DNA from: Rhizobiales bacterium 62-47
Lineage (GTDB): Bacteria; Pseudomonadota; Alphaproteobacteria; Rhizobiales; Xanthobacteraceae
DNA: 64,000 nt
Reading direction: 5' to 3'
Assembly: GCA_001899255.1 (NCBI GenBank)
Contig: MKVX01000018.1
Coordinates: 497,150 to 561,149 of the forward strand
The position numbers and the translations under genes were made by a program. The notes beneath the pieces were generated by a model that searched no databases, had not been told where the DNA came from, and saw only the letters and a list, made by a program, of their open reading frames with translations. Shown in pieces: positions 1 to 64,000 of this stretch. Positions within the stretch are counted from its first letter, which is position 1, and each line of letters opens with the position of its first letter.

Positions 1-733
1 AGGCGGCGTTGGCAAATCGACCACGGCGATCAATCTGGCGCTGGGGCTGCGCGACCTCGGATTGCGGGTCGGGTTGCTCGATGCCGATATCTACGGGCCA
101 TCGGTGCCGCGGCTGACCGGCATTCACGGCAAGCCCAGGCTGAACGACTCCAAGAAGATGATCCCGCTGGAGCAGTTCGGCCTCTCGATCATGTCGATCG
201 GCTTCCTCGTCGAAGAGGAAACCCCGATGATCTGGCGCGGTCCGATGGTGATGTCGGCCGTGACCCAAATGCTGCGTGAAGTGGCGTGGGGCGAACTCGA
301 CGTTCTGGTGGTCGACATGCCGCCGGGCACTGGCGATGCGCAACTGACGCTGGCGCAGGAGGTGCCGCTGAAGGGGGCTGTCATCGTGTCGACGCCGCAG
401 GACCTGTCGTTGATCGACGCCCGCCGTGGGTTGGCGATGTTCAAGAAGGTCAACGTGCCGGTGCTCGGCATCGTCGAAAACATGAGCTACTTCCAGTGCC
501 CCGAATGCGGCACGCGGTCGGATATCTTCGGCCATGGCGGCGCCCGGCACGAGGCCGAACGGCTCTCCGTGCCGTTCCTTGGCGAAATCCCTCTGCACAT
601 GTCGATTCGTGCCAATTCCGACGCCGGCACGCCCGTCGTGGTCAGCGAACCGGATGGTCCGCATGCTGCGATCTACCGGGAAATCGGAGGCCGGATTCGC
701 GATCAGCTCAAAGGCATTATCGCCGCTGCATGA
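1..733 (+). CDS. apbC: Mrp/ApbC (NBP35-type) iron-sulfur cluster carrier ATPase, 5' end outside window
   Basis: Deviant Walker-A P-loop ATPase that in this family binds and transfers Fe-S clusters in the cytoplasm. The window opens inside the P-loop (GGVGKST read from base 2), so the N-terminus, which often carries a DUF59 domain in long Mrp proteins, lies upstream. Visible signatures are DADIYGPS (switch I), DMPPGTGD (Walker B region) and a C-terminal CPEC pair (CxxC) that ligates the bridging cluster in the dimer. A TTG at 62 could be mistaken for a start, but the reading frame and homology clearly run through it. Ends with TGA at 731-733. Confidence 0.93.
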   Translation, partial: GGVGKSTTAINLALGLRDLGLRVGLLDADIYGPSVPRLTGIHGKPRLNDSKKMIPLEQFGLSIMSIGFLVEEETPMIWRGPMVMSAVTQMLREVAWGELDVLVVDMPPGTGDAQLTLAQEVPLKGAVIVSTPQDLSLIDARRGLAMFKKVNVPVLGIVENMSYFQCPECGTRSDIFGHGGARHEAERLSVPFLGEIPLHMSIRANSDAGTPVVVSEPDGPHAAIYREIGGRIRDQLKGIIAAA

Positions 734-934
734 TGCCGCGTTGACAGGCTGCATCGCGTGAACAATGCATTCGACTTTGGTTGAATTATCCGTTCAAGGC
801 TGTCGTCCGCGTTTTCCGCGCGCGGCGTTCCGTGTTAGACAAATTCCGTCGGAGCGCCTTCGGTCGCCTTTGTCATCCAACTGCCGCTGGACACGCTCCA
901 GCGTAACCAAAAACGCCCACCAAGGAGAAGCTGA

Positions 935-2023
<1,089 letters not shown>

Positions 2024-2042
2024 TCGTTCGGCTTCGAACAAG

Positions 2043-2074
2043 AGCCCGGCCTTCATCGAAGGTCGGGCTTTTTT
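2043..2074 (+). terminator. Rho-independent terminator after the TRAP binding-protein gene
   Basis: A 12-bp stem (2043-2054 with 2058-2069, one G-U pair), a 3-nt loop and a run of T. It lies 20 bp past the stop codon of the solute-binding protein gene. Confidence 0.85.
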
Positions 2075-2147
2075 ATTGCGCGTGTCGTCAACGCGTTGGG
2101 CCGATTGAGCAACGGCACCGGTCGGTCGGGTGAGTGCTTCAACGCGA

Positions 2148-2176
2148 AAGAGCCAAGGGAATGTCCCTTGGCTCTT
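2148..2176 (-). terminator. Hairpin between convergent TRAP genes, likely terminator for dctM
   Basis: A perfect 13-bp inverted repeat (2148-2160 with 2164-2176) around an ATG triplet loop. It sits just past the stop of the minus-strand permease gene and has T-rich flanks on both sides (tttt on plus, ttt on minus), so it may work in both directions. Confidence 0.7.
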
Positions 2177-2207
2177 TTGTTTACGTAGATCGGTTGGTTT
2201 GCGTTGC

Positions 2208-3866
2208 TTACTGGATTTTCGGCGGACCGAAATCGAGCGGCGGCATTTCGATTTGCGGCACCTCGATCTTCACCTTGTTCAGATCGACGTTCGATGCCGC
2301 TCCCTTGTAGTGCATCACCATCGAGGGGAACAGAATGACCAGGCCGACCATGACCACCTGAATGATCACGAATGGCACGGCGCCCCAGTAGATCTGGCCG
2401 GTGGTCACCGGCTCCATTCGCTTGCCGGTGACGCGGTCGATGTACGAATCCTTCGGCGCGACCGAGCGCAGGTAGAACAGGGCGAAGCCGAACGGCGGAT
2501 GCATGAAAGACGTCTGCATGTTGACGCCGAGGATGACGCCAAACCAGATCAGATCGATGCCGAGATGCTCCGCCGCCGGTCCGAGCAGCGGAATGATGAT
2601 GAAGGCCAGCTCGAAGAAGTCGAGGAAGAAGGCCAGGAAGAACACGAAGATGTTGACGAAGATCAGGAAGCCGATCTGGCCGCCCGGCAGCGACGTCAGC
2701 AGGTGTTCCACCCAGACGTGACCGTTCACGCCATAGAAGGTCAGCGAGAATACGCGCGCGCCGACCAAAATGAACACCACGAATGCGGAGAGCTTGGCTG
2801 TCGATTCCGCGGCTTGACGGATCAGATCCCATGACAGCCGGCGCTTGGCGGCGCCGAGCAACAGCGCTCCGGTAGCACCCATCGCGCCGCCTTCGGTTGG
2901 CGTCGCAACGCCGATGAAGATGGTGCCGAGCACGAGGAAGATCAGGAACAGCGGCGGCACCATGACGAATGTCGTCTGCTGCGCGATCAGCGACAGGAAA
3001 CGATATCCGGTCAGGCGATGCACGATCCAGTTGAGGACCGCCACGCCGAATGCGAACAGAATGCCGTAGAACATCGAGAAGACGACGAAATCGGCGCCGT
3101 GCGTCGCCGAGTTTCGCATCATCAGCCAAGCGAAGACGACGCTGATCGCGGTCAATACACCGAGCGATAACAGGCCGCGATTGCCGTTCGGCTCGCGAAA
3201 GCCGATGGCTTCAGTCGGCAGCCCAGGCGTGGCTTTCGGGAAGAGCAGCGAAATCAGGAGCACGTAGCCGGCATATAGCGCAGTCAGAACGAGGCCGGGA
3301 ATGAACGCGCCCTCGTACATGTCGCCGACGGAGCGACCGAGCTGGTCGGCCATGACGATCAGCACCAGCGAGGGTGGAATGATCTGGGCCAGCGTGCCTG
3401 ATGCGGCGATGACGCCGCTGGCGACGCGGCGGTCGTAGCCGTAGCGGAGCATGATCGGCAGCGAGATGAGGCCCATGGAGATCACCGACGCCGCGACGAC
3501 GCCGGTGGTTGCCGCCAGCAGCGCGCCGACGAAGATGACAGCATAGGCGAGGCCGCCGCGGATGGTGCCGAACAATTGCCCGATGGTGTCGAGCAGATCC
3601 TCGGCCATACCCGAGCGCTCAAGTACGAGGCCCATGAATGTGAAGAACGGAATCGCTAGCAGGGTGTCATTGTTCATGACCCCGTAGACACGTTCAGGCA
3701 ACGCCTGCAGAAAATTCGGTTGAAACTCGCCGAGTTCGATTCCGATAAAGGCGAAGATCAATCCCACTGCGCCGAGCGAGAATGCCACCGGATAACCGAT
3801 GAGCAGGAACACCACCAGCGCCACGAACATAATCGGCGCCATGTTGGCAATCAGAAATGCTTCCAT
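2208..3866 (-). CDS. dctM: TRAP transporter large permease (DctM family)
   Basis: Inner-membrane ion-coupled transport subunit of the TRAP system. At 552 residues it is longer than the usual 425-450, matching the longer mannitol/chloroaromatic-type subgroup. Many hydrophobic segments are visible, beginning with a VALVVFLLIGYPVAFSLG helix, and there are typical glycine- and proline-rich motifs such as AIPFFTFMGLVLERSGMAEDLL. An SD-like cagggg lies about 7 nt before the ATG. It is 28 bp downstream of dctQ in the same operon. Its C-terminus is a hydrophilic tail after the last membrane helix. Confidence 0.92.
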   Translation of the reverse strand: MEAFLIANMAPIMFVALVVFLLIGYPVAFSLGAVGLIFAFIGIELGEFQPNFLQALPERVYGVMNNDTLLAIPFFTFMGLVLERSGMAEDLLDTIGQLFGTIRGGLAYAVIFVGALLAATTGVVAASVISMGLISLPIMLRYGYDRRVASGVIAASGTLAQIIPPSLVLIVMADQLGRSVGDMYEGAFIPGLVLTALYAGYVLLISLLFPKATPGLPTEAIGFREPNGNRGLLSLGVLTAISVVFAWLMMRNSATHGADFVVFSMFYGILFAFGVAVLNWIVHRLTGYRFLSLIAQQTTFVMVPPLFLIFLVLGTIFIGVATPTEGGAMGATGALLLGAAKRRLSWDLIRQAAESTAKLSAFVVFILVGARVFSLTFYGVNGHVWVEHLLTSLPGGQIGFLIFVNIFVFFLAFFLDFFELAFIIIPLLGPAAEHLGIDLIWFGVILGVNMQTSFMHPPFGFALFYLRSVAPKDSYIDRVTGKRMEPVTTGQIYWGAVPFVIIQVVMVGLVILFPSMVMHYKGAASNVDLNKVKIEVPQIEMPPLDFGPPKIQ

Positions 3867-3894
3867 GTAAACCCCTGAGCCGGACCGGCTCTCC

Positions 3895-4476
3895 TCAATC
3901 TTGCTTCATCGCGTCGACGAGATGCTCAACCTCGGCCTCGAGGCCGGATTTCTGCGACTCGTAGGGGTCTGGGATCAGACCGCGCATTACGGCAATCCGC
4001 TTGATAAGTTCGGACACGCCTTGGATCAGGAGAAGCGCGAAGCCGATCATGATCAGTGATTTGGCCGGCCATTGCGGCAGCCCGCCGGCATTTCCCGACT
4101 GCTCGTTGATGTCATAGGAGCGCAGGAAGAAGGGGACGCTCGTGACGAGCATGACGATCGTAAGTGGCAGCAGGAAAAATGTGTGGCCGAGAACGTCGAT
4201 GAAATCGCGCACGCGCTTCGGCCAGAAGCTGTTGATGATGTCGATGCGGATATGCTCGTTCTTGAGCAGCGTCCACGGTGCGCACAACAGGAATACGATG
4301 CTGAACAGCACCCACTGCATCTCGAGCCACGCGTTCGACGATTCGTCGAACAGCTTGCGTACCGTTGCATTGATACTGGAGATAAAAACCGCGAGCACGA
4401 TAAGCCACGCAAGGTTCTTACCAATCCATGTGTTGATAGCGTCGATCCCCCGACTCAATTTCAGGAGCGATTGCAC
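3895..4476 (-). CDS. dctQ: TRAP transporter small permease (DctQ family)
   Basis: Four-helix membrane partner that joins the DctM transport subunit. The protein is 193 residues with hydrophobic segments near residues 22-40, 57-72, 92-112 and 134-155 and the characteristic WLEMQWVLFSIVFLL motif. The start is GTG at 4476, supported by a strong GGAGG-type SD on the minus strand about 7 nt upstream. It is first in the dctQ-dctM operon; the substrate-binding gene is on the other side of dctM and faces it. Confidence 0.9.
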   Translation of the reverse strand: MQSLLKLSRGIDAINTWIGKNLAWLIVLAVFISSINATVRKLFDESSNAWLEMQWVLFSIVFLLCAPWTLLKNEHIRIDIINSFWPKRVRDFIDVLGHTFFLLPLTIVMLVTSVPFFLRSYDINEQSGNAGGLPQWPAKSLIMIGFALLLIQGVSELIKRIAVMRGLIPDPYESQKSGLEAEVEHLVDAMKQD

Positions 4477-4731
4477 CGTAGCCCTCCTCGGTTAGCTCGC
4501 TTCCGCCGAATTCAGGCGCCTGCCGCATGGTGGCGCTTTTTTATAGCCGGACTGGCGTGAAGCGCCGGCACAATTTCAGCGCATCAAGCCTCCGTCAATT
4601 GGAAGTTTGAGCATATAGCAAAAGGGATTAGCCGAGGAGTCCCCGCGGCGGATGCCTCAAAAAGATGCATCGGCGGAGGTTTTAGTTCGGAGGGAGGCTG
4701 GCTGGTTCTCCCCACGGTCGCGTCGGGAATC

Positions 4732-5763
4732 TCAGCCGCCGGTGACGCTCATGTGGCGGCTGACGCTAGGGCGGTTATGCCGGCGATCGATGATGAAATC
4801 GTGCCCCTTCGGCTTGGTGCCGATGGCGCGGTCGATCGTGGCGTTGAGCAATTCGTTGTCGGTCGACGCCCGCAAGGGTTTGCGGAGGTCGGAGGCATCT
4901 TCATGGCCAAGACAGGTGTGAATCGTCCCGGTGCAGGTGATGCGGACGCGGTTGCAGGATTCACAGAAGTTATGCGTCATCGGCGTGATGAAGCCGAGCT
5001 TGCCGCCGGTCTCACCGACACTGACGTAACGGGCCGGGCCGCCGGTGCTCTCCGGCAGGTCGGCGAGGGTGTAGTTCGCGGCGAGCCGGGTACGCAGCAG
5101 CGACAGCGGCAGGTATTGGTCGATGCGGCCTTCGCCGATATCGCCCATCGGCATGACCTCGATCAGGGTCAGCGTCATGCCTTTACCGTGCGCCCATTCC
5201 ATCAGCGCCGGAATCTCGTCTTCATTGACGTTCTTCAGCGCGACGGCGTTGATCTTCACGGCGATACCGGCGGCCAGCGCCGCTTCGATTCCGTCGAGCA
5301 CCTTGTTGATGTCGCCCCAACGGGTGATCGTCTTGAACTTGGCCGGATCGAGCGTGTCGAGCGAGACGTTGATGCGGCGAACGCCGCAGTCATGCAGTTC
5401 GTTGGCGAAACGGGCGAGCTGCGACCCGTTGGTGGTCAGTGTCAGCTCGTCGAGGGCGCCACTGTCGAGGTGGCGAGACAATGAGCGGATCAGCGACATC
5501 ACGTTGCGCCGGACCAGCGGCTCGCCGCCGGTGAGGCGCAGCTTGCGGACGCCCTTGGCGATGAAGGCCGAACACAGCCGATCCAGCTCTTCCAGCGACA
5601 GCAGATCGGCCTTGGGGAGGAATGTCATGTCCTCCGACATGCAATAGAAGCAGCGGAGATCGCAGCGATCGGTTACCGACACCCGCAGGTAGCTGATCGT
5701 CCGCCCAAACGGATCGATCATCGCTGTGGGGCGAGTTGCGAGGCCGATCGTCGTGTCTGACAT
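4732..5763 (-). CDS. moaA: GTP 3',8-cyclase MoaA (molybdenum cofactor biosynthesis)
   Basis: Radical SAM enzyme that, with MoaC, converts GTP to cyclic pyranopterin monophosphate, the first step of molybdopterin synthesis. The N-terminal SAM cluster motif CDLRCFYC (CxxxCxxC), the [10 protein letters not shown] motif and the second C-terminal cluster FCESCNR with a later TCLG Cys are all present. The chain ends in Gly-Gly, the tail needed for activity. I chose ATG 5763, giving 343 residues as in close relatives; an in-frame ATG at 5805 would add 14 residues. No other moa gene is adjacent. Confidence 0.94.
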
Positions 5764-5871
5764 ATGAAGCCGCTTTGCATTCGTCGCCAGCCTGGCGAAA
5801 TTCATATCCCTGTCTACAGAATGTAGATGTGGCGGCTCCCCGGCACAATCATCCGATGGAACAAATGTCGG

Positions 5872-6354
5872 TCAGCGGGTCGGCGCGGGTGCTGCCGGTG
5901 CGGGTGCGGCGGGCGCCGGCGCAGGGAACGCCGAACCGGCGGCGGCCGGTGCTGCAGCAGCCGGTTTCGGCGCCGGTGGCTTGCGCGGCTTGCGGCGCTG
6001 CTTCTTCGGCGGCTCCGTGGGCTGCAACTCCGCGACAACCGGGTTGGGATCGAACGTCGTTACCGCGGGCGAGGTGAAGTCGCCCGGCAGATGCGTTACC
6101 TGCACGGGGACCGTCAAAGGCTGGTGTTTTGCCAGCGTAAACGTGACATTGAAGCTCTCGGCGCTCTCCGGCACCGAGATAGAACAGGGCGTCTTGCAGC
6201 TCGTGCCAAGGGAACTTGCTGCATCGGCACCGGGCGGGACCGAGTCGACGGGCACCGAGACCATCTTCGGTGTTGGCTTGAAAGAATCCATCGAAACGGA
6301 AGAGCAGCCGGCGAGGCTCAAGCCCGCGACAGCAATCACGATGACATTACGCAT
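5872..6354 (-). CDS. Lipoprotein with Pro/Ala-rich C-terminal tail
   Basis: A 160-residue protein with a lipoprotein signal peptide (lipobox LAGC near residue 17). A small beta-rich region follows (about 30-110), including SVPPGADAASS and LGTSCKTPCSISV, which resemble a PEGA-like envelope domain. The last 50 residues are a basic KKQRRKPRKPP stretch and then almost only Pro and Ala, which could extend through peptidoglycan. Start at 6354 is placed so the signal peptide begins with MRNVIVIAV; the in-frame extension upstream looks non-coding. The function is unknown. Confidence 0.75.
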   Translation of the reverse strand: MRNVIVIAVAGLSLAGCSSVSMDSFKPTPKMVSVPVDSVPPGADAASSLGTSCKTPCSISVPESAESFNVTFTLAKHQPLTVPVQVTHLPGDFTSPAVTTFDPNPVVAELQPTEPPKKQRRKPRKPPAPKPAAAAPAAAGSAFPAPAPAAPAPAAPAPTR

Positions 6355-6482
6355 GGTCCACCCGTCATTCTTGTGCGGCGATCCGCCACAGTCCCCGGCG
6401 CGACCATAAGAGGGAGCGCAGTTTCGTGCAACATCCCGGCAAGGAATAGCCACAGGGGCTCAGGAATTTTGGTAAATCGCAA

Positions 6483-7178
6483 TTATTGGAATGCGTTAGC
6501 CCTTTTAGGCGGTGCCAGGCTGGCAACACTGTCGGGCAATTCGCGCATGTGATGGATCAGCCGGTCGGGCTTGAGTTCAGCAATTGGAACTTCGGTATAG
6601 CCGAATGTCACGCCGATGACGGGTACGCCCGCGCGCCGCGCCACGCCGACATCGGTGCCAGCATCGCCGACCATGATCGTCGACGCGATATCGCCACCGG
6701 CGCGGACAACGGTCTGTTGCAGTATGACCGGGTCGGGCTTCGATACGCCAAATGTATCTGCGCCGCAGATCGCTGCGAAACGCGAGGTCATGCCGAGTTT
6801 GTCGAGTAGCTGCCGCGAAAGCCATTCCAGCTTGTTGGTGCAGACCGCCAGCAGATATCCCTGCGCGCTGAGTTGATCGAGCGCATCGAGCAGTCCATCG
6901 AACGGGCGCGATTCGTCGGCGATGTGTTCGGCGTAATAATCGATGAAGTCGGCGACCAGCCGGTTCATGCCGGCGGTATCGACTTGGCGGCCTTCGACCT
7001 CCAATCCGCGCTCGATGAGGCGGCGCGCTCCGGCGCCGATCAGATTGCGCGCGGAGGCGAGCGGCAACGGTGGCAGCTTCTCGCGCTTCAGGATATGATT
7101 GAGCGCGCCGATTAGGTCCGGGGCGGTATCGACGAGGGTGCCGTCGAGATCGAATGCGATAACGCGGGATATGGCCAT
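6483..7178 (-). CDS. gph: Phosphoglycolate phosphatase (HAD superfamily)
   Basis: HAD-type phosphatase that removes phosphate from 2-phosphoglycolate. The nucleophile motif is DLDGTLVDTAPDL, motif III contains the SKPDPVILQQ lysine, and the final acidic motif is MVGDAGTDVGVARRAG. The length of 231 residues is normal. Gph and other HAD phosphatases are hard to separate by sequence alone, but the DTAPDL variant and the divergent neighbour rpiA favour Gph. Confidence 0.88.
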   Translation of the reverse strand: MAISRVIAFDLDGTLVDTAPDLIGALNHILKREKLPPLPLASARNLIGAGARRLIERGLEVEGRQVDTAGMNRLVADFIDYYAEHIADESRPFDGLLDALDQLSAQGYLLAVCTNKLEWLSRQLLDKLGMTSRFAAICGADTFGVSKPDPVILQQTVVRAGGDIASTIMVGDAGTDVGVARRAGVPVIGVTFGYTEVPIAELKPDRLIHHMRELPDSVASLAPPKRANAFQ

Positions 7179-7365
7179 GACCGATCGCTATCCGGCCCCG
7201 GCCTGTCTGGCAAGCAATCCCGGTCCCGCAGATCGGGCAACTGAGGAAAATGTCGACGGAGCCTGTTCCAAGGCGTCGATCGGGGCTAGATATGCCGGCC
7301 CGCCGTCGTTGATGGTACGGCAAAATCGGCGATCTCGCATTTAACCGTTCGGAGCGAAATCAGGA

Positions 7366-8064
7366 ATGAGCCTGGATGAATTGAAGCGGCAGGCGGCCGC
7401 ACGCGCGCTCGAATACGTCCAGGATGGCATGAAGCTTGGGCTTGGCACCGGATCGACGGCGAAGCATTTCGTCGAGCTGCTGGGCGAGCGGGTCAGGGCT
7501 GGCCTGGATGTCATTGGGGTGCCGACATCGGAGGCGACCCGCGCCGATGCCGAGCGTTGCGGCATCCGGCTGACGACGCTGGACGACCTCAACCAACTCG
7601 ACCTGACCGTCGATGGCGCCGACGAGATCGATCCGGCGCTCAACCTCATCAAGGGCGGCGGCGGCGCGCTGTTGCGCGAGAAGATCGTCGCGGCGGCCTC
7701 CGACCGCATGATCGTCATTGCCGACGAGACCAAATGGGTGCAGACGCTGGGGCGCTTCCCGTTGCCCATCGAAGTTATCCCGTTCGGATTGGCAGCGACA
7801 CTGCGGGGTATCGAGCGGGCGTTCGCGGCCAGCGGCGTTTCCGGCCCGTTGACCATCCGAAAAACCAAGGATGGCCATGCTTTTGTCACCGATGGCGGCC
7901 ACTGGATTGTCGATGCGGGCCTCGGTCAAATCCCCGATGCACCGCGTCTGGCAGGGCTGCTGGCGTCGATCCCCGGCGTCGTCGAACATGGCCTGTTTAT
8001 CGGTCTGGCGAGCACCACAATGCTTGCAGGTTCGCAAGGAATTCGCGTTATCGAACGGCCGTAG
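7366..8064 (+). CDS. rpiA: Ribose-5-phosphate isomerase A
   Basis: Interconverts ribose 5-phosphate and ribulose 5-phosphate in the pentose phosphate pathway. Family signatures [24 protein letters not shown] and [12 protein letters not shown] are intact, with the catalytic Asp and Glu in the latter two. The 232-residue length is typical. It is divergent from gph and is followed after 23 bp by a DUF2059 gene with its own SD. Confidence 0.95.
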
Positions 8065-8087
8065 TGCCGCAATTGAGGAGTTTTGGC

Positions 8088-8633
8088 ATGAACTACGTTT
8101 CTCGCGTTTTGTTGGCTGGTGGTGTCGCGGCAGGGCTCGCGCTGTCGAGCGTGGCTGCGCATGCGCAGGCCAAGGCGCAGCCGCAGCCGGCTCAGGCCCA
8201 GGTCAAGCCATCGACGCCCGGCGCGATCGCCGCTGCCAAGGAACTGCTCAAGCTGAAGAACGCTCAGGGCATGTACGCCAGCGCCGTTCCGAATATCGTT
8301 CAGCGCACCAAGGATTCCCTTTTGCGCAATAACCTGAACTACCAGAAGGACCTCGACGAGGTCGCCGTCGTCGTCGCCAAGAATCTCGCGGGGCGCGACA
8401 GCGAGATCGGCGAACAGATGGCGAAGATCTACGCCAGCGATTTCACCGAGCAGGAACTGAAGGACCTCGTGACGTTCTATAAATCTCCGCTCGGGCAGAA
8501 GTTGCTTGCCGAAGAACCGAAGTCGATCGCTGCGAGCGTATCCTACATGAATCAGTGGGCGCAGGCTTTCGCGGCGCAGGCCGACGAGCAGTTCCGCGCC
8601 GAGATGAAGAAGCGCGGCAAGCCGGTGATGTAA
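8088..8633 (+). CDS. DUF2059 domain protein, exported
   Basis: A 181-residue protein with a cleavable signal peptide (hydrophobic to about residue 25, ending VAAHAQA) and a linker rich in Ala, Gln and Pro. The DUF2059 region contains the hallmark LVTFYKSPLGQKLLAEEP. An SD (gaggag) lies 8 nt before the ATG. The domain occurs widely in alphaproteobacterial periplasmic proteins but has no defined biochemical role. It ends 32 bp before gor, so the two may be co-transcribed. Confidence 0.9.
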   Translation: MNYVSRVLLAGGVAAGLALSSVAAHAQAKAQPQPAQAQVKPSTPGAIAAAKELLKLKNAQGMYASAVPNIVQRTKDSLLRNNLNYQKDLDEVAVVVAKNLAGRDSEIGEQMAKIYASDFTEQELKDLVTFYKSPLGQKLLAEEPKSIAASVSYMNQWAQAFAAQADEQFRAEMKKRGKPVM

Positions 8634-8665
8634 GGCGGCGACAACGCAGCGAGGCAGGCGCAACG

Positions 8666-10051
8666 ATGGCTGAATTCGATACGGATCTGTTTGTCATCGG
8701 TGGCGGCTCGGGTGGCGTACGCGCCGCGCGGATCGCTGCCGGACATGGCGCGCGCGTTGTCATCGCGGAAGAGTATCGCATGGGCGGCACCTGCGTGATC
8801 CGCGGTTGCGTGCCGAAAAAGCTGATGGTCTATGCCTCGCACATCCGTCACGAGATCGAGGACGCGGCCGGGTTTGGCTGGACCATTCCGTCCGCGACCT
8901 TCGATTGGCCGACGCTGATCGCCAACAAGGATAAGGAGATCGCGCGGCTCGAGGCGGCCTACACCACGAACGTCGAGAAGGCGGGCGCACGTATCGTCAA
9001 GTCGCGCGCGGTGTTCGAGGATGCGCACACGCTGCGGCTGATGAGCGGCGAAACCATGACTGCGAAATACATTCTCGTCGCCACCGGCGGTGCGCCCAAT
9101 CACGGGCGAACGATTCCCGGCATCGAACATGTGATTTCGTCGAATGAAGTGTTCCACCTGCCGGCGCTGCCGAAGCGCATCCTGATTCAGGGCGGCGGTT
9201 ACATCGCGCTGGAATTCGCCTGCATCTTCGCCGGGCTAGGCTCCGACGTGACGCTGGTCTATCGCGGCGACAACATCCTGCGCGGATTCGATGATGACGT
9301 GCGGACGCATGTACGCACTGAGATGGAGAAGGACGGCATCACCATTCTCACAGGCTGTACCGTCGACAGAGTGGAAAAGCATGGCGAGGAATTCACCTCG
9401 CATCTGTCGAACGGTTCGAGCGTGGCGTCCGACAAGGTGATGTTCGCGATCGGCCGTCATCCGGCCGTCGCCAATCTTGGATTGGAGAAGGCTGGCGTCG
9501 CTATCAATCCGCATAACGGCGGCATTGCCGTGGATCATTTTTCGCGGACGTCGGTGCCGCATATCTACGCCATCGGCGACGTGACGCATCGCTTCAACCT
9601 GACACCGGTGGCGATCCGCGAGGGCCATGCCTTTGCCGATACGGTTTTCGGCAAACGCGAAGTGCGTGTCGATCACGCCGACGTTCCGACGGCGGTTTTC
9701 TCGCAGCCGCAGGTAGCCACGGTCGGTTTGACCGAGGCACAGGCGCGCGAGCAATTCGCCAGCGTCGATATCTACAAGGCCAGCTTCCGGCCGATGAAGG
9801 CGACGCTGTCCGGTCGCGATACGCGGGTGCTGATGAAGCTCATCGTCGACGCCACGAGCGACCGTGTGGTCGGTTGCCACATCGTCGGACCCGATGCGGC
9901 CGAAATCATTCAAGTCGTCGGCATCGCAGTGAAGATGAAGGCGACCAAGGCTGATTTCGACGCGACCGTCGCGCTGCATCCGACCTCGGCGGAAGAACTC
10001 GTCACCATGCGCACGCCGACCGCGCGATACGTGCGGGAAGCGGCGGAGTAG
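8666..10051 (+). CDS. gor: Glutathione-disulfide reductase
   Basis: FAD- and NADPH-dependent enzyme that reduces GSSG in the cytoplasm. The FAD motif GGGSGGVRAAR is at residues 12-22 and the redox-active disulfide is GGTCVIRGCVPKK (Cys43, Cys48). A second nucleotide-binding motif, GGGYIALEFA, follows. The C-terminal HPTSAEELVTMR holds the His-Glu pair of the dimer interface. The length of 461 residues is standard. ATG 8666 was chosen because upstream sequence in frame belongs to the preceding gene's end. Confidence 0.95.
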   Translation: MAEFDTDLFVIGGGSGGVRAARIAAGHGARVVIAEEYRMGGTCVIRGCVPKKLMVYASHIRHEIEDAAGFGWTIPSATFDWPTLIANKDKEIARLEAAYTTNVEKAGARIVKSRAVFEDAHTLRLMSGETMTAKYILVATGGAPNHGRTIPGIEHVISSNEVFHLPALPKRILIQGGGYIALEFACIFAGLGSDVTLVYRGDNILRGFDDDVRTHVRTEMEKDGITILTGCTVDRVEKHGEEFTSHLSNGSSVASDKVMFAIGRHPAVANLGLEKAGVAINPHNGGIAVDHFSRTSVPHIYAIGDVTHRFNLTPVAIREGHAFADTVFGKREVRVDHADVPTAVFSQPQVATVGLTEAQAREQFASVDIYKASFRPMKATLSGRDTRVLMKLIVDATSDRVVGCHIVGPDAAEIIQVVGIAVKMKATKADFDATVALHPTSAEELVTMRTPTARYVREAAE

Positions 10052-10080
10052 AGCTAGCCATTGAGATTGGATTTGTTGCC

Positions 10081-10173
10081 GTCACCCTGAGGCGGACTTG
10101 CGTAGCAACGCCCTCGAAGGGGGACGGCGACCCTTCGAGGCTCGCGGCAAGCCGCTCGCACCTCAGGATGACG
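10081..10173. repeat. Interspersed palindromic repeat after gor
   Basis: About 93 bp with inverted ends (gtcaccctgagg against cctcaggatgac) and an internal pair (ccctcgaagg against cccttcgagg). It sits between convergent gor and the hydrolase gene. This form is typical of short non-coding palindromes scattered through Bradyrhizobium-type genomes; it may also serve as a bidirectional terminator. Confidence 0.7.
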
Positions 10174-10190
10174 CCTTCGTGCGCGCTGGC

Positions 10191-11099
10191 CTATTCCATC
10201 ACGCCGAGCCAATCCGCCGCCGCGTGCCACAGCGTGTCGCGATGCTCGCTGCGGAAGAATCCCGTATGGCCGATCTTGTTCACGCCGGCGTCGGCGGGCG
10301 CGATGGAAATGACCTCTGGCGTCGTTGCGGTGAACGCCGAACACAGCAGCTCGACCGCGGGTCGCGGCGCCCAGGTGTCGTCGGTGAAGCTCAGCGCGCG
10401 AAGCGGGGCGCGATAGTTGGCGAAGTTGGCGAGCGCCGTCAGGGTCGGATCATCGAGCAGATAGCGCTTGCTCATCACCCAGCGGGTCCATTCGAGAAAC
10501 ACGCCTTTCGGCAGATCCTGCCCCAGCATCAGCCGGCCTGGCAGGTAGCCGAACGCGCGCGTCAGCGGCACGCCGATGAAGTTCATGAACAGGTAGACGC
10601 GATAGCGTTCCGGCGCCGGCATCAGCTTCCAGTAAGCCGCCTGTGCCGAGACGAACAATGCGCGCGATATTTCGGCGTTGTTGGGGAGCAATCCGAGCGC
10701 CTGACCGCCGAACGAATGGCCGACGTAGAGCAACGGCACGCCGCCATAGCGCTGGCGCATCCAGGTCACCGCGCCGGTGACATCCTTTGCCGCCCAATCG
10801 GCCATCGAGGCTTCGAAGCCCCGCAGCGAAGCGGGCCGGGTAGCATCGGTGGCGGATTTCAATCGTGAGCCGCCGATGCCGCGATAATCGTAGGTCAGCA
10901 CCGCGCAGCCCTGGCGGGAGAGGTAACTGGCGAAGCTTTTGTAGAATCCGCGCGGAACCGCAGTGGCCGAATTGATCAGGACGGCGTGACGCTTTTTGGC
11001 GCTACGCGGCAGAAAAAGCGTGGCTCCGAGCGCAAATCCATCGCTTGCGGGTATGGTGATGTCGTCGCAGAACACATCGTCGAATGCTTCGCTGGTCAC
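10191..11099 (-). CDS. Alpha/beta hydrolase, function unassigned
   Basis: An alpha/beta-fold serine hydrolase of about 302 residues. The nucleophile elbow is GHSFGGQ, and [10 protein letters not shown] precedes it, as in the YheT/esterase-like family. A C-terminal GHTGFF His is a likely catalytic His. The start is a judgement: GTG 11099 begins a chain that looks like the fold's first strand, whereas the in-frame ATG at 11222 adds 41 residues with several rare ATA codons and overlaps the upstream region of aroG. Substrate unknown. Confidence 0.8.
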
Positions 11100-11265
11100 G
11101 GTCGGTCCCGAATTCTCGCCGCGATCAGCAAAAGCGAGATTCGGGGCGCTCGCAAGGCATTGTATTGCAAGGCTGATTTCCAACTGGCGGGATGCTATCA
11201 GCCTGTGTATAACCCCGCCCACTGCGGCGTCGATCGCCGCGGCTTTGTCTCAGGAGCACAAGACC

Positions 11266-12654
11266 ATGTCCGAGCGGTGGACACCCGATAGTTGGCGCAG
11301 CAAGCCGGTGGTGCAGATGCCGGCCTATCCCGATGCCAAGGCGTTGGCAGACGTCGAGGCGCAGCTCGCGACTTTTCCGCCGCTGGTTTTTGCCGGTGAG
11401 GCGCGCAACCTGAAAAAGGCCTTGGCCCGAGTCGCAAACGGCGAGGCATTCCTGTTGCAGGGTGGCGATTGCGCCGAGAGTTTCGCCGAGCACGGCGCCA
11501 ACAACATCCGCGACTTCTTCCGCGTGCTTTTGCAGATGGCGGTGGTGCTGACCTATGCCGGCGCCGTGCCGGTGGTGAAGGTCGGCCGCATTGCCGGGCA
11601 GTTCGCCAAGCCGCGTTCGTCGCCGACCGAGAAGATCGACGGTGTCGAACTGCCGAGCTATCGCGGCGACATCATCAACGACATCGCGTTCACGCCGGAG
11701 GCGCGCGTGCCCGATCCGCGACGGCAGGTCATGGCCTATCGTCAGTCGGCGGCGACGCTCAATCTGCTGCGCGCTTTCGCGACCGGCGGTTACGCCAATC
11801 TCGGCAGCGTGCACGAGTGGATGCTGGGTTTCCTCAAGGATTCGCAGCAATCGCGCCGCTACAAGGAGTTGGCCGACCGTATTTCCGACGCGCTGAACTT
11901 CATGCGCGCTTGCGGGCTCAATCTCGAGAGCCATCCGGAACTGCGGGCGACCGATATCTACACCAGCCATGAGGCGTTGCTGCTCGGTTACGAGCAGGCG
12001 TTCACACGCGTCGATTCCACGACGGGCGACTGGTATGCGACGTCGGGCCACATGCTCTGGATCGGCGATCGTACACGGCAGCTCGATCATGCGCATGTCG
12101 AGTACTTCCGTGGCATCAAGAATCCGATTGGCTTGAAGTGCGGACCGTCGCTCAAGCCGGACGATCTGCTGCGTCTGATCGATGTGCTCAATCCCGACAA
12201 CGAGCCGGGCCGCCTGACGCTCATCAGCCGCTTCGGTTCCGACAAGGTCGCCGACGGCCTGCCGGCGCTGGTGCGCGCGGTGAAGCGGGAAGGGCGCGTC
12301 GTGGTGTGGTCGTGCGATCCGATGCACGGCAACACGATCACGTCGACGACGGGCTACAAGACGCGGCCGTTCGACCGCATCCTGTCTGAGGTGAAGACGT
12401 TCTTCGACGTCCACGCGGCGGAAGGTACCCACGCCGGTGGCGTGCATCTGGAGATGACCGGGCAGGACGTTACCGAGTGCATCGGCGGCGCACGCGCCAT
12501 CACCGACGAGCATCTCAACGACCGTTATCATACGGTCTGCGATCCGCGGCTCAATGCGGAGCAGTCGATCGACATGGCTTTCCTGATCGCCGAACTGCTC
12601 AAGCAGGAACGCGCGGGCAAAGCGCAACCGATGCCGGCTGCCGCGGGAATGTGA
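11266..12654 (+). CDS. aroG: 3-deoxy-7-phosphoheptulonate (DAHP) synthase, class II
   Basis: First step of the shikimate pathway: condenses phosphoenolpyruvate with erythrose 4-phosphate. The protein is 462 residues and of the plant/microbial class II type, starting [10 protein letters not shown]. It has [11 protein letters not shown] near residue 67, [38 protein letters not shown] and the [15 protein letters not shown] metal-site region. An SD (caggag) lies 9 nt before ATG 11266. Gene symbol is by function; class II enzymes are also called aroF or aroA in different annotations. Confidence 0.94.
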
Positions 12655-12655
12655 T

Positions 12656-13009
12656 GTGTTGAGGGCGTGGCGGGCGACGGTCAATTCGTGGAACGGATTG
12701 GCCTTCGCCATCCGCTCCGAACGCGCGTTTCGCGAAGAGCTGGCCGCGCTGATCCTGGCGTTACCGCTGGCGTGGCTGATCGGGGCCACACCGGCGCGGC
12801 AGCTTACGCTGGTGGCCGTCGTGTTGCTGCTGTTGGCGGTCGAACTGCTCAATACCGCCATCGAAAAATTGGCTGACCGGCTGACCACCGATCACGATCC
12901 GCAGATCGGCCACGTCAAGGATCTGGGCTCGGCCGCCGTGGGCGTGACCCTGCTGATTGCCGGACTGACATGGCTGTTTGCCATCGCCGAACGTATAGGC
13001 TGGGTCTGA
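12656..13009 (+). CDS. dgkA: Diacylglycerol kinase (DgkA family)
   Basis: Small integral-membrane kinase that phosphorylates diacylglycerol. The protein is 117 residues with three hydrophobic helices and the family signature VELLNTAIEKLADR; FREELA on the first amphipathic segment carries the usual acidic residue. Start is GTG at 12656, one base past the aroG stop, so translational coupling is likely; TTG at 12659 is the alternative. Confidence 0.9.
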   Translation: MLRAWRATVNSWNGLAFAIRSERAFREELAALILALPLAWLIGATPARQLTLVAVVLLLLAVELLNTAIEKLADRLTTDHDPQIGHVKDLGSAAVGVTLLIAGLTWLFAIAERIGWV

Positions 13010-13055
13010 AGCGGACGAGATGAAGTGTTCGTCCTGCAGCGGAAAAGCCCCGAAA

Positions 13056-13131
13056 CGTCATCGCCGGGCTTGACCCGGCGATCCATCCTTTTGAAAAGAG
13101 ATGGATGCGCGGATCGAGTCCGCGCATGACG
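13056..13131. repeat. Interspersed inverted repeat upstream of nadE
   Basis: A 76-bp element bounded by cgtcat and atgacg, with two internal GC-rich stems (cgccgggcttgacccggcg, and gcgcggatcgagtccgcgc) and a pair gatccatc/gatggat. This is a recognisable family of chromosomal palindromes in Bradyrhizobium-type genomes. It lies between dgkA and nadE. Confidence 0.75.
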
Positions 13132-13177
13132 GCGGACAGTGTCGCCCAGAGCAGCAAGCCGCGAGACAGGTGAATTG

Positions 13178-14926
13178 ATGACGACCGAATTCAAAATCAC
13201 GCTGGCGCAACTCAATCCGACCGTTGGCGACATAGCCGGCAATGCCGCCAAGGCGCGTCATGCACGTGCGGAGGCGAGAGCTGCCGGCGCCGATCTGGTG
13301 GTGCTGCCTGAACTGTTCATCGCCGGTTATCCGCCGGAAGATCTCGTTTTGAAACCCGCGTTCCAGGCGGCTTGTCGCGCGGCGATCGAGGAACTGGCGC
13401 GCGAATGCAGCGACGGCGATCCGGCGATGCTGATCGGTACGCCATGGGTGGATGGCGGCAAGCTTTACAATGCCTGCGCGCTGCTGGTGGACGGACGCAT
13501 CAGCGCGTTGCGCTACAAGGCTAACCTGCCGAACTACGGCGTGTTCGACGAGAAACGAGTGTTTGCGCGCGGGCCGGCGGCCGGTCCCGTAACGGTGCGC
13601 GGCGTGCGTGTCGGCGTGCCGATTTGCGAAGACACCTGGCTCGAGGAATCCGAGGAGTACGAGAACGTCGTTGAGTGCCTCGCCGAAACCGGCGCGGAAA
13701 TTCTCGTTGTTCCGAATGGGTCGCCGTACACGCGCGAAAAGAATGACATGCGCCTGTCGGTTTCGGTGGCGCGCGTCGCCGAGAGCGGGTTGCCGCTGAT
13801 CTACCTCAATCAGGTTGGTGGGCAGGACGAACTGGTGTTCGACGGCGCGTCGTTTGCGCTCAATGCGGACCGTTCGCTGGCGGCGCAGCTTCCGGCTTTC
13901 GTCGAAAACATCACGACGCTGCGCTGGACCAAGGGATCCGACGGCTGGCGTTGCAGCGGCCCGGTGGCCCCGGTGCTTGAAGGAGACGAGGGCGATTACG
14001 CTGCCTGCGTGCTCGGCCTGCGGGACTACGTCGGCAAGAACGGTTTTCCCGGCGTGCTGATGGGGGTCTCCGGTGGCATCGATTCTGCGCTGTGTGCGGC
14101 GATTGCGGTCGATGCGCTGGGTGCCGATCGGGTGCGCGGCGTCATGCTGCCGTTCAAATACACCGCGCAGGAGTCGCTCGACGATGCCGCGAAACTGGCG
14201 AAGGCGCTCTGCATCCGTTACGAGATTTTGCCGATTGCCGATGCGGTGAATGGCTTCGAGGCAATTCTCGCGGAGACGTTCAAGGGATTGCCGCGCGACA
14301 TCACCGAGGAGAATCTGCAGGCGCGGACGCGCGGCACATTGCTGATGGCGATCTCCAACAAGACCGGAGCGATGGTCGTCACCACCGGCAACAAGTCGGA
14401 GATGTCGGTCGGCTACGCCACGCTGTACGGCGACATGAACGGCGGCTTCAATCCGATCAAGGACATCTACAAGACGGAAGTGTTCCGGCTCTCGCGCTTG
14501 CGCAATGTGTGGAAGCCGGAGGGGGCGCTGGGTCCGTCGGGCGAGGTGATTCCGGAAAATATCATCGTGAGGCCGCCGACCGCTGAACTGCGCGAGAACC
14601 AGACCGATCAGGATTCGCTGCCACCCTACGATATGCTCGATGGCATTCTCGAGCGTCTGGTGGAGCGCGAGGAACCGCTGGCGGATATCGTCGCGGCGGG
14701 TTTCGCGCATGACGTGGTGACGCGGATCGACCGTCTGCTCAACATCGCCGAATACAAGCGGCGGCAGGCGGCGCCTGGCGTCAAGGTGACGCGCAAGAAT
14801 TTCGGGCGGGATCGTCGCTACCCGATCACCAATCGTTTCCGCGATCCGGGCAAGCCGCTGCCGAAGGCCGACGACACGCTGGTATCGCGCGCCGCCAAGG
14901 CCTCAACGGACGTGTTCGAGGGCTGA
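13178..14926 (+). CDS. nadE: Glutamine-dependent NAD(+) synthetase
   Basis: Final step of NAD synthesis, amidating deamido-NAD with ammonia released from glutamine. The N-terminal nitrilase-type amidase domain shows VVLPELFIAGYPPEDL (catalytic Glu45), YKANLPNYGVFDE (Lys) and the VPICEDTW Cys. The C-terminal synthetase domain has the ATP P-loop GVSGGIDSAL, TTGNKSEMSVGY and LYGDMNGGFNPIKD. 582 residues is normal for the two-domain form. ATG 13178 was chosen because the in-frame sequence upstream belongs to intergenic repeat material. Confidence 0.95.
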   Translation: MTTEFKITLAQLNPTVGDIAGNAAKARHARAEARAAGADLVVLPELFIAGYPPEDLVLKPAFQAACRAAIEELARECSDGDPAMLIGTPWVDGGKLYNACALLVDGRISALRYKANLPNYGVFDEKRVFARGPAAGPVTVRGVRVGVPICEDTWLEESEEYENVVECLAETGAEILVVPNGSPYTREKNDMRLSVSVARVAESGLPLIYLNQVGGQDELVFDGASFALNADRSLAAQLPAFVENITTLRWTKGSDGWRCSGPVAPVLEGDEGDYAACVLGLRDYVGKNGFPGVLMGVSGGIDSALCAAIAVDALGADRVRGVMLPFKYTAQESLDDAAKLAKALCIRYEILPIADAVNGFEAILAETFKGLPRDITEENLQARTRGTLLMAISNKTGAMVVTTGNKSEMSVGYATLYGDMNGGFNPIKDIYKTEVFRLSRLRNVWKPEGALGPSGEVIPENIIVRPPTAELRENQTDQDSLPPYDMLDGILERLVEREEPLADIVAAGFAHDVVTRIDRLLNIAEYKRRQAAPGVKVTRKNFGRDRRYPITNRFRDPGKPLPKADDTLVSRAAKASTDVFEG

Positions 14927-14944
14927 GCTGAGTTTCCTTAATCG

Positions 14945-15054
14945 CCGTCATTCCGGGATGCGCGTTCTATGCGCGCAGGCCCGGAATCCATACTCCCGGC
15001 GGTGGTTATGGATTCCGGCTCGCTCGCAAAGTGCTCGCGCCCCGGAATAACAAC
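14945..15054. repeat. Interspersed inverted repeat after nadE
   Basis: About 110 bp between convergent genes. It contains attccggg (14950-14957) pairing with cccggaat (14980-14987), and a second copy of the same ends farther right (ggattccgg to ccccggaata). The core resembles the element at 35158-35198. Confidence 0.65.
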
Positions 15055-15065
15055 GTGTAGCGGCT

Positions 15066-16208
15066 TTAGCGTGCCGGCAGGAATGTCGGCCCGACCGTGC
15101 GGATCTGATTGCTGCCTGACGCGCTGCTGGTCGCCGGCGGCTGCGGCGCCGGAGCGGCATCTGCCGCCGGTGCGGTTGGGGGTGGTGCGCCCTTCTTCTG
15201 TGCCGAGGTCGGGGCCTTCGGCGCTGCCGACATTTTCTTGGCGCGGTCCTCGGTGACGATGATGTCGCCCTGTTGCAGCGACGACTTGTCGTCGAGATTC
15301 TTCAGCGCCTCGGCCCAGGTTTCGCCGGCCGGCTTGCAGGTGCACGTTGGGTTGAACTCCTGCCGATACTTGAAGGCGTTCGGCGACGAGGAGTAGCTCT
15401 GCCCGCTGATCGACACCGCCTGATTCATATCCTCGCCGGGATTGCGATAGGTATAGAGGCTCGCTTGCGCGGCCGGACACTGGTTCTTGCAGGTCCGCTC
15501 GTCGTCGGGGAAGCGGCTCGGAACCGTCGCGAACGAAATCGGGAAATAGTAGCCGTCGCAGCTGCGCACGCAGACGGTACGGTAGGTGCCCGACGGCGCA
15601 CCGGTCTGCGGCATTTGCGTCATGCCGTCGTTGTTGCCGCCGCCACCGCCGACTCCGCCGCCGAACAGGTTTTCGAGGAAGCTGCCGGGGCCGCTCGAGC
15701 CGCGTGCGGCGTTGGCGTATTGCGGGCCGCAATTGTTTTGCGCCAGCGCCAGCAACACCGAGCGGCGCTGGTTGGCGCGCTCCTGGCCGCCACCGCCGCG
15801 CAGCCGTTCGAGGCTGACGGTGATCTGGTCGAGGTTGGCGCGCATCTGCTGGATCTGGTTGTTGACCGGCCCGCACTGCGCGGATTGCCCGTTGAACAGC
15901 GAGAAGAAACCGGAACTGTCGCAGCCCATCCGCTTGGCTTGCGCGGTGACGCGCTCGAGCTCGTGCTGCTGTTTGGAAGCGGCCTCCTCGTAGCGGCGGA
16001 TCTGTTCTGCTTTGGCCGGGTCGGCATCCCCGCGATCAATGGTCGCGAGCTGGGCTTCCAGCCGTACGCACATCGGATTGGCGCCGCCGGGCTGCGGCGG
16101 TTGCTGAGGATAGCCCTGCGCCAGCGCTGAGACGGCCATCATCGCCGCGCCCGTCGCGACGGTCCAAGCCAGAGCCCAACGTGAAACAAGCGTCAACGGT
16201 CGCAGCAT
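15066..16208 (-). CDS. DUF2865 domain protein, exported
   Basis: A 380-residue protein with a signal peptide ending VSALAQG. A predicted coiled-coil region (about 50-130) with many Gln/Arg/Glu follows, then a Gly-rich run (LFGGGVGGGGGNNDG), and then the DUF2865 core with VCVRSCDGYYFPISFATVPSRF, CKNQCPA and CTCKPAGETWAEAL. Six or more Cys in the core suggest disulfides. The C-terminus is Pro/Ala-rich. The function is not known; the domain is common in Bradyrhizobium relatives. Confidence 0.88.
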   Translation of the reverse strand: MLRPLTLVSRWALAWTVATGAAMMAVSALAQGYPQQPPQPGGANPMCVRLEAQLATIDRGDADPAKAEQIRRYEEAASKQQHELERVTAQAKRMGCDSSGFFSLFNGQSAQCGPVNNQIQQMRANLDQITVSLERLRGGGGQERANQRRSVLLALAQNNCGPQYANAARGSSGPGSFLENLFGGGVGGGGGNNDGMTQMPQTGAPSGTYRTVCVRSCDGYYFPISFATVPSRFPDDERTCKNQCPAAQASLYTYRNPGEDMNQAVSISGQSYSSSPNAFKYRQEFNPTCTCKPAGETWAEALKNLDDKSSLQQGDIIVTEDRAKKMSAAPKAPTSAQKKGAPPPTAPAADAAPAPQPPATSSASGSNQIRTVGPTFLPAR

Positions 16209-16486
16209 GATCCAGTCAATAAGACAGTTCTTTCGGAGGGGATACCGGCCATCGCGAAAAAACGTGCTCTCCGCAGCACGCGGCCGGATTGTTGCTCATT
16301 AGGCGCACGATTCGTGCTGGTTTTATAGCATTTTAAGGAGGAGCCGGAGTCCGCCCTGCCGCGGCAACAGGCCGGAGGCATCTTCCGGGTTAGCCGCCCC
16401 AGGCGGCGAGGTCACGTCGTTTCCGAGGCACCAGTGTGGCGGGGAGCGCGGGCCGCTTCAATTTTCCGCGTTGAGGCGCGGAGAGG

Positions 16487-16795
16487 TCAGCGATGGCAGG
16501 TGATCGCGACGTATTGTGCCACGCTGGAATGCGGACGAGGGCTCGTCGTCGAGGTGGGGAGGGCACCGGTCACTTCGTCGGTTTCGACCCGGCGGTATTC
16601 CGTGGCTTCGACGAAGTCCCGCGACTGGCAATAGGACCGGGCCGCATGTGCGCCGCACTTTTCGCCGTTGGCCAGGCATTCGTCGATGCCATAGCCGTCC
16701 GACTGATTGGCGACGATGAAGACCCGATTGTCGGCCTGCGCGGCTGACGCGGCGCACAATGTGGCAAAAGCAACCAAGGCGAGAATCGATTTCAT
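16487..16795 (-). CDS. Small secreted Cys-containing protein, unknown function
   Basis: 102 residues with a clear signal peptide (MKSILALVAFATLCAASAAQA) and a mature part of about 80 residues. It carries four Cys in the mature chain (ECLANGEKCGAHA, YCQSR, ITCHR). I recognise no named family. It sits alone between the DUF2865 gene and cysS; both flanking spaces (16209-16486 and 16796-17064) show no further gene. Confidence 0.72.
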   Translation of the reverse strand: MKSILALVAFATLCAASAAQADNRVFIVANQSDGYGIDECLANGEKCGAHAARSYCQSRDFVEATEYRRVETDEVTGALPTSTTSPRPHSSVAQYVAITCHR

Positions 16796-17064
16796 GGCCC
16801 ACCAGCAAAAGACGGCATTGCCGATGTGCCTACGCCCGAAATCTTAAGAATGATTAACCATGGACCGGGCGGTCGGAGCAAAATCATACCCGATCAGGCA
16901 CTTGACGGAGTCCCTCCGCCTGCCGCATGGTGCGCGCCATGTACGGCCTCCTCACCAATTGTGGCATTTGCTGCGGGATTATTAGCTAGCGCATCGCTGG
17001 CTGAGGCCGTCTTTTCTCAAAATCCTGAGATCAATGGACGCCCGGCCGCCAGGGACGGGAACCT

Positions 17065-18507
17065 ATGGAACTCCGGCTTTACGACACCTTGAGCAAAGAG
17101 AAGCGGCCGTTCGTGCCGCTCGATCCGGTAAACGTGCGCATGTACGTCTGCGGGCCGACGGTCTACGACTTCGCGCACATCGGCAATGCGCGGCCGGTGA
17201 TCGTGTTCGATGTGCTGTTCCGGCTGCTGCGCCATGTCTATGGCGACAAGCATGTCACTTACGTCCGCAACATCACCGACGTCGACGACAAGATCAACGC
17301 ACGGGCCGCGCGCGATTTCCCCGCGCTGCCGCTCAACGACGCGATCCGCAAGGTCACTGAGGAGACCGAACGGCAGTTCCACGCCGACGTCGATGCGCTG
17401 GGCTGCCTGCGGCCGACCGTCGAGCCGCGCGCCACCGAGCACATCGCCGAGATGCGCGCCATCATCGAGAAGCTGATCGCTGGCGGCCATGCCTATGTCG
17501 AGCAGGATCACGTGCTGTTCAGTGTGGCGTCCGATCCGCGCTACGGCACGCTGGCGCGACGTTCGCTCGATGAGATGATGGCCGGTGCGCGCATAGATGT
17601 CGCGCCCTACAAGCGCGACGGCATGGACTTCGTGTTGTGGAAGCCGTCGAAGCCGGGAGAGCCGTCCTGGCCATCGCCGGGCGGCATCAAGGTGGAGGGG
17701 CGCCCGGGCTGGCACGTCGAATGCTCGGCGATGTCATGGAAACATCTCGGCGAGCAATTCGACATTCACGGCGGCGGCATCGATCTGGTTTTTCCGCATC
17801 ATGAGAACGAATTGGCGCAGACATGCTGCGCGTTCCACAGAGATCGGATGGCCAATGTGTGGATGCACAACGGCTTCCTGCAGGTCGAAGGCGAGAAGAT
17901 GTCGAAGAGCCTCGGCAACTTCGTGACCATCCGCGAATTGCGCGAGGGCTGGGCGGGCTATGCCTGGCCCGGCGACGCGCTGCGTTTCGCGATGCTAGGC
18001 ACGCATTATCGCCAGCCGATCGACTGGACCGCGAAAGCGCTCGATGAAGCGCACAAGACCTTGTGGCGCTGGTACGGCGATATCGAAGGCGTGCAAGCTG
18101 CGTCGAACGTAGCTGACGACGTGCTGGCGCCGCTGGCCGACGATCTCAACACGTCCGGCATGATCGCGGCGCTGCATGCCTTGCACAAGGCCGGGCGTCT
18201 GGCGGAAATGCGCGCGGCGCTGGCTTTTCTTGGCTTCAGTTGCGATTTGCCGAGCTTGCAACGCAAGCCGGTGACAGCGGAGCTTCGAACTTCAGAGGCG
18301 TCCGATCAGGTGCAGATGCAAGGGACGGCGGCTCCGTCGAAGCAGCAGATCGAACAGTTCATTTCCGAGCGCACCGCCGCACGTGCCGCGAAGAATTGGA
18401 AAGAGTCCGATCGCATTCGCGACGAACTCGCCGCGATGGGCGTTATTTTGAAAGACGGCAAGGATGCCGAGGGCAAGCCGGTGACGACATGGGAGGTCGC
18501 GCGATGA
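17065..18507 (+). CDS. cysS: Cysteinyl-tRNA synthetase
   Basis: Class I synthetase charging tRNA-Cys in the cytoplasm. Visible are the zinc-site [10 protein letters not shown], the HIGH-type AHIGNAR (about 37-43), [17 protein letters not shown] and the KMSKSLGN loop near residue 278. Length 480 fits. Its TGA overlaps the ATG of the next gene (ATGA at 18504), and that gene overlaps cimA the same way, indicating a translationally coupled operon cysS-GNAT-cimA. Confidence 0.96.
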
Positions 18508-19004
18508 GTGCACCCGCACTGCGGCCATTTCTGCCTGCCGACACATCGGCGCTGGCTGCGATCTTCGTTGCCAGCATCACGGATTTGACGGGCGAGGATT
18601 ACGGCGAAGCCCAGCAAGTCGCGTGGGCCGGCATGGCCGAGGACGAAGAGCGTTTTGCCGCACGACTGGCGGGCCAACTGACGCTGATCGCAACCGTCGA
18701 TGGCGAACCGGTCGGCTTTGCGTCGTTGAAAGGCGCGGATCATGTCGACTTGCTGTACGTGCATCCCGGCTTCGTGCGGCAAGGCATCGCCACCATGCTG
18801 TGCGATGCGCTGGAGAAGCTGGCCGGCGCGCGCGGCGCGAAGATGCTGAGTGTCGACGCCAGCGATACCGCGCACGATCTGTTCGTCAAACGAGGCTACG
18901 TTCCCAAGCAGCGCAACAGCGTTACTGTCGGGGAAGAGTGGCTGGCAAACACCACGATGCAAAAGACCTTGGCTGCCGCCAGTGGGCCGGACACACAATC
19001 ATGA
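18504..19004 (+). CDS. GNAT-family N-acetyltransferase
   Basis: 166-residue acetyltransferase. The acetyl-CoA binding motif A is [14 protein letters not shown], and the fold's beta-bulge strand is HVDLLYV. The C-terminus [25 protein letters not shown] closely resembles the YafP/ElaA-like small-molecule acetyltransferase group. It overlaps cysS by 4 bp and cimA by 4 bp. The substrate cannot be told from sequence. Confidence 0.88.
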
Positions 19005-20611
19005 GCACCGCGATGAGCCGTGAGCGACTCTATCTGTTCGACACTACGCTGCGCGATGGCGCGCAAACCAACGGTGTCGATTTCTCGCTGCATGACAAGC
19101 GCATGATTGCGACGCTGCTCGACGATCTCGGTATCGATTACGTCGAAGGCGGCTATCCCGGCGCCAATCCGGCGGATACCGAGTTCTTCGCCGAGAAGCC
19201 GGACTTCCAGCATGCGCGCTTTACTGCGTTCGGCATGACGCGCCGCTCGGGGCGCTCGATCTCCAACGATCCTGGCGTTGCCGCCTTGCTTGAAGCCAAG
19301 GCAGATGCGATCTGTTTTGTCGCCAAGTCGTCCGCCTATCAGGTGCGCGTGGCGCTGGAGAGCACCAAAGAGGAAAACCTCGCTTCGATCCGCGATAGTG
19401 TGACGGCGGCGAAAGCTGCTGGCCGCGAAGTCATGCTCGACTGCGAACATTTCTTCGACGGCTACAAGGAAGACCCGCAGTTTGCGCTGGCTTGCGCCAA
19501 GGCGGCTTACGATGCCGGCGCGCGCTGGGTGGTGTTGTGCGACACCAACGGCGGGTCGATGCCGAACGAAATCGAAGCCACGGTTAGGGAAGTCGTGAAA
19601 CAGATCCCCGGCGATCACTTGGGGATCCACGCGCATAACGACACCGAACAGGCGGTGGCGAATTCGCTCGCGGCGGTTCGCGGCGGCGTGCGACAGATTC
19701 AGGGGACGCTGAACGGGCTTGGCGAGCGCTGCGGCAACGCCAATCTCTGCTCGATCATTCCGACGCTGAAACTGAAGAAGGAATTTGCCGATACGCTCGA
19801 CATCGCGGTGTCCGACGAACAACTCGCCACTTTGGTGCGGGCCTCGCGCGCGCTGGACGATATCCTCAATCGTGCGCCGGATCGCCACGCACCGTATGTC
19901 GGCGCCAGCGCTTTCGTGACCAAGACCGGCATTCATGCTTCGGCGATCATGAAAGACCCCGCGACCTACGAACATGTCGCGCCGGAATCGGTCGGCAATC
20001 ATCGGCAGGTGCTGGTGTCGGATCAGGCCGGGCGTTCCAACGTGCTGGCCGAACTGGAGCGCGCCGGAATTCCGTTCGACAAGGACGATCCGAAACTCAA
20101 TCGGCTGATCGACGAGATGAAATCGCGCGAGGCCTCCGGCTATGCCTACGAGTCGGCCAACGCGTCGTTCGATCTGCTGGCGCGGCGCACGCTGGGCAGG
20201 GTGCCGGATTACTTTCACGTCGAGCAGTTCGATGTGAATGTCGAGCAGCGCTACAATGCCAATGGCCGCCGCGTCACCGTCGCCATGGCGGTGGTCAAGG
20301 TCGAGGTCGAAGGCGAGACGCTGATTTCCGCGGCGGAAGGCAACGGCCCGGTCAACGCGCTCGACGTGGCGCTGCGCAAGGATCTCGGCAAGTACCAGAA
20401 GTACATCGAGGGCCTGAAGCTCGTGGATTATCGTGTGCGTATCCTCAATGGCGGCACCGAGGCGGTGACGCGCGTGCTGATCGAGAGCGAGGACGAGGCG
20501 GGCACGCGGTGGACGACAATCGGCGTGTCGTCAAATATCATCGACGCATCGTTCCAGGCGCTGATGGATTCGGTGATCTACAAGTTGGTGAAGTCCAACG
20601 CGCCTGCATAG
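19001..20611 (+). CDS. cimA: Citramalate synthase (CimA)
   Basis: Condenses pyruvate with acetyl-CoA to (R)-citramalate, the threonine-independent entry to isoleucine. The HMGL-like barrel shows LFDTTLRDGAQTNG, VVLCDTNGG and HIHAHNDT-type GIHAHNDTEQAVAN, and the C-terminal LeuA-allosteric domain (about 400-536) is complete. Length 536 is as expected. Members of this clade are also labelled 2-isopropylmalate synthase/homocitrate synthase family; the RDGAQTNGVDFSLHDK segment is the CimA type. Confidence 0.92.
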   Translation: MSTAMSRERLYLFDTTLRDGAQTNGVDFSLHDKRMIATLLDDLGIDYVEGGYPGANPADTEFFAEKPDFQHARFTAFGMTRRSGRSISNDPGVAALLEAKADAICFVAKSSAYQVRVALESTKEENLASIRDSVTAAKAAGREVMLDCEHFFDGYKEDPQFALACAKAAYDAGARWVVLCDTNGGSMPNEIEATVREVVKQIPGDHLGIHAHNDTEQAVANSLAAVRGGVRQIQGTLNGLGERCGNANLCSIIPTLKLKKEFADTLDIAVSDEQLATLVRASRALDDILNRAPDRHAPYVGASAFVTKTGIHASAIMKDPATYEHVAPESVGNHRQVLVSDQAGRSNVLAELERAGIPFDKDDPKLNRLIDEMKSREASGYAYESANASFDLLARRTLGRVPDYFHVEQFDVNVEQRYNANGRRVTVAMAVVKVEVEGETLISAAEGNGPVNALDVALRKDLGKYQKYIEGLKLVDYRVRILNGGTEAVTRVLIESEDEAGTRWTTIGVSSNIIDASFQALMDSVIYKLVKSNAPA

Positions 20612-20617
20612 CGTGTG

Positions 20618-20672
20618 TTCCGCAAAAGCGGATTCCGGTTTTGAGATCGGAATCCACTTGGCCGGAAAATGC
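20618..20672. repeat. Possible interspersed repeat after cimA
   Basis: The stretch contains gcggattccggttttgagatcggaatcc, with an imperfect inverted pair (ggattccg, cggaatcc). It resembles short extragenic elements seen widely in related genomes. It also overlaps the upstream region of the VOC gene. Confidence 0.4.
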
Positions 20673-20689
20673 TCCAGGGGAGGCTGTGC

Positions 20690-21067
20690 TTGATCGATCA
20701 CGTGTCGTTGGCTGTCAGCGATCTCGAAAGCGCCGTCGCGTTCTATGAGCGCACGCTTGCGCCGCTGGGTCTGACCCGGCTGGTGACGCGCCCGGCAATG
20801 GTCGGCTTCGGCAAGGCGTATCCGGAAATCTGGATCAATCTGCGTGCGGGGATGACACCACTGTCGCCGGACAGCGGTGCGCATATTTGTCTGCGGGCCA
20901 AGACGACCGCGGAGGTCGATGCGTTTCATGCCGCGGCGATTGCTGCCGGTGCCACTTCGGAGAGCGGGCCGTCGCTGCGGCCGCACGATCGCGTGCGTTA
21001 CTACGCGGCGTTCGTAATCGATCCCGACGGTAATCGTATCGAGGCGGTGACGTTCCCGCAGGCGTGA
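20690..21067 (+). CDS. VOC family (glyoxalase/bleomycin resistance-like) protein
   Basis: 125-residue vicinal-oxygen-chelate protein, a metal-binding beta-alpha-beta fold. It begins IDHVSLAVSDLESAVAFYERTL and ends YYAAFVIDPDGNRIEAVTF, where the first His and last Glu are typical metal ligands. TTG 20690 was chosen because ggggagg lies 6 nt before it; an ATG at 20669 has no SD. Substrate not predictable. Confidence 0.85.
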   Translation: MIDHVSLAVSDLESAVAFYERTLAPLGLTRLVTRPAMVGFGKAYPEIWINLRAGMTPLSPDSGAHICLRAKTTAEVDAFHAAAIAAGATSESGPSLRPHDRVRYYAAFVIDPDGNRIEAVTFPQA

Positions 21068-21089
21068 GGCAATCCGAATTGCTCTGACT

Positions 21090-21181
21090 CGTCATGCCCC
21101 GCGCTTTTTGCGGGCATCCACGTCTTCTGCGAATTCTGCGCCAGGCTAGACGTGGATGACCGGAACAAGTCCGGCCATGAG
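21090..21181. repeat. Interspersed inverted repeat between convergent VOC and LOG genes
   Basis: A 92-bp element starting cgtcatgcccc and ending ccggccatga, with an internal inverted pair gcatccacgtct/agacgtggatg. It belongs to the same general class as the element at 13056-13131. Confidence 0.75.
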
Positions 21182-21213
21182 GCAAAACAGGTTTGCTTTA
21201 ACTCGGATCGAGT

Positions 21214-21819
21214 CTACAGCCGCCGCGCGACGCTGGGCGCCAGTTCCTTTTCGGCTTCCGGCACCTTGGCGGCTGCGGCGCGCAGCATCGGCAGGATGTC
21301 ATCGATGCGTTCAGCTTGAAGAATTTCAACTGCCAGAGTGGGGCGAATGAACGCGGTGGCGCGCATATGCGCCAGCAGCGCCAGCAAGGGCTCCCAAAAT
21401 CCGTCGATGTTCGCCAGCAAAATCGGTTTGCTGTGGCGGCCGAGCTGCTGCCAGGTCAATTGCTCGACCAATTCTTCCAAGGTGCCGACGCCACCCGGCA
21501 ACGCCACGAAGGCATCGGAGCGTTCGAACATCAACCGCTTGCGCTCGTGCATGTCGTGGGTGACGATCATTTCCTGCGCGCGGGTCAGCGCATTCTCGCG
21601 CGCGGTGAGGAAGTTGGGGATGATGCCGGTGACCCTTCCGCCATGATCGAGCGCGGAGGAGGCGACCGCACCCATCAGGCCGATCGAGCCGCCGCCATAG
21701 ACCAGGCCGACGCCATTTTCCGCGAGCGCCTTTCCGAATGCCTTGGCGCCTTCGACAAAGTGGGGATTGGTACCGGGGCCGGAGCCGCAATAAACACAGA
21801 CGGTTTTGATATCGGTCAT
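21214..21819 (-). CDS. LOG family protein (TIGR00730), cytokinin riboside 5'-monophosphate phosphoribohydrolase-like
   Basis: 201-residue Rossmann-fold protein. The family signature PGGVGTLEELVEQLTWQQLG is intact, with VYCGSGPG at the N-terminus and GGGSIGLMG. LOG-family enzymes hydrolyse nucleoside 5'-monophosphates, releasing base and ribose 5-phosphate; in bacteria the physiological substrate is often unclear. It stands alone and diverges from the ABC exporter gene. Confidence 0.9.
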   Translation of the reverse strand: MTDIKTVCVYCGSGPGTNPHFVEGAKAFGKALAENGVGLVYGGGSIGLMGAVASSALDHGGRVTGIIPNFLTARENALTRAQEMIVTHDMHERKRLMFERSDAFVALPGGVGTLEELVEQLTWQQLGRHSKPILLANIDGFWEPLLALLAHMRATAFIRPTLAVEILQAERIDDILPMLRAAAAKVPEAEKELAPSVARRL

Positions 21820-22034
21820 TGAATCGATGTGGCATCGACAGATGACACCGTCAAGCCGCTGTGGCGCGGCCCGGCTAATTCTGCCATCAAAATGGCGTCA
21901 GACCGAAAAGAGTTGCCAGCCGTAGGGTGCGCGGGCGGGCCAAACTCTCTATATGAGGCGGTGATAAGATCACCCGATTCAGAGGCATTTGCGGTGCCAG
22001 GCGTGGCGCCGTTCATTACCCAGGCACCCTTTTC

Positions 22035-23987
22035 ATGGTTGATACCGTTACGCCGCCGAGCCCGAACCAAGCGCCGCCACCGGTGGCCGAGAAAGTCGGC
22101 GGCAAAGCGACATTGGTCGGAACGCTGGTGCATTTGTGGCCGTATATCTGGCCCGGCGACCGCGCCGACCTGAAGATGCGGGTGGTGTGGGCGCTGGTGT
22201 TGCTGGTGCTCGCCAAGCTGATCACGCTGCTGGTGCCATTCACCTTCAAGTGGGCGACCGATGCCTTGACAGGCGCCAACACCGCGCCGGTGCAGCCGTC
22301 GAACTGGACGATGTGGCTGATCGCGTCGCCGCTGATCATGACGGCAAGCTACGGTCTTGCGCGCGTGCTGATGGCGGTGCTGACGCAATGGCGTGACGGC
22401 ATCTTCGCCAAGGTCGCGATGCATGCAGTACGGCGGCTAGCCTATCTCACGTTCGTGCACATGCACGAGCTTTCGTTGCGCTTTCATCTCGAACGCAAGA
22501 CCGGTGGGTTGACGCGCGTGCTCGAGCGCGGGCGTCTCGGCATCGAGACCATCGTGCGCATGGTGATCCTGCAGTTGTTCCCGACCATCGTCGAAGTCGC
22601 GCTGCTGACCGGCGTGCTGCTGTGGCAATTCGACTGGCGCTACGTGGCCGCGACCGTCGTCACCGTCGTGCTCTATATGTATTACACTTACGTCGCGACC
22701 GAGTGGCGGATCGAGATCCGCCGCAAGATGAACGACTCCGATACCGAAGCCAACACGAAGGCCATCGACTCGCTGCTGAACTACGAGACGGTGAAGTATT
22801 TCGGCGCCGAGCAGCGCGAAGCCCAGCGCTACGACCGCTCGATGGAGCGCTACGAGCACGCCAGCGTCAAAACCTATACGTCGCTGGCGGTGCTCAACAC
22901 CGGGCAGGCCGTCATCTTTACCGGCGGCCTGACTGCGACGATGCTGATGTGCGCCAGCGGCATTCGTAACGGCACCAACACTGTCGGCGATTTTGTCATG
23001 ATCAATGCCATGATGATTCAGCTCTATCAGCCGCTGAACTTCATGGGTTTCGTTTATCGCGAAATCAAGCAGGCGGTCATCGACATCGAAAAGATGTTCG
23101 GCGTGTTGTCGCGCAATCCGGAGGTCAAGGATCGGCCGGGCGCGAAACCGCTGGTGGCGGCGGGCGGCAGCATCCGTTTCGACGATGTGCACTTCTCCTA
23201 CGATCCCGAACGCCAGATTCTCAAGGGGCTGAGCTTCGAGGTGCCGGCGGGCAAGACCGTCGCCATCGTCGGTCCGTCCGGCGCGGGGAAGTCCACCATC
23301 TCGCGGTTGTTGTTCCGGCTGTACGATATTTCCGGCGGGCGCATCCTGATCGACGGCCAGGACATTCGCGACGTGACGCAGACATCGCTCCGCGCGTCGA
23401 TCGGCATGGTGCCGCAGGACACCGTGCTTTTCAACGACACGATCCGCTACAACATCCGCTACGGCCGCTGGGACGCTACCGACGCCGAGGTGGAGGAGGC
23501 GGCGCGTCTGGCGCAGATCGATGGTTTCATCCGCCGCTCGCCGAAGGGCTATGAGACCGAGGTCGGCGAACGCGGCCTGAAATTATCGGGTGGCGAAAAG
23601 CAACGCGTGGCCATCGCGCGCACCATTCTCAAGGGCCCGCCGGTTCTGGTGCTCGACGAAGCGACGTCGGCGCTCGACAGTCACACCGAGCAGGAAATCC
23701 AGCAGGCGCTCGAAGGCGTATCGCGCAATCGGACCTCGCTGGTGATCGCGCACCGGTTGTCCACCATCGTCGGCGCCGACGAGATCATCGTGCTCGATCA
23801 GGGTCGGATTGCCGAGCGTGGAACCCATGCCCAGCTTCTGGCAGCCGAAGGTCTTTACGCCAGCATGTGGAACCGGCAACGCGAAGCCGAGGCGGCGCGG
23901 GAGCGCCTGGCGCAGGTCGCGGACGACAACGAGGCACCCAATCGCCAGCCGCCGCCGCTCGACGATGTCGCCGCAGCGGCGGAATAA
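22035..23987 (+). CDS. Atm1/HMT1-type ABC exporter (fused permease-ATPase half transporter)
   Basis: 650-residue half transporter that should act as a homodimer in the inner membrane. Six membrane helices occupy about residues 50-330. The nucleotide-binding domain has Walker A GPSGAGKST, Q-loop GMVPQDTVLF, signature LSGGEKQRVAIART, Walker B VLVLDEATSAL and H-loop IAHRLST. The permease motif NYETVKYF is typical of the Atm1/ABCB7 group, linked to export of glutathione derivatives or Fe-S precursors. A terminator overlaps the stop codon. Confidence 0.92.
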   Translation: MVDTVTPPSPNQAPPPVAEKVGGKATLVGTLVHLWPYIWPGDRADLKMRVVWALVLLVLAKLITLLVPFTFKWATDALTGANTAPVQPSNWTMWLIASPLIMTASYGLARVLMAVLTQWRDGIFAKVAMHAVRRLAYLTFVHMHELSLRFHLERKTGGLTRVLERGRLGIETIVRMVILQLFPTIVEVALLTGVLLWQFDWRYVAATVVTVVLYMYYTYVATEWRIEIRRKMNDSDTEANTKAIDSLLNYETVKYFGAEQREAQRYDRSMERYEHASVKTYTSLAVLNTGQAVIFTGGLTATMLMCASGIRNGTNTVGDFVMINAMMIQLYQPLNFMGFVYREIKQAVIDIEKMFGVLSRNPEVKDRPGAKPLVAAGGSIRFDDVHFSYDPERQILKGLSFEVPAGKTVAIVGPSGAGKSTISRLLFRLYDISGGRILIDGQDIRDVTQTSLRASIGMVPQDTVLFNDTIRYNIRYGRWDATDAEVEEAARLAQIDGFIRRSPKGYETEVGERGLKLSGGEKQRVAIARTILKGPPVLVLDEATSALDSHTEQEIQQALEGVSRNRTSLVIAHRLSTIVGADEIIVLDQGRIAERGTHAQLLAAEGLYASMWNRQREAEAARERLAQVADDNEAPNRQPPPLDDVAAAAE

Positions 23988-24000
23988 TCGCCGCTTTTTT
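23975..24000 (+). terminator. Rho-independent terminator overlapping the ABC exporter stop
   Basis: A 7-bp GC-rich stem (agcggcg at 23975-23981 with cgccgct at 23989-23995) and a T run. The loop holds the TAA stop codon of the ABC gene, so termination is built into the end of the coding sequence. Confidence 0.75.
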
Positions 24001-24038
24001 GCTATTGATGAGAATACCCAACGGAGCCGAATCAGCCG

Positions 24039-24737
24039 ATGTCCATCGCCAATTCCATTCGCGCGCAAATCCCTCCGATCCATCCCGAGGGCTATCCCTT
24101 CATTGGCGGGTTCGCATTGGTCAGCATGATCCTGTTCTGGATCTGGGGCCCGCTGGGCTGGATCGGTACGCTGCTCACGGTGTGGTGCGCGCTGTTCTTC
24201 CGCGATCCGGTGCGGGTGACGCCTGTCCGCGAAGGCATCGTTGTGTCGCCGGCCGACGGTCGCGTCTCGATGGTTGCGCCCGCGCTGCCGCCCGCCGAGC
24301 TGGGTCTTGGCGACAAGCCGCTGCTGCGCATCTCGATTTTCATGAGCGTGTTCAATTGCCATGTGAACCGCAGCCCGGTCGCCGGCCGCATCGATCGTAT
24401 CGCCTACCGTCCGGGCAAGTTCATCAATGCCGAACTGGACAAAGCCAGCGAAGACAACGAGCGCAATTCGCTGGTGATCTCGACGCCGAACGGCCGCATC
24501 GGCGTCATCCAGATCGCCGGGCTGGTGGCGCGCCGCATCGTCTCGTTCGTGCGCGAAGGGCAGTTGATCGGAGCGGGCGAGCGGTTCGGGCTGATCCGCT
24601 TCGGCTCCCGTCTTGACGTCTACCTGCCGGAGGGCAGCACGGCGCTGGTGTCGGTGGGGCAGACGGCGGTGGCCGGAGAGACCATCCTGTCCGACCTGCG
24701 GCCCAATGACGGCGGCCCGACCTTCCGCACACATTAA
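24039..24737 (+). CDS. psd: Phosphatidylserine decarboxylase (short form)
   Basis: Membrane-associated pyruvoyl enzyme converting phosphatidylserine to phosphatidylethanolamine. 232 residues, the short alphaproteobacterial form. Two hydrophobic segments lie near residues 22-50. The self-cleavage region is [15 protein letters not shown], where the Gly-Ser bond generates the pyruvoyl group. [16 protein letters not shown] is the other hallmark. It precedes pssA, which makes its substrate. Confidence 0.93.
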
Positions 24738-24808
24738 CCGGCTCAAAAAACGGAACAAATTCCGGGCCTGCGATGGCGGCGCAGGCGGTGGTTTGCTATA
24801 TTGACGGT

Positions 24809-25690
24809 ATGCAAACGCCTATCGATCCTCGCTATCCCGAAATGCGTCGCCGCCGGTTTCGTCCGATTCCGGTGAGGATGCTGGTCCCCAATGTCATCAC
24901 ACTGCTGGCGATCTGCGCCGGGCTCACGGCCATCCGGTTGTCCACCGAAGGCCGCATGGAACTGGCGGTCGCGGCCATCGTGTTGGCTGCAGTGCTCGAC
25001 GGTGTCGACGGGCGCGTGGCGCGGCTGATCAAGGGACAATCGAAGTTCGGTGCCGAGTTGGATAGTCTGGCCGACTTCGTCAACTTCGGCGTGGCGCCGG
25101 GGCTGATCCTGTATTTCTGGCAGCTCCACGACCTCAACAACGTCGGCTGGATCGCGGCGATGATCTTCGCCATTAGCGGCGGGCTGCGGCTTGCGCGTTT
25201 CAACGCGACGATGGACGATCCGAACAAGCCGCCATTTGCGGCCAATTTCTTCACCGGCGTTCCGGCGCCGGCGGGGGCGATCGCCGTGCTGCTGCCGATC
25301 TATCTCGGTTTCCTGGGCCTGCCGATGCCGCCGGCCACGTTGACGGCGTCCTATACGCTCCTGATCGCGTTCCTGATGGTTTCGCGGCTGCCGGTGTTCT
25401 CCGGCAAGGCAGCGCGCTGGCGCGTCCCGCCCGAAATGGTCCTGCCGGCGTTCGTCGCGGTGGTGCTTATGGTGGCGCTGCTGATCGGTTATCCATGGCA
25501 CATGCTGTCGGTCGGCTCGGTTCTGTATCTGCTGAGCCTGCCGGTGGGCTGGAAATCCTACCGCGACCAGGAGCGTGCGTTCGCCGCCCAAACTGCCGCC
25601 GTCGTCCCCAGTGCGGCTGAGGCGGCCACTCCGTTTGCGCCGCCAAGCTCAGCAGCCAGCCAAGACGAGCGGCCAACGCACCTCAACTAG
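24809..25690 (+). CDS. pssA: CDP-diacylglycerol-serine O-phosphatidyltransferase
   Basis: Membrane enzyme that makes phosphatidylserine from CDP-diacylglycerol and serine; Psd then decarboxylates it. The CDP-alcohol phosphotransferase motif reads DGVDGRVARLIKGQSKFGAELDSLAD, with all three key Asp clusters. About eight hydrophobic helices follow. Start ATG 24809 yields 293 residues beginning MQTPIDPRYPEMRRRR; an in-frame ATG at 24773 adds 12 residues and neither has a strong SD. The C-terminal 30 residues are Ala/Pro-rich. Confidence 0.92.
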   Translation: MQTPIDPRYPEMRRRRFRPIPVRMLVPNVITLLAICAGLTAIRLSTEGRMELAVAAIVLAAVLDGVDGRVARLIKGQSKFGAELDSLADFVNFGVAPGLILYFWQLHDLNNVGWIAAMIFAISGGLRLARFNATMDDPNKPPFAANFFTGVPAPAGAIAVLLPIYLGFLGLPMPPATLTASYTLLIAFLMVSRLPVFSGKAARWRVPPEMVLPAFVAVVLMVALLIGYPWHMLSVGSVLYLLSLPVGWKSYRDQERAFAAQTAAVVPSAAEAATPFAPPSSAASQDERPTHLN

Positions 25691-25739
25691 TCTGGAAGAT
25701 TTTACCCGTAATTATCTATTTTAGCAGGAGAAATAAGAC

Positions 25740-26459
25740 GTGACCGATCACGCGACCGCTCCGCTCAACCCTTCCATCCTTGAAGCTCTGGGCAAGTACG
25801 ATACGCCGACCATTTGCAATGCGCTCGAAGTCGTCGCGCCATATCGGCGACTGATCGGTTTCACGACGCGCCCACTGGTCTGTCCGTTTCCCGATCTGCC
25901 GCCGATGGTTGGCTACGCCCGCACCGCCACCATCCGCGCCACGGCCGCCTCTGGTCTGCCGGCGGCCGAGCAGCAGGCGCAGCGGCTGGCATACTACAAC
26001 TATGTCGGCACAGGGATCGGTCCCCGGATCAGCATCATCCAGGATCTCGACGGACCGGATGCGGGCTTCGGCGCATTCTGGGGTGAGGTCAACAGCGCCG
26101 TGCACAAGGCGCTCGGCTGTCTCGGCGTCGTCACCGACGGGTCGATCCGCGATATTCCGCAATGGGCGCCTGGTTTCCAGGCGCTGGCTGGCTCGGTCGC
26201 GCCCTCGCATGCGCACGTCCATGTGACAGGCTTTGGTGAGGTCATTCGCGTCGCCGGAATGACGGTCCGTTCCGGCGATCTGATCCATGCCGATCGTCAC
26301 GGTGCCGTGGTGGTGCCGCTGGATATCGCCGCCAAGGTACCGGACGCCGCCGAACTCTGCGGCCGCCGTGAAACGCCGATCCTCGATATCGCGCGCAGCA
26401 AGGATTTCTCGCTGGAGAAGCTGAAAGAGGCCTTGGCGCGCTCCGCCGAAATTCACTGA
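25740..26459 (+). CDS. RraA family protein (HMG/CHA aldolase-like)
   Basis: 239-residue member of the RraA/demethylmenaquinone methyltransferase-like fold. The metal-binding motif VVTDGSIRD (DGxxRD) and GDLIHADRHGAVVVP are present. Relatives include RraA, an RNase E regulator, and 4-hydroxy-4-methyl-2-oxoglutarate aldolases; the longer N-terminus (ALGKYDTPTICNALE) is that of the aldolase-like group. GTG start at 25740 with aggag 9 nt upstream. Confidence 0.85.
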   Translation: MTDHATAPLNPSILEALGKYDTPTICNALEVVAPYRRLIGFTTRPLVCPFPDLPPMVGYARTATIRATAASGLPAAEQQAQRLAYYNYVGTGIGPRISIIQDLDGPDAGFGAFWGEVNSAVHKALGCLGVVTDGSIRDIPQWAPGFQALAGSVAPSHAHVHVTGFGEVIRVAGMTVRSGDLIHADRHGAVVVPLDIAAKVPDAAELCGRRETPILDIARSKDFSLEKLKEALARSAEIH

Positions 26460-26698
26460 CGCGCCACACCGACGCTATGGTTATTGCCGCGTTAATCGCG
26501 CAGCGGATTGTTCGGGCGCGGCTTTTGGACGCTTGCGCCGGAGGGGTGGCAAACCCGCGGCCGAATTGTGTCTTGGTCAGCTCTCCCCAGACTTAACCTT
26601 TACGCGTCTTTAATGGCACACAAGCTAGGGTCGGGTGTGGCTCAGAAGGGGTCATGCCGTCCGTTCGGCGGCCAGTTGCGTGCGCGTCGGAGCTCTCC

Positions 26699-27472
26699 AT
26701 GGATATCACCACTGGCGTTGGTCTCATCTTCGGCACCATCGTCATCACGCTGATGATCTTCATGGGTGGCGATCTGCACATGTTCATCAGCGAACATGCG
26801 ATGATCATCATCTTCGGTGGTTCGATCGCCGCGACGTTGATCCGCTTCCCGCTGATGGCGATCATCCACGGCCTTCCGCTAGGCGCCAAATTCGCTTTCA
26901 CGATGAGCCGGCTGTCGGCGCGCGATCTCGTCGACGAACTGGCGCGCATTGCGGAAATCGCCCGCAAGCAGGGCCCGGTGGGACTCGAAAAGGTCGAGGC
27001 CGCCGATCCGTTCCTGGCCAAGGGCATCCGCTTCGTCGCCGACGGTTACGATCTCGAATTCATTCGCGACAATCTCGAGCGCGACCGCGACAACTTCCTC
27101 ATGCATCTTGACGAAGGCGGCAAGATCTATCGCGCCATCGGCGACTGCGCCCCGGCGTTCGGCATGATCGGCACGCTGATCGGCATGGTGCAGATGTTCG
27201 CCAACATGACCGATCCGTCCAAGCTCGGTCCGTTCATGGCCACCGCGCTGCTCGCGACATTGTACGGCGCGCTGGTCGCCAACCTGTTCTGCTTGCCGAT
27301 CGCGGACAAGCTGCACGGCAAGCTGCTCGACGAGGAAACCAATCGCACGTTGATCATCGATGGAATCCTGATGATCCGGGATTCCAAGAGCCCCACCTTG
27401 GTGCGCGAAATGCTGCTGGCCTACCTGCCCGAAAAGCACCGCCACGAAGAAGGTGAGCCGGTGCCGGCTTAG
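26699..27472 (+). CDS. motA: MotA-like proton/sodium channel protein
   Basis: 257-residue stator-type membrane protein with four hydrophobic segments, near residues 5-22, 33-50, 152-172 and 183-205. The segment DCAPAFGMIGTLIGMVQMF carries the conserved Pro and Gly. It starts GVGLIFGTIVITLMIF, like the PomA/MotP branch. It is followed 11 bp later by a MotB-like gene; no flagellar structural gene is in view, so a role outside the main flagellar locus or with a distant flagellum is possible. Confidence 0.85.
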   Translation: MDITTGVGLIFGTIVITLMIFMGGDLHMFISEHAMIIIFGGSIAATLIRFPLMAIIHGLPLGAKFAFTMSRLSARDLVDELARIAEIARKQGPVGLEKVEAADPFLAKGIRFVADGYDLEFIRDNLERDRDNFLMHLDEGGKIYRAIGDCAPAFGMIGTLIGMVQMFANMTDPSKLGPFMATALLATLYGALVANLFCLPIADKLHGKLLDEETNRTLIIDGILMIRDSKSPTLVREMLLAYLPEKHRHEEGEPVPA

Positions 27473-27483
27473 CGCGTAATCCA

Positions 27484-28314
27484 ATGGCCAAGAAGAAGAG
27501 GGGCGATGCGCACGGGGGAGGTCACGGCTGGTTCGTGACCTTCGCCGATCTCATGGGCCTGATGATGAGCTTCTTCGTGATGCTCGTCGCGTTCTCCAAT
27601 CAGGATCAGCAGAAGCTGAAGATCGTCGCCGGCTCGATGCGCGACGCATTCGGCGTGCAAACCGAATCCCGCTTCTCCGGCATGATCGAGTCGGATGGCT
27701 TGCCGACACGGCCCAAGCTGAAAAACGTCGACCACATTCCACCCGAGGAAGCATCCAACACGCCGACCCCGGATCAGCAGGACCGCAACAAGGTTGCGGG
27801 CGCGCGCCTCAAAACCGATCGGGAGTTCGCCCTGGCGTCGGCTTCGCTGCGGCAGGCTCTGCAGGATATGCCGGAGCTGACGGAAATCTCCAAGCACGTC
27901 ATGTTCGAGGAGACCAAGGAAGGTCTCAATCTCGAGATCATCGATCAGGACGGCCGCTCGATGTTCGCGGAAGGATCGAAGGTCCCTTACGAGCGTACGC
28001 GGCGTTTGCTGCAACGGCTGGCTGCGCCGCTCAAGGCGACGCCGTTACGGGTGTCGATCGTCGGCCACACCGCGGCGGGCTTTGCCTCGACACGCAGCGA
28101 CTATGATGCGTTCGATCTGTCGGCGGATCGCGCCAATGCCGTGCGCCAGATTCTCGAACGCGAAGGGTTGCCGCCGAGTCATATCTTCGCGGTTGCAGGC
28201 AAGGCCGACAGTATGCCGCTGTTTCCCGATGATCCGTCGCTCGCCGCCAACCGCCGCGTGACCATTACCTTGATGCGGGAAGATCCGCCGCTGCCGCCCA
28301 ATCTAAAACCGTGA
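27484..28314 (+). CDS. motB: MotB-like OmpA-domain stator protein
   Basis: 276-residue partner of the preceding channel protein. A basic N-terminus is followed by one membrane helix TFADLMGLMMSFFVMLVAFS, in which Asp22 matches the proton-carrying Asp of MotB. A periplasmic linker leads to an OmpA-like peptidoglycan-binding domain (about 140-270), with VSIVGHTAAG, DLSADRANAVRQIL and NRRVTI. It completes a stator pair. Confidence 0.87.
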   Translation: MAKKKRGDAHGGGHGWFVTFADLMGLMMSFFVMLVAFSNQDQQKLKIVAGSMRDAFGVQTESRFSGMIESDGLPTRPKLKNVDHIPPEEASNTPTPDQQDRNKVAGARLKTDREFALASASLRQALQDMPELTEISKHVMFEETKEGLNLEIIDQDGRSMFAEGSKVPYERTRRLLQRLAAPLKATPLRVSIVGHTAAGFASTRSDYDAFDLSADRANAVRQILEREGLPPSHIFAVAGKADSMPLFPDDPSLAANRRVTITLMREDPPLPPNLKP

Positions 28315-28461
28315 CGGTGTCAACTCCTTTCATCGCACGATCCTTTGCGATAGCTTCCCGGCAAATGGCGTTGGCGTTGTGAGGGCGCGGCAGGCGGGCG
28401 CGCTTTGCCAAGCTGCTTGCGGGCCCGGATCAAAATCATCTGAAGAGCGTTCTCCCTCATC

Positions 28462-30363
28462 ATGGCAGTGAGTGAACCATCGATCGATGCCCAAGGTGAG
28501 GCCCCGGTCACGACTGGCTTTTGGGCGCTGACGCTCGGAAGCATCGGCGTGGTGTTTGGCGACATCGGCACGTCGCCGTTGTATGCGTTTCGCGAAGCCG
28601 TGAGTCACGCGGCGAACAAAGCGCCGCCGACGCCCGCCATCGTGCTTGGCGTCTTGTCCTTGATCCTCTGGTCGCTGTTTATCGTCGTGACCGCCAAGTA
28701 CGTGCTGCTATTGCTCCGCGCCGATAACAACGGTGAGGGCGGAACTCTGTCGTTGATGGCGCTTGGCCAGCGTGCCATGGGGCATCGAAGCTGGCTGTTG
28801 ATGGCGCTCGGCGTCGTCGGAGCGTCGATGTTCATCGGCGATTCGATGATTACGCCGGCGATTTCGGTGCTGTCGGCGGTCGAAGGCCTGAAGCTCGCGA
28901 CACCGGCGCTCGAACATTACGTCGTTCCGCTGACCGTCATTATCCTGATTGCGCTGTTCTCCGTGCAAAGCCGTGGCACGGCGCGTGTCGCCACCGCTTT
29001 CGGCCCGGTCATGGCGCTATGGTTCGTCACCATTGCGGTGTTGGGGCTGCTGCACATCAGCGACGATCCGACCGTCCTCTACGCCATTAACCCCTGGTAC
29101 GCGGTTTACTTTATGCTCAACCATGGCGTCATCGGGCTGGTCACCATGGGACTGGTGTTTCTCGCCGTGACCGGCGGCGAGGCGCTGTATGCCGATCTTG
29201 GTCACTTCGGCCGCAAACCGATTCAGTCCGCATGGTTTTATCTGGTGCTGCCCGCGTTGCTCCTCAACTATTTCGGGCAGGGCGCGCTGGTGTTGGCGCA
29301 CCCGGCGGCTATCGAAAATACCTTCTATCGTATGGCTCCGGAGCCGATGCTGCTGCCTTTGGTGATCCTGGCGACCGCGGCAACCGTGATCGCCAGCCAG
29401 GCGGTCATCACCGGCGCCTATTCGCTGATCCGGCAGGCGGTGCAGCTCGGCCTGCTGCCGCGCTTTGAAGTCCGCTACACCTCGGAGACGCATGCCGGTC
29501 AGATCTATCTTCCGCGCGTCAATACGCTTCTGCTGATCGGCGTTCTGCTGCTTGTCGGTATGTTTCATACGTCAAGCGGGCTCGCGTCGGCTTACGGCAT
29601 CGCCGTGTCCACAACCATGGTCGCCGACGGCATCATGGGCTTCATCGTGGTATGGAAGTTGTGGAATTGGCGCGCGGCGACGGCGGCGCTGCTGGTATTC
29701 CCGCTGGTGGTGGTCGATATCGCCTTCTTCAGCGCCAACCTGCTCAAGCTGCTCGAAGGTGCGTGGGTGCCGCTGCTGTTTGGCCTGATGATGGTCGTCG
29801 TGATCTGGACGTGGCGGCGCGGCGCTGCGTTGCTGATCGAAAAGACGCGGCGGACCGAAGTGCCGTTGCTCGATCTCGTCAAGAGTCTCGAGAAGCGCCC
29901 GCCACACGTGGTCAAGGGGACCGCGGTGTTCCTGACCAGCGATCCCAATTTCGTGCCGACCGCGCTGCTGCATAATCTCAAGCACAACAAGGTGCTGCAC
30001 GAGCACAACGTGATCATCACCATCGAGACCGCGCATACCCCGCGCGTCGATCCGCTGGAGCGGGTTCACATGGAAAGCATCAGCGAGAAATTCGCCACGG
30101 TGCGGCTGCGCTTCGGATTCATGGAATCGCCGAACGTCCCGCGTGCGCTCGGCATTGCGCGCAAGCTCGGCTGGCAGTTCGATATCATGTCGACGTCGTT
30201 CTTCGTGTCGCGGCGTTCGCTCAAACCCGCCGCCAAATCCGAAATGCCGAAATGGCAGGACCGGCTGTTTATCGCCTTGAGCCGTTCCGCCAACGACGCC
30301 ACCGATTATTTCCAGATCCCGACCGGGCGGGTGGTGGAGGTGGGGACGCAGGTCACGATCTGA
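28462..30363 (+). CDS. kup: Kup-type potassium uptake protein (first of a tandem pair)
   Basis: 633-residue KUP/HAK/KT K+ transporter with about 12 hydrophobic helices and a cytoplasmic C-terminal domain (about 450-633). The [14 protein letters not shown] motif is diagnostic, as are [13 protein letters not shown] and [15 protein letters not shown]. The adjacent gene is a close paralogue, evidently by duplication. No kdp or trk genes are in view. Confidence 0.94.
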
Positions 30364-30486
30364 CCATTCGCCGTCCCCGCAAAACTGCATATCTCAGCCT
30401 TGGAAATGCCTGTACGGCGCCTGTCGCGCCGGAGTATAACCCGCGCCGCTTGGCCCTGGTGCATTGAAGCGTTCGAGGCAAATCCG

Positions 30487-32415
30487 ATGTCGATTGAAGT
30501 TGGTGCCCCTGCCGCGGCGGATTCGCCAGCGGTGGAGGAAGAACGCGACAGTCATTCAACCGCCGGTTTCAACACGCTGATGCTGGGGAGCATCGGTGTC
30601 GTCTACGGAGATATCGGCACCAGCCCGATCTATGCGCTGCGCGAGGCCATGACGGCGGCCGGCGGCACCGCCCATCAGATCGATCCGGTGGCTATCCTGG
30701 GTGTGCTGTCGTTGATCCTGTGGGCTTTGATCGTTGTCGTCACGCTCAAATATGTTCTCATCTTTCTGCGCGCGGACAACAGCGGAGAGGGCGGCACGCT
30801 GGCGTTGATGGCGCTGGCGCAACGCGCGGTGGGGTCGGGTACCGGTACGGTGGTTCTGCTGGGCATCATCGGCGGCGCGCTGTTTTACGGCGACGCGGTG
30901 ATCACGCCGGCGGTTTCGGTACTGTCCGCGATCGAAGGCATGACGATCGTGACCTCTGCCTTCGAGCCGTATGCCGTTCCTGTGACGGCGCTCATTCTGG
31001 TCTTGCTGTTCGCCGTGCAGTCGCGCGGCACCGCGAGCGTGGCCGCCTTCTTCGGGCCGACGATGTGCGTCTGGTTCGTCGCCATCGCAATTGCCGCTGT
31101 TCCACACATTGTCGACCATCCGCAGGTGCTGCTGGCGATCAATCCGCTCAACGCCGTGACGTTCATGCTGCATCATGGCGTCATCGGCTTCGTGACGCTG
31201 GGCGCGGTTTTCCTCGCCGTGACCGGCGCCGAGGCGCTTTACGCCGACCTCGGCCATTTCGGCAAACGCCCGATCCAGACCGCATGGCTGGCGCTGGTGT
31301 TGCCGGCATTGGCATTGAATTATTTCGGGCAGGGCGCGCTGTTGTTGGCCGACCCACGGGCGATCGAAAATCCGTTCTTCCTGATGTTTCCGGCATGGGC
31401 GCTGTTGCCGATGGTCATCCTGGCGACAATGGCCACCGTGATCGCCAGCCAGGCGGTGATCACGGGGGCGTATTCGTTGACGCGACAGGCGATCCAACTC
31501 GGCCTGTTGCCGCGATTTGAGATCCGCCACACCTCGGAGGCGCATTCCGGCCAGATCTACATTCCGCGCATCAATGTTCTGCTGCTGGTGTTCGTCGTGC
31601 TGCTGGTGCTGCTGTTCCGTTCGTCGAGCGCGCTGGCGTCGGCTTACGGAATTGCGGTGACCGGCACGATGGTGGTGACGGCGTTGATGGGCTTCGTCGT
31701 GATCTGGAAGGTCTGGCGCTGGTCGATGATTGCGGCCGCGGCGCTGATCGCGCCGTTCCTGTGCCTCGATCTGACGTTTCTTGCCGCCAATCTGCTCAAG
31801 GTGTTCGATGGCGGCTGGGTGCCGCTGGTGCTCGGCGGACTCGTGATGCTGCTGATGATGACGTGGCGACGGGGCAGCCGGCTGCTGTTCGAGAAATCGC
31901 GCAAGCTGGAGTTTCCGTTGCTCGATCTCGTCGCCATGCTGGAAAAGCGGCCGCCGCAGCGGGTGCCGGGCACGGCCGTATTCCTGACCAGCGATCCGAC
32001 CAGCGCGCCGACGGCGCTGATGCATAGTCTGAAGCACTACAAAGTGTTGCATGAGAAGAACGTTATTCTCACGATCCAGATCGCATCATCGCCACGCGTC
32101 GAACTGGCCGAGCGGGTGCGGCTGGAGGAGATCAGCGCGACATTCTCGAAGGTCACGCTGCGGTTCGGTTTCATGGAATCGCCCAATGTGCCGAAGGCGC
32201 TGGCCATCGCGCGCAAGCTCGGCTGGCAATTCGACATCATGTCGACGTCGTTTTTCCTGTCGCGGCGGGCGCTGAAACCGGCCGCCAATTCCGATATGCC
32301 ACGCTGGCAGGATCACCTGTTCATCGCCTTGAGCCGCACCGCCAACGACGCCACGGATTACTTCCAGATTCCGACTGGACGCGCGGTCGAGGTCGGCACC
32401 CAGGTTGCGATCTGA
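30487..32415 (+). CDS. kup: Kup-type potassium uptake protein (second of a tandem pair)
   Basis: 642-residue paralogue of the upstream kup, with the same landmarks ([48 protein letters not shown]) and the same end, [20 protein letters not shown]. The first 35 residues differ and are acidic. ATG 30487 is preferred because the upstream extension to 30400 has no transporter similarity. The 123-bp gap contains no visible terminator. Confidence 0.93.
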
Positions 32416-32519
32416 AACCCCGGTCAAATCGTGTCAGGCGCTTGATTTTCCTCGCGTAAGGGGCGAGTTTGGCGGCCGCGCGCGGCGCGTTGTCGGGACA
32501 TGCGTTGGGGAGATATTCG

Positions 32520-32855
32520 GTGGCCGAGCAGAATTTGAGAGTGCAGGATCTCGCGCCGGAAGATGTCGCGCGTGGCGTTCGCGAAGGACGATATCTTCTG
32601 GTGGACGTTCGCGAGCCGAACGAAGTGGCGGTGGAGGCCTATCCTGACGCCGTGGTGTTGCCGCTGTCGAGCTTCGATCCGGCGAATATTCCCGACCTGC
32701 ATGGCCGGGAACTGGTGTTTGCCTGCCGCTCCGGCAATCGCTCGGCCAAGATATCGTTTGCCGTGCAGGCCGCCGGGTTTCCGTACGACAAGCATCTGGC
32801 AGGCGGCATGATCGCCTGGAAGGCTGCTGGGCTGCCGATCCGGACAGGCGGCTGA
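32520..32855 (+). CDS. Rhodanese-like domain protein
   Basis: 111-residue single-domain sulfurtransferase. The catalytic loop is ACRSGNRS, with Cys69 as the persulfide-forming residue, and the N-terminal DVREPNE motif is typical. GTG 32520 was chosen because gggga lies at the right distance; an upstream in-frame ATG lacks an SD. It is 7 bp before the aminotransferase gene, so an operon is likely. Confidence 0.88.
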   Translation: MAEQNLRVQDLAPEDVARGVREGRYLLVDVREPNEVAVEAYPDAVVLPLSSFDPANIPDLHGRELVFACRSGNRSAKISFAVQAAGFPYDKHLAGGMIAWKAAGLPIRTGG

Positions 32856-32862
32856 CAGCATC

Positions 32863-34014
32863 ATGAACGACGTTTTTGCGAACCTGCCCGTCACCGTGTT
32901 CGAAGCGATGTCGCAACTCGCGCGGGACAACAATGCCATCAATCTCGGACAGGGTTTTCCCGATGCGCCGGGGCCGGAAGATATCCGCCGCGCGGCGGCC
33001 GACGCCGTGATGAATGGCTACAATCAATATCCGTCGATGATGGGCATTCCGGAATTGCGTCAGGCCATCGCGACGCATTATGCGCATTGGCATCATCTTG
33101 CGCTCGATCCGATGACCGAAGTGATGGTCACGTCCGGCGGCACCGAAGCGCTCACCAGTTCGATCCTCGCGGTGGTCGAACCGGGCGACGAAGTCGTGGT
33201 GTTCCAGCCGGTGTACGATTCCTATCTGCCGATCATCCGGCAGGCTGGCGGCATTCCGCGGCTGGTGCGGCTCGAGCCGCCGCATTGGCGGCTGACCGAA
33301 GAGGCGCTGCGCAAGGTCTTCAATCGCAAGACCAGGGCGGTGCTGTTCAACAATCCGCTGAATCCGGCGGCGGTGGTATATCCGCGCGAAGATCTCGAAT
33401 TGCTGGCGCGCTTCTGTCAGGAGTTCGACACCATCGCGATCTGCGATGAGGTGTGGGAGCACGTCATCTACGACGGCCGCGAGCACATTCCGCTGCTGAC
33501 GATACCCGGCATGCGCGACCGCACCATCAAGGTCGGCTCGGCAGGCAAGATCTTTGGCCTGACCGGCTGGAAGATCGGCTTCGTCTGCGCGGCGCCGCCG
33601 CTGTTGCGCGTGGCCGCCAAGGTGCATCAGTTTCTCACCTTCACAACGGCGCCGAACCTTCAGGTTGCGGTCGCTTACGGTCTCGGCAAATCCGATGATT
33701 ACTTCCTCGACATGCGCAAGGAATTGGCGCGCAGCCGCGACCGGTTGACCAAAGGGCTTACCAGTCTCGGCTTCCCGGTGCTGCCGTCGCAGGGCACGTA
33801 TTTCCTCACCGTCGATCTGTCGCCGCTCGGCCTGAACGAGACGGACGAGGCGTTCTGCCGGCGCATCGTCACCGAGCACAAGGTCGCGGCGATTCCGGTC
33901 TCGGCGTTCTATGAAGAAGACCCGGTAACGACGGTGGTGCGGTTCTGCTTTTCCAAGAACGACGCGACGATCGATGCTGCGCTGGAGCGGCTGGCGCACG
34001 CGATCCATCGATAA
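32863..34014 (+). CDS. Pyridoxal phosphate-dependent aminotransferase class I/II (methionine/kynurenine aminotransferase-like)
   Basis: 383-residue fold-type I aminotransferase. It starts with NLGQGFPDAPGPEDIR, has YDSYLPIIRQAGG, NNPLNPAAV and DEVWEHVIYDG, and the PLP lysine lies in GSAGKIFGLTGWKIGF. This pattern is closest to YbdL/kynurenine-oxoglutarate aminotransferase-like enzymes. The linked rhodanese could point to a sulfur amino-acid context, but this is inference. Confidence 0.85.
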   Translation: MNDVFANLPVTVFEAMSQLARDNNAINLGQGFPDAPGPEDIRRAAADAVMNGYNQYPSMMGIPELRQAIATHYAHWHHLALDPMTEVMVTSGGTEALTSSILAVVEPGDEVVVFQPVYDSYLPIIRQAGGIPRLVRLEPPHWRLTEEALRKVFNRKTRAVLFNNPLNPAAVVYPREDLELLARFCQEFDTIAICDEVWEHVIYDGREHIPLLTIPGMRDRTIKVGSAGKIFGLTGWKIGFVCAAPPLLRVAAKVHQFLTFTTAPNLQVAVAYGLGKSDDYFLDMRKELARSRDRLTKGLTSLGFPVLPSQGTYFLTVDLSPLGLNETDEAFCRRIVTEHKVAAIPVSAFYEEDPVTTVVRFCFSKNDATIDAALERLAHAIHR

Positions 34015-34036
34015 GGCTTAACAGAAGGAGGTGTAA

Positions 34037-35140
34037 TTGGCGGCACGTCACGTGGTGCGATGGTTTGCAGGATTGGCTCTGGCGATAGCGGGCGCAACGT
34101 CCGCCCACGCGCAACAGCGAACGGTCAATTTCTACAACTGGTCGAATTATGTTGCGCCCGGGGTGCTCGACGATTTCACCAAGGAAACCGGCATCAAGGT
34201 GGTCTACGACACCTTCGATGCCAACGAGACGCTCGAAACGCGGTTGCTGGCCGGCAAGTCCGGTTACGATGTCGTCGTGCCGAGCGCCTATTTTCTGCAG
34301 CGGCAGATCGGCGCCGGCATTTTCCAGAAGCTCGACAAGACGAAGCTGTCCAATCTCGTCAACGCGTGGCCGGAGGTGACGGCAAAACTCGCGATCTACG
34401 ATCCGGGCAACGTCTACGCCGTCAATTACATGTGGGGCACCACCGGCATCGGCTACAACGTCAAGGCGATGCAGAAGGTGCTGGGCGCCGACGCGCAGAT
34501 CACCTCATGGGCGACGGTGTTCGATCCGGCGAACCTTGCCAAGTTCAAGGATTGCGGCGTGCAGATGCTGGATTCCGCCGATGACATTTTGCCCGCGGCC
34601 CTGAACTATCTCGGCCTCGATCCCAATTCGACCAAGCAGGCCGATCTCGACAAGGCGGCCGAGGTCATCGGCAAGATCCGGCCGTTCGTCCGCAAGTTTC
34701 ATTCGTCGGAGTATCTCAACGGTCTGGCGACCGGCGAGATTTGTCTGGTGGTGGGCTGGTCCGGCGATATCAAGCAGGCACAGAAGCGCGCGATGGAAGC
34801 CAACAACGGTGTCGAGATTGGCTATGCGATCCCGAAAGAGGGCGCGCAGATGTTCTTCGACAACCTGTCGATCCCGACCGATGCGAAGAACGTCGCGGAA
34901 GCCTACGCGTTGATCGACTATTTGCTGCGCCCGGAAGTGGCGGCGAAGAATTCCAGTTTCCTGTCCTATGCCAACGGCAATCTCGCCAGCCAGAAGCTGA
35001 TCGATCCGAAAGTGCTGAACGACAAGACGGTCTATCCCGATCAGGATACGATGAGCCGATTGTTCGTCATCACCGCGCGCGATCAGGCGACGCAACGTAT
35101 CATCAACCGCTTGTGGACGCGGGTTAAGACGGGACGGTAG
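34037..35140 (+). CDS. potF: Polyamine ABC transporter substrate-binding protein (PotF-like)
   Basis: 367-residue periplasmic binding protein with a signal peptide ending TSAHAQ. NFYNWSNYVAPGVLDDFTKETG and YDVVVPSAYFLQRQI match PotF/SpuD-type spermidine/putrescine receptors, including the Asp/Trp-type polyamine contacts WSNY and MWGTTGIGYN. TTG 34037 is the start, set by a near-perfect SD (aaggaggt) 5 nt upstream. No potGHI membrane genes are adjacent, so it must use a system elsewhere. Confidence 0.9.
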   Translation: MAARHVVRWFAGLALAIAGATSAHAQQRTVNFYNWSNYVAPGVLDDFTKETGIKVVYDTFDANETLETRLLAGKSGYDVVVPSAYFLQRQIGAGIFQKLDKTKLSNLVNAWPEVTAKLAIYDPGNVYAVNYMWGTTGIGYNVKAMQKVLGADAQITSWATVFDPANLAKFKDCGVQMLDSADDILPAALNYLGLDPNSTKQADLDKAAEVIGKIRPFVRKFHSSEYLNGLATGEICLVVGWSGDIKQAQKRAMEANNGVEIGYAIPKEGAQMFFDNLSIPTDAKNVAEAYALIDYLLRPEVAAKNSSFLSYANGNLASQKLIDPKVLNDKTVYPDQDTMSRLFVITARDQATQRIINRLWTRVKTGR

Positions 35141-35157
35141 TCTTCGTCATTGCGCGT

Positions 35158-35198
35158 GTCATTCCGGGATGCGCCACTTGGCGCAGGCCCGGAATGAC
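35158..35198. repeat. Palindromic element between potF-like and lpxXL genes
   Basis: Perfect 10-bp arms gtcattccgg/ccggaatgac with an internal gcgcca/tggcgc pair. It sits in the gap between two convergent genes and resembles the left half of the element at 14945. Confidence 0.75.
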
Positions 35199-35215
35199 GT
35201 TGCAACACCACAGAC

Positions 35216-36148
35216 CTACCGCCAGCGGCGGTGCAGCCACAGCCATTGATCGGGGTATTCGCGAATCCAGCCCTCGATCACCGAGGTGATCGCCTGCATC
35301 GTGCCCTGCACGTCGATCTCGCCGCTGGCGTTGCGCACCGGCGGGATTTCTTCCGACAGTTCGGCGCGGAAGCGATGGTTGGGCAGGCGAATGATGCGCA
35401 CGCCATGGATCGGGCATTCGATCTGTCGCAGCAGGCGCGCCAGCGTCGGATTGGCCTTGGTATTGCGGCCGAAGAACGTCACCTCGACGCCGTTGCCGAG
35501 ATACTGATCGACCAGCATGGCGGCGTGCTGGCCGTTCTGCAGCGCCTGCGCCAGCTTGATTGGCGCATCGCGACCGGACGGGATCAAGGTGCCCATATTG
35601 ACCGAGCGCAGTTCTTCGATGGCGCGATCGGCGGAGGCGATGTTCGGTCGCCGGAACAGTACGGCGGTGTCGAGACCATGCGCGACGGCGGCGAGGGCGG
35701 GTAGCTCCCAGTTGCCGAGATGGCTGGCGAAGATCAACGCGGGTTTGCCATCGAGCCGCAACTGGTGAAACAGCTCGTGCGTTCGCTTTGGAATTTCGAT
35801 GCGGCCGCGCTCGGGATGCGCCTCGTCATGGTCCCAGACTTGATCGATGTGGGCGAACTCCGCGGCGAGGCGGCCGAGATTGTCCCACACGCCGGCGAGG
35901 ATTTTTTCGATTTCTTCCGGTGACTTTTCCGGAAACGCCGCCGTAAGGTTGGCGCGGCCGATGCGCTGCTCGCGAAACAGCGGCCCGATGAGCTGCGCGA
36001 TGCGGCCGAACAGATTGGCGGTCTTGATCGGATCGAAATAGCGCGTGGTGCGCAACAGGCCAACGGTCAGCGCGCCGACGGCAGCCGAAGCCAGCGGCTT
36101 GGTCGCATCGCGAAGACTGGCTTTGGCGCGTAGCAGGAAGCGGCGCAT
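35216..36148 (-). CDS. lpxXL: Lipid A acyltransferase, LpxXL-type (LpxL/HtrB family)
   Basis: 310-residue inner-membrane acyltransferase. An N-terminal hydrophobic helix is followed by the HtrB active-site HLGNWE (H-x4-E, about residue 143) and LVDQYLGNGVEVTFFG. Position at the end of the acpXL cluster indicates transfer of the very-long-chain acyl group from AcpXL to lipid A, as shown in Rhizobium. It lies 35 bp downstream of fabF1XL with no adh2XL between them. Confidence 0.88.
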   Translation of the reverse strand: MRRFLLRAKASLRDATKPLASAAVGALTVGLLRTTRYFDPIKTANLFGRIAQLIGPLFREQRIGRANLTAAFPEKSPEEIEKILAGVWDNLGRLAAEFAHIDQVWDHDEAHPERGRIEIPKRTHELFHQLRLDGKPALIFASHLGNWELPALAAVAHGLDTAVLFRRPNIASADRAIEELRSVNMGTLIPSGRDAPIKLAQALQNGQHAAMLVDQYLGNGVEVTFFGRNTKANPTLARLLRQIECPIHGVRIIRLPNHRFRAELSEEIPPVRNASGEIDVQGTMQAITSVIEGWIREYPDQWLWLHRRWR

Positions 36149-36183
36149 CAGGACGTCATGACAATTGGGCCAATGCCTGCCGT

Positions 36184-37464
36184 CTAGATCGGTTCGCCGG
36201 TCAGGATCAGCGAAGCATTCTGGCCGCCGAAGCCGAACGAATTCGACATCACCGTGGTAACGCGCGCGTCGCGGGCGGTGTTCGGCACCACGTCGAACGG
36301 AATGGCCGGATCGGGCACATCATAGTTGATGGTGGGCGGAATGCGCTGATGTTCGAGCGTCAGCAGCGAAAACACCGCTTCGACCGCACCGGCGGCGGAC
36401 AGTGTGTGACCGACCATCGACTTGTTCGACGACACCGGAACCTCGCGCGCACGCTCGCCGAATACAGTCGAGATACCGAGATATTCCATCTTGTCGTTTT
36501 CCGGCGTGCCGGTGCCGTGCGCGTTGATGTAGTCGATCTGGTCGGCGACGATGCCGGCATCGGACAGCGCGTTACGGACGCAGCCGATGATCGGCTTGCC
36601 GTCCGGGCTCGAGCGCGTGCGGTGGAAGGAGTCCGCCAGTTCGCCACAACCGGCCAGCACGCCGAGAATGCGTGCGCCGCGTGCGGTGGCGGATTCGAGG
36701 CTCTCCAGCACCAAGGCGCCGGCGCCTTCCGCCATCACGAAGCCATCGCGGTTCTTGGCGAACGGCTTGACGGCGGAGTGCGGCGGATCGTTCTGCGTCG
36801 ACAGCGCCGATAGCAGCGAGAAACGGATCAGGGCTTCCGGATTGACCGAGCCGTCGGTCGCGACGCACAGCGCGGCATCGGCCTCGCCACGGCGGATCGC
36901 TTCGACGCCAAGCTGAATCGCGGTTGCGCCCGAAGCGCACGCAGTCGAGAGCGAAATCGGCGAGCCCTTGGTCCCGAAGGTTTCGGCGAGATGATCCGCC
37001 ACTGACCCGAACAGGAAGCGCCGATGATAGGGCGCGAACTTGCCGCCGCCGGAGACGCGCAGCATCTCGTCGTAGTTGATCTCGGTCTGGTTGCCGATGG
37101 CGCGGCCGAGTTCCTGACGCTGCGGCCATTCGACTTCGACCGGCGCGACGGCAAGAAACAGCGGGCCCGGAAAATCGCCTTTGCTGCCGATCGCGGACTG
37201 CGCGATGGCTTCTTCGGTCGCCAAGTCGGCCAGCCGCTCGGAAAGATCGGTCGAGGAGAATGGCTCAACCGGCACGAAGTCGATGGCGCCGGCCATCGTC
37301 GTTTTCAGGCCATCGGTGGGAAAGCGCTTGATGGTGCGGATGCCGGATTCTCCGGCGCAGAGTTTCGCCCAGTTGTCGGCTTTGCCTGCGCCCAGCGACG
37401 TCACCACACCCATGCCGGTGACGACGACGATCGGCCTGCCGAATTTATCGCGGGTTGCTGACAT
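36184..37464 (-). CDS. fabF1XL: Beta-ketoacyl-ACP synthase II type, FabF1XL
   Basis: 426-residue condensing enzyme. The catalytic triad is complete: Cys176 in STACASGATAI, His in INAHGTGTPEND and His in SMVGHTLSAAGA. In Rhizobium the corresponding gene is needed to extend acyl chains on AcpXL towards C28. It lies in a one-direction cluster with acpXL, fabZ-like, the paralogue FabF2XL, and lpxXL; spacing to FabF2XL is 111 bp. Confidence 0.92.
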   Translation of the reverse strand: MSATRDKFGRPIVVVTGMGVVTSLGAGKADNWAKLCAGESGIRTIKRFPTDGLKTTMAGAIDFVPVEPFSSTDLSERLADLATEEAIAQSAIGSKGDFPGPLFLAVAPVEVEWPQRQELGRAIGNQTEINYDEMLRVSGGGKFAPYHRRFLFGSVADHLAETFGTKGSPISLSTACASGATAIQLGVEAIRRGEADAALCVATDGSVNPEALIRFSLLSALSTQNDPPHSAVKPFAKNRDGFVMAEGAGALVLESLESATARGARILGVLAGCGELADSFHRTRSSPDGKPIIGCVRNALSDAGIVADQIDYINAHGTGTPENDKMEYLGISTVFGERAREVPVSSNKSMVGHTLSAAGAVEAVFSLLTLEHQRIPPTINYDVPDPAIPFDVVPNTARDARVTTVMSNSFGFGGQNASLILTGEPI

Positions 37465-37575
37465 GTGTGCTCCGTCGGTCGCTCCGCGACATCACGCGGA
37501 TGCCGCCCAATATATTTATCAGCGCGTTTCGTAGATGCGAACCGATATCCTGTCCGCTGCAACCGCGCCCGCCGC

Positions 37576-38781
37576 TCAGCGGATAGCTTCGACCAGCGCC
37601 ATGCCTTCGCCGCGCCAGTGTCCGGCCCCGATCACCACTATCTGGGACGGCGGCTTGGCCATTTCAATCTCTACGCCGCTGGAATCGTTCGGTGCGAACA
37701 GCTTGCCGCGCGAGATCGACAGCGCTGCGAGCGCCAGCCCCAGCGGGAATTGCGTTTCCATGGTGTGACCGAACGTCGTGCCGGTTGCACGCACGGCAAA
37801 ATCGGGATGCTTCGCGAGGAAGGCGCGTTCCTCCGAGGTGGCGGGTTCGGCACCGGTCGCGCCGGTGATGATCGCGCCGTTGGCATCGAGCTTGCCGAGT
37901 TTCGACCACAGTGTTTCCAGCGATGCGGTGACGTCGCCAGCCTGTTTGCGGCGCGCCTGGTCGGCAACGACGTTGGTCAGCCGCGCATAAGGCTTCGCGC
38001 CGCGCGCTTCGGCGTGCTTGCGCGATTCGATGACGAGGAATGCGCCGCCGGAGCCGAGCGCAAAGCCGCCGTGTTCGCCGCGCGCCCACACCGGAGCAAA
38101 CTTGCCCTTGAGGTTGAAGTCGCCGAATTCGTAAAGCACCAGCAGATCCTTGCGCTCGCCGTTGTGCGCGGCGCCGATCAAGGCAATGTCGCTTTGACCG
38201 GCGGCGATGCGCGCCAGCGCGATGCGCGCGGCATCGACGCCCGCGGCTTCCTCGCCCATGAAGGTGCGCGACGATCCAGTGACGCCATGGACGATGGCAA
38301 TATTGCCGGCGAGCAGGTTGGAGAGTTGGGCAAGGAACAACGTCGGCCGCAGGTCGCTCATCAGCCGTTCGTTGAGGAAGCCAGGCGCCGAGTTGCCCTG
38401 CGCTTCGGCATTCAGGATGGCCGAATCGACCGCCAGGTCGCGCTCGCCGCCGCCCGCGGCGACGATCATGTCCATCCGGGCGAGAATGTCCTTGTTGCCC
38501 TTGATGCCGGCGGAATCCAGCGCCAACCCGGCAGCATAGGTGCCGATGCGCTGCCACGCTTCCATCTGCCGTTGGTCGCCCTTTTTGGGAATCTGGGCAT
38601 CGAAGCTGACCGGCGCCAACGGATGCACGATGTAGGGAGCAAAGCTCTTTTCATCGACGTTGATGCGGCGCTGCTCCAGCCCCTCCCAGTTGGCGTCGAG
38701 GTTGTCGCTGAGCGATGTCGCGAGACCGATGCCGGTGATCCAGGCTTCTGCGGCGTCGTTCGATGTCTTGGACTCGCTCAT
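37576..38781 (-). CDS. fabF2XL: FabF2XL-type beta-ketoacyl-ACP synthase paralogue lacking the catalytic Cys
   Basis: 401-residue thiolase-fold protein, second ketosynthase of the acpXL cluster. Where the active Cys is expected, the sequence reads HGVTGSSRTFMGEE (about 166-179), with Ser in place of Cys, and the first active-site His region reads ITGATGAEPA rather than NAHGTGT. A second His (FGHTMETQF) remains. The family is known from Rhizobium; the missing residues suggest a non-condensing partner, comparable to a chain-length factor, which is inference. The stop overlaps no gene; the start overlaps the fabZ-like gene by 4 bp. Confidence 0.88.
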   Translation of the reverse strand: MSESKTSNDAAEAWITGIGLATSLSDNLDANWEGLEQRRINVDEKSFAPYIVHPLAPVSFDAQIPKKGDQRQMEAWQRIGTYAAGLALDSAGIKGNKDILARMDMIVAAGGGERDLAVDSAILNAEAQGNSAPGFLNERLMSDLRPTLFLAQLSNLLAGNIAIVHGVTGSSRTFMGEEAAGVDAARIALARIAAGQSDIALIGAAHNGERKDLLVLYEFGDFNLKGKFAPVWARGEHGGFALGSGGAFLVIESRKHAEARGAKPYARLTNVVADQARRKQAGDVTASLETLWSKLGKLDANGAIITGATGAEPATSEERAFLAKHPDFAVRATGTTFGHTMETQFPLGLALAALSISRGKLFAPNDSSGVEIEMAKPPSQIVVIGAGHWRGEGMALVEAIR

Positions 38782-39245
38782 GAGGACGCCTGCTGTGGAT
38801 AGCCGATGCGCTTGGCCATGGCTTCCATGTGCCCGCGCAGGTCAGGATTGGGAAAGGGGACGTGACGGAAGGTCAGCGTCGCATTGCAGGTCAATTTGCC
38901 GCCGACGCTGATTTTCGCGTCGGTCATGGCAAAGCCCGAACCCTCGTGGGCGATGGCAGCTTCGATGGTCAGCGTTTCGCCGGGCGTCACGAAGGTGCGC
39001 ATCTTGGCTTCCTTGACGGCGGCCAGGAACGGCATGCGCTCGAAGTTCAACAGCGAGATCAGCAGCCAGCCCGAGGTCTGTGCCATCGCCTCGATCAGCA
39101 GCACTCCCGGCATCAGGGGATAACCCGGGAAATGCCCCTCGAAGATCGTGCTCTGCTGCGGAACACGCGCTTCGACCGTGATGCTACGGGAGCCGGGATC
39201 GAGAGCGATGATGCGGTCGATGAGTTGAAAATATTCGAGCTGCAT
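38778..39245 (-). CDS. fabZXL: 3-hydroxyacyl-ACP dehydratase (FabZ-like), fabZXL
   Basis: 155-residue hot-dog fold protein. The FabZ motif FEGHFPGYPLMPGVLLIEAMAQTSGW contains the catalytic His and Glu. It dehydrates the 3-hydroxyacyl-AcpXL intermediates in each elongation round. It starts 9 bp after the acpXL stop and overlaps the fabF2XL start by 4 bp, so translation is probably coupled. Confidence 0.93.
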   Translation of the reverse strand: MQLEYFQLIDRIIALDPGSRSITVEARVPQQSTIFEGHFPGYPLMPGVLLIEAMAQTSGWLLISLLNFERMPFLAAVKEAKMRTFVTPGETLTIEAAIAHEGSGFAMTDAKISVGGKLTCNATLTFRHVPFPNPDLRGHMEAMAKRIGYPQQASS

Positions 39246-39254
39246 CGGCGGCGA

Positions 39255-39536
39255 TTACTCGCCCTTGGCGGCGACCAACTCGTCGATTCGCGCGCTCAGG
39301 TTCTTCAGCACGAAGTACTGTTCGGTGGTGGCCTTGCCGTCGTTGACTTCCTGCGTCCATTTTTCGAGCGGCAGCTTGATGCCAAAGGCTTTATCGATCG
39401 CGAAGGCAATATCCAGGAAGTCCAGGCTGTCGATGCCCAGATCGTCGATGGCATGGCTTTCGGGCGTGATCGTATCCCGCGGGATGTCGCAGGTTTCCGC
39501 AATGATGGTGGCAACCTGATCGAATGTGGATGACAT
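39255..39536 (-). CDS. acpXL: Acyl carrier protein AcpXL for very-long-chain fatty acids
   Basis: 93-residue specialised acyl carrier protein. The phosphopantetheine attachment site is [10 protein letters not shown] (Ser37). [24 protein letters not shown] and [20 protein letters not shown] follow the AcpXL sequence of Rhizobium closely. The chain is longer than standard ACP (about 78). Start at 39536 (MSSTFDQ) rather than the adjacent ATG 39539, giving a better distance to the aaggg SD. First gene of the cluster. Confidence 0.94.
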
Positions 39537-39722
39537 CATTAAGCCCTTGATATATTGAAGATAAATGCGGAAACGGGACGAGAGGAGGAGGCCCGACTCC
39601 GGGATGCCCCGCCGCCTTGCAGAGTTGTTTGCCCGTATATCGGAGCGCCGCCCGGAGTTCAATGGTTGCGGACGACCGGTCAACGCCCGTTTTTTGCCCT
39701 GTGGTGGGCCCCTGCGGCGCGA

Positions 39723-40037
39723 TCAGGAGTGCGGCGCGGCAATGGGCGCGCAATTGCTCCGCCCCATCAGCGCACAATCCTGTGATTTCTGAAGATCGGC
39801 AATGCTTGTCGCCAGCCATATGCCGATGGCCGTGAGCGCGACTGTAAAGGCAAATGCAGCGGCGTTGGCCAACATCCGATGCCGGAAATCGTCGGGTTCC
39901 CCCATGCCCGGTTCGTCGTGGAGATCAAATCCGGGAGGCCCGAACGATGCGTGTCCGGGGCGCGTGCTCGAAGTGCGTGGTGAAAACTTCACGACTTGCG
40001 CCGTGCCACTGGCTTGGGCTGGCAACCGGGCTTTCAT
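39723..40037 (-). CDS. Small single-pass membrane protein, unknown function
   Basis: About 104 residues. An N-terminal basic, Pro-rich part leads to one hydrophobic helix (about 58-78, LANAAAFAFTVALTAIGIWLA), then SIADLQKSQDCALMGRSNCAPI with two Cys. I recall similar short proteins in Bradyrhizobium relatives but no function. ATG at 40037 (MKARLPAQ) is preferred; an upstream start at 40079 is possible. Confidence 0.6.
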   Translation of the reverse strand: MKARLPAQASGTAQVVKFSPRTSSTRPGHASFGPPGFDLHDEPGMGEPDDFRHRMLANAAAFAFTVALTAIGIWLATSIADLQKSQDCALMGRSNCAPIAAPHS

Positions 40038-40267
40038 GGCATCCTTGCGTTTCGTACCAGCGTGAACCGTCTGCAGCAATGTCCTTTTCTAGCACGCAGC
40101 GGTGGCCCGACCTAGCGCGGCCCGACATGACAATAATGCGACGAACCGGTCGCGTCCGAGGAATTTTCGACCCCGCGTGCATTGCGACAATGCATTGATA
40201 GGTTGTCTCGTCGTGCCATAATTCCGCGGTTCCCGGCGCTACATGGATCACGTCGAGGGAGTTGCCC

Positions 40268-40894
40268 ATGGCCAATACGCGCGAGCCGATCTTGCATCCG
40301 ATCCCGATCCTGTCGCTGCGTCCGACGCAGATGACCGTTGGCATTCGCGAGGTCAAAGAGAAGCGCCAACGCTGGCGGGAACACAAGTCCGGCAAGAAGC
40401 AGGCGGAGATGTTAGGCCGCCATTCCATCCCCGTGGTGCTTGGTCCGGATCAGCGGCACTACGTCGTCGATCATCATCATCTCGCACGGGCGCTGCATGA
40501 CGAAGGCGTGAAGGACATTCTCGTTACCATCATTGCCGACCTCACCATGGTGGATCGCGATGCCTTCTGGGGCGTGCTGGACAATCGCCGCTGGGTCTAT
40601 CCCTACGATGCAAAGGGGCAGCGGCGGCAATTCAAGGACATTCCGAAATCGATTGCCGATCTCAAGGACGATCCGTTTCGCAGCCTCGCCGGTGAGTTGC
40701 GCCGCGCCGGTGGCTTCGCCAAGGATACGACGCCGTTCAGCGAATTCCTGTGGGCGGATTTCCTGCGCCGCCGCCTGTCACGCAAGAGTGTCGAACAGGA
40801 TTTTGAGAAGGCGATCGAGCAAGGATTGAGCCTGGCGCGGAGCAAGGACGCTGTCTATTTGCCCGGCTGGTGCGGCCCCGCATCGGATGACTGA
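40268..40894 (+). CDS. ParB-like nuclease domain protein (ParBc_2 family)
   Basis: 208-residue protein of the ParBc_2 type. It has LRPTQMTVGIREVKEK, IPVVLGPDQRHYVVDHHHLARALHDEGV and a Trp/Tyr-rich middle (FWGVLDNRRWVYPYD). Despite the name, this family is not the chromosome-partitioning ParB (no HTH is seen). ATG 40268 follows gaggga at 7 nt. It converges with mgtC and overlaps its 3' end by 40 bp. Confidence 0.8.
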   Translation: MANTREPILHPIPILSLRPTQMTVGIREVKEKRQRWREHKSGKKQAEMLGRHSIPVVLGPDQRHYVVDHHHLARALHDEGVKDILVTIIADLTMVDRDAFWGVLDNRRWVYPYDAKGQRRQFKDIPKSIADLKDDPFRSLAGELRRAGGFAKDTTPFSEFLWADFLRRRLSRKSVEQDFEKAIEQGLSLARSKDAVYLPGWCGPASDD

Positions 40895-41361
40895 GTCGGG
40901 ATGTCATCTGTGTCGTGACGTCCGCCGAGCAGCCGATGGAAGATGCGTTCGATGGGGCGCCCCAGCGACAGCAGGACGACGGCGAAAACGCCCGAGATCG
41001 ACACGAGCTGCCATTGCCCTGCGCCACAGACGATGCCGATGCAGGCCGTGAACCAGACGCACGCCGCGCTGGTGAGGCCGTGAATGCGTTTGTGCGGTTT
41101 GCCGTGAACGATGACGCCGGCACCGAGAAATCCGATGCCGGTGAGGATGCCTTGAATGACTCGGCTGGTGGCGTCGGAAATATCGGAGCGGACAATTCCC
41201 GCGTCCGCAAGCAGCACCACGACGGCGGTGGAGAGGCCGACCAGGCCGAGCGTGCGCACGCCGATCGGCTTGCCATGCAGGTCGCGATTGAGCCCGACGG
41301 CGCCGGCCGCGACGGTCGCTGCACCCAGGCGAAGCGCAATCTCGGTTAAGCCGACATCCAC
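40855..41361 (-). CDS. mgtC: MgtC/SapB family membrane protein
   Basis: 168-residue inner-membrane protein with four to five hydrophobic helices. The MgtC signatures GVRTLGLVGLSTA, GILTGIGFLGAGVIVH and GLTSAACVWFTACIGIV are intact. MgtC proteins help survival at low Mg2+ and modulate ATP synthase in some pathogens; here the acid tail (RHDTDDIPTQSSDAG) is short. The 3' end overlaps the ParB-like gene. Confidence 0.9.
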   Translation of the reverse strand: MDVGLTEIALRLGAATVAAGAVGLNRDLHGKPIGVRTLGLVGLSTAVVVLLADAGIVRSDISDATSRVIQGILTGIGFLGAGVIVHGKPHKRIHGLTSAACVWFTACIGIVCGAGQWQLVSISGVFAVVLLSLGRPIERIFHRLLGGRHDTDDIPTQSSDAGPHQPGK

Positions 41362-41371
41362 GATGGGGGAC

Positions 41372-41953
41372 TCACTTTTTTGGCAAACGGCCCATCAGAT
41401 AGAATTCGTCGTTGGGGCGCATATTGGTGACATTGGCCATCCGGTTGGAGAGGCCGAAGAATGCGGAGACCGCGGCAATATCCCAGATATCGTCGTCGCT
41501 GAAGCCGTGCTTGCCGAGATCGGCAAAATCCTGGTCCGATACCTTTTGCGCCTCGGTGCTGACCTTCATGGCGAAATCGAGCATCGCCTTCTGCCGTGCC
41601 GTGATGTCCGCCTTGCGGTAGTTGGCGGCGATCTGGTCTGCGATCAGCGGATTCTTGGCGCGGATGCGCAGGATGGCCCCATGCGCGACAACGCAATACT
41701 GGCATTGATTGGCGCTACTGGTGGCGACCACGATCATCTCGCGTTCGGCCTTGCTCAGCCCGCTGTCCTTCTCCATCAGCGCATCGTGATAGGCGAAGAA
41801 GGCGCGAAATTCGTCCGGGCGGTATGCCAGCGCCAGGAACACATTCGGCACGAAGCCGGACTTCTCCTGCACGCCGAGAATGCGTGTGCGGATATCTTCC
41901 GGCAAGGCGTCGAGGGAGGGGACGGGGAAACGGTTGGCTGGCTGTGGCGTCAT
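41372..41953 (-). CDS. AhpD-like peroxidase-related carboxymuconolactone decarboxylase family protein
   Basis: 193-residue all-helical protein. The AhpD core KAEREMIVVATSSANQCQYCVVAHGA has the redox CxxC (Cys84, Cys87) and His91. The N-terminal half (VQEKSGFVPNVFLALAYRPDEF) is the extended 'peroxidase-related enzyme' form. It starts about 90 bp downstream of the HerA-like gene and ends 10 bp upstream of mgtC's start. Confidence 0.88.
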   Translation of the reverse strand: MTPQPANRFPVPSLDALPEDIRTRILGVQEKSGFVPNVFLALAYRPDEFRAFFAYHDALMEKDSGLSKAEREMIVVATSSANQCQYCVVAHGAILRIRAKNPLIADQIAANYRKADITARQKAMLDFAMKVSTEAQKVSDQDFADLGKHGFSDDDIWDIAAVSAFFGLSNRMANVTNMRPNDEFYLMGRLPKK

Positions 41954-42045
41954 TGCGTAATCTCGCTCGGGGAGCAGGTGGGGTCGAGCGCGATCATAGT
42001 CGACCAGCTGGCAAACCTAAAGCAACTCGCGGCGGGATCTGCGAG

Positions 42046-43788
42046 CTACCGCAGTGGCTTCTTCAGCACCGAGAAGCGATCCGGATCCATGCCCAGCGAC
42101 GGTTGCAGCATCGGCGCATCGGAGGTTCGCAGCGCCGGACGCTCGGGATGGATATGTTCCGCGCTGGAGTCACGTTGCGAGGTGGCGCCGCGCCAGCGTT
42201 CGAGCACCGTGCTGATGAAGTGGGTATCGTGTCCGCTGACGGATGTCGGCACCGACGAAATGGTGGCTTCGCTGCGCGGTAGCTGATGCACCGGAACATC
42301 CTTGAAACGGAGGCGGGTCGGCAGGGCGACGCCTTCGCCGAATGCCAGCACCTCGCGCGTGCCAAGCGAGGGGACGAATGACAGCAGATTGGCGGCGGCG
42401 TCCGACACCGCCGAACGTAGCAGCGCCTGGTCGCGCTCGTTGGCGAGGCGCATGGTGAATAGCGTGCTGCATTGGGAGATGATCGTCGCATCGAGCTCGG
42501 CGGGACGCTGCGTTACCAGTCCAAGATAGACGCCGTATTTGCGGCCTTCCTTGGCGATGCGCGAGACGGCCTTGCGGGTGGGGCCGAAACCCGTGGTGCG
42601 GTCGGCCGAGGCATAGCGATGCGCTTCCTCGCAAATGAACAACAGCGGCGATACACCGTCGCTCCACAGCCCGAAGTCGAAGGCCATGCGGCACATCACC
42701 GACACCACGGAATCCACCACCTCGGCAGGAAACCCCGCAAGCTGCATGACAGTCATCGGGCGGCCGTTCGCCGGCAGGCGGAACAGGTGGCTGATGACTT
42801 CGGCCATGGTATCGCCGCCGACATTGGCGTTGTCGAACATGAAGGCGTAGCGCGGATCGTTGCGCACCGTTTCGATGCGCGAGATCAGCTTGTGATAGAC
42901 GATGCGCGAGGAGCGGTTTTCCAGCCGTCCCATACGTTCGTCGATCAACGAGATGAGATCCACCAGCCGGTAGGGCACTGGTGTATCGGCGGTATAGATA
43001 TTGGTTTTCGGTTCGAGCCGCTTCAGGCCGTGCCGATCGCTGTGCTGGTACTGCGTATAAACCGTTTTTGCCAGCGGAATGACCTCGGCGAGGATTTCGA
43101 GTTCGTCCGGCACACCCGGGCGCCCACCGAACAGCACGTCGACGATCTCTTCGAAGTTGAAGAGCCAGAACGGCAGCTTGAGGTTGCGCGGATTCAACAC
43201 CAGCGCACGCTCGCCAAAGCAACGGCCGTATTCGTTATGAACATCGAGCAGGAAAATGCGCAGCTTGGGGCGCGCCTTGAGCACTTCATTGAGCAGCAGC
43301 GACACGCCGGTGGATTTGCCGACGCCGGTGCTGCCGAGCACAGCGAAGTGCTTGTTGAGCATTTCCTCGACATCGACGTAAGCGGTGACCGAAGCATCCT
43401 GCTGCAACTTGCCGACGTCGATCTGATCGGACCCGGTCGGCGCATAAATCGTGCGCAATTCCTGGTTGGTGATGAGATCGACGGAATCGTCGATGGCCGG
43501 ATAACTTGTCACGCCGCGCCGGAAACGATCGCGGTCGTCAATCTTGAAGATTTCTCCGAGCAGATCGACAGACGCGCTGGCGAAATAGCTGTCGGATTGC
43601 GCGCCGTATTCGCGTGTGACTTCGGTGATGATCGCGATGATGGTCGATTGCACGCCGCGGATGCTGACAAATCGGCCGACGGTGGCCCGAACATCAGCCG
43701 TCGTCATGTCATGGGCCGTCAGCAGGCCGACCCGCGCCTGCGAACCGCGCACGGAAATGATGCGTCCAAATGAAGTCATCGCCTGCAT
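42046..43788 (-). CDS. HerA-like ATP-binding protein (FtsK/HerA superfamily, DUF87)
   Basis: 580-residue P-loop ATPase. An N-terminal HAS-barrel-like beta domain (about 1-110, GRIISVRGSQARVGLL) precedes the ATPase: Walker A VLGSTGVGKSTGVSLLL near residue 155, Walker B LLFICEEAHRYA near 385, and a Gln/Arg sensor GLVTQRPAELDATIISQCSTLFTMRL. HerA proteins pump DNA, often with the nuclease NurA, which is not adjacent here. ATG 43788 was chosen over 43779; upstream sequence in frame looks non-coding. Confidence 0.88.
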   Translation of the reverse strand: MQAMTSFGRIISVRGSQARVGLLTAHDMTTADVRATVGRFVSIRGVQSTIIAIITEVTREYGAQSDSYFASASVDLLGEIFKIDDRDRFRRGVTSYPAIDDSVDLITNQELRTIYAPTGSDQIDVGKLQQDASVTAYVDVEEMLNKHFAVLGSTGVGKSTGVSLLLNEVLKARPKLRIFLLDVHNEYGRCFGERALVLNPRNLKLPFWLFNFEEIVDVLFGGRPGVPDELEILAEVIPLAKTVYTQYQHSDRHGLKRLEPKTNIYTADTPVPYRLVDLISLIDERMGRLENRSSRIVYHKLISRIETVRNDPRYAFMFDNANVGGDTMAEVISHLFRLPANGRPMTVMQLAGFPAEVVDSVVSVMCRMAFDFGLWSDGVSPLLFICEEAHRYASADRTTGFGPTRKAVSRIAKEGRKYGVYLGLVTQRPAELDATIISQCSTLFTMRLANERDQALLRSAVSDAAANLLSFVPSLGTREVLAFGEGVALPTRLRFKDVPVHQLPRSEATISSVPTSVSGHDTHFISTVLERWRGATSQRDSSAEHIHPERPALRTSDAPMLQPSLGMDPDRFSVLKKPLR

Positions 43789-44116
43789 AGTTGCATACTC
43801 AAAATACGCGCCCCGACGCCCCGTGTTTTTCCTGATTATGCAAGGTGTTATTGCAGAAACCGTTAACCGGTCGGGGTGAGAGTCGCCCGATTGCGAAAGG
43901 GTTTGAAAATGCTGGCGGCCGTGCTTGCCAAGAGCGGGACGGAGCGGGTAGAAGGGGCCGCAACGAAGCAGTCGGGGTATCCCGCGCCTGCTTCCGCTGT
44001 GACCTTCCATTCAGAAAAGCAGCTTTCGCGAATCTGAAAAGGTCATATATAGCAGAAGGATAGGGTTCAATATTCGCGTGATACATGCGAATGAAGCCCA
44101 ACACTTCCCGATCCGT

Positions 44117-44190
44117 TGGGGGATCGTCTAATGGTAGGACTGCAGACTCTGACTCTGCCTGTCTAGGTTCGAATCCTAGTCCCCCAGCCA
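44117..44190 (+). tRNA. tRNA-Gln (anticodon CTG), CCA encoded
   Basis: Cloverleaf folds well: acceptor TGGGGGA/TCCCCCA, D arm GTC...GAC around TAATGGTAG, anticodon stem GCAGA/TCTGC with loop CTCTGAC (anticodon CTG, reading CAG), T arm CTAGG-TTCGAAT-CCTAG, discriminator G and encoded CCA (44188-44190). Confidence 0.95.
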
Positions 44191-44392
44191 ATCTCGCACA
44201 TTCGGAATCAATCTTAATTTTTGCGCAGGCTACCGGCTCGCCATCTTCAGAAGGCGTGTTGCCGCCCGACTACGCCTGATCGCGGGCGATGGGCCGCGTG
44301 GCTTCGCATCAATTTTCAGCCGTCGGCTTTGCAAGGAATTTCCAGTCCGGGCGTCGCGGCTCCAACCGCGAAGCATGGAGCGCGCAGTCCCG

Positions 44393-44701
44393 CTATCCGC
44401 TGGCTCGCGACTGCGTCGCGCCAGTCCTGAAGTCGCGTAGATTTTCCTCCGCCGTCACAGCGAGGAACGTCCAGACATCCCGTATCTGACCCGCCAACTC
44501 GTTCAGATCGTTGCTCGCCTTCTGGTCGGTCATCAGTTCGATGACGCCGTCAAAGGTTCTTGCGCCGTGACGAACCATTTTACAGATCGTCTCGGCTTGA
44601 AGGAGCGAAAGGTCCGGCGCGTCGAGTGCTGCCGATACGTTGCGTGCCATGCGCAACGCGATTTCACCTTGCTCGTGGAGTTCTGTTGCCCATTCAGTCA
44701 C
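44393..44701 (-). CDS. Small helical protein, unknown
   Basis: A possible 102-residue protein from GTG 44701. Its composition (amphipathic helices ELHEQGEIALRMARNVSAAL, LQAETICKMVRHGARTFDGV, NDLNELAGQIRDVWTFLAVTAEENL) looks coding. The start is weak, with no clear SD, and I recognise no family. It lies in otherwise gene-poor sequence after tRNA-Gln. Confidence 0.42.
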   Translation of the reverse strand: MTEWATELHEQGEIALRMARNVSAALDAPDLSLLQAETICKMVRHGARTFDGVIELMTDQKASNDLNELAGQIRDVWTFLAVTAEENLRDFRTGATQSRASG

Positions 44702-45519
44702 GGTAGCGCCGTCGCTTCTCGTCGGGTCACATTGCTTCCGATTGCCAAGGGAATTCTTCCCGGCTCTAGCGGGCGGCGAAATTATCCAAAGCCGGCTGGG
44801 ATCGCTATGACCGGGGAGCCACACCGCCTGAAGAAGGAAGCTCCAATATCTGAATGCGATGCGCGGTATCGTAGCGATATCCAATGCGACTCGCGCCTTG
44901 ATCGATCGGCAGCCGGTCGTTGTCTACGACAAGTTGAAGCAATGCTACTTATAGCTGCACAGTGAGATATCCGATGAGGGCGGTGGGGCGCTTTCGCATG
45001 CATGCAGCACAGGCGGACAATCATCATGGGTGCTTACGCCATGGAAGCAGCTTCGCGTCGTGTGTGACGGTACCTTGGTGATGTGTGGCCGTTTGGACAA
45101 GCGCATCGTCGAGGTGATCGTCGCGCATCCTCTGATGAGCGCACTGCTGCTTCGAGAGTAGACAGCGAGCGACACTCAACTGACGTGGACGCTCGATGCT
45201 GTCGTCGGATATCGCGAGTGGCACGATCGCGCGAGTCTATTCGTTCAAGACTCTGTGCCATGCGACCGACGTCGTTCGTATGACAGATGCGCCGTCACGT
45301 TGTCGCGACGTATCGATGTCCGCAATTCGGAAATTGCAACGACGCCTCTCGCGCGATGGAATTCGCAATGGCATACGCGGTGCCAGCCGGCTCTCGGTCG
45401 TGCCGAAACTGGTCGCACCGAGTGCGTGCCTGGTCACAATCCTGATTGCAATTCGTCCATGATCGGGCTTACGCTGATTGAAAAGGATACCGAGTAAGGG
45501 AAGGAAAAGAACATCGGCC
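44702..45519. other. Gene-poor interval between tRNA-Gln region and AraC genes
   Basis: About 820 bp with no convincing gene on either strand; short open frames here are arginine- and serine-rich and lack starts with SD sites. Base composition is less GC-rich than neighbouring genes in places. It may hold the promoter of the first AraC gene near its right end, where aagggaaggaaaag appears at 45495-45510. I see no tRNA-end duplication inside it. Confidence 0.5.
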
Positions 45520-46590
45520 ATGACCATGACCGATCGACAGTCTCACGCTAACGGTGATCCAAAACTGGGCTCGCCCAGTTTTGAGCAGCGCATTTACGCA
45601 CCGCAATCGATCGCGGCCATCGTCGCGGAGCTCGCGGAACAGCAACACGATGCCGAAGAGGTGCTTGAGGGGACCCACCTCGCGCCCGCGCAACTCGAAA
45701 TTCACACGACAAAAATCTCCTACAAGCAACTCGATCTGGTTATCCGTAATGCGTTGCGATTGTCGCGTGAGCCTGGATTCGCACTGCGGGCGGGACTACG
45801 CATGCATGTCACTGCCTATGGCATGTACGGCTATGGTTTGCTGAGCAGCGGATCGCATTCGGAAGCCCGCGAATTCGCGGCCAAGTACATTCGGATTGTC
45901 GGTCCCTTCTGCGATTTCACGGTCTCCAACGGCGCGACGACGATCGCCGTAACCTTCAAGCCCATGCACTGGCCGGATCCGACCAACGATATTCATCGGT
46001 TCGCGGTCGAATTCGCGCTGGCGGCGCATCTGACCGCAACACGCGATTGGGTCGGTCCGCAGTTTGCGTTCTCCCGCGTGTTGCTCGATTACGCGGAGCC
46101 GCTTCATGCCGGACTTTATCGCGAGTATTTTCAGTGTCCGGTGCTGTTTGGGCAGAGCGAATGCGGTTACGAGCACGTGCGCGACGACACCGAGATCCGG
46201 CTGGCCGATTCACGCACCCATGCCATGACTCGCGAGATCTGCGAGGAGTTGCTGGGCGAGGTGAACAAAGCCGGTGGCATCGCTGCGGATATCCGCCGAA
46301 TTCTGATCGAGCAGCCGCGCCGTTATCCCAGCATCGAGTCCATCGCCGAGCGGCTGGAGATGTATCCGCGTGCTCTGCGGCGCAAACTGGAAGCGGAGGG
46401 GACGTCGTATCGCGACCTGCTGGCCGAAGTGCGGCAGAGGCTGGCCATCGAATATCTCCGCAAAACGCAAATGACCAACGAAGAAATTGCGGGCCGTCTT
46501 GGCTATAGCGACGCCGCGAATTTCCGCCATGCCTTCATGCGGTGGACCGGAAAGAACCCTTCGGATTTCCGCAATACGCCGCGCGAGTAG
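45520..46590 (+). CDS. AraC-family transcriptional regulator (first of a tandem pair)
   Basis: 356 residues. The N-terminal effector region (about 40-220) is of the Arabinose_bd/OruR type (AraC_binding_N: ISYKQLDLVIRNAL, RMHVTAYGMYGYGLLSS). The C-terminal HTH_18 domain runs from about 250: IRRILIEQPRRYPSIESIAERLEMYPRALRRKLEAEGTSY then MTNEEIAGRLGYSDAANFRHAFMRWTGKNPSDFR. It shares both domains closely with the next gene. Fatty-acid- and PHA-linked regulators of this type are known, fitting the lipid genes downstream, but the ligand is unknown. Confidence 0.87.
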   Translation: MTMTDRQSHANGDPKLGSPSFEQRIYAPQSIAAIVAELAEQQHDAEEVLEGTHLAPAQLEIHTTKISYKQLDLVIRNALRLSREPGFALRAGLRMHVTAYGMYGYGLLSSGSHSEAREFAAKYIRIVGPFCDFTVSNGATTIAVTFKPMHWPDPTNDIHRFAVEFALAAHLTATRDWVGPQFAFSRVLLDYAEPLHAGLYREYFQCPVLFGQSECGYEHVRDDTEIRLADSRTHAMTREICEELLGEVNKAGGIAADIRRILIEQPRRYPSIESIAERLEMYPRALRRKLEAEGTSYRDLLAEVRQRLAIEYLRKTQMTNEEIAGRLGYSDAANFRHAFMRWTGKNPSDFRNTPRE

Positions 46591-46757
46591 CGCTGTTTCG
46601 TATCGGTGGGCGCGGGGCGCTCCCCGACACTGTCCCGAATTCACCCCCCGAGCGGACCGATTGAACCTTGCCGTTTCGGCGGCCACCTTGCTACGTTTTG
46701 AGGCGACATTCACCTTGATGGGATGTCCGCCGCTTTCGTGTCTTCACCTCGCCGAAG

Positions 46758-47804
46758 ATGAAACAAGGCCGGAACGTGTATCCACCGTCTCCCAATCTGG
46801 TGCAGCGCATTCATCCGGTGCAAAGGATTGCCGCGGTCGTCGCCGCGCTGCGGGATGAAGGAATTGCGCCGTCGTCCGCCCTGGCGGGCACCGGCCTCAA
46901 GGTCGGCGATCTGGCGTCCGGCGCCACGCGCGTTTCCTACCGGCAGGTCGAAAAGGTTTTCCGCAACGCCATCCAACTGTCGCACGGCTCGGATATTGCC
47001 TTTCGGGCTGGGCAACGGATGCACGTGAACGCTTACGGAATGTACGGCTACGCGCTGCTCAGCAGCCCGACACGCGCCGAAGGCATCGATTTTACCGCGA
47101 AGTACGGGCGGGCGCTGGGAATGGTGGCCGAGGTTGTCTTCAGTCGCGACGACGAAACGGCAACGTACACATTCAAATCCGTCCTCTCACGCGATCCTTC
47201 GGACGATCTCTACCGGTTTGCGCTCGAATTTGCGCTTGCCACGTGCCTGACCATGTGCCGGGACATTTACGGCCAGTCATTCAAGTTCACAAATTTGCAT
47301 ATCGTGTATCCCACACCTCGGAACGCGAAACGATACCATCGCATTTTCGAGTGTCCGTTGTCGTTCGCGCAGGATCGCAACACGGTTGAGTTCGATGCGC
47401 GCTGGATCGATCATCCACTGGTTCAGCCCGATCCCAAGACGCCGGTCATGGCGGGCGAATTGTGCGAACAGTTTCTCGAAGGGACCAGTCAGGATGGCGG
47501 CGTGACCGGCGATGTGCGGCGTATTCTGATCGAGCGCCCCGGCCGCTTTCCCAGCATCGATGCGATGGCTGCGGAACTGTCGCTGCACCCCCGCGCGCTG
47601 CGGCGCCGGCTCGATGCAGAAGGAACATCCTACCGCGACTTGCTGGCGGAAGTCAGAATGAAGCTTGCGATCGAGTATCTTCGCCATACCGAAATGACCA
47701 ACGAGGAAATCGCGGCTCGGCTCGATTACAGCGACGCGTCGAATTTCCGCCACGCGTTCGCGCGTTGGACCGGCAAGAGCCCGTCGGAATACCGCTGGCG
47801 GTGA
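46758..47804 (+). CDS. AraC-family transcriptional regulator (second of a tandem pair)
   Basis: 348 residues, clear paralogue of the preceding gene: VSYRQVEKVFRNAIQLS, RMHVNAYGMYGYALLSS and the C-terminal FPSIDAMAAELSLHPRALRRRLDAEGTSY, EIAARLDYSDASNFRHAFARWTGKSPSEYR. A 167-bp gap separates them. Tandem copies with diverged ligand domains could respond to different lipids, which is inference. Confidence 0.87.
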   Translation: MKQGRNVYPPSPNLVQRIHPVQRIAAVVAALRDEGIAPSSALAGTGLKVGDLASGATRVSYRQVEKVFRNAIQLSHGSDIAFRAGQRMHVNAYGMYGYALLSSPTRAEGIDFTAKYGRALGMVAEVVFSRDDETATYTFKSVLSRDPSDDLYRFALEFALATCLTMCRDIYGQSFKFTNLHIVYPTPRNAKRYHRIFECPLSFAQDRNTVEFDARWIDHPLVQPDPKTPVMAGELCEQFLEGTSQDGGVTGDVRRILIERPGRFPSIDAMAAELSLHPRALRRRLDAEGTSYRDLLAEVRMKLAIEYLRHTEMTNEEIAARLDYSDASNFRHAFARWTGKSPSEYRWR

Positions 47805-48014
47805 AATGAGGACAAAATGCCATGGATGCGATTTGTCCCAAACTCACCGCCTGGATGGCCCAATCGCACCTTTCCCGATTGTGACGCGCCGGATAGCGTT
47901 CTCATCAAGAGAGCTTGACGGAAAGCGCAACGCAGCTTGTGCACCGCCAGTCGTTTGATGCGGCAAAGCAGGGCGCACGCCATTCACGGCGTTTGCGTCA
48001 AGGGGGAAATGCTT

Positions 48015-48830
48015 ATGGAATCTGTCGTCGAAGGCAGCAAGCCGCCGTCACAGTTGCTTCTCGCACTCGAAGTGCGCGGCATCCTCGAGCTTCAGGCATT
48101 CTTCGCATTCTATCCGTTGCTGCGGCGGGCCCCTCGCGGCGACGGCCATCCCGTGCTCGTCCTTCCCGGTCTTTCGGCAAGTGACGTCTCGACGCGACCG
48201 CTGCGGACCTATCTCAAGGCACAGGGATACGCGGTGCACGGCTGGAAGCTCGGCTCCAACCATGGCCCGCGCCCAGGCGTTGAAGAGGCCATGGATGCCC
48301 GCGTGCGCGAGTTGTCGCAACGCTATCAACGCAAGGTCAGCCTGATCGGATGGAGCCTGGGTGGCGTCTTCGCGCGTGAACTCGCGCGCCGGTCGCCGTC
48401 GCTGGTGCGTCAGGTCATCACGCTTGGCAGCCCGTTCGCCAGCGAGCCGAAAGCAAGCAATGCATGGAAGCTTTATGAATACCTGAGTGAGCGGAAGGTC
48501 GATGACTGGCCGGATCGCGAACTCATGAAGTCGCCACCTCCGGTTCCGAGCACGGCGATCTATTCTCGCACAGATGGCATCGTCGCCTGGCAGGGATGTC
48601 GTGAGCAGGACAGCGCCACCACGCAGAACATCGAAGTCGAAGGCAGCCACTGCGGCTTGGGTCACAATCCCGCTGTGCTTTACGTGATCGCGGATCGGCT
48701 TGCCATGCCCGAGGGTGAATGGTGGCCGTTCGACCGCAGCAGCGGCACACGCAAGTTGCTTTATCCCGATCCCAATCGCCGCGACAGCGGCCTTGTCGAG
48801 GCGTTGAGGACCAGTCCGTTCGCAGCGTAA
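48015..48830 (+). CDS. Alpha/beta hydrolase, lipase-like
   Basis: 271 residues. The elbow GWSLGGVFA holds the nucleophile Ser, and the sequence VLVLPGLSASDVSTRPLRTYLKAQGY is typical of class 2 lipases; the His is probably in GSHCGLGHNP. No export signal is evident, so the enzyme may be cytoplasmic, for example acting on storage lipid. ATG 48015 is preferred over 48009 because the SD (aaggggga) then lies at a normal distance. First gene of the lipid island. Confidence 0.8.
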   Translation: MESVVEGSKPPSQLLLALEVRGILELQAFFAFYPLLRRAPRGDGHPVLVLPGLSASDVSTRPLRTYLKAQGYAVHGWKLGSNHGPRPGVEEAMDARVRELSQRYQRKVSLIGWSLGGVFARELARRSPSLVRQVITLGSPFASEPKASNAWKLYEYLSERKVDDWPDRELMKSPPPVPSTAIYSRTDGIVAWQGCREQDSATTQNIEVEGSHCGLGHNPAVLYVIADRLAMPEGEWWPFDRSSGTRKLLYPDPNRRDSGLVEALRTSPFAA

Positions 48831-48880
48831 CGTAGCAAGCAATGCCGCAGAACAAGCGGCTACAGTCGAGGGAGGACACG

Positions 48881-49321
48881 ATGGATAACGATAGCGCCAA
48901 ACCGTCAGGTGGAACGTCGAGTGCAATGCCGTGGCTCGACGACCTCAAGCAGCTTGTCGAACGTTACAAGATTCCGGGAATCGATTTCACCGCCTTGGTC
49001 GACTGGCAGCGCAAGGATATCGAGGCCTGGATCGAGGCCAACCGGCAAGCCAACGAAGGACTCAAAGCGCTGATAGAGAAGCGCAACGAGATATTGCGTG
49101 AGACGTTTGCGGAGTGGCAGGCCGCGGTCAAGGACATGGCGAGCACCGATGCGCTCTCGAAGCAGGCGGAGTCCGCCAAGAACCGCGTCGAGAAGGCTGT
49201 CGCGAACTTTCGTGAATTGTCGCAGATCGAAGCGGAAGCGCGGACCAACGCCTGGAAAGCCGTTCAGGATCGCATGCAGGATAACTTGAGCAATCTGCAG
49301 AAACTGCTGCAACCGAAGTGA
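48881..49321 (+). CDS. Phasin-like inclusion-binding protein
   Basis: 146 residues, nearly all helical and rich in Ala, Glu, Lys and Gln. It shows LKQLVERYKIPGIDFTALVDWQRKDIEAWIEANRQANEG, a phasin-type amphipathic start, and a long C-terminal coiled region with NAWKAVQDRMQDNLSNLQKLL. Phasins cover polyhydroxyalkanoate granules. Context with WS/DGAT and lipase suggests a coat for neutral lipid or PHA inclusions, inferred. gggagg SD lies 6 nt before ATG. Confidence 0.75.
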   Translation: MDNDSAKPSGGTSSAMPWLDDLKQLVERYKIPGIDFTALVDWQRKDIEAWIEANRQANEGLKALIEKRNEILRETFAEWQAAVKDMASTDALSKQAESAKNRVEKAVANFRELSQIEAEARTNAWKAVQDRMQDNLSNLQKLLQPK

Positions 49322-49420
49322 GCTGTACGGTGCGTGCGTCGGATGCATGCCCATTGACGATCCGATGGACAATCGCAGCCGACCGTGCGTGACGCGACGA
49401 CAATTTAGGAGTGGCCTCAG

Positions 49421-51121
49421 ATGAACGAACTGCCCTGGATCAAGTCTTACCCTTCCGGCGTCAACTGGAGAGCCGAGATTCCACTGATGCCGGTGCAGGA
49501 AATTCTCGAGACATCCGCGGCGCAATGGCCGAACCAGCCGGCAATCGATTTCATGGGGCGGCGCATCTCCTATTCCGAGCTCAATGACCTCGCCAACCGG
49601 ATGGCGACCGGTCTGCAAAAACTCGGCGTGAAGCCGGGCGTTCATGTCGGTCTGTATCTTCCCAACACGCCGCACTATCTGATCGCACTGTTCGGCGTGC
49701 TGAAAGCCGGTGGAACGATCGTGAACTATTCGCCGCTCGATGCCGAGAAAGTTCTCGAACACAAGGTCGAGGATAGCGAAACGGATTTCCTCGTCACGCT
49801 CGACCTTGCATCGCTTTATCCGCAGATGGGAAATCTACTCGGCAAAACCCGGTTGAAGAAACTGATTGTCGGGACGCTCGCCGAAATGACGGCAAATCCG
49901 GACGCCGTGTCGGCGCAGATGCAGACTGCCAAGCAACTTGCCGCCGTTCCGGATGACGATCGCCATATCTCCTTCGCGAAGCTGATTGATAACGACGGCA
50001 TCTACCGCAGCTATCCGGTTTCCGACCTCGCCGATACCATCGCTGTCCTGCAATACACCGGCGGTACGACGGGCTTGCCGAAGGGCGCGATGCTGACGCA
50101 TGCCAATCTGTCGGCTGCGACCGAGCAATGCATCGAGACGACCCGGACATACCCGCCCGTACTCGAATTAGGCAAGGAGCGTGTCCTTGCTGTGCTGCCG
50201 CCGTTTCACATCTATGCGCTCACGGTGAATATGCTGCTCGGCATTCGGATCGGTGCTGAACTTATTCTTCATACGCGGTTCGATATCGAGGCCGTCGTTA
50301 GGGAACTGTCGGAAAAAAAGATCACCGCATTCCCCGGCGTGCCGACGATGTTCGTCGCCGTGCTCAATCATCCGGCGGCGTCGCAGGCCGATCTCAGTTC
50401 GCTGAAATGGTGCAATTCGGGCGGCGCGCCGCTTCCGCTCGAGGTGCAACGCGGTTTCGAGAAACTGACCGGATGCCGATTGGCTGAAGGGTGGGGCATG
50501 ACCGAAACCTCGCCAACCGGTACGTTTACGCCGACCACGGATGCGCCTCGGCCGGGATCCTGCGGCGTGCCCAGTCCCGGCATCACGATCAAATTTCTCA
50601 GCGTCGAAGATAACCAGACCTGGGTCGGGTTGGGCGAAACGGGCGAACTGTGCATCCGCGGTCCGAACGTCATGAAGGGCTACTGGAAGAAGCCCGATGC
50701 CACGGCAGAGGTGATGACGGCCGATGGCTTCATGAGGACTGGCGACGTCGGCTACATGGATCAGGACGGTTACGTCTACATCGTCGACCGGACCAAGGAC
50801 ATGCTGCTATGCGGCGGGTTCAACGTTTATCCGCGCGTCCTCGAAGAGGCGATCTACAAGCATCCCGCCGTGGAAGAGGTGGCGGTCATCGGCATTCGCG
50901 ATGAGTATCGCGGGCAGTCACCCAAAGCGTTCATCAAGCTCAAGTCTGGCGCTGCGCCCTTCACGCTGAAAGAACTGCAGGACTTCCTGAAGGACAAGCT
51001 CGGCAAGCACGAAATGGTGCACGCGCTCGATATTCGTTCGGAATTACCCAAGACCGCGGTCGGGAAGCTGTCGAAGAAAGACCTTTACGACGAAGAGGAA
51101 CGCAAGGCCAAGGCGAACTGA
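49421..51121 (+). CDS. pimA: Acyl-CoA ligase (PimA-type long-chain/dicarboxylate-CoA ligase)
   Basis: 566-residue adenylate-forming enzyme. The AMP/ATP loop YTGGTTGLPKGAMLTH, the motif GWGMTETSP, the hinge region VDRTKDMLLCGGFNVYPRVLEE and the catalytic Lys in PKTAVGKLSKKDL are present. The sequence is of the type annotated PimA in Rhodopseudomonas (pimeloyl/dicarboxylate and fatty acid activation); the symbol is by resemblance. It probably supplies acyl-CoA for the WS/DGAT gene next to it. Confidence 0.86.
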   Translation: MNELPWIKSYPSGVNWRAEIPLMPVQEILETSAAQWPNQPAIDFMGRRISYSELNDLANRMATGLQKLGVKPGVHVGLYLPNTPHYLIALFGVLKAGGTIVNYSPLDAEKVLEHKVEDSETDFLVTLDLASLYPQMGNLLGKTRLKKLIVGTLAEMTANPDAVSAQMQTAKQLAAVPDDDRHISFAKLIDNDGIYRSYPVSDLADTIAVLQYTGGTTGLPKGAMLTHANLSAATEQCIETTRTYPPVLELGKERVLAVLPPFHIYALTVNMLLGIRIGAELILHTRFDIEAVVRELSEKKITAFPGVPTMFVAVLNHPAASQADLSSLKWCNSGGAPLPLEVQRGFEKLTGCRLAEGWGMTETSPTGTFTPTTDAPRPGSCGVPSPGITIKFLSVEDNQTWVGLGETGELCIRGPNVMKGYWKKPDATAEVMTADGFMRTGDVGYMDQDGYVYIVDRTKDMLLCGGFNVYPRVLEEAIYKHPAVEEVAVIGIRDEYRGQSPKAFIKLKSGAAPFTLKELQDFLKDKLGKHEMVHALDIRSELPKTAVGKLSKKDLYDEEERKAKAN

Positions 51122-51242
51122 CCGGCCCGACCGCGCTCGTTTTCAGCAGGGTGCTTTCGGCAATGAGAGATCGGAAGCGCTTCGATGGAAGTCATGTCGA
51201 TACGCCGCGTCGCTACGCGCGATGGCAATAGGGAGGACGACA

Positions 51243-52745
51243 GTGGACCAACTCAGCAGCATGGACGCGTCATTCCTGCACTTTGAGACGCCGGAAACGC
51301 CGATGCATGTCGGCAGCCTGATGCTCTTCGAACTGCCGGAAGGATACACCGGCGACTACTATGAAGATGTGAAAGAGATGATCGGCAAGCGTTTGCACCT
51401 CGCATCGGTGTTGACGCGAAAACTGGCGCAGATGCCGTTCGAGCTGGCGGAGCCGGTGTGGATCGACGATGACGATATCGATCTCGACTATCATATTCGA
51501 TCTGTGACCCTGCGCCGCCCCGGCACGATGGCGCAATTGGAGCAACTTATCGCCCGGCTGCATTCGACATTGCTGGATCGCAGCCGCGCACTGTGGGAGA
51601 TGTACGTCATCGAGGGGTTGGAAAGCGGACACGTCGCTTTCTATACCAAGGCGCATCACAGTGGCGTCGATGGCAAAGCCGGCGTCGAATTGGCGAAAGT
51701 GCTCTACGACGTTTCGCCGAAGATCCGCGAAGTGCCGCCGCCGCGCCGCAAGCGATCCAGCGGGCAATATCAGCTCGGCGTCACCGAGTTGCTGCAGGCT
51801 GCGGCCCAAAACGCCGCCCAACAGTATCGCAAGATCGCCGAGGCGCTGCCATCCGCCGCCAAGGCATTCAGCACAGCGGCGAGCGTGATCGCCAGCCAAC
51901 AAGTCCCGAAGGGCGAACGTGCGCTCAATCTGGGTCTCGCGCCGAACACGATCTTCAATCAGTCGATCACCAATCAGCGATCGTACAGCACGCTGTCGGT
52001 GCCATTGGCCGATATCAAGGCGCTCGGCAAACGCGTCGGCGGCACGGTGAATACCATCGTGATGGCGACCTGCAGTATCGCGCTGGAACGGTTTCTGAAG
52101 GAGCGCGATCTGTTGCCGAAGGAAACTTTGATCGCGATGGTGCCGGTCAGCCTGCGCGCTGAAGGCGATGCCTCGATGAACAACCAGGTCTCCGCTGTGC
52201 GGGTCGATCTTGCCAGCGACATCGCGGATATCCCGGCGAGGTTCAAGGCGATCCACGCGTCGTCGGAAGCGGCGAAGGCGGTGGTCCGTGAGTTGAAACC
52301 GGTGCTCGGCATCAATGTGCCGATTACCGGTGCCCCGTGGCTGATGACCGGCCTCGCATCGCTGCTCGGGCGTTCGAACGTCGCCGGCAGATTGCCCGCG
52401 GCCGGCAACGTGCTGATCTCCAACGTGCCCGGTCCGCCGATGCCGCTGTACATGGCTGGCGCGAAGATGGTGCACTATTATCCCGTATCGATCCCTTATC
52501 ACGGCAGCGCACTGAACATCACCGTGCACAGTTATGCCGGGCTGCTGGAGTTCGGGTTGACCGCCTGTCGCCGTGTGCTGTCGCAGGAAGAGTCGTGGGA
52601 GATCGTCAAGCATCTGCAGGCGGCGCTTGCCGAAATCGAAGCCTTGCCGACGGTTCCCGAGACCGCGACGGTCGTCGAGATCAACGTGCCAGCGAAAGCA
52701 TCCGCGAAGAGAAAGTCCGAAATCTCAGGAGAACGGAACGCCTAG
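51243..52745 (+). CDS. Wax ester synthase/acyl-CoA:diacylglycerol acyltransferase (WS/DGAT)
   Basis: 500 residues. The catalytic HHxxxDG motif reads HHSGVDG (His138). RSRALWEMYVIEGL matches the PLW motif and NVPGPPMPLYMAGAKM the NVPG region. Such enzymes join acyl-CoA to fatty alcohols or diacylglycerol, making wax esters or triacylglycerol. GTG 51243 is preferred because gggagga lies 6 nt before it; the in-frame ATG 51222 has no SD. The C-terminus is basic. Confidence 0.9.
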   Translation: MDQLSSMDASFLHFETPETPMHVGSLMLFELPEGYTGDYYEDVKEMIGKRLHLASVLTRKLAQMPFELAEPVWIDDDDIDLDYHIRSVTLRRPGTMAQLEQLIARLHSTLLDRSRALWEMYVIEGLESGHVAFYTKAHHSGVDGKAGVELAKVLYDVSPKIREVPPPRRKRSSGQYQLGVTELLQAAAQNAAQQYRKIAEALPSAAKAFSTAASVIASQQVPKGERALNLGLAPNTIFNQSITNQRSYSTLSVPLADIKALGKRVGGTVNTIVMATCSIALERFLKERDLLPKETLIAMVPVSLRAEGDASMNNQVSAVRVDLASDIADIPARFKAIHASSEAAKAVVRELKPVLGINVPITGAPWLMTGLASLLGRSNVAGRLPAAGNVLISNVPGPPMPLYMAGAKMVHYYPVSIPYHGSALNITVHSYAGLLEFGLTACRRVLSQEESWEIVKHLQAALAEIEALPTVPETATVVEINVPAKASAKRKSEISGERNA

Positions 52746-52963
52746 CCGGATTCGAAAACACGATCCGAGACGGCGAGCAAAGCCAGATAGCCACCGGCCG
52801 GCGGATTTGTCCGGTCTGACATGCTGATGAACCGCAGCCTGCAAGGCCGCGGCATGGATGACGTGCGGCCTGATGCGAGTTGCTTCATGTCCGGGAGAAA
52901 GCCGCTTCGAGAGTCGTGTTTCGATACTGAACAATGCAGTTCAAGGGTTGGGAGGGAACCACT

Positions 52964-54319
52964 ATGCATCCGCCTGTTGCGAATAACGGACCGCTACGGT
53001 CGCCGATTCTGGAAAATCCGCTCTACAAGTCCGTCTTCTCGAAAATTGACTGGCGCATCATTCCGCTGCTGCTCATCGCCTATATGGTCGCCTATCTCGA
53101 CCGTATCAATATTGGCTATGCGCAACTGCAGATGAAGCAGACCTTGCCGTTCGACGATGCGGTCTACGGGCTCGGCGCGGGCATCTTCTTCATCGGATAT
53201 TTCCTGTTCGAAGTGCCGAGCAACCTGTTGCTGGAGAAAATCGGCGCGCGCAAGACGCTGTTGCGGATCATGGTGCTGTGGGGACTAGCAGCGACGGCGA
53301 TGATGTTCGTCTCGACGCCGGCCCAATTCTACATCGTGAGATTCCTGCTGGGTGCGTTCGAAGCCGGTTTCTTCCCGGGCGTCATTCTCTATTTCACTTA
53401 TTGGTATCCGTCGGTGCGGCGTGGCCAGGTGATAGCGATCTTCATGTCGGCGACGACGATCGTGTCGGTCATTGCCGGCCCGCTATGCGGCGCCATCCTG
53501 AAATACTTCGATGGCTTTTCGGGAATGCACGGCTGGCAATGGCTGTTCCTGGTGCAAGGGCTGCCGGCGGTCCTGCTCGGTTTCCTCGTTTACTTCATGC
53601 TGGAGGACAAACCGGCTCAGGCGAACTGGCTGTCGGCAGACGAGAAGATGCTGATCGATGATGCCTTCAAGAGCGATACAAGACATGAGGCGTTGCCCGA
53701 CGCCGGTTCGTTCGCCCAATGCCTGCGCGACCCGAAGGTCTATGTATTATCGCTGATTTACTTCCTGCTGTTGGGGGCGACCTACACGATGGTGTTCTGG
53801 TTGCCGACACTGGTGCAAAGCTGGGGCGTCAAGGACCTGTTCCTCATCGGTATCTATACGGCCATTCCCAACGCGGTCGGCGTCATCGGCATGATCCTGA
53901 TCGGCCGTCATTCGGACAAGTGGCACGAACGACGGTGGCATTATGTCGCCTGCGTCTTCATTGCCGCGGCCGGTCTCTTCATCACCACGCTGTTCCAGGG
54001 CAATCTGGTCGGATCGATCTTCGCGCTGTCTTCCGCGGTGATCGGCATCGCATCGGCGACGCCGCTGTTCTTTGCGCTGACCAGCGAATATCTGTCGGCG
54101 GGTGCTGCTGCGGGTGGGCTTGCGCTCATCAGCAGCCTCGGCAATCTTGGACCGTCGGTGAGCCCGTCGATCAACGGCTTCATCGTCAAATACACCGGGG
54201 ACAATATTTACAGCATGTACTTCGTCATGTCGTTGTATTTGCTGTCGGGAGTGTTGTTGTTGCTGACGATGCGTGCGGCCGCGCCGTCGCGCGTGGCGGC
54301 GGCAGTTCCCGCGCAATAG
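52964..54319 (+). CDS. MFS transporter, anion:cation symporter (ACS)-like
   Basis: 451 residues with twelve hydrophobic helices. The MFS motif region YLDRINIGYAQLQM follows helix 1, and the second half has IGRHSDKWHERRWHY. It resembles tartrate/4-hydroxyphenylacetate/phthalate transporters, so an organic anion substrate is likely. ATG 52964 has ggaggg 7 nt upstream. It is 218 bp after WS/DGAT; the link to lipid metabolism is positional only. Confidence 0.85.
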   Translation: MHPPVANNGPLRSPILENPLYKSVFSKIDWRIIPLLLIAYMVAYLDRINIGYAQLQMKQTLPFDDAVYGLGAGIFFIGYFLFEVPSNLLLEKIGARKTLLRIMVLWGLAATAMMFVSTPAQFYIVRFLLGAFEAGFFPGVILYFTYWYPSVRRGQVIAIFMSATTIVSVIAGPLCGAILKYFDGFSGMHGWQWLFLVQGLPAVLLGFLVYFMLEDKPAQANWLSADEKMLIDDAFKSDTRHEALPDAGSFAQCLRDPKVYVLSLIYFLLLGATYTMVFWLPTLVQSWGVKDLFLIGIYTAIPNAVGVIGMILIGRHSDKWHERRWHYVACVFIAAAGLFITTLFQGNLVGSIFALSSAVIGIASATPLFFALTSEYLSAGAAAGGLALISSLGNLGPSVSPSINGFIVKYTGDNIYSMYFVMSLYLLSGVLLLLTMRAAAPSRVAAAVPAQ

Positions 54320-54405
54320 ACCCGGCGCGTTAAAAAATCTCCGGAGGCGCCGTGGCGGCTCCGGCTTGTTGCAAGATGTCGCGACGTATCACATGAAAGG
54401 ACGCC

Positions 54406-55320
54406 ATGCCGATAGTTTCCGCGAACGGTATCGAAATCGCCTACGACGAATTCGGTGGCGCCAGAGCGCCGGCCATTCTGCTCATCATGGGCCTTGGCAC
54501 GCAAATGATCGCTTGGCCGGAGCCGTTCTGCGATCGGCTGGCGGCGCGCGGTTTTCGCGTCGTGCGGTTCGACAATCGCGATATCGGCCTCTCGACCAAA
54601 TTCGAGTCTGCAGGGCCGGTCGATGTCGGCGCTGCTTTCATGCAGGCGATGGCACGCCGACCTGTCTCGTCGCCCTACAAGCTGGACGACATGGCGGCCG
54701 ACGCGGTCGGATTGATGGATGTCCTCGGCATCCAGCGCGCGCACGTGGTCGGCGCATCGATGGGTGGAATGATTGCGCAGGTGGTTGCGGGCAGGTATCC
54801 GGACCGCACGCAAAGCCTCGTGTCCATCATGTCGTCCAGCGGCAATCCTGATTTGCCACCGGCGAAACCGGACGCGATCGGTGCTCTGCTGGCGCCACGG
54901 CCCGGCGCCGACGAGCGCGAGAAGATCATCGCGCACGGCATGAATGTCTATCGCATCATCGGCAGTCCGGGCTTCCCGACGCCGGAGGATGAATTGCGAG
55001 CCAAGATCGAACGATCCACCGACCGGTCTTATTATCCCGTTGGCGTGGGACGTCAGCTCGTAGCGGTGCTTGCTTCGGGAAGCAGGGTCGATCTGCTCAA
55101 GACGATTCAAGCGCCGACGCTGGTCCTGCACGGTGCGGATGATCCGCTGGTGCCGGTGGAGGCCGGAAAGGACACCGCGAAGCATGTTCCGGGCGCGAGG
55201 CTGCAGATCGTGCCGGGCATGGGACACGACCTTGCGCCGGGTCTGGTGCCGATCCTCGCCGATGCGATCGCGGAGCACTGTCTGGCGGCGGACACCAGCT
55301 CAAGGGCGGCCGCGATGTGA
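54406..55320 (+). CDS. Alpha/beta hydrolase
   Basis: 304 residues. Typical fold features are VSANGIEIAYDEFGG, RVVRFDNRDIGLSTK, the nucleophile elbow GASMGGMIAQ and the catalytic His in PGMGHDLAPG, with an Asp in HGADDPLVPV. Close to the epoxide hydrolase/3-oxoadipate lactonase-like branch. Substrate unknown. An aagga SD precedes the ATG. Confidence 0.85.
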   Translation: MPIVSANGIEIAYDEFGGARAPAILLIMGLGTQMIAWPEPFCDRLAARGFRVVRFDNRDIGLSTKFESAGPVDVGAAFMQAMARRPVSSPYKLDDMAADAVGLMDVLGIQRAHVVGASMGGMIAQVVAGRYPDRTQSLVSIMSSSGNPDLPPAKPDAIGALLAPRPGADEREKIIAHGMNVYRIIGSPGFPTPEDELRAKIERSTDRSYYPVGVGRQLVAVLASGSRVDLLKTIQAPTLVLHGADDPLVPVEAGKDTAKHVPGARLQIVPGMGHDLAPGLVPILADAIAEHCLAADTSSRAAAM

Positions 55321-55426
55321 AGTGAGTATCGGCCGAACCGATTGGTGTCGCCGTGGTTTCCGCGACGGTCGTGATGAACGTGTCATCGCGCTCAAATCTG
55401 CATAGCGCCCGGATCGGGCCGGGCGA

Positions 55427-55864
55427 TCAGGATACGATCTTCAAAGACCCGAGATGCAGCTCACTGCTGCTGTCGTTGATCGCCACGCGAATGTGGATCA
55501 TTCCGGGCGATTTGATTTCGAGGGGCGAGAAAACCAGACTTGCCGCAACGACGATGTAGGGCGGGATCGGCTGATCCTTCGGCAAGTTTCTCACCAGTTC
55601 GAGCTGGTCTTCGAGCGCCGGAACATCGATTGGTTCTTCTGCGATCGGCTGGTCTTCGCCCGGTATGTAGCAACGTGCGACCACGGACGTATAGGGCTGG
55701 GTTGCCGGCGAGAAGACGTAAAAATGGACGCAGAACTTCGGCAGCGTCACCGGAAATTCCCGGCCGACGAACATCACCGCATTGTAGCAACCGATGAAGC
55801 TGAGCTTTCCCCCGGGTTCATTGCGAATGTCGTCGCAGAAAATACTGTAGCCGTATCGCTCCAT
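55427..55864 (-). CDS. DUF6941-like protein, third gene of the toxin-antitoxin-type trio
   Basis: 145 residues beginning MERYGYSIFCDDIRNEPGGKLSFIGCYNAVMFVG. Beta-rich and likely cytoplasmic, without a signal peptide. Resembles DUF6941 proteins, a family without a known biochemical role. It starts 16 bp downstream of the XRE gene, so it is probably transcribed with it. Confidence 0.72.
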   Translation of the reverse strand: MERYGYSIFCDDIRNEPGGKLSFIGCYNAVMFVGREFPVTLPKFCVHFYVFSPATQPYTSVVARCYIPGEDQPIAEEPIDVPALEDQLELVRNLPKDQPIPPYIVVAASLVFSPLEIKSPGMIHIRVAINDSSSELHLGSLKIVS

Positions 55865-55880
55865 TACAGGCACTCAGACA

Positions 55881-56291
55881 TCATTGCTCGGCGCGAGGCT
55901 CCGGCTCGTTGGGCGCATGCGCCGACTGACCATTGGATCCGGTGCCGGAGCGGCCATTGATGAATCTGATCTGCCCATGGCTGATCGTTGATGTTGTGGT
56001 GCCTTCATTCTGACCGAACGTGTCCGGGCGCTCGCTCAGCTCGAACTTCAATTCCATGTCCATCGCCCAGGCGAGGTCGGCGAGGGAACGCAGCGTGAGA
56101 TTGCTCTCGCCGGACAATTGCCGATTCACCAGCGAGCGATGCACGCCCAGTTTCGTCGCCAATGCCTGTTGAGTTAAACCGTCCTTGGCTTTCTTTTCCG
56201 AAAGCGCCTTGAGCAGTTCGCTTCGAACCCGGCCGATAAAACGACCGGCCTTTCGTGCTCTGCTACCAACATCAAACTGAAATGACGTCAC
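55881..56291 (-). CDS. XRE-family HTH protein, antitoxin-like
   Basis: 136 residues. The HTH reads LTQQALATKLGVHRSLVNRQLSGESNLTLRSLADLAWAMDMEL, a lambda-repressor-like fold of the HigA type. The C-terminal 50 residues are low-complexity (GTTTSTISHGQ, GRSGTGSNGQ). Its start overlaps the upstream gene's end by 20 bp, consistent with a coupled pair in toxin-first order. Confidence 0.83.
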   Translation of the reverse strand: MTSFQFDVGSRARKAGRFIGRVRSELLKALSEKKAKDGLTQQALATKLGVHRSLVNRQLSGESNLTLRSLADLAWAMDMELKFELSERPDTFGQNEGTTTSTISHGQIRFINGRSGTGSNGQSAHAPNEPEPRAEQ

Positions 56292-56757
56292 TGGGAGAAG
56301 TTCCTTTTACGCAGAGATTATCCTCTACACCCAACTCACGACGCAAACGCCTTATCGCGATACGGTACCCGCGATACAAATCATGATCCTTAACGTGGTC
56401 GGCCCAGTCTCCAAATACGCCGACGAAACAATCGATTTTCAGAAACCATCCGAATATTCGGACGTCCGGCGTTTTCAGTTCCCAGACCGCATTCTCCTCA
56501 GCTCGAATAAACCTGAACTGGCGAAGATAGTTCAACGGTTTGCCGCTGACGAACGCATAAATGAGTTGGTCTACTTGCTCCGCTGGAGTTGTGTCGCCGA
56601 GCCGATGTTTCGGTTCAGCGCCTTGCAAAAGCGTATTCAGCCAATCGATGAAGCCGGGCGTTCCGTAAAACAGCCGGAGTGGCTGCTCGCCCACGGCCAA
56701 TTCGATTTCAATCTTTGAAATTGCCCCGTCTCTGATCAAGCCATCAATTGTCGACAT
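56272..56757 (-). CDS. RelE/HigB-like protein, candidate toxin
   Basis: 161 residues. The segment VWELKTPDVRIFGWFLKIDCFVGVFGDWADHVKDHDLY, followed by YRIAIRRLRRELG, fits the beta-sheet and helices of the HigB/RelE (Gp49-like) toxin fold. It is longer than typical HigB (about 90-110) because of an N-terminal extension. It overlaps an HTH antitoxin-like gene in the toxin-first order known for higBA. Toxicity is inferred. Confidence 0.65.
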   Translation of the reverse strand: MSTIDGLIRDGAISKIEIELAVGEQPLRLFYGTPGFIDWLNTLLQGAEPKHRLGDTTPAEQVDQLIYAFVSGKPLNYLRQFRFIRAEENAVWELKTPDVRIFGWFLKIDCFVGVFGDWADHVKDHDLYRGYRIAIRRLRRELGVEDNLCVKGTSPSDVISV

Positions 56758-57067
56758 ATAAATCTACAATCTTGGAGCCGTCAAAGAGAGAATTAACTGG
56801 AACTCTGGTGCGATATTAGGCTCCCCAACTCGCGACGGTCAACGGCAGGGGCAGTATTGTTGTGAATTATGCCCGTCGTTAGCTGCTTTCTGCAGTATTT
56901 GCGCGGTGGCGTGGAACCGGTTCCAATTCAATGCCGCAATATGTGGATGACGCAACCGATTAAGGTAAAAAGACTGTTTCCAATTGCGTATTTGATTAAA
57001 ATTCAGTTAATTTGCATTTGAGGGCAGCGATAATCGCCGGCCCCGCATTGGAAAACAGGGAATTGTC
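56758..57067. promoter_or_regulatory. AT-rich intergenic region between the toxin-like gene and the curlin gene
   Basis: 310 bp with no gene. The part nearest the curlin gene (about 56955-57020) is clearly AT-rich for this window, with runs such as taaaaag and ttgattaaaattcagttaattt, and is divergent between two transcription units. It should contain the curlin promoter and regulator sites, though I cannot mark exact boxes. Confidence 0.5.
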
Positions 57068-58759
57068 ATGAGGACATTGACAACGTTGGCCGTTCTATTG
57101 GCCACGACGTCGTTGGCGGCGGCTGCGGGCAACGAATCGTTTATCGCGCAAGTTGGCGCAGCGAACAACGCGTTGGTTGGACAGACCAGCGGCAATAACA
57201 AGCAAGCCACCATTCAGGCGGGCAAGAAGAATTCCGCAGTGACGTCGCAGTCCGCTGCCGGCTCGAACACCAACGAATCCGGAATCATGCAGATCGGTGC
57301 GAGCAACGGTGCGGCGGTCGGTCAGACCGGCGGCAACAACTCGCAAGGCACGATTCAGGTTGGCGCGAAGAACTTCGCGTCGACGTCGCAGACCAATGCT
57401 GCGGGCAGCAAGAAGAACAAGTCGGGCACCGCGCAGTTCGGTTATAGCAACGGTTCGGTCGTCGGCCAGACCGCCGGCAACAACACGCAGGGCACCCTGC
57501 AGGTTGGCGGCAAGAACTCGTCTACCACCGGTCAGACCACCAATGCTGATGGCGGCTTTAACTCGGCTCGCACCGGTCAGTTCGGCGTCGGCAACAACGC
57601 CGTGACGTCGCAGAACTCGACTGGTATTGCTGACAAGACCACGGGCCCTTCTTTCACCCGGCCCGGTGGCAACGGTGGTGACAACACCTCCGGCGTTCTG
57701 CAGGTCGGCTACCAGAATAACGCGCTGATCGGCCAGAACTCGGCCGGTTCCGGCAATGGTTTGTCCGCTCGCAGCGGCGTTGAGAACAACTCCGGTGCAG
57801 TTCAGATCGGTGGCAAGAACTTCGCCAGCGTCTCGCAGGACGGCACCCGTGCGGGCACGACTGCCAACGCGGCGAGCAACGACTCGTTCGTCGGTCAGTT
57901 CGGCTGGGCCAACGGTGCGCTGGTCGGCCAGAACGGTGGCAACAACTCGCAGGGCACGCTGCAGTTCGGTTCGCGTAACAGCGCAACGACCGGCCAGAAT
58001 GCGACTGACCTTGGTGCAACCAACTCGGCACTGACGCTGCAGGGCGGTTCGGGCAACAACGCGCTGACCTCGCAGGTCACGACCGGTTCTTCGGGTCTTC
58101 CGTCCGGTCACGGTGGCACGAACACCGCGGCGACGATGCAGTTCGGTAAGGGCAACAACGCCGTGACCGGTCAGGATTCGACCGGTGCTGGTGGCTTCCT
58201 GATCGCCAACAACGGCGTTGCCAACAATGCCGCGACGCTTCAGGTCGGCAAGGGCAACTATGCTGCGACCTCGCAGAGTGGCAACCGTCCGCTGGTGGGC
58301 GCTGATTCCGTCTCCAACGACTCGTTCGTCGGCCAGTTCGGTTCCGGCAACGGTGCAGTGGTCGGTCAGACCAACGGCCTGAACGGTCAGGCGACGGTTC
58401 AGATCGGCAAGGGCAACAGCGCCACCACGAGCCAGGCCAACGCCAAGGATTCGTTGAACCAGAACGCCGCTGTGACGTTCCAGGCCGGCCGCCACAACAA
58501 CGCGGTGACCAGCCAGATCGCCAACCCGCTGTCGGCTGGCATCAACGGCTCGCTGATCGCGCAGATCGGTAACGGCAACCAGGCTGCTGTGAGCCAGACC
58601 GGCATGCAGAACATGATCGGCGCCAATCTGCAGGGCACCGTGCAGGTCGGTAACGGCAACTACGCGACGACCGCTCAGGCGAGCGCCGCGAACGTGGCGA
58701 ACACGTCGGTTACGGCGCAGTTCGGCTCGCACAACGTTGCTGTCACGTCTCAGCACTAA
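57068..58759 (+). CDS. csgA: Large curlin-repeat amyloid subunit (CsgA-like), 20 repeats
   Basis: 563 residues. A signal peptide (MRTLTTLAVLLATTSLAAAAG) is followed by 20 curlin-type units of the form Q-x-G-x-x-N-x-A-x3-Q (for instance QVGAANNALVGQ, QAGKKNSAVTSQ, QFGSHNVAVTSQ). Many units alternate between ends in VGQ and in TSQ/TGQ. E. coli CsgA has five units in 151 residues, so this is about four times larger. It lacks Cys and is rich in Asn, Gln, Gly, Ser and Thr. Secreted through CsgG to form surface fibres, by family knowledge. A short hairpin follows its stop. Confidence 0.88.
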   Translation: MRTLTTLAVLLATTSLAAAAGNESFIAQVGAANNALVGQTSGNNKQATIQAGKKNSAVTSQSAAGSNTNESGIMQIGASNGAAVGQTGGNNSQGTIQVGAKNFASTSQTNAAGSKKNKSGTAQFGYSNGSVVGQTAGNNTQGTLQVGGKNSSTTGQTTNADGGFNSARTGQFGVGNNAVTSQNSTGIADKTTGPSFTRPGGNGGDNTSGVLQVGYQNNALIGQNSAGSGNGLSARSGVENNSGAVQIGGKNFASVSQDGTRAGTTANAASNDSFVGQFGWANGALVGQNGGNNSQGTLQFGSRNSATTGQNATDLGATNSALTLQGGSGNNALTSQVTTGSSGLPSGHGGTNTAATMQFGKGNNAVTGQDSTGAGGFLIANNGVANNAATLQVGKGNYAATSQSGNRPLVGADSVSNDSFVGQFGSGNGAVVGQTNGLNGQATVQIGKGNSATTSQANAKDSLNQNAAVTFQAGRHNNAVTSQIANPLSAGINGSLIAQIGNGNQAAVSQTGMQNMIGANLQGTVQVGNGNYATTAQASAANVANTSVTAQFGSHNVAVTSQH

Positions 58760-58767
58760 CGACTACG

Positions 58768-58791
58768 GCGGCGGGATTTCGGTCCCGCCGC
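58768..58791 (+). terminator. Hairpin after the curlin gene, possible attenuator
   Basis: Perfect 9-bp stem gcggcggga (58768-58776) and tcccgccgc (58783-58791) with loop tttcgg, followed by ctttgtccttt. It lies between csgA and csgH and could stop part of transcription, keeping curlin mRNA in excess, or protect the 3' end. Confidence 0.6.
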
Positions 58792-58816
58792 TTTGTCCTT
58801 TGGGGGAGAGGCCTCC

Positions 58817-59206
58817 ATGCCGGACGTTCGTGCGACATCTCGAAAGCTTGTTTGGACCGCTGCTTGTCTGACGATGCTTCCGCTTTGCTCCGTATGGGCG
58901 CCTGTGCAGGCCGCGCCGACGACGAGTATCAATTGTCAGATACGCGTCACCGCCAACAAGGAAGCCGTTCGGCTTGAGGCAGTTGCGAGTACGCAGAAGC
59001 CGGCGTCCGGACGGTATCAGTTTCGAATTTTGAAGGAGAGCGTGAGCGGCACCAGTCAGAATGTTCAGAGCGGGTCGTTCGATTTGCAAGCTGACCGCGA
59101 GAGCGTTTTGACAACCGTCATTTTGGACGGGTCGGCCCTGGGCCATTACCAGGCAAAGCTTACTGTGGACTCTGATATCGGGAATACATCATGCGTTTCG
59201 CCGTAA
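58817..59206 (+). CDS. csgH: CsgH, periplasmic curli inhibitor/chaperone
   Basis: 129 residues: a signal peptide to about residue 32 and a beta-sandwich mature part. It carries two Cys (INCQIRVTANKEAVRLEAVAS and NTSCVSP) probably forming a disulfide. It matches the alphaproteobacterial CsgH described in R. palustris, which blocks premature amyloid formation in the periplasm. The 3' end overlaps the next gene by 16 bp. ATG 58817 preferred; a start at 58793 adds eight residues. Confidence 0.78.
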   Translation: MPDVRATSRKLVWTAACLTMLPLCSVWAPVQAAPTTSINCQIRVTANKEAVRLEAVASTQKPASGRYQFRILKESVSGTSQNVQSGSFDLQADRESVLTTVILDGSALGHYQAKLTVDSDIGNTSCVSP

Positions 59207-59712
59207 ATTTATGTTTGTCGTTTGTGGCGCTCTGCTGCACCGCACTTGTGATGCCGCTGCTGGCGATTGCGCTCAGCGTTCCGGCCTCTGCGGATGGCGC
59301 TTTCATTGAGCAAGCGGGGCGGGGAGCAGTGACCGGCCGGCACGTCGGCTTCAACGGTATGTCGCATTCGCAAGGCACCGTGGCGCCTCTGCAGTCGCGC
59401 GTTCCCGCATTTACTCCGCCGCCGGAGTTATCGGCACAGAGCGGCGGCAATTATGCGAGCACGCTGCAGATCGGTAATTATAATAAGGTTTTCCAGGCGC
59501 AGGCAGGTTCGAATAACCGCTCCAATGTAGGAATTATTAAGGGTGCCTATAACAATGTCGGCGTGTTGCAGGCCGGGCACAGCCTTCGTTCGAACCTTTT
59601 GCTACTTAATACAACAGGCCTTTCAGTTGGAGTTATTCAGCCAAACGGATCGGCGCCGATTAATATGCTGATCGCGCGATTGCCGAACGGAGGCCTCCTT
59701 ATTAAGCGTTAA
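59191..59712 (+). CDS. csgB: CsgB-like curlin-repeat protein (candidate nucleator)
   Basis: 173 residues with a signal peptide ending PASADG. A Pro/His-rich part separates it from a repeat region (about 85-150) containing YASTLQIGNYNKVFQAQAGSNN and NNVGVLQAG. The C-terminus (ARLPNGGLLIKR) is basic and hydrophobic, as in CsgB, which holds fibres at the cell surface. Assignment as nucleator is inferred. It overlaps csgH by 16 bp. Confidence 0.65.
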   Translation: MRFAVNLCLSFVALCCTALVMPLLAIALSVPASADGAFIEQAGRGAVTGRHVGFNGMSHSQGTVAPLQSRVPAFTPPPELSAQSGGNYASTLQIGNYNKVFQAQAGSNNRSNVGIIKGAYNNVGVLQAGHSLRSNLLLLNTTGLSVGVIQPNGSAPINMLIARLPNGGLLIKR

Positions 59713-59760
59713 TTCGCGATTTAATTTTGGTTTTGGGGCGTTTAATTGGGGGTATCGATT

Positions 59761-60057
59761 ATGAGGTTGCTTGGCATTGTTGTCGCCGCAGCGGGGTGCG
59801 TTGCAGTCGCCAGCTCGGCATTGGCTACTGAACAGATTTATCGACCGGTGAGCCCGACATTCGGCGGCAATCCTCTCAACGGCAATTTCCTTTTGTCGAC
59901 GGCGCAAGCACAAGGTAACGGCGTCAAGTCGGGCAATCAGGGACCGGATCTTTCAGGCTTGAGTTCGGCATTGAGTGGGATTGGATCCGGAGCTGCTTCT
60001 CCGCCGATCGTTGTGATCGGTGGCAACGGTCTGCCTGTCGTGCCTGCAAGTCCGTAG
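59761..60057 (+). CDS. csgF: CsgF-like curli assembly protein
   Basis: 98 residues, a short form of CsgF (E. coli 138). After the signal peptide, the diagnostic segment PTFGGNPLNGNFLLSTAQAQGN is intact; this is the part that plugs into the CsgG pore. The C-terminal part is a Gly/Ser/Pro stretch. ATG 59761 follows ggggg at 8 nt. In known systems CsgF couples secretion to nucleation. Confidence 0.85.
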   Translation: MRLLGIVVAAAGCVAVASSALATEQIYRPVSPTFGGNPLNGNFLLSTAQAQGNGVKSGNQGPDLSGLSSALSGIGSGAASPPIVVIGGNGLPVVPASP

Positions 60058-60117
60058 GCCGGCGTATCGAAGATATTCGAAGTCGTTTCTGATTGACGAA
60101 TTTGGTGCTGGGGGACT

Positions 60118-61020
60118 GTGCGCGTGGCGTCGTTGTATTTCAGGTTGGCGTGCGTTTCGCTGCTCGCTGTTTCCGCGGGCGGTTGCGCCATCACTGGTAC
60201 AACGAGGGACCCGGTGACTGAGCCGGCGCGCCTCGTGCAGCCGACCAAAACCGGTGTCGTGCTCGACAATCTGCCGCCGCCCCGGCAGAAGCTCGACGTC
60301 TCTGTCTATAATTTTCCCGATCTGACTGGTCAGAACAAATCGAACGATAACTTCGCTGAGTTCTCGCGCGCGGTGACGCAGGGCGGAAGTTCGATCCTCA
60401 CTGACGTGCTGGTCAAGGCTGGCGGTGGCGCCTGGTTCGACGTTGCCGAACGTGCGGATCTGCAGCCTCTGCTCCAGGAACGCCAGATCATTCAGAACAC
60501 GCGGACGGCGCTGCAAGGGAAGAACGCACAGAGCCTGCCGCCGCTGCGCTTCGCGGGCGTGTTGCTTGAAGGTGGTGTCGTCGGTTACGACACCAACGAA
60601 ACCACCGGTGGCGTCGGCGCGAACTATCTCGGCATCGGCGGCAACGTGCAGTACCGTCAGGATATCATCACCGTCGCGTTGCGTGCGGTGAGCGTGCAGA
60701 CCGGCCGCGTGCTGGCGTCGGTGACGACGACTAAGATCGTCTACTCGGTGAATGTGAGCGGCAGCGGCTTCCAGTTCGCCGCCATCGATCATCTGCTGCA
60801 GGCCGACGTCGGCTTCACCAAGAACTCGCCGGCGACATTGGCGGTGCGGGAAGGCATTCAGCTCGCGGTCTACTCGCTCATCTTTGAAGGTGTGAAGACC
60901 GGGCTTTGGGAATTCAAGGATCCGCGCGCCGGCGATGCCTTCATGCGTGAACTCGAATTGCATCAGAAGGCAGTCGTGCCGGCATCCGCCGCCGTGCCGG
61001 ATGCCGCCAAGGCAAGCTAG
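60118..61020 (+). CDS. csgG: CsgG, outer-membrane curli secretion lipoprotein
   Basis: 300 residues. The lipobox VSAGGC puts the lipidated residue at Cys23. Family landmarks are DVSVYNFPDLTGQNK, DVLVKAGGGAWFDVAERADLQPLLQERQII and TVALRAVSVQTGRVLASVTTTKIVYS. It forms a nonameric secretion channel with CsgF on top. GTG 60118 is preferred, with gggg about 6 nt upstream. Last gene of the plus-strand group. Confidence 0.93.
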   Translation: MRVASLYFRLACVSLLAVSAGGCAITGTTRDPVTEPARLVQPTKTGVVLDNLPPPRQKLDVSVYNFPDLTGQNKSNDNFAEFSRAVTQGGSSILTDVLVKAGGGAWFDVAERADLQPLLQERQIIQNTRTALQGKNAQSLPPLRFAGVLLEGGVVGYDTNETTGGVGANYLGIGGNVQYRQDIITVALRAVSVQTGRVLASVTTTKIVYSVNVSGSGFQFAAIDHLLQADVGFTKNSPATLAVREGIQLAVYSLIFEGVKTGLWEFKDPRAGDAFMRELELHQKAVVPASAAVPDAAKAS

Positions 61021-61095
61021 GCAGCAGGCCAAGCGCAGTAAGCCAAGCTAAACAATAGCAAGACCAGCAATAGCGATTTATGCGTTACGATCGTC

Positions 61096-61422
61096 TCAGC
61101 GCGTGGGTGGCCGAGCCTGTTGCGTGGCGCTGTAGCAGGCGGGCGACGACGCATTTTGCTGATTGCAGGTGACGGGTGTCGTCGGACTTCCAGCGGCGGC
61201 ACCCGATGGATTGGAGCCGCTTTCGGGAGCCAGCTTGGATTTCGACCGGCCGCGCGCCTGTTCGGTTACCCCCGGCGGGATATTGCCGTGCGATTGCTGG
61301 ATGCGAACTTCGGATGCGTATCGTGCGCGGCGATGATGGCTCTTGCCATTCGCCACGGCCTCCTGGAGGCATACAAGCAATCCGGCCGCGCTAACCGCCG
61401 CGATGATGACCTGGCCTCGCAT
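61096..61422 (-). CDS. Small secreted protein, unknown
   Basis: 108 residues with a signal peptide (MRGQVIIAAVSAAGLLVCLQEAVA) and a basic start HHRRARYASEV. The rest is Ser/Pro/Gln/Ala-rich, with two Cys (TCNQQNASSPACYSA). No family recognised. It lies opposite in direction to csgG. It starts from ATG 61422 with a gagg about 9 nt upstream. Confidence 0.55.
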   Translation of the reverse strand: MRGQVIIAAVSAAGLLVCLQEAVANGKSHHRRARYASEVRIQQSHGNIPPGVTEQARGRSKSKLAPESGSNPSGAAAGSPTTPVTCNQQNASSPACYSATQQARPPTR

Positions 61423-61608
61423 AGTCCCAAACCTCGACAACTTACGAACCCTTCGGCTGCCTGCAGTTATGCGAAGCAAGCACCATCGTTGTGAGCGTAG
61501 CATTTTGGACAGGCAGCAGGCAAACAATCGCTACCGCCATACCCCGTGTTGCCGGGCAGAACTCGCGTTCTTCGTGTCGATGGGTGAGGTGACGAGGCCG
61601 TGGCGCTG

Positions 61609-61950
61609 TCAGCGCGTGCCGCCCTGCGTGACGATCGCTCGATTGAGCGAGCCTTGCTGTGCGACCAACGAGAGATTGCCGCCGCCATTCTGTGAGACCA
61701 CGGCCAGATTGGCCGACCCGCTCTGCGAGATCGAGGATACGTTGCCGTTCATGCCGGGCTTGATCTCGGTTGCGAGTTTGACGTCGCTCAGCTTGATAGG
61801 GGAGGCCAGCATCTGCTCCAGGCCGGCATGGACGAACGCCTTCTGTGGACCTGACCAGCTGGGCTGCGCGATGTAGGCCTCGCCTGCATAAGCCGCTCCG
61901 TTGGCGAGTGCCACAATGGCGGCGACGAAATACCCCTGCGCGACTGTCAT
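61609..61950 (-). CDS. Small curlin-repeat protein, opposite strand to the curli genes
   Basis: 113 residues. Signal peptide (MTVAQGYFVAAIVALANGAAYA) then an N-terminal spacer and three repeat units at the C-terminus: SISQSGSANLAVVSQ, NGGGNLSLVAQ and QQGSLNRAIVTQ. The last resembles E. coli CsgB's AVVAQEGSSNRAKIDQ. caggag SD precedes ATG 61950. Could be a minor curlin or nucleator. Confidence 0.75.
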   Translation of the reverse strand: MTVAQGYFVAAIVALANGAAYAGEAYIAQPSWSGPQKAFVHAGLEQMLASPIKLSDVKLATEIKPGMNGNVSSISQSGSANLAVVSQNGGGNLSLVAQQGSLNRAIVTQGGTR

Positions 61951-62109
61951 GTTCGGCTCCTGCTTCGCCGGCAGGTGTACAGCTTCAAAATTAACAGCCG
62001 GTTCCATGGCAGATGCTCCGCCGTGGGGTGGCACAGCGCTTGCTAATTCAGCCTTAGAGGCCGTCGGGATCGTTCCGGCGTGCCATTGCAGGACAGCCGG
62101 AGCTTCAAA

Positions 62110-62379
62110 ATGAAACGCCAATTTTTGATTGAGACGGATTCAGAGTACCAGACCCGCGCCGTGCAGCAGATCAAGGCAATGATCGATGACATGCGCCGGA
62201 TTATCCGCCTGCTGGATGAGGACATCGCCGCCGACGAGGCCCGCGTTCGGGTGTACGATCCTACCGATATTGCCTATCCCTGGGCCGCGAAGGCGATGAG
62301 CGATCGTCGAGCCAACCTCAAGCAGACGATTGCCAGTCTTGAGCAGCGCCTGCCGGCTCAAATCGAAGCTTCGATCTGA
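62110..62379 (+). CDS. Small helical protein, unknown
   Basis: 89 residues, charged and helical: IETDSEYQTRAVQQIKAMIDDMRRIIRLLDEDIAADEAR, then PWAAKAMSDRRANLKQTIASLEQRLP. Likely coiled coil. cggag 8 nt before the ATG supports the start. No family recognised; divergent from the small curlin gene. Confidence 0.62.
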   Translation: MKRQFLIETDSEYQTRAVQQIKAMIDDMRRIIRLLDEDIAADEARVRVYDPTDIAYPWAAKAMSDRRANLKQTIASLEQRLPAQIEASI

Positions 62380-62517
62380 CCGACATATCGCCGGGGATAA
62401 CCCGTTCCCGGCGTCACGATTGTACTGAACGCAGTGCATGCGTTTGGTATGTGGCGGGGAATAAACCGGAGTTAACCTTGTTTTCCTGAATGCGCATTCT
62501 TGTTTTGCGAGAGCAAG

Positions 62518-62703
62518 ATGGATTGGTCGGAAACAATTCGAGCCGCGATTGCAATCGCCGGAGTGCGGTCCAGTCTGACGCTGGACCAGCTTAACTCACT
62601 GGTGCCGATGCGGACCAAGCCGGAGGACGTCGAGGCGTTGCTCACGGCCCTCTGTGATCGCGGTATCTGGCTGACGGATGAATCGGCGAGCGGTATGCCG
62701 TGA
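62518..62703 (+). CDS. Small protein resembling sigma-70 region 1.1
   Basis: 61 residues. TLDQLNSLVPMRTKPEDVEALLTALCDRGIWLTDE follows the helix pattern of the sigma-70 region 1.1 fold (x-LNxxLP...sPExIExxxxxLxxxGI-x-V). In primary sigma factors this part occludes DNA before holoenzyme binds promoters. Here it stands alone. This is pattern-level resemblance only. Confidence 0.55.
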   Translation: MDWSETIRAAIAIAGVRSSLTLDQLNSLVPMRTKPEDVEALLTALCDRGIWLTDESASGMP

Positions 62704-62745
62704 CGGCGTCTGCTTCGCAGATCGGTCAGGCCGCCAGTCGTGGCC

Positions 62746-62982
62746 TCAGGTTTTTGCAGGCGAGGTCGGCTTGTTCGCGGGTGCTGTCCGATCGGCATCC
62801 GCATCGGCACCTTCGCCGTGTTGCCGGTTCAGATACATCAACTTGCGTTCCAGTTCGGCCTTTTCTTCCTGCATTTTCTCGATGACGATCTCGCAAAGCA
62901 TTTCGTGCAGTTGCCAAAGGTCATCGGCAGACATCGACCGAAGCATCGCGCGATTTATCGGATCACCCCTATCGACATTCAC
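62746..62982 (-). CDS. H-NS-like protein, DNA-binding end absent
   Basis: 78 residues from GTG 62982 (strong SD, gggggg, on the minus strand about 6 nt upstream). SMSADDLWQLHEMLCEIVIEKMQEEKAELERKLMYLNRQ matches the dimerisation helices of alphaproteobacterial H-NS-like proteins, but the Arg/Pro/Trp-rich C-terminal DNA-binding motif is replaced by a GADADADRTAPANKPTSPAK tail. Could counteract full-length H-NS proteins, inferred. Confidence 0.62.
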   Translation of the reverse strand: MNVDRGDPINRAMLRSMSADDLWQLHEMLCEIVIEKMQEEKAELERKLMYLNRQHGEGADADADRTAPANKPTSPAKT

Positions 62983-63169
62983 CCGGTATCCCCCCAAGTC
63001 TAACCTCGGATCGACAAGTTCAACTTCAGATGTTCGCGATGCCGGCCCGCTGGTGATGCGCAAATATCGCAGCCCCGAATATTGATTCGCAGCGCAATCA
63101 ACCTGTCATGACACCAGAAAAGATTTACGGCATTTTATGGACGTTCGCCCGATTCACTTGAGGACTACA

Positions 63170-63397
63170 ATGATTCATCACGGCGAGGTTGCGGTCCGCT
63201 GGCTCAAGTTGGCAGAAGAAATCCAGCAGTTGGCTGACGAACTTCCTGTGAATGAGGGGCGCAGTGCCGTGGACAGGCTCGTGGCGCAACTCAGGATGGG
63301 TGCAAGCCGGGAAAACGCGCTGGCCTTGAATTCGATTGCGGTCGAGGCAGATTCGCGTGACGGAGCAATCGATCGTTCGCTCCGGCGCTCGGCGTGA
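63170..63397 (+). CDS. Small hypothetical protein
   Basis: About 75 residues, helical (VRWLKLAEEIQQLADELP, SAVDRLVAQLRMGASRENALALNSIAVEA). Start ATG 63170 has a gagg 6 nt upstream. The composition looks coding but I recognise nothing. Confidence 0.42.
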   Translation: MIHHGEVAVRWLKLAEEIQQLADELPVNEGRSAVDRLVAQLRMGASRENALALNSIAVEADSRDGAIDRSLRRSA

Positions 63398-63562
63398 CGG
63401 TCGCTGCTGCAACGCCAAGCGTTGTAAGGGTGCGATAACCCGATTGGGTGAGGCGTCTTCCGTTATCTCCATACCGCCATTGGCCGGCGGTTTATGTCGT
63501 CGGCTGAATGTGTCGCTGGGTCAGGAGGCGGCGTCTCGCAGGTGCCGCAGTTGGCTTTGCAA

Positions 63563-64000
63563 CTAGCCCAACTGTTCCGCGACTTTCCGAAGCCGCTCAC
63601 GCAGCCATTGATGCCCTGAATCGGTCGTGTGTCGCGGGTGCCAGTACATGGCCTCGTGAATGTTCGGCACATTGAACGGCGATTCCAGCGTGCGAATGTT
63701 GGTCGCTTCGATCAATCGTCGCGCCGCGCGCTCGAGGACAAGGCTGACCAAATGGGTTCCCTGGATCAGAAAGGGAGCGAGCAGAAAGCTTTCGACGGTC
63801 ACTTCGATCCGGCGGCGGATCCCGACCTGTGCCAGATGCTGATCGGCAAGGTTGAGTTGGCGGTCGAGGCCTATGCCATAGACAAGATGCGGCAGCTCCA
63901 GGAATTGCTCCTGCGTGATGGTGTCGCCCCGGATGTGCGGGTGGTCTGCGTCGACGGCGCACACCCAGCGGTCGCTTAGCAGCGAGCAGGACGGAAAGTC
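63563..64000 (-). CDS. LysR-type transcriptional regulator (NodD/NahR-like), N-terminus outside window
   Basis: C-terminal 145 residues of an effector-binding domain; the reading frame stays open through base 64000. Landmarks are CAVDADHPHIRGDTITQEQFLELPHLVYG and the terminal AMYWHPRHTTDSGHQWLRERL, typical of NodD/NahR-like LysR members. Ligand and target genes are not visible. Confidence 0.85.
   Translation of the reverse strand, partial: DFPSCSLLSDRWVCAVDADHPHIRGDTITQEQFLELPHLVYGIGLDRQLNLADQHLAQVGIRRRIEVTVESFLLAPFLIQGTHLVSLVLERAARRLIEATNIRTLESPFNVPNIHEAMYWHPRHTTDSGHQWLRERLRKVAEQLG

Follow-up and report, generated by a model that had tools for sequence, protein, structure and literature searches.

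The fabF2XL locus and its gene cluster

The window, that is the whole stretch of 64,000 nucleotides that was analysed, carries on its minus strand five genes in the order acpXL-fabZXL-fabF2XL-fabF1XL-lpxXL. Below, F2 and F1 stand for FabF2XL and FabF1XL, KS for ketosynthase and CLF for chain-length factor. The genes and the positions within F2 to which we refer are:

39255..39536, minus strand: acpXL, dedicated acyl carrier protein (NF005079, 180 bits; start codon by inspection)
38778..39245, minus strand: fabZXL, dehydratase, with 4 bases shared between its stop and the F2 start
37576..38781, minus strand: fabF2XL (F2), 401 codons, KS homologue whose active site is degenerate, a proposed CLF-like subunit
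38317..38349, minus strand: F2 residues 145-155 (RPTLFLAQLSN), within the FabF-like segment retained in F2
38248..38250, minus strand: codon of F2 Glu178, which stands where the nucleophile Cys would be (coordinates derived from the residue number)
37765..37767, minus strand: codon of F2 His339, the one member of Cys-His-Lys-His that F2 retains (coordinates likewise derived)
36184..37464, minus strand: fabF1XL (F1), KS with intact C176-H316-K348-H353 and GFGG; segment 135-155 not FabF-like
35216..36148, minus strand: lpxXL, lipid A acyltransferase of the acpXL cluster (NF005120, 458 bits)

F2 scored 630 bits against NF005084/PRK06519, above the curated cut-off of 320, and 48 bits against Pfam ketoacyl-synt; the Pfam search gave no F2 match to Ketoacyl-synt_C at E<=1e-3. 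F1 scored 784 bits against NF005076. The NCBIfam model expected for the cluster was thus passed by four of the five proteins (F2, F1, AcpXL and LpxXL), and FabZXL matched FabZ models with scores under their cut-offs. Position also places F2 in the FabF2XL group, its gene lying between fabZXL and fabF1XL in the acpXL cluster. The genome harbouring the window measures 4.9 Mb in 23 contigs, and the highest-scoring F2 matches in named genomes, among the best 80 of 515, come from Hyphomicrobiales MAGs, Bradyrhizobium and Nitrobacter.

Only 35 bases (36149-36183) separate fabF1XL from lpxXL, so that adh2XL is absent between them. Bradyrhizobium ORS278 likewise has no adh2XL at this place, according to excerpts of PMC5613085. 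Two other loci, L085 and L090, have about 1.1 kb at this gap.

Loss of the active site in FabF2XL

F2 and F1 from loci of two genome sets, one named and one unnamed, which may overlap, were aligned together with FabFs, and the residues in the four catalytic columns were recorded. The 100 F2 rows represent 99 distinct sequences and the 98 F1 rows represent 97, the genome of the window being counted twice in each (in the F2 set also as L091). Row L036 of F2 is cut at a contig end and the short rows L109 and L111 were dropped; for F1, short rows L050 and L111 were dropped and the contigs of L036 and L109 carry no F1.

The column of the nucleophile Cys holds Glu in 100/100 F2 rows. The sequence-only reading had placed a Ser there, which must be corrected: in MAFFT and HMMER alignments alike the FabF Cys falls on Glu178 of the window's F2 (...RTFMGEE178AAG...), and HMMER against PDB sequences aligned E. 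coli FabF Cys163 to the same residue. The rest of that description agrees with the alignments. The catalytic Cys and the first His are both absent from all 100 rows, the His being replaced by Ala (98 rows), Thr (1) or Ser (1), or, in a second alignment shifted by one column, by Gly or Ala. The NAHGTGT motif is indeed replaced and reads IITGATGA, and the neighbour F1 keeps all catalytic residues (C176, H316, K348, H353, together with GFGG), the Cys, His, Lys and His being present in 98/98 F1 rows. Three features go beyond the earlier description: the catalytic Lys is also lost in every F2 row (Gly 88, Ala 12), the second His is retained in 99/100 (Gln in the remaining one) and GFGG is changed to GHxRGEG or variants. 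In FabF this loop contributes to the oxyanion hole and carries the gating Phe400 (excerpts of PMC7138838).

F2 therefore lacks what an active FabF/KASII has, namely the nucleophile Cys, the two His with Lys and the GFGG loop. This state is not due to chance, since rows as distant as 42% identity share it, as do the four second copies described below. F2 is a KS homologue with a lost active site.

The model of F2, built on 42 close rows (76-88% identical), reached pLDDT 61.2 and pTM 0.71, which recognises a fold and is too weak for side chains; stretches 110-117, 158-177, 335-340 and 388-392 lie below pLDDT 50. Compared with KSs, it gave TM of about 0.53-0.60 and rmsd of about 9-10 A with Foldseek, and Z of 25.9-27.2 and rmsd of 3.8-5.7 A over 305-333 residues with VIA. 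The AntE chain 6smo_E was second in the Foldseek ranking, FabF and other KSs scoring similarly, and neither Foldseek nor VIA singled out CLFs for the model. The model thus suggests, at low confidence, a KS fold for F2. A co-fold of F2 with F1, which lies in frame 439 codons after the F2 start and was reached by reading through with stops as Ser (25 rows), was uninformative (pLDDT 44.8, pTM 0.40).

A KS fold deprived of its Cys might serve as a KSQ-type malonyl-ACP decarboxylase, priming or balancing the pathway. The Cys is replaced in KSQ domains too, as in many CLFs, and the F2 model matches the KSQ structures 7uwr and 8in9 at VIA Z of about 26, no better than it matches other KSs. Decarboxylation by a KS fold probably uses both His, and a KSQ decarboxylase is recognised by a Gln in place of the Cys and by retention of the two His. 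F2 instead has Glu at this site, and first His and Lys are lost in 100/100 rows. We consequently dropped this candidate as very improbable.

Certain residues are strictly conserved in spite of the dead site. Invariant in 19 diverse F2 sequences are E113, R114, D115, D119, R145, P146, T147, E177 and E178, and further R191, R210, R278, E318, H339, E342 and E392. Apart from P146 and T147, these residues (E113-R114-D115 in a row) could form a new active site, in which case F2 would be a KS fold with a new chemistry, e.g. the hand-over of acyl-AcpXL or a reaction at the omega-1 end. Most of the positions are not common to F1 or FabF, and the second His, retained almost throughout, need not be kept by a pure scaffold. 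However, no known enzyme pattern was recognised among them, they could instead plug the dead pocket with salt bridges, and a model of pLDDT 61 is too weak for measuring distances between them. We regard a new chemistry as unlikely.

Phylogeny was examined with a quick tree, in which F2 forms one clade (100, starred) on a long branch. Its grouping with CLFs had a support of 87, unstarred, and neither F2+F1 (p-AU 0.335) nor F2+FabF (p-AU 0.425) was rejected. Because the tree leaves the sister group unplaced, we call F2 neither a duplicate of F1 nor a true CLF.

FabF1XL and FabF2XL as a pair

Co-occurrence of the two genes was surveyed at three levels. Within the family (218 genomes; F2 called at E<=1e-60, F1 at E<=1e-160), both were present in 206 genomes and neither in 7. 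F1 was found alone in three genomes (G501, G544, G601) and F2 alone in two (G502, G549), all five being drafts of 430-950 contigs and 72-93% complete. Within the class (387 genomes; F2 by cut-off, F1 at E<=1e-170), F2 passed the threshold in 20 genomes, F1 in 20 and both in 19; the two exceptions are G353, where F1 is accompanied by a split F2, and G191, in which F2 lies at a contig edge and F1 is missing. In the phylum survey F2 (E<=1e-30) occurred in 44 of 397 genomes, all 44 marked as the window's own family, order or class, the number of the 397 from other classes being unspecified.

Simple decay of F2 was considered and rejected: there is no internal stop among the F2 matches listed, and F2 is kept in two genomes of only 1.5-1.6 Mb found in the phylum survey. 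In one draft genome (G353:C16:19860-21046) F2 is split over two reading frames and F1 is kept, either by a sequencing error or by a real break.

F2 evolves faster than F1 (mean pairwise difference of 0.51 vs 0.38 for 20 pairs). The distances of F1 and F2 in these pairs correlate at 0.93, which we do not count as evidence since shared ancestry accounts for it.

The pair also occurs outside the cluster. A tblastn search of plasmids with F1 revealed on a conjugative Bradyrhizobium plasmid (L146) a second pair, F2b at 3757-4947 and F1b at 5007-6278, and L180 (G468) and L181 (G573) have the same arrangement. In these three loci the second pair stands directly after a SAM-dependent methyltransferase gene (L146:3023-6278, L180:5091-8352, L181:5723-9031), and its product is perhaps a second very-long or methyl-branched acid. 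A third, more distant pair (L186; G430:C3:668062-669240 with the adjoining F1) is 53% (F2) and 66% (F1) identical to that of the window. By tblastn, acpXL, fabZXL and lpxXL are absent from 11-14 kb of L146, L180 and L181 and from 4.2 kb of L186. All four second copies keep the Glu in F2 and the full catalytic set in F1. Those of L146, L180 and L181 branch at corresponding points of the F2 clade and the F1 clade (99 and 99, starred); for L186 such a correspondence is not clear (83 and 90, unstarred). G390, in turn, has two F2, each with acpXL and fabZXL, on draft contigs, so that the whole cluster is probably present twice there. Since the pair has been duplicated and relocated without its carrier protein, it behaves as one functional unit.

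The genetics of the acpXL-lpxXL cluster is known from Agrobacterium (PMC11901934), Sinorhizobium (PMC5539429) and Bradyrhizobium (PMC5613085), the statements here being taken from excerpts of these papers. An insertion in fabF2XL of A. fabrum resulted in lipid A without the very-long-chain acid, and fabF2XL alone partly restored it (PMC11901934); the partial character of this restoration may come from polar effects on fabF1XL, which is on the same transcript. Mutants of acpXL, fabZXL, fabF1XL and fabF2XL were unobtainable in Bradyrhizobium ORS278 (PMC5613085), and in S. meliloti mutations in the genes of the cluster (acpXL excepted, fabF1XL and fabF2XL included) put the bacterium at a growth disadvantage in the medium employed (PMC5539429). 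As the active site of F2 is dead, membership of F2 in the F1 enzyme accounts best for this genetic need. In the portions of the literature searched under the name fabF2XL, the gene is called a cluster gene, a fatty acid elongation protein or a beta-ketoacyl-ACP synthase; these portions mention neither the missing FabF2XL residues nor a FabF1XL-FabF2XL heterodimer, although Sinorhizobium or Rhizobium papers may contain an earlier mention. Likewise, the main text of PMC11901934 contains none of the terms catalytic, cysteine, heterodimer or chain length.

A FabF-like segment and the proposed heterodimer

We followed FabF-likeness, i.e. identity to FabF, along the chains of F2 and F1. Overall identity to FabF is 0.20 for F2 and 0.35 for F1. 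At 135-155 (numbering of the FabF of the window's genome; E. coli ...SPFFVPSTIVNMVAGHLTI...), F2 nevertheless lies above F1 by 0.30, the largest difference of any scanned stretch. This segment presumably also faces the acyl pocket of the partner subunit. It holds the FabF-ACP contacts Ser130, Pro131 and Phe132 and their neighbours (PMC7138838, section 7), and most FabF-ACP contacts are supplied by the other monomer, the one without the ACP crosslink (PMC7138838, Figure 3 legend; both from excerpts).

Eleven of the FabF contact residues given in that section, in the excerpts, could be mapped onto 20 F2 and 20 F1. Arg68 (R71 of F2) and Pro131 (P146 of F2) are kept in 20/20 F2, vs 0/20 and 1/20 F1, respectively. 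Ile129 is Leu in F2, and Lys65, Lys69, Arg127, Lys128, Ser130, Phe132, Ala205 and Arg206 are mostly changed. With 2/11 contacts exact, a docking face kept by F2 is only partly borne out. From these sequences, F2 appears to keep some of what serves the active site of a partner, and F1 what serves its own.

The first correlation of the F2 and F1 profiles was borderline, being reached by 20/381 shifts. A contrast over region 56-158, picked after viewing the F2-F1 profile, was not significant in classical CLF/KSalpha pairs (84/421 shifts), and two fused pairs (L204, L207) showed the reciprocal pattern in this region with a difference of 0.216, reached by 4/421 shifts. As segment 135-155 was first noticed in the F2-F1 profile, its use for this pair is post hoc.

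We then compared known KSs by a segment ratio, the identity to FabF in 135-155 relative to the rest of the chain. Aligned were nine KSalpha-CLF pairs (seven of the CLFs annotated as such), three fused proteins, 15 FabF, five FabB, two NodE and three single KSs. FabB and NodE are taken here to be homodimers, and the single KSs are predicted homodimers from the absence of a KS-like neighbour; L228 was placed among the latter as its neighbour gave no KS match. The fused proteins (L204:2447-4810, L207:2486-4780 and L230:2447-4816), on Streptomyces and Pseudalkalibacillus plasmids, have a dead second half, from which we labelled them 'fused KS-CLF-like'. Two further KS homologues, in which Ala occupies the Cys site (L204:1126-2412, L230:1132-2418; ratios 0.69-0.70), adjoin such fused genes and were excluded from both sets. 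A Rahnella plasmid carries an unannotated frame (L145:4022-6567) with a KS and a second KS-like part and an apparent frame shift, followed by a further KS-like gene (L145:6575-7792) with Ser at the Cys site.

The ratio was low in live KSs with a dead partner: 0.11-0.58 in F1 (20 sequences), 0.19-0.62 in KSalpha (9), 0.19-0.24 in the KS of fused proteins (3) and 0.41 in two KSs adjoining a KS relict. It was 1.11-1.50 in FabF, 0.68-0.88 in FabB, 0.68-0.84 in NodE and 0.96-1.05 in single KSs. Among dead partners it reached 1.70-2.25 in F2 (20), 1.29-1.60 in the fused halves and 0.74-0.99 in CLFs. There were exceptions: the Rahnella KS beside a KS relict, at 0.67, stands next to the lowest comparison value (0.68), and classical CLFs (0.74-0.99) as well as the short L215 relict (0.90) are no higher than homodimers. 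These values are to be read within a set of few and related comparators, with FabF as the yardstick.

A scan of all windows was performed without F1 and F2 and with FabF excluded from the comparison set (12 heterodimeric-type KSs vs 10 others). The five best separating windows started at 128-136 (length 15), 130-135 (length 21) and 124-131 (length 27). The known heterodimers alone therefore single out segment 135-155. Similarly, the largest dead-minus-live differences start at 136-151 in known pairs and at 138-147 for F2 minus F1, and the two profiles correlate at 0.60-0.67. F1 lies under all 10 non-FabF comparison KSs in 42/311 windows, so that this test alone is not specific.

These data also bear on the possibility that F1 is a homodimer and F2 stands outside the condensing dimer, helping as a separate factor to dock or assemble AcpXL, FabZXL or LpxXL. 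No F1-F2 complex has been seen, and the two ACP contacts kept in F2, R71 and P146 (FabF R68 and P131), would suit such a factor. However, the pairs were duplicated without the other cluster genes, and F1 has lost a segment that is better kept by FabB, NodE and the single KSs, which makes a separate factor improbable, marginally more so than a new chemistry.

We instead favour, with a probability of roughly 0.7, a KS/CLF-like heterodimer of F1 and F2 that would extend an AcpXL-bound acyl chain until it becomes the very-long-chain (omega-1)-hydroxy acid found in lipid A. The sequence-only reading had supposed that the two proteins may work like a ketosynthase and a chain-length factor and so determine how long the very-long-chain acid becomes. 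The live KS with a dead partner in this supposition is well supported at the level of sequences by the residue pattern, the co-occurrence, the paired duplication and a reciprocal segment signature common to KS-CLF-type enzymes. The heterodimer itself, a tunnel crossing its interface and the control of chain length are our inferences from this arrangement.

In this scheme F1 would do the chemistry, Cys176 holding the acyl chain and His316, His353 and Lys348 serving malonyl-ACP decarboxylation and condensation. F2 would carry out no condensation; it would supply in trans the segment adjoining the acyl pocket of F1 and part of the ACP docking face, and this segment could make possible a longer tunnel across the dimer interface. 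In KS/CLF enzymes the number of extensions is attributed mainly to a channel at the dimer interface (excerpt of PMC12664062), and in one KS-CLF-ACP structure the ACP is mainly on the CLF (excerpt of PMC8358021). By analogy, it is plausible that F2 sets the chain length.

A wider proposal, which we put forward tentatively, would see in F1-F2 a KS-CLF elongase of ordinary fatty-acid synthesis that evolved apart from polyketide CLFs, has an invariant Glu in its dead site and makes the C26-C30 acid of lipid A by means of an interface tunnel, and would hold in addition that there is a general split, in which the live half loses the segment serving the partner and the dead half keeps it, so that sequence alone would distinguish heterodimeric from homodimeric KSs. 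If F2 is CLF-like, control of the length of the very-long-chain lipid A acid in rhizobia and their relatives becomes directly testable, and a sequence rule for heterodimeric KSs would aid annotation of orphan gene clusters.

Comparison with known systems

By curated model and gene order, F2 of the window is the orthologue of FabF2XL (NF005084/PRK06519) of the rhizobial acpXL-lpxXL cluster. With FabF/KASII, which gave the best PDB sequence matches, it shares the full-length fold, whereas the catalytic Cys, the first His, Lys and the GFGG loop are absent. The fused KS-CLF-like didomains (L204, L207, L230) differ in being one chain, with the KS first, and have other active-site remnants than F2.

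Like CLFs, F2 is a Cys-less KS fold beside a live KS, the fold being read from the model of pLDDT 61 and from sequence matches. Its active-site remnants are unlike theirs. In the nine CLFs, from plasmid clusters, the Cys site holds Gln (7), His (1) or Lys (1), in contrast to Glu in F2; Lys is kept in 9/9 and Arg stands at the second His in 8/9, whereas F2 has lost Lys and kept this His. As these remnants are the reverse of those of F2, we propose a similar working and not membership among CLFs.

The KS-CLF heterodimers (actinorhodin 1TQY, AntDE 6SMO and ApeO-ApeC) make polyketides, whereas F1/F2 serves a fatty acid of lipid A. They likewise consist of a live KS and a dead homologue side by side, the dead partner being without Cys as in F2, and, as in F1/F2, the FabF-like segment is gone from the live partner and better preserved in the dead one.

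Follow-up and report, generated by a model that had tools for sequence, protein, structure and literature searches.

The curlins described so far have between 4 and 62 repeats, and repeat number peaks locally at 5, 7-8, 15 and 22 (PMC10192328); 22 repeats was already the record in 2012 (PMC3521004). CsgA of Pontibacter korlensis (R15.5; PDB 8c50) is a long one-piece solenoid of 15.5 canonical repeats, reported to be highly regular, which forms fibres with an inter-repeat distance of 4.8 Å (PMC10192328). E. coli CsgA (PDB 8enq) has five repeats, an N22 segment and CsgE and CsgC as partners; the N22 segment is described as exceptional among curlins, not typical of them (Sleutel et al.). In the Alphaproteobacteria, the absence of CsgE has been reported (PMC3521004), csgH lies beside csgA in the described operons (Dueholm 2012; Taylor 2016) and CsgH from Rhodopseudomonas palustris inhibits curlin nucleation (PMC4838910).

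We compared these systems with a curli locus of Rhizobiales bacterium 62-47, a relative of Bradyrhizobium in the same family, located within a stretch of 64,000 nucleotides (hereafter the window; contig MKVX01000018.1, positions 497,150 to 561,149). The csg genes of the window are the following.

57068..58759, + strand: csgA, major curlin of 563 residues, with a signal peptide (about residues 1-20) and 20 curlin repeats (from the ORF, repeat parse, Pfam/NCBIfam and AlphaFold2)
58817..59206, + strand: csgH, periplasmic anti-nucleation chaperone (PF21112, E = 6e-12; NF041112, 1.9e-24; CsgH structure PDB 2N59, E = 1.1e-6)
59191..59712, + strand: minor curlin (csgB-like), its start overlapping the end of csgH (weak NF007506 match, E = 0.006; position kept in nearly all related loci)
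59761..60057, + strand: csgF (PF10614, E = 5e-11)
60118..61020, + strand: csgG, outer-membrane curli secretion channel (PF03783, E = 5e-52)
61609..61950, - strand: second minor curlin-like protein (PF07012, E = 1.6e-7; start set at the signal peptide, the longer ORF reaching 62121)

The same gene set is present in Rhodopseudomonas, Bradyrhizobium, Methylobacterium and Rhizobium, and a 143-aa ORF on the opposite strand just downstream of csgG (61096-61527, -) is also conserved in many related loci. No CsgE was found in the genome at E ≤ 0.001 by a search whose control finds the protein in E. coli. With csgH beside csgA and no csgE, the locus is of the alphaproteobacterial CsgH type rather than the E. 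coli type; given that csgH, a csgB-like gene, csgF and csgG all follow csgA, the system most likely works as ordinary curli. Relative to E. coli CsgA, the window protein shares the repeat type and the predicted fold, but it has 20 repeats rather than five, and CsgH stands in place of CsgC.

The csgA reading frame begins with ATG. The strict motif Q-x-G-x2-N-x-A-x3-Q occurs 18 times in its product, or 20 times if Ser is permitted for Ala, and the upstream half N-x5-Q is present in all 20 units, which makes them full two-strand, non-overlapping curlin repeats. The complete form N-x5-Q-x-G-x2-N-x-[AS]-x3-Q is found exactly 20 times, in agreement with the 20 units of the original prediction. The mature protein is repeat throughout: its start adjoins repeat 1 and it ends one residue past repeat 20. 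The product matches Pfam Curlin_rpt (PF07012) above the model's cut-off when searched whole (E = 4.7e-9), although the whole-genome search with this model missed the csgA repeats and listed the minor curlin alone. The NCBIfam CsgA model gives 3.4e-16 and 59.5 bits, short of its equivalog cut-off of 160; because that model defines a short enterobacterial group, the shortfall limits a claim of E. coli CsgA orthology by NCBIfam but not membership of the curlin family. The NCBIfam CsgB model also matches. Tandem repeats in 20 of 20 units, csgG and other csg genes downstream and a predicted β-solenoid identify the product as a major curlin. It is an ordinary member of the CsgA family with some new locus detail; its main new features are the arrangement of repeats in fives and an RNA hairpin, conserved among relatives, immediately ahead of csgA.

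When the whole CsgA protein was used as a query against 61 relatives, only the window itself was recovered. With CsgG as bait instead, 36 related loci were obtained, in which CsgA has mostly 14-34 repeats and one member has five. The protein had been called giant by comparison with the five repeats of E. coli CsgA. This description is misleading, since 20 repeats fall inside the published range, 22 had been reported by 2012 and most orthologues here have 14-34. A Microvirga homologue (L050:13027-16134, -) has 34 repeats and inter-repeat loops of up to 81 residues, and relatives in Methylobacterium have two mid-protein loops of about 60-70 residues.

The repeats of the window CsgA differ mainly in arc2, the link between successive repeats. 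The lengths of arc2 along the protein are 4,7 / 4,8 / 4,8,23,16,13 / 4,8,15,16,13 / 4,9,9,9,7. Arc2 has exactly four residues after repeats 1, 3, 5, 10 and 15, and precisely these five repeats end in VGQ (a coincidence with a chance of 1 in 11,628). Each VGQ repeat, its four-residue arc2 and the N-x-Q repeat that follows thus form an AB pair. In a comparison of 24 proteins (the window CsgA and 23 relatives), two consecutive four-residue arcs never occur, and the repeat immediately after a four-residue arc is of the N-x-Q type in 123 of 127 cases, against 34 of 300 after other arcs. Only repeats 1-2, 3-4, 5-6, 10-11 and 15-16 form AB pairs; no alternation is seen in repeats 7-9, 12-14 and 17-20, and arcs outside the pairs range from 7 to 23 residues. 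The original prediction that units ending in VGQ are paired with units ending in TSQ or TGQ therefore captured a real unit type, but one that covers 10 of the 20 repeats.

To look for periods, we compared repeats at each shift, with shuffled repeat order as the control. Shift 5 gave the strongest signal (DNA p < 2e-4, protein p = 4e-4), whereas shift 2 was weaker (DNA p about 0.01, protein p about 0.025) and driven by repeats 1-6. TRF reported a two-repeat period only, of 144 nt, at 57175-57519. The shift-5 signal and the arc2 lengths together indicate a layout of two AB pairs followed by three blocks, each opening with an AB pair:

57131..57559, + strand: repeats 1-6, three AB pairs, of which the third (repeats 5-6, from 57416) also opens five-repeat block 1 (repeat parse, shift 2, TRF)
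57416..57877, + strand: five-repeat block 1, repeats 5-9, arc2 of 4, 8, 23, 16 and 13 residues (shift-5 periodicity)
57878..58315, + strand: five-repeat block 2, repeats 10-14, arc2 of 4, 8, 15, 16 and 13 residues (shift-5 periodicity)
58316..58756, + strand: C-terminal module, repeats 15-20, arc2 of 4, 9, 9, 9 and 7 residues, carrying the IANPL and MIGA loops and ending in a single basic residue
58517-58543 and 58598-58624, + strand: IANPL and MIGA loops, arc2 after repeats 17 and 18, kept across genera where arc2 is otherwise variable

At the DNA level, repeats 10 and 15 share 85% identity. This layout distinguishes the protein from P. korlensis CsgA, whose regular repeats contrast with the AB/five-repeat pattern of arc2 and the loops of up to 23 residues seen here. 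Relative to alphaproteobacterial csgH operons as published, the window adds three things of which we found no account in the open-access papers searched: the layout in blocks of five repeats, the hairpin of the leader and a cassette linked to the locus on its upstream side.

Conservation is concentrated at the two ends of the protein. Among 17 diverse homologues, identity at variable positions is 0.48 in the first repeat and 0.57 in the last, against 0.25 in internal repeats, and the final residue of CsgA is a single H, K or R in 36 of 36. In most genera, the last four repeats also carry the loops IANPL and G-x-Q-x-MIGA, which are a possible contact site for CsgB, CsgF or CsgG. Judging from conservation, the end repeats may be where one subunit stacks against the next or against the minor curlin, and we read the pattern as one of putatively fixed docking ends around a middle of adjustable length.

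AlphaFold2 predicted CsgA as one continuous β-solenoid of ~40 strands (mean pLDDT 86.7, pTM 0.84) from a repeat-rich alignment only 14 deep (the window CsgA and 13 orthologues), in which the motif could force the register. Two strands are predicted per repeat along the entire chain, and confidence falls mainly in the long arc2 loops. The closest PDB entry by both fold and sequence is the P. korlensis protein 8c50. The continuous solenoid and this match to a long CsgA support the very long β-helical curlin originally predicted, for which structure prediction had been the proposed check.

Taken together, it is very probable that the window gene encodes the major curlin subunit, secreted, seeded by a minor curlin and fibre-forming, of an alphaproteobacterial curli system that has CsgH and lacks CsgE. 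The signal peptide would export CsgA to the periplasm, where CsgH would keep it from nucleating, and CsgG, together with CsgF, would let the unfolded protein out. Once outside, it would fold on a minor curlin seed into a solenoid of 20 rungs, and successive solenoids would join by their ends to build the amyloid fibres of a curli biofilm. The first and last repeats would serve as docking faces, while the inner repeats would set the number of rungs and bear the variable surface loops. At 4.8 Å per rung, one subunit would contribute ~9.6 nm of fibre, compared with about 2.4 nm for E. coli CsgA. The route by which CsgG recognizes CsgA is putative, as the protein shows no N22 targeting of the E. 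coli kind and the genome has no CsgE. We initially considered the missing N22 segment a novelty but dropped this point, N22 having been reported as an outlier among curlins.

The second new feature lies directly upstream of the coding sequence:

57020..57070, + strand: csgA leader, consisting of the hairpin GGGC-GCGA/TCGC-GCCC and the ribosome-binding region up to the ATG (covariation; strong matches only in csg loci)

A hairpin within the 50 bases before the ATG is common to Bradyrhizobium, Rhodopseudomonas, Bosea, Methylobacterium and Rhizobium. Bases pair in 93.6% of the compared cells, both sides change in three of the eight pairs, and sliding the partner by 1-3 columns reduces pairing to about half or less. 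The leader has no match in Rfam. A covariance model of the leader gave nine strong matches in eight of 250 family genomes, with three weak matches (E > 1e-4) standing outside these nine. The strong matches are the window itself, seven in csg loci of other genomes (assigned by position beside CsgG or the 161-aa gene described below) and one that precedes a second csgA on another contig of genome G237, a gene absent from the model's training set. In Bradyrhizobium sp. STM 3843 (L091, G237:C338), a further long csgA is thus preceded by a leader hairpin of its own. The window leader does not fold with better energy than its shuffles (z = 0.02), so that support for the leader comes from covariation and genomic specificity and not from energy. 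Two other upstream elements were set aside: the window lacks the operator TGTTGAC-N6-GTCAACA that precedes csgA in loci of Rhodopseudomonas and Bradyrhizobium, and no conservation was seen for the palindrome GGAACCGGTTCC located 155 bp upstream.

How the array reached 20 repeats can be addressed by comparison with relatives. According to the original prediction, it grew by duplication of two-unit blocks; a rival reading takes this growth to be recent and the copy number to differ between strains. Recent two-repeat tandem duplication would account for the shift-2 similarity in repeats 1-6 and the 144-nt tandem period, and expansion of AB blocks is indeed visible in Methylobacterium, where their DNA is 91-92% identical. 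In the window, however, AB blocks reach at most 73% identity, no exact 21-mer is repeated within csgA and the five-repeat period is stronger than the two-repeat one. Moreover, in an alignment of whole repeats all 20 pair 1:1 with those of Bradyrhizobium australiense (L029) and Bosea sp. 47.2.35 (L036), with collinearity scores of 514 and 341 against shuffled-order maxima of 265 and 214. These two proteins also share the AB pairs at repeats 1, 3, 5, 10 and 15 and the same C-terminal loops, although their overall identity to the window CsgA is 66% and 61%, respectively, and their loop lengths differ. The shared repeat order indicates that the 20-repeat array is old and not a product of recent growth, which makes recent two-repeat duplication improbable here. 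Growth by two repeats thus occurs within the family, clearly so in Methylobacterium, while the window array, as judged from its sequence, is old, is shared with relatives and lies inside the size range known for curlins. CsgA of Rhodopseudomonas AAP120 has 15 repeats, and its arcs fit an array shorter by one five-repeat block.

Two further readings concern the function of the protein rather than its history. An adhesin or other surface protein could merely use curlin repeats without being a fibre subunit; curlin-like repeats are present in large Shewanella adhesins (PMC3521004), and long inter-repeat loops (up to 23 residues here and up to 81 in relatives) could bear binding sites. Yet all sequence outside the loops consists of canonical repeats, CsgA has no anchor or other domain, and in well-covered relatives csgA sits with csgH, csgB, csgF and csgG, so that we regard this reading as very unlikely. 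It is just as doubtful that the csg locus is decaying and curli are not made. Its distribution is patchy, as CsgG was found in 20 of 250 family genomes and in two of eight genomes of the same genus, but csgA carries no frameshift and keeps its 20 repeats whole, the reading frames of all csg genes are open, and the leader and end repeats are visibly constrained. Within the genus, one other sampled genome has CsgG (G001, locus L003); its CsgG is only 52% identical to that of the window and its curlin is a different one, whereas CsgG of Rhodopseudomonas AAP120 is 84% identical. Horizontal transfer and differential loss of the locus are candidate readings of this contrast. A fibre-forming major curlin remains the preferred reading of the window gene.

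Upstream of csgA, on the opposite strand, lies a cassette of three genes:

56275-56757, - strand: gene for a 161-aa protein with no assigned family
55884-56291, - strand: HTH gene (XRE-type), overlapping the 161-aa gene by 17 nt
55430-55873, - strand: DUF6941 gene

Nearly all related loci have the cassette close to their csg genes, including those, such as that of Bosea, in which it has moved across csgG. Across Hyphomicrobiales it (55430-56757, -) is tied to curli loci that have a long CsgA and no csgD. Among the 250 family genomes, the 161-aa gene is present in eight of 20 with CsgG and in two of 230 without it (Fisher 1.5e-8), and the latter two match only weakly, at about 33% identity. The 17-nt overlap gives the 161-aa and HTH genes a toxin-antitoxin-like look. 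The 161-aa protein has no meaningful match in Pfam, NCBIfam, PADLOC or PDB, and its AlphaFold2 model (pLDDT 44.7) is too poor to use; a RelE/HigB-like reading of its β-β-β-helix end would be only a guess.

We hypothesize that the cassette has a regulatory role. No paper was found on how curli systems without csgD are controlled. One tentative proposal, which we consider possible but not probable, is that the csgD-less curli of Hyphomicrobiales are run by a module of their own, in which the leader hairpin would act on translation or mRNA stability, the divergent toxin-antitoxin-like pair and DUF6941 would form a curli switch, and length would be tuned by whole AB or five-repeat blocks between fixed docking ends.

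These results place a curlin that had seemed giant within an old, conserved class. They suggest a simple rule for change in curlin length, in which the ends and the C-terminal loops are kept while AB pairs or blocks of five repeats come and go in the middle, and they make the leader hairpin and the linked cassette candidate regulators for curli systems without the master regulator CsgD.
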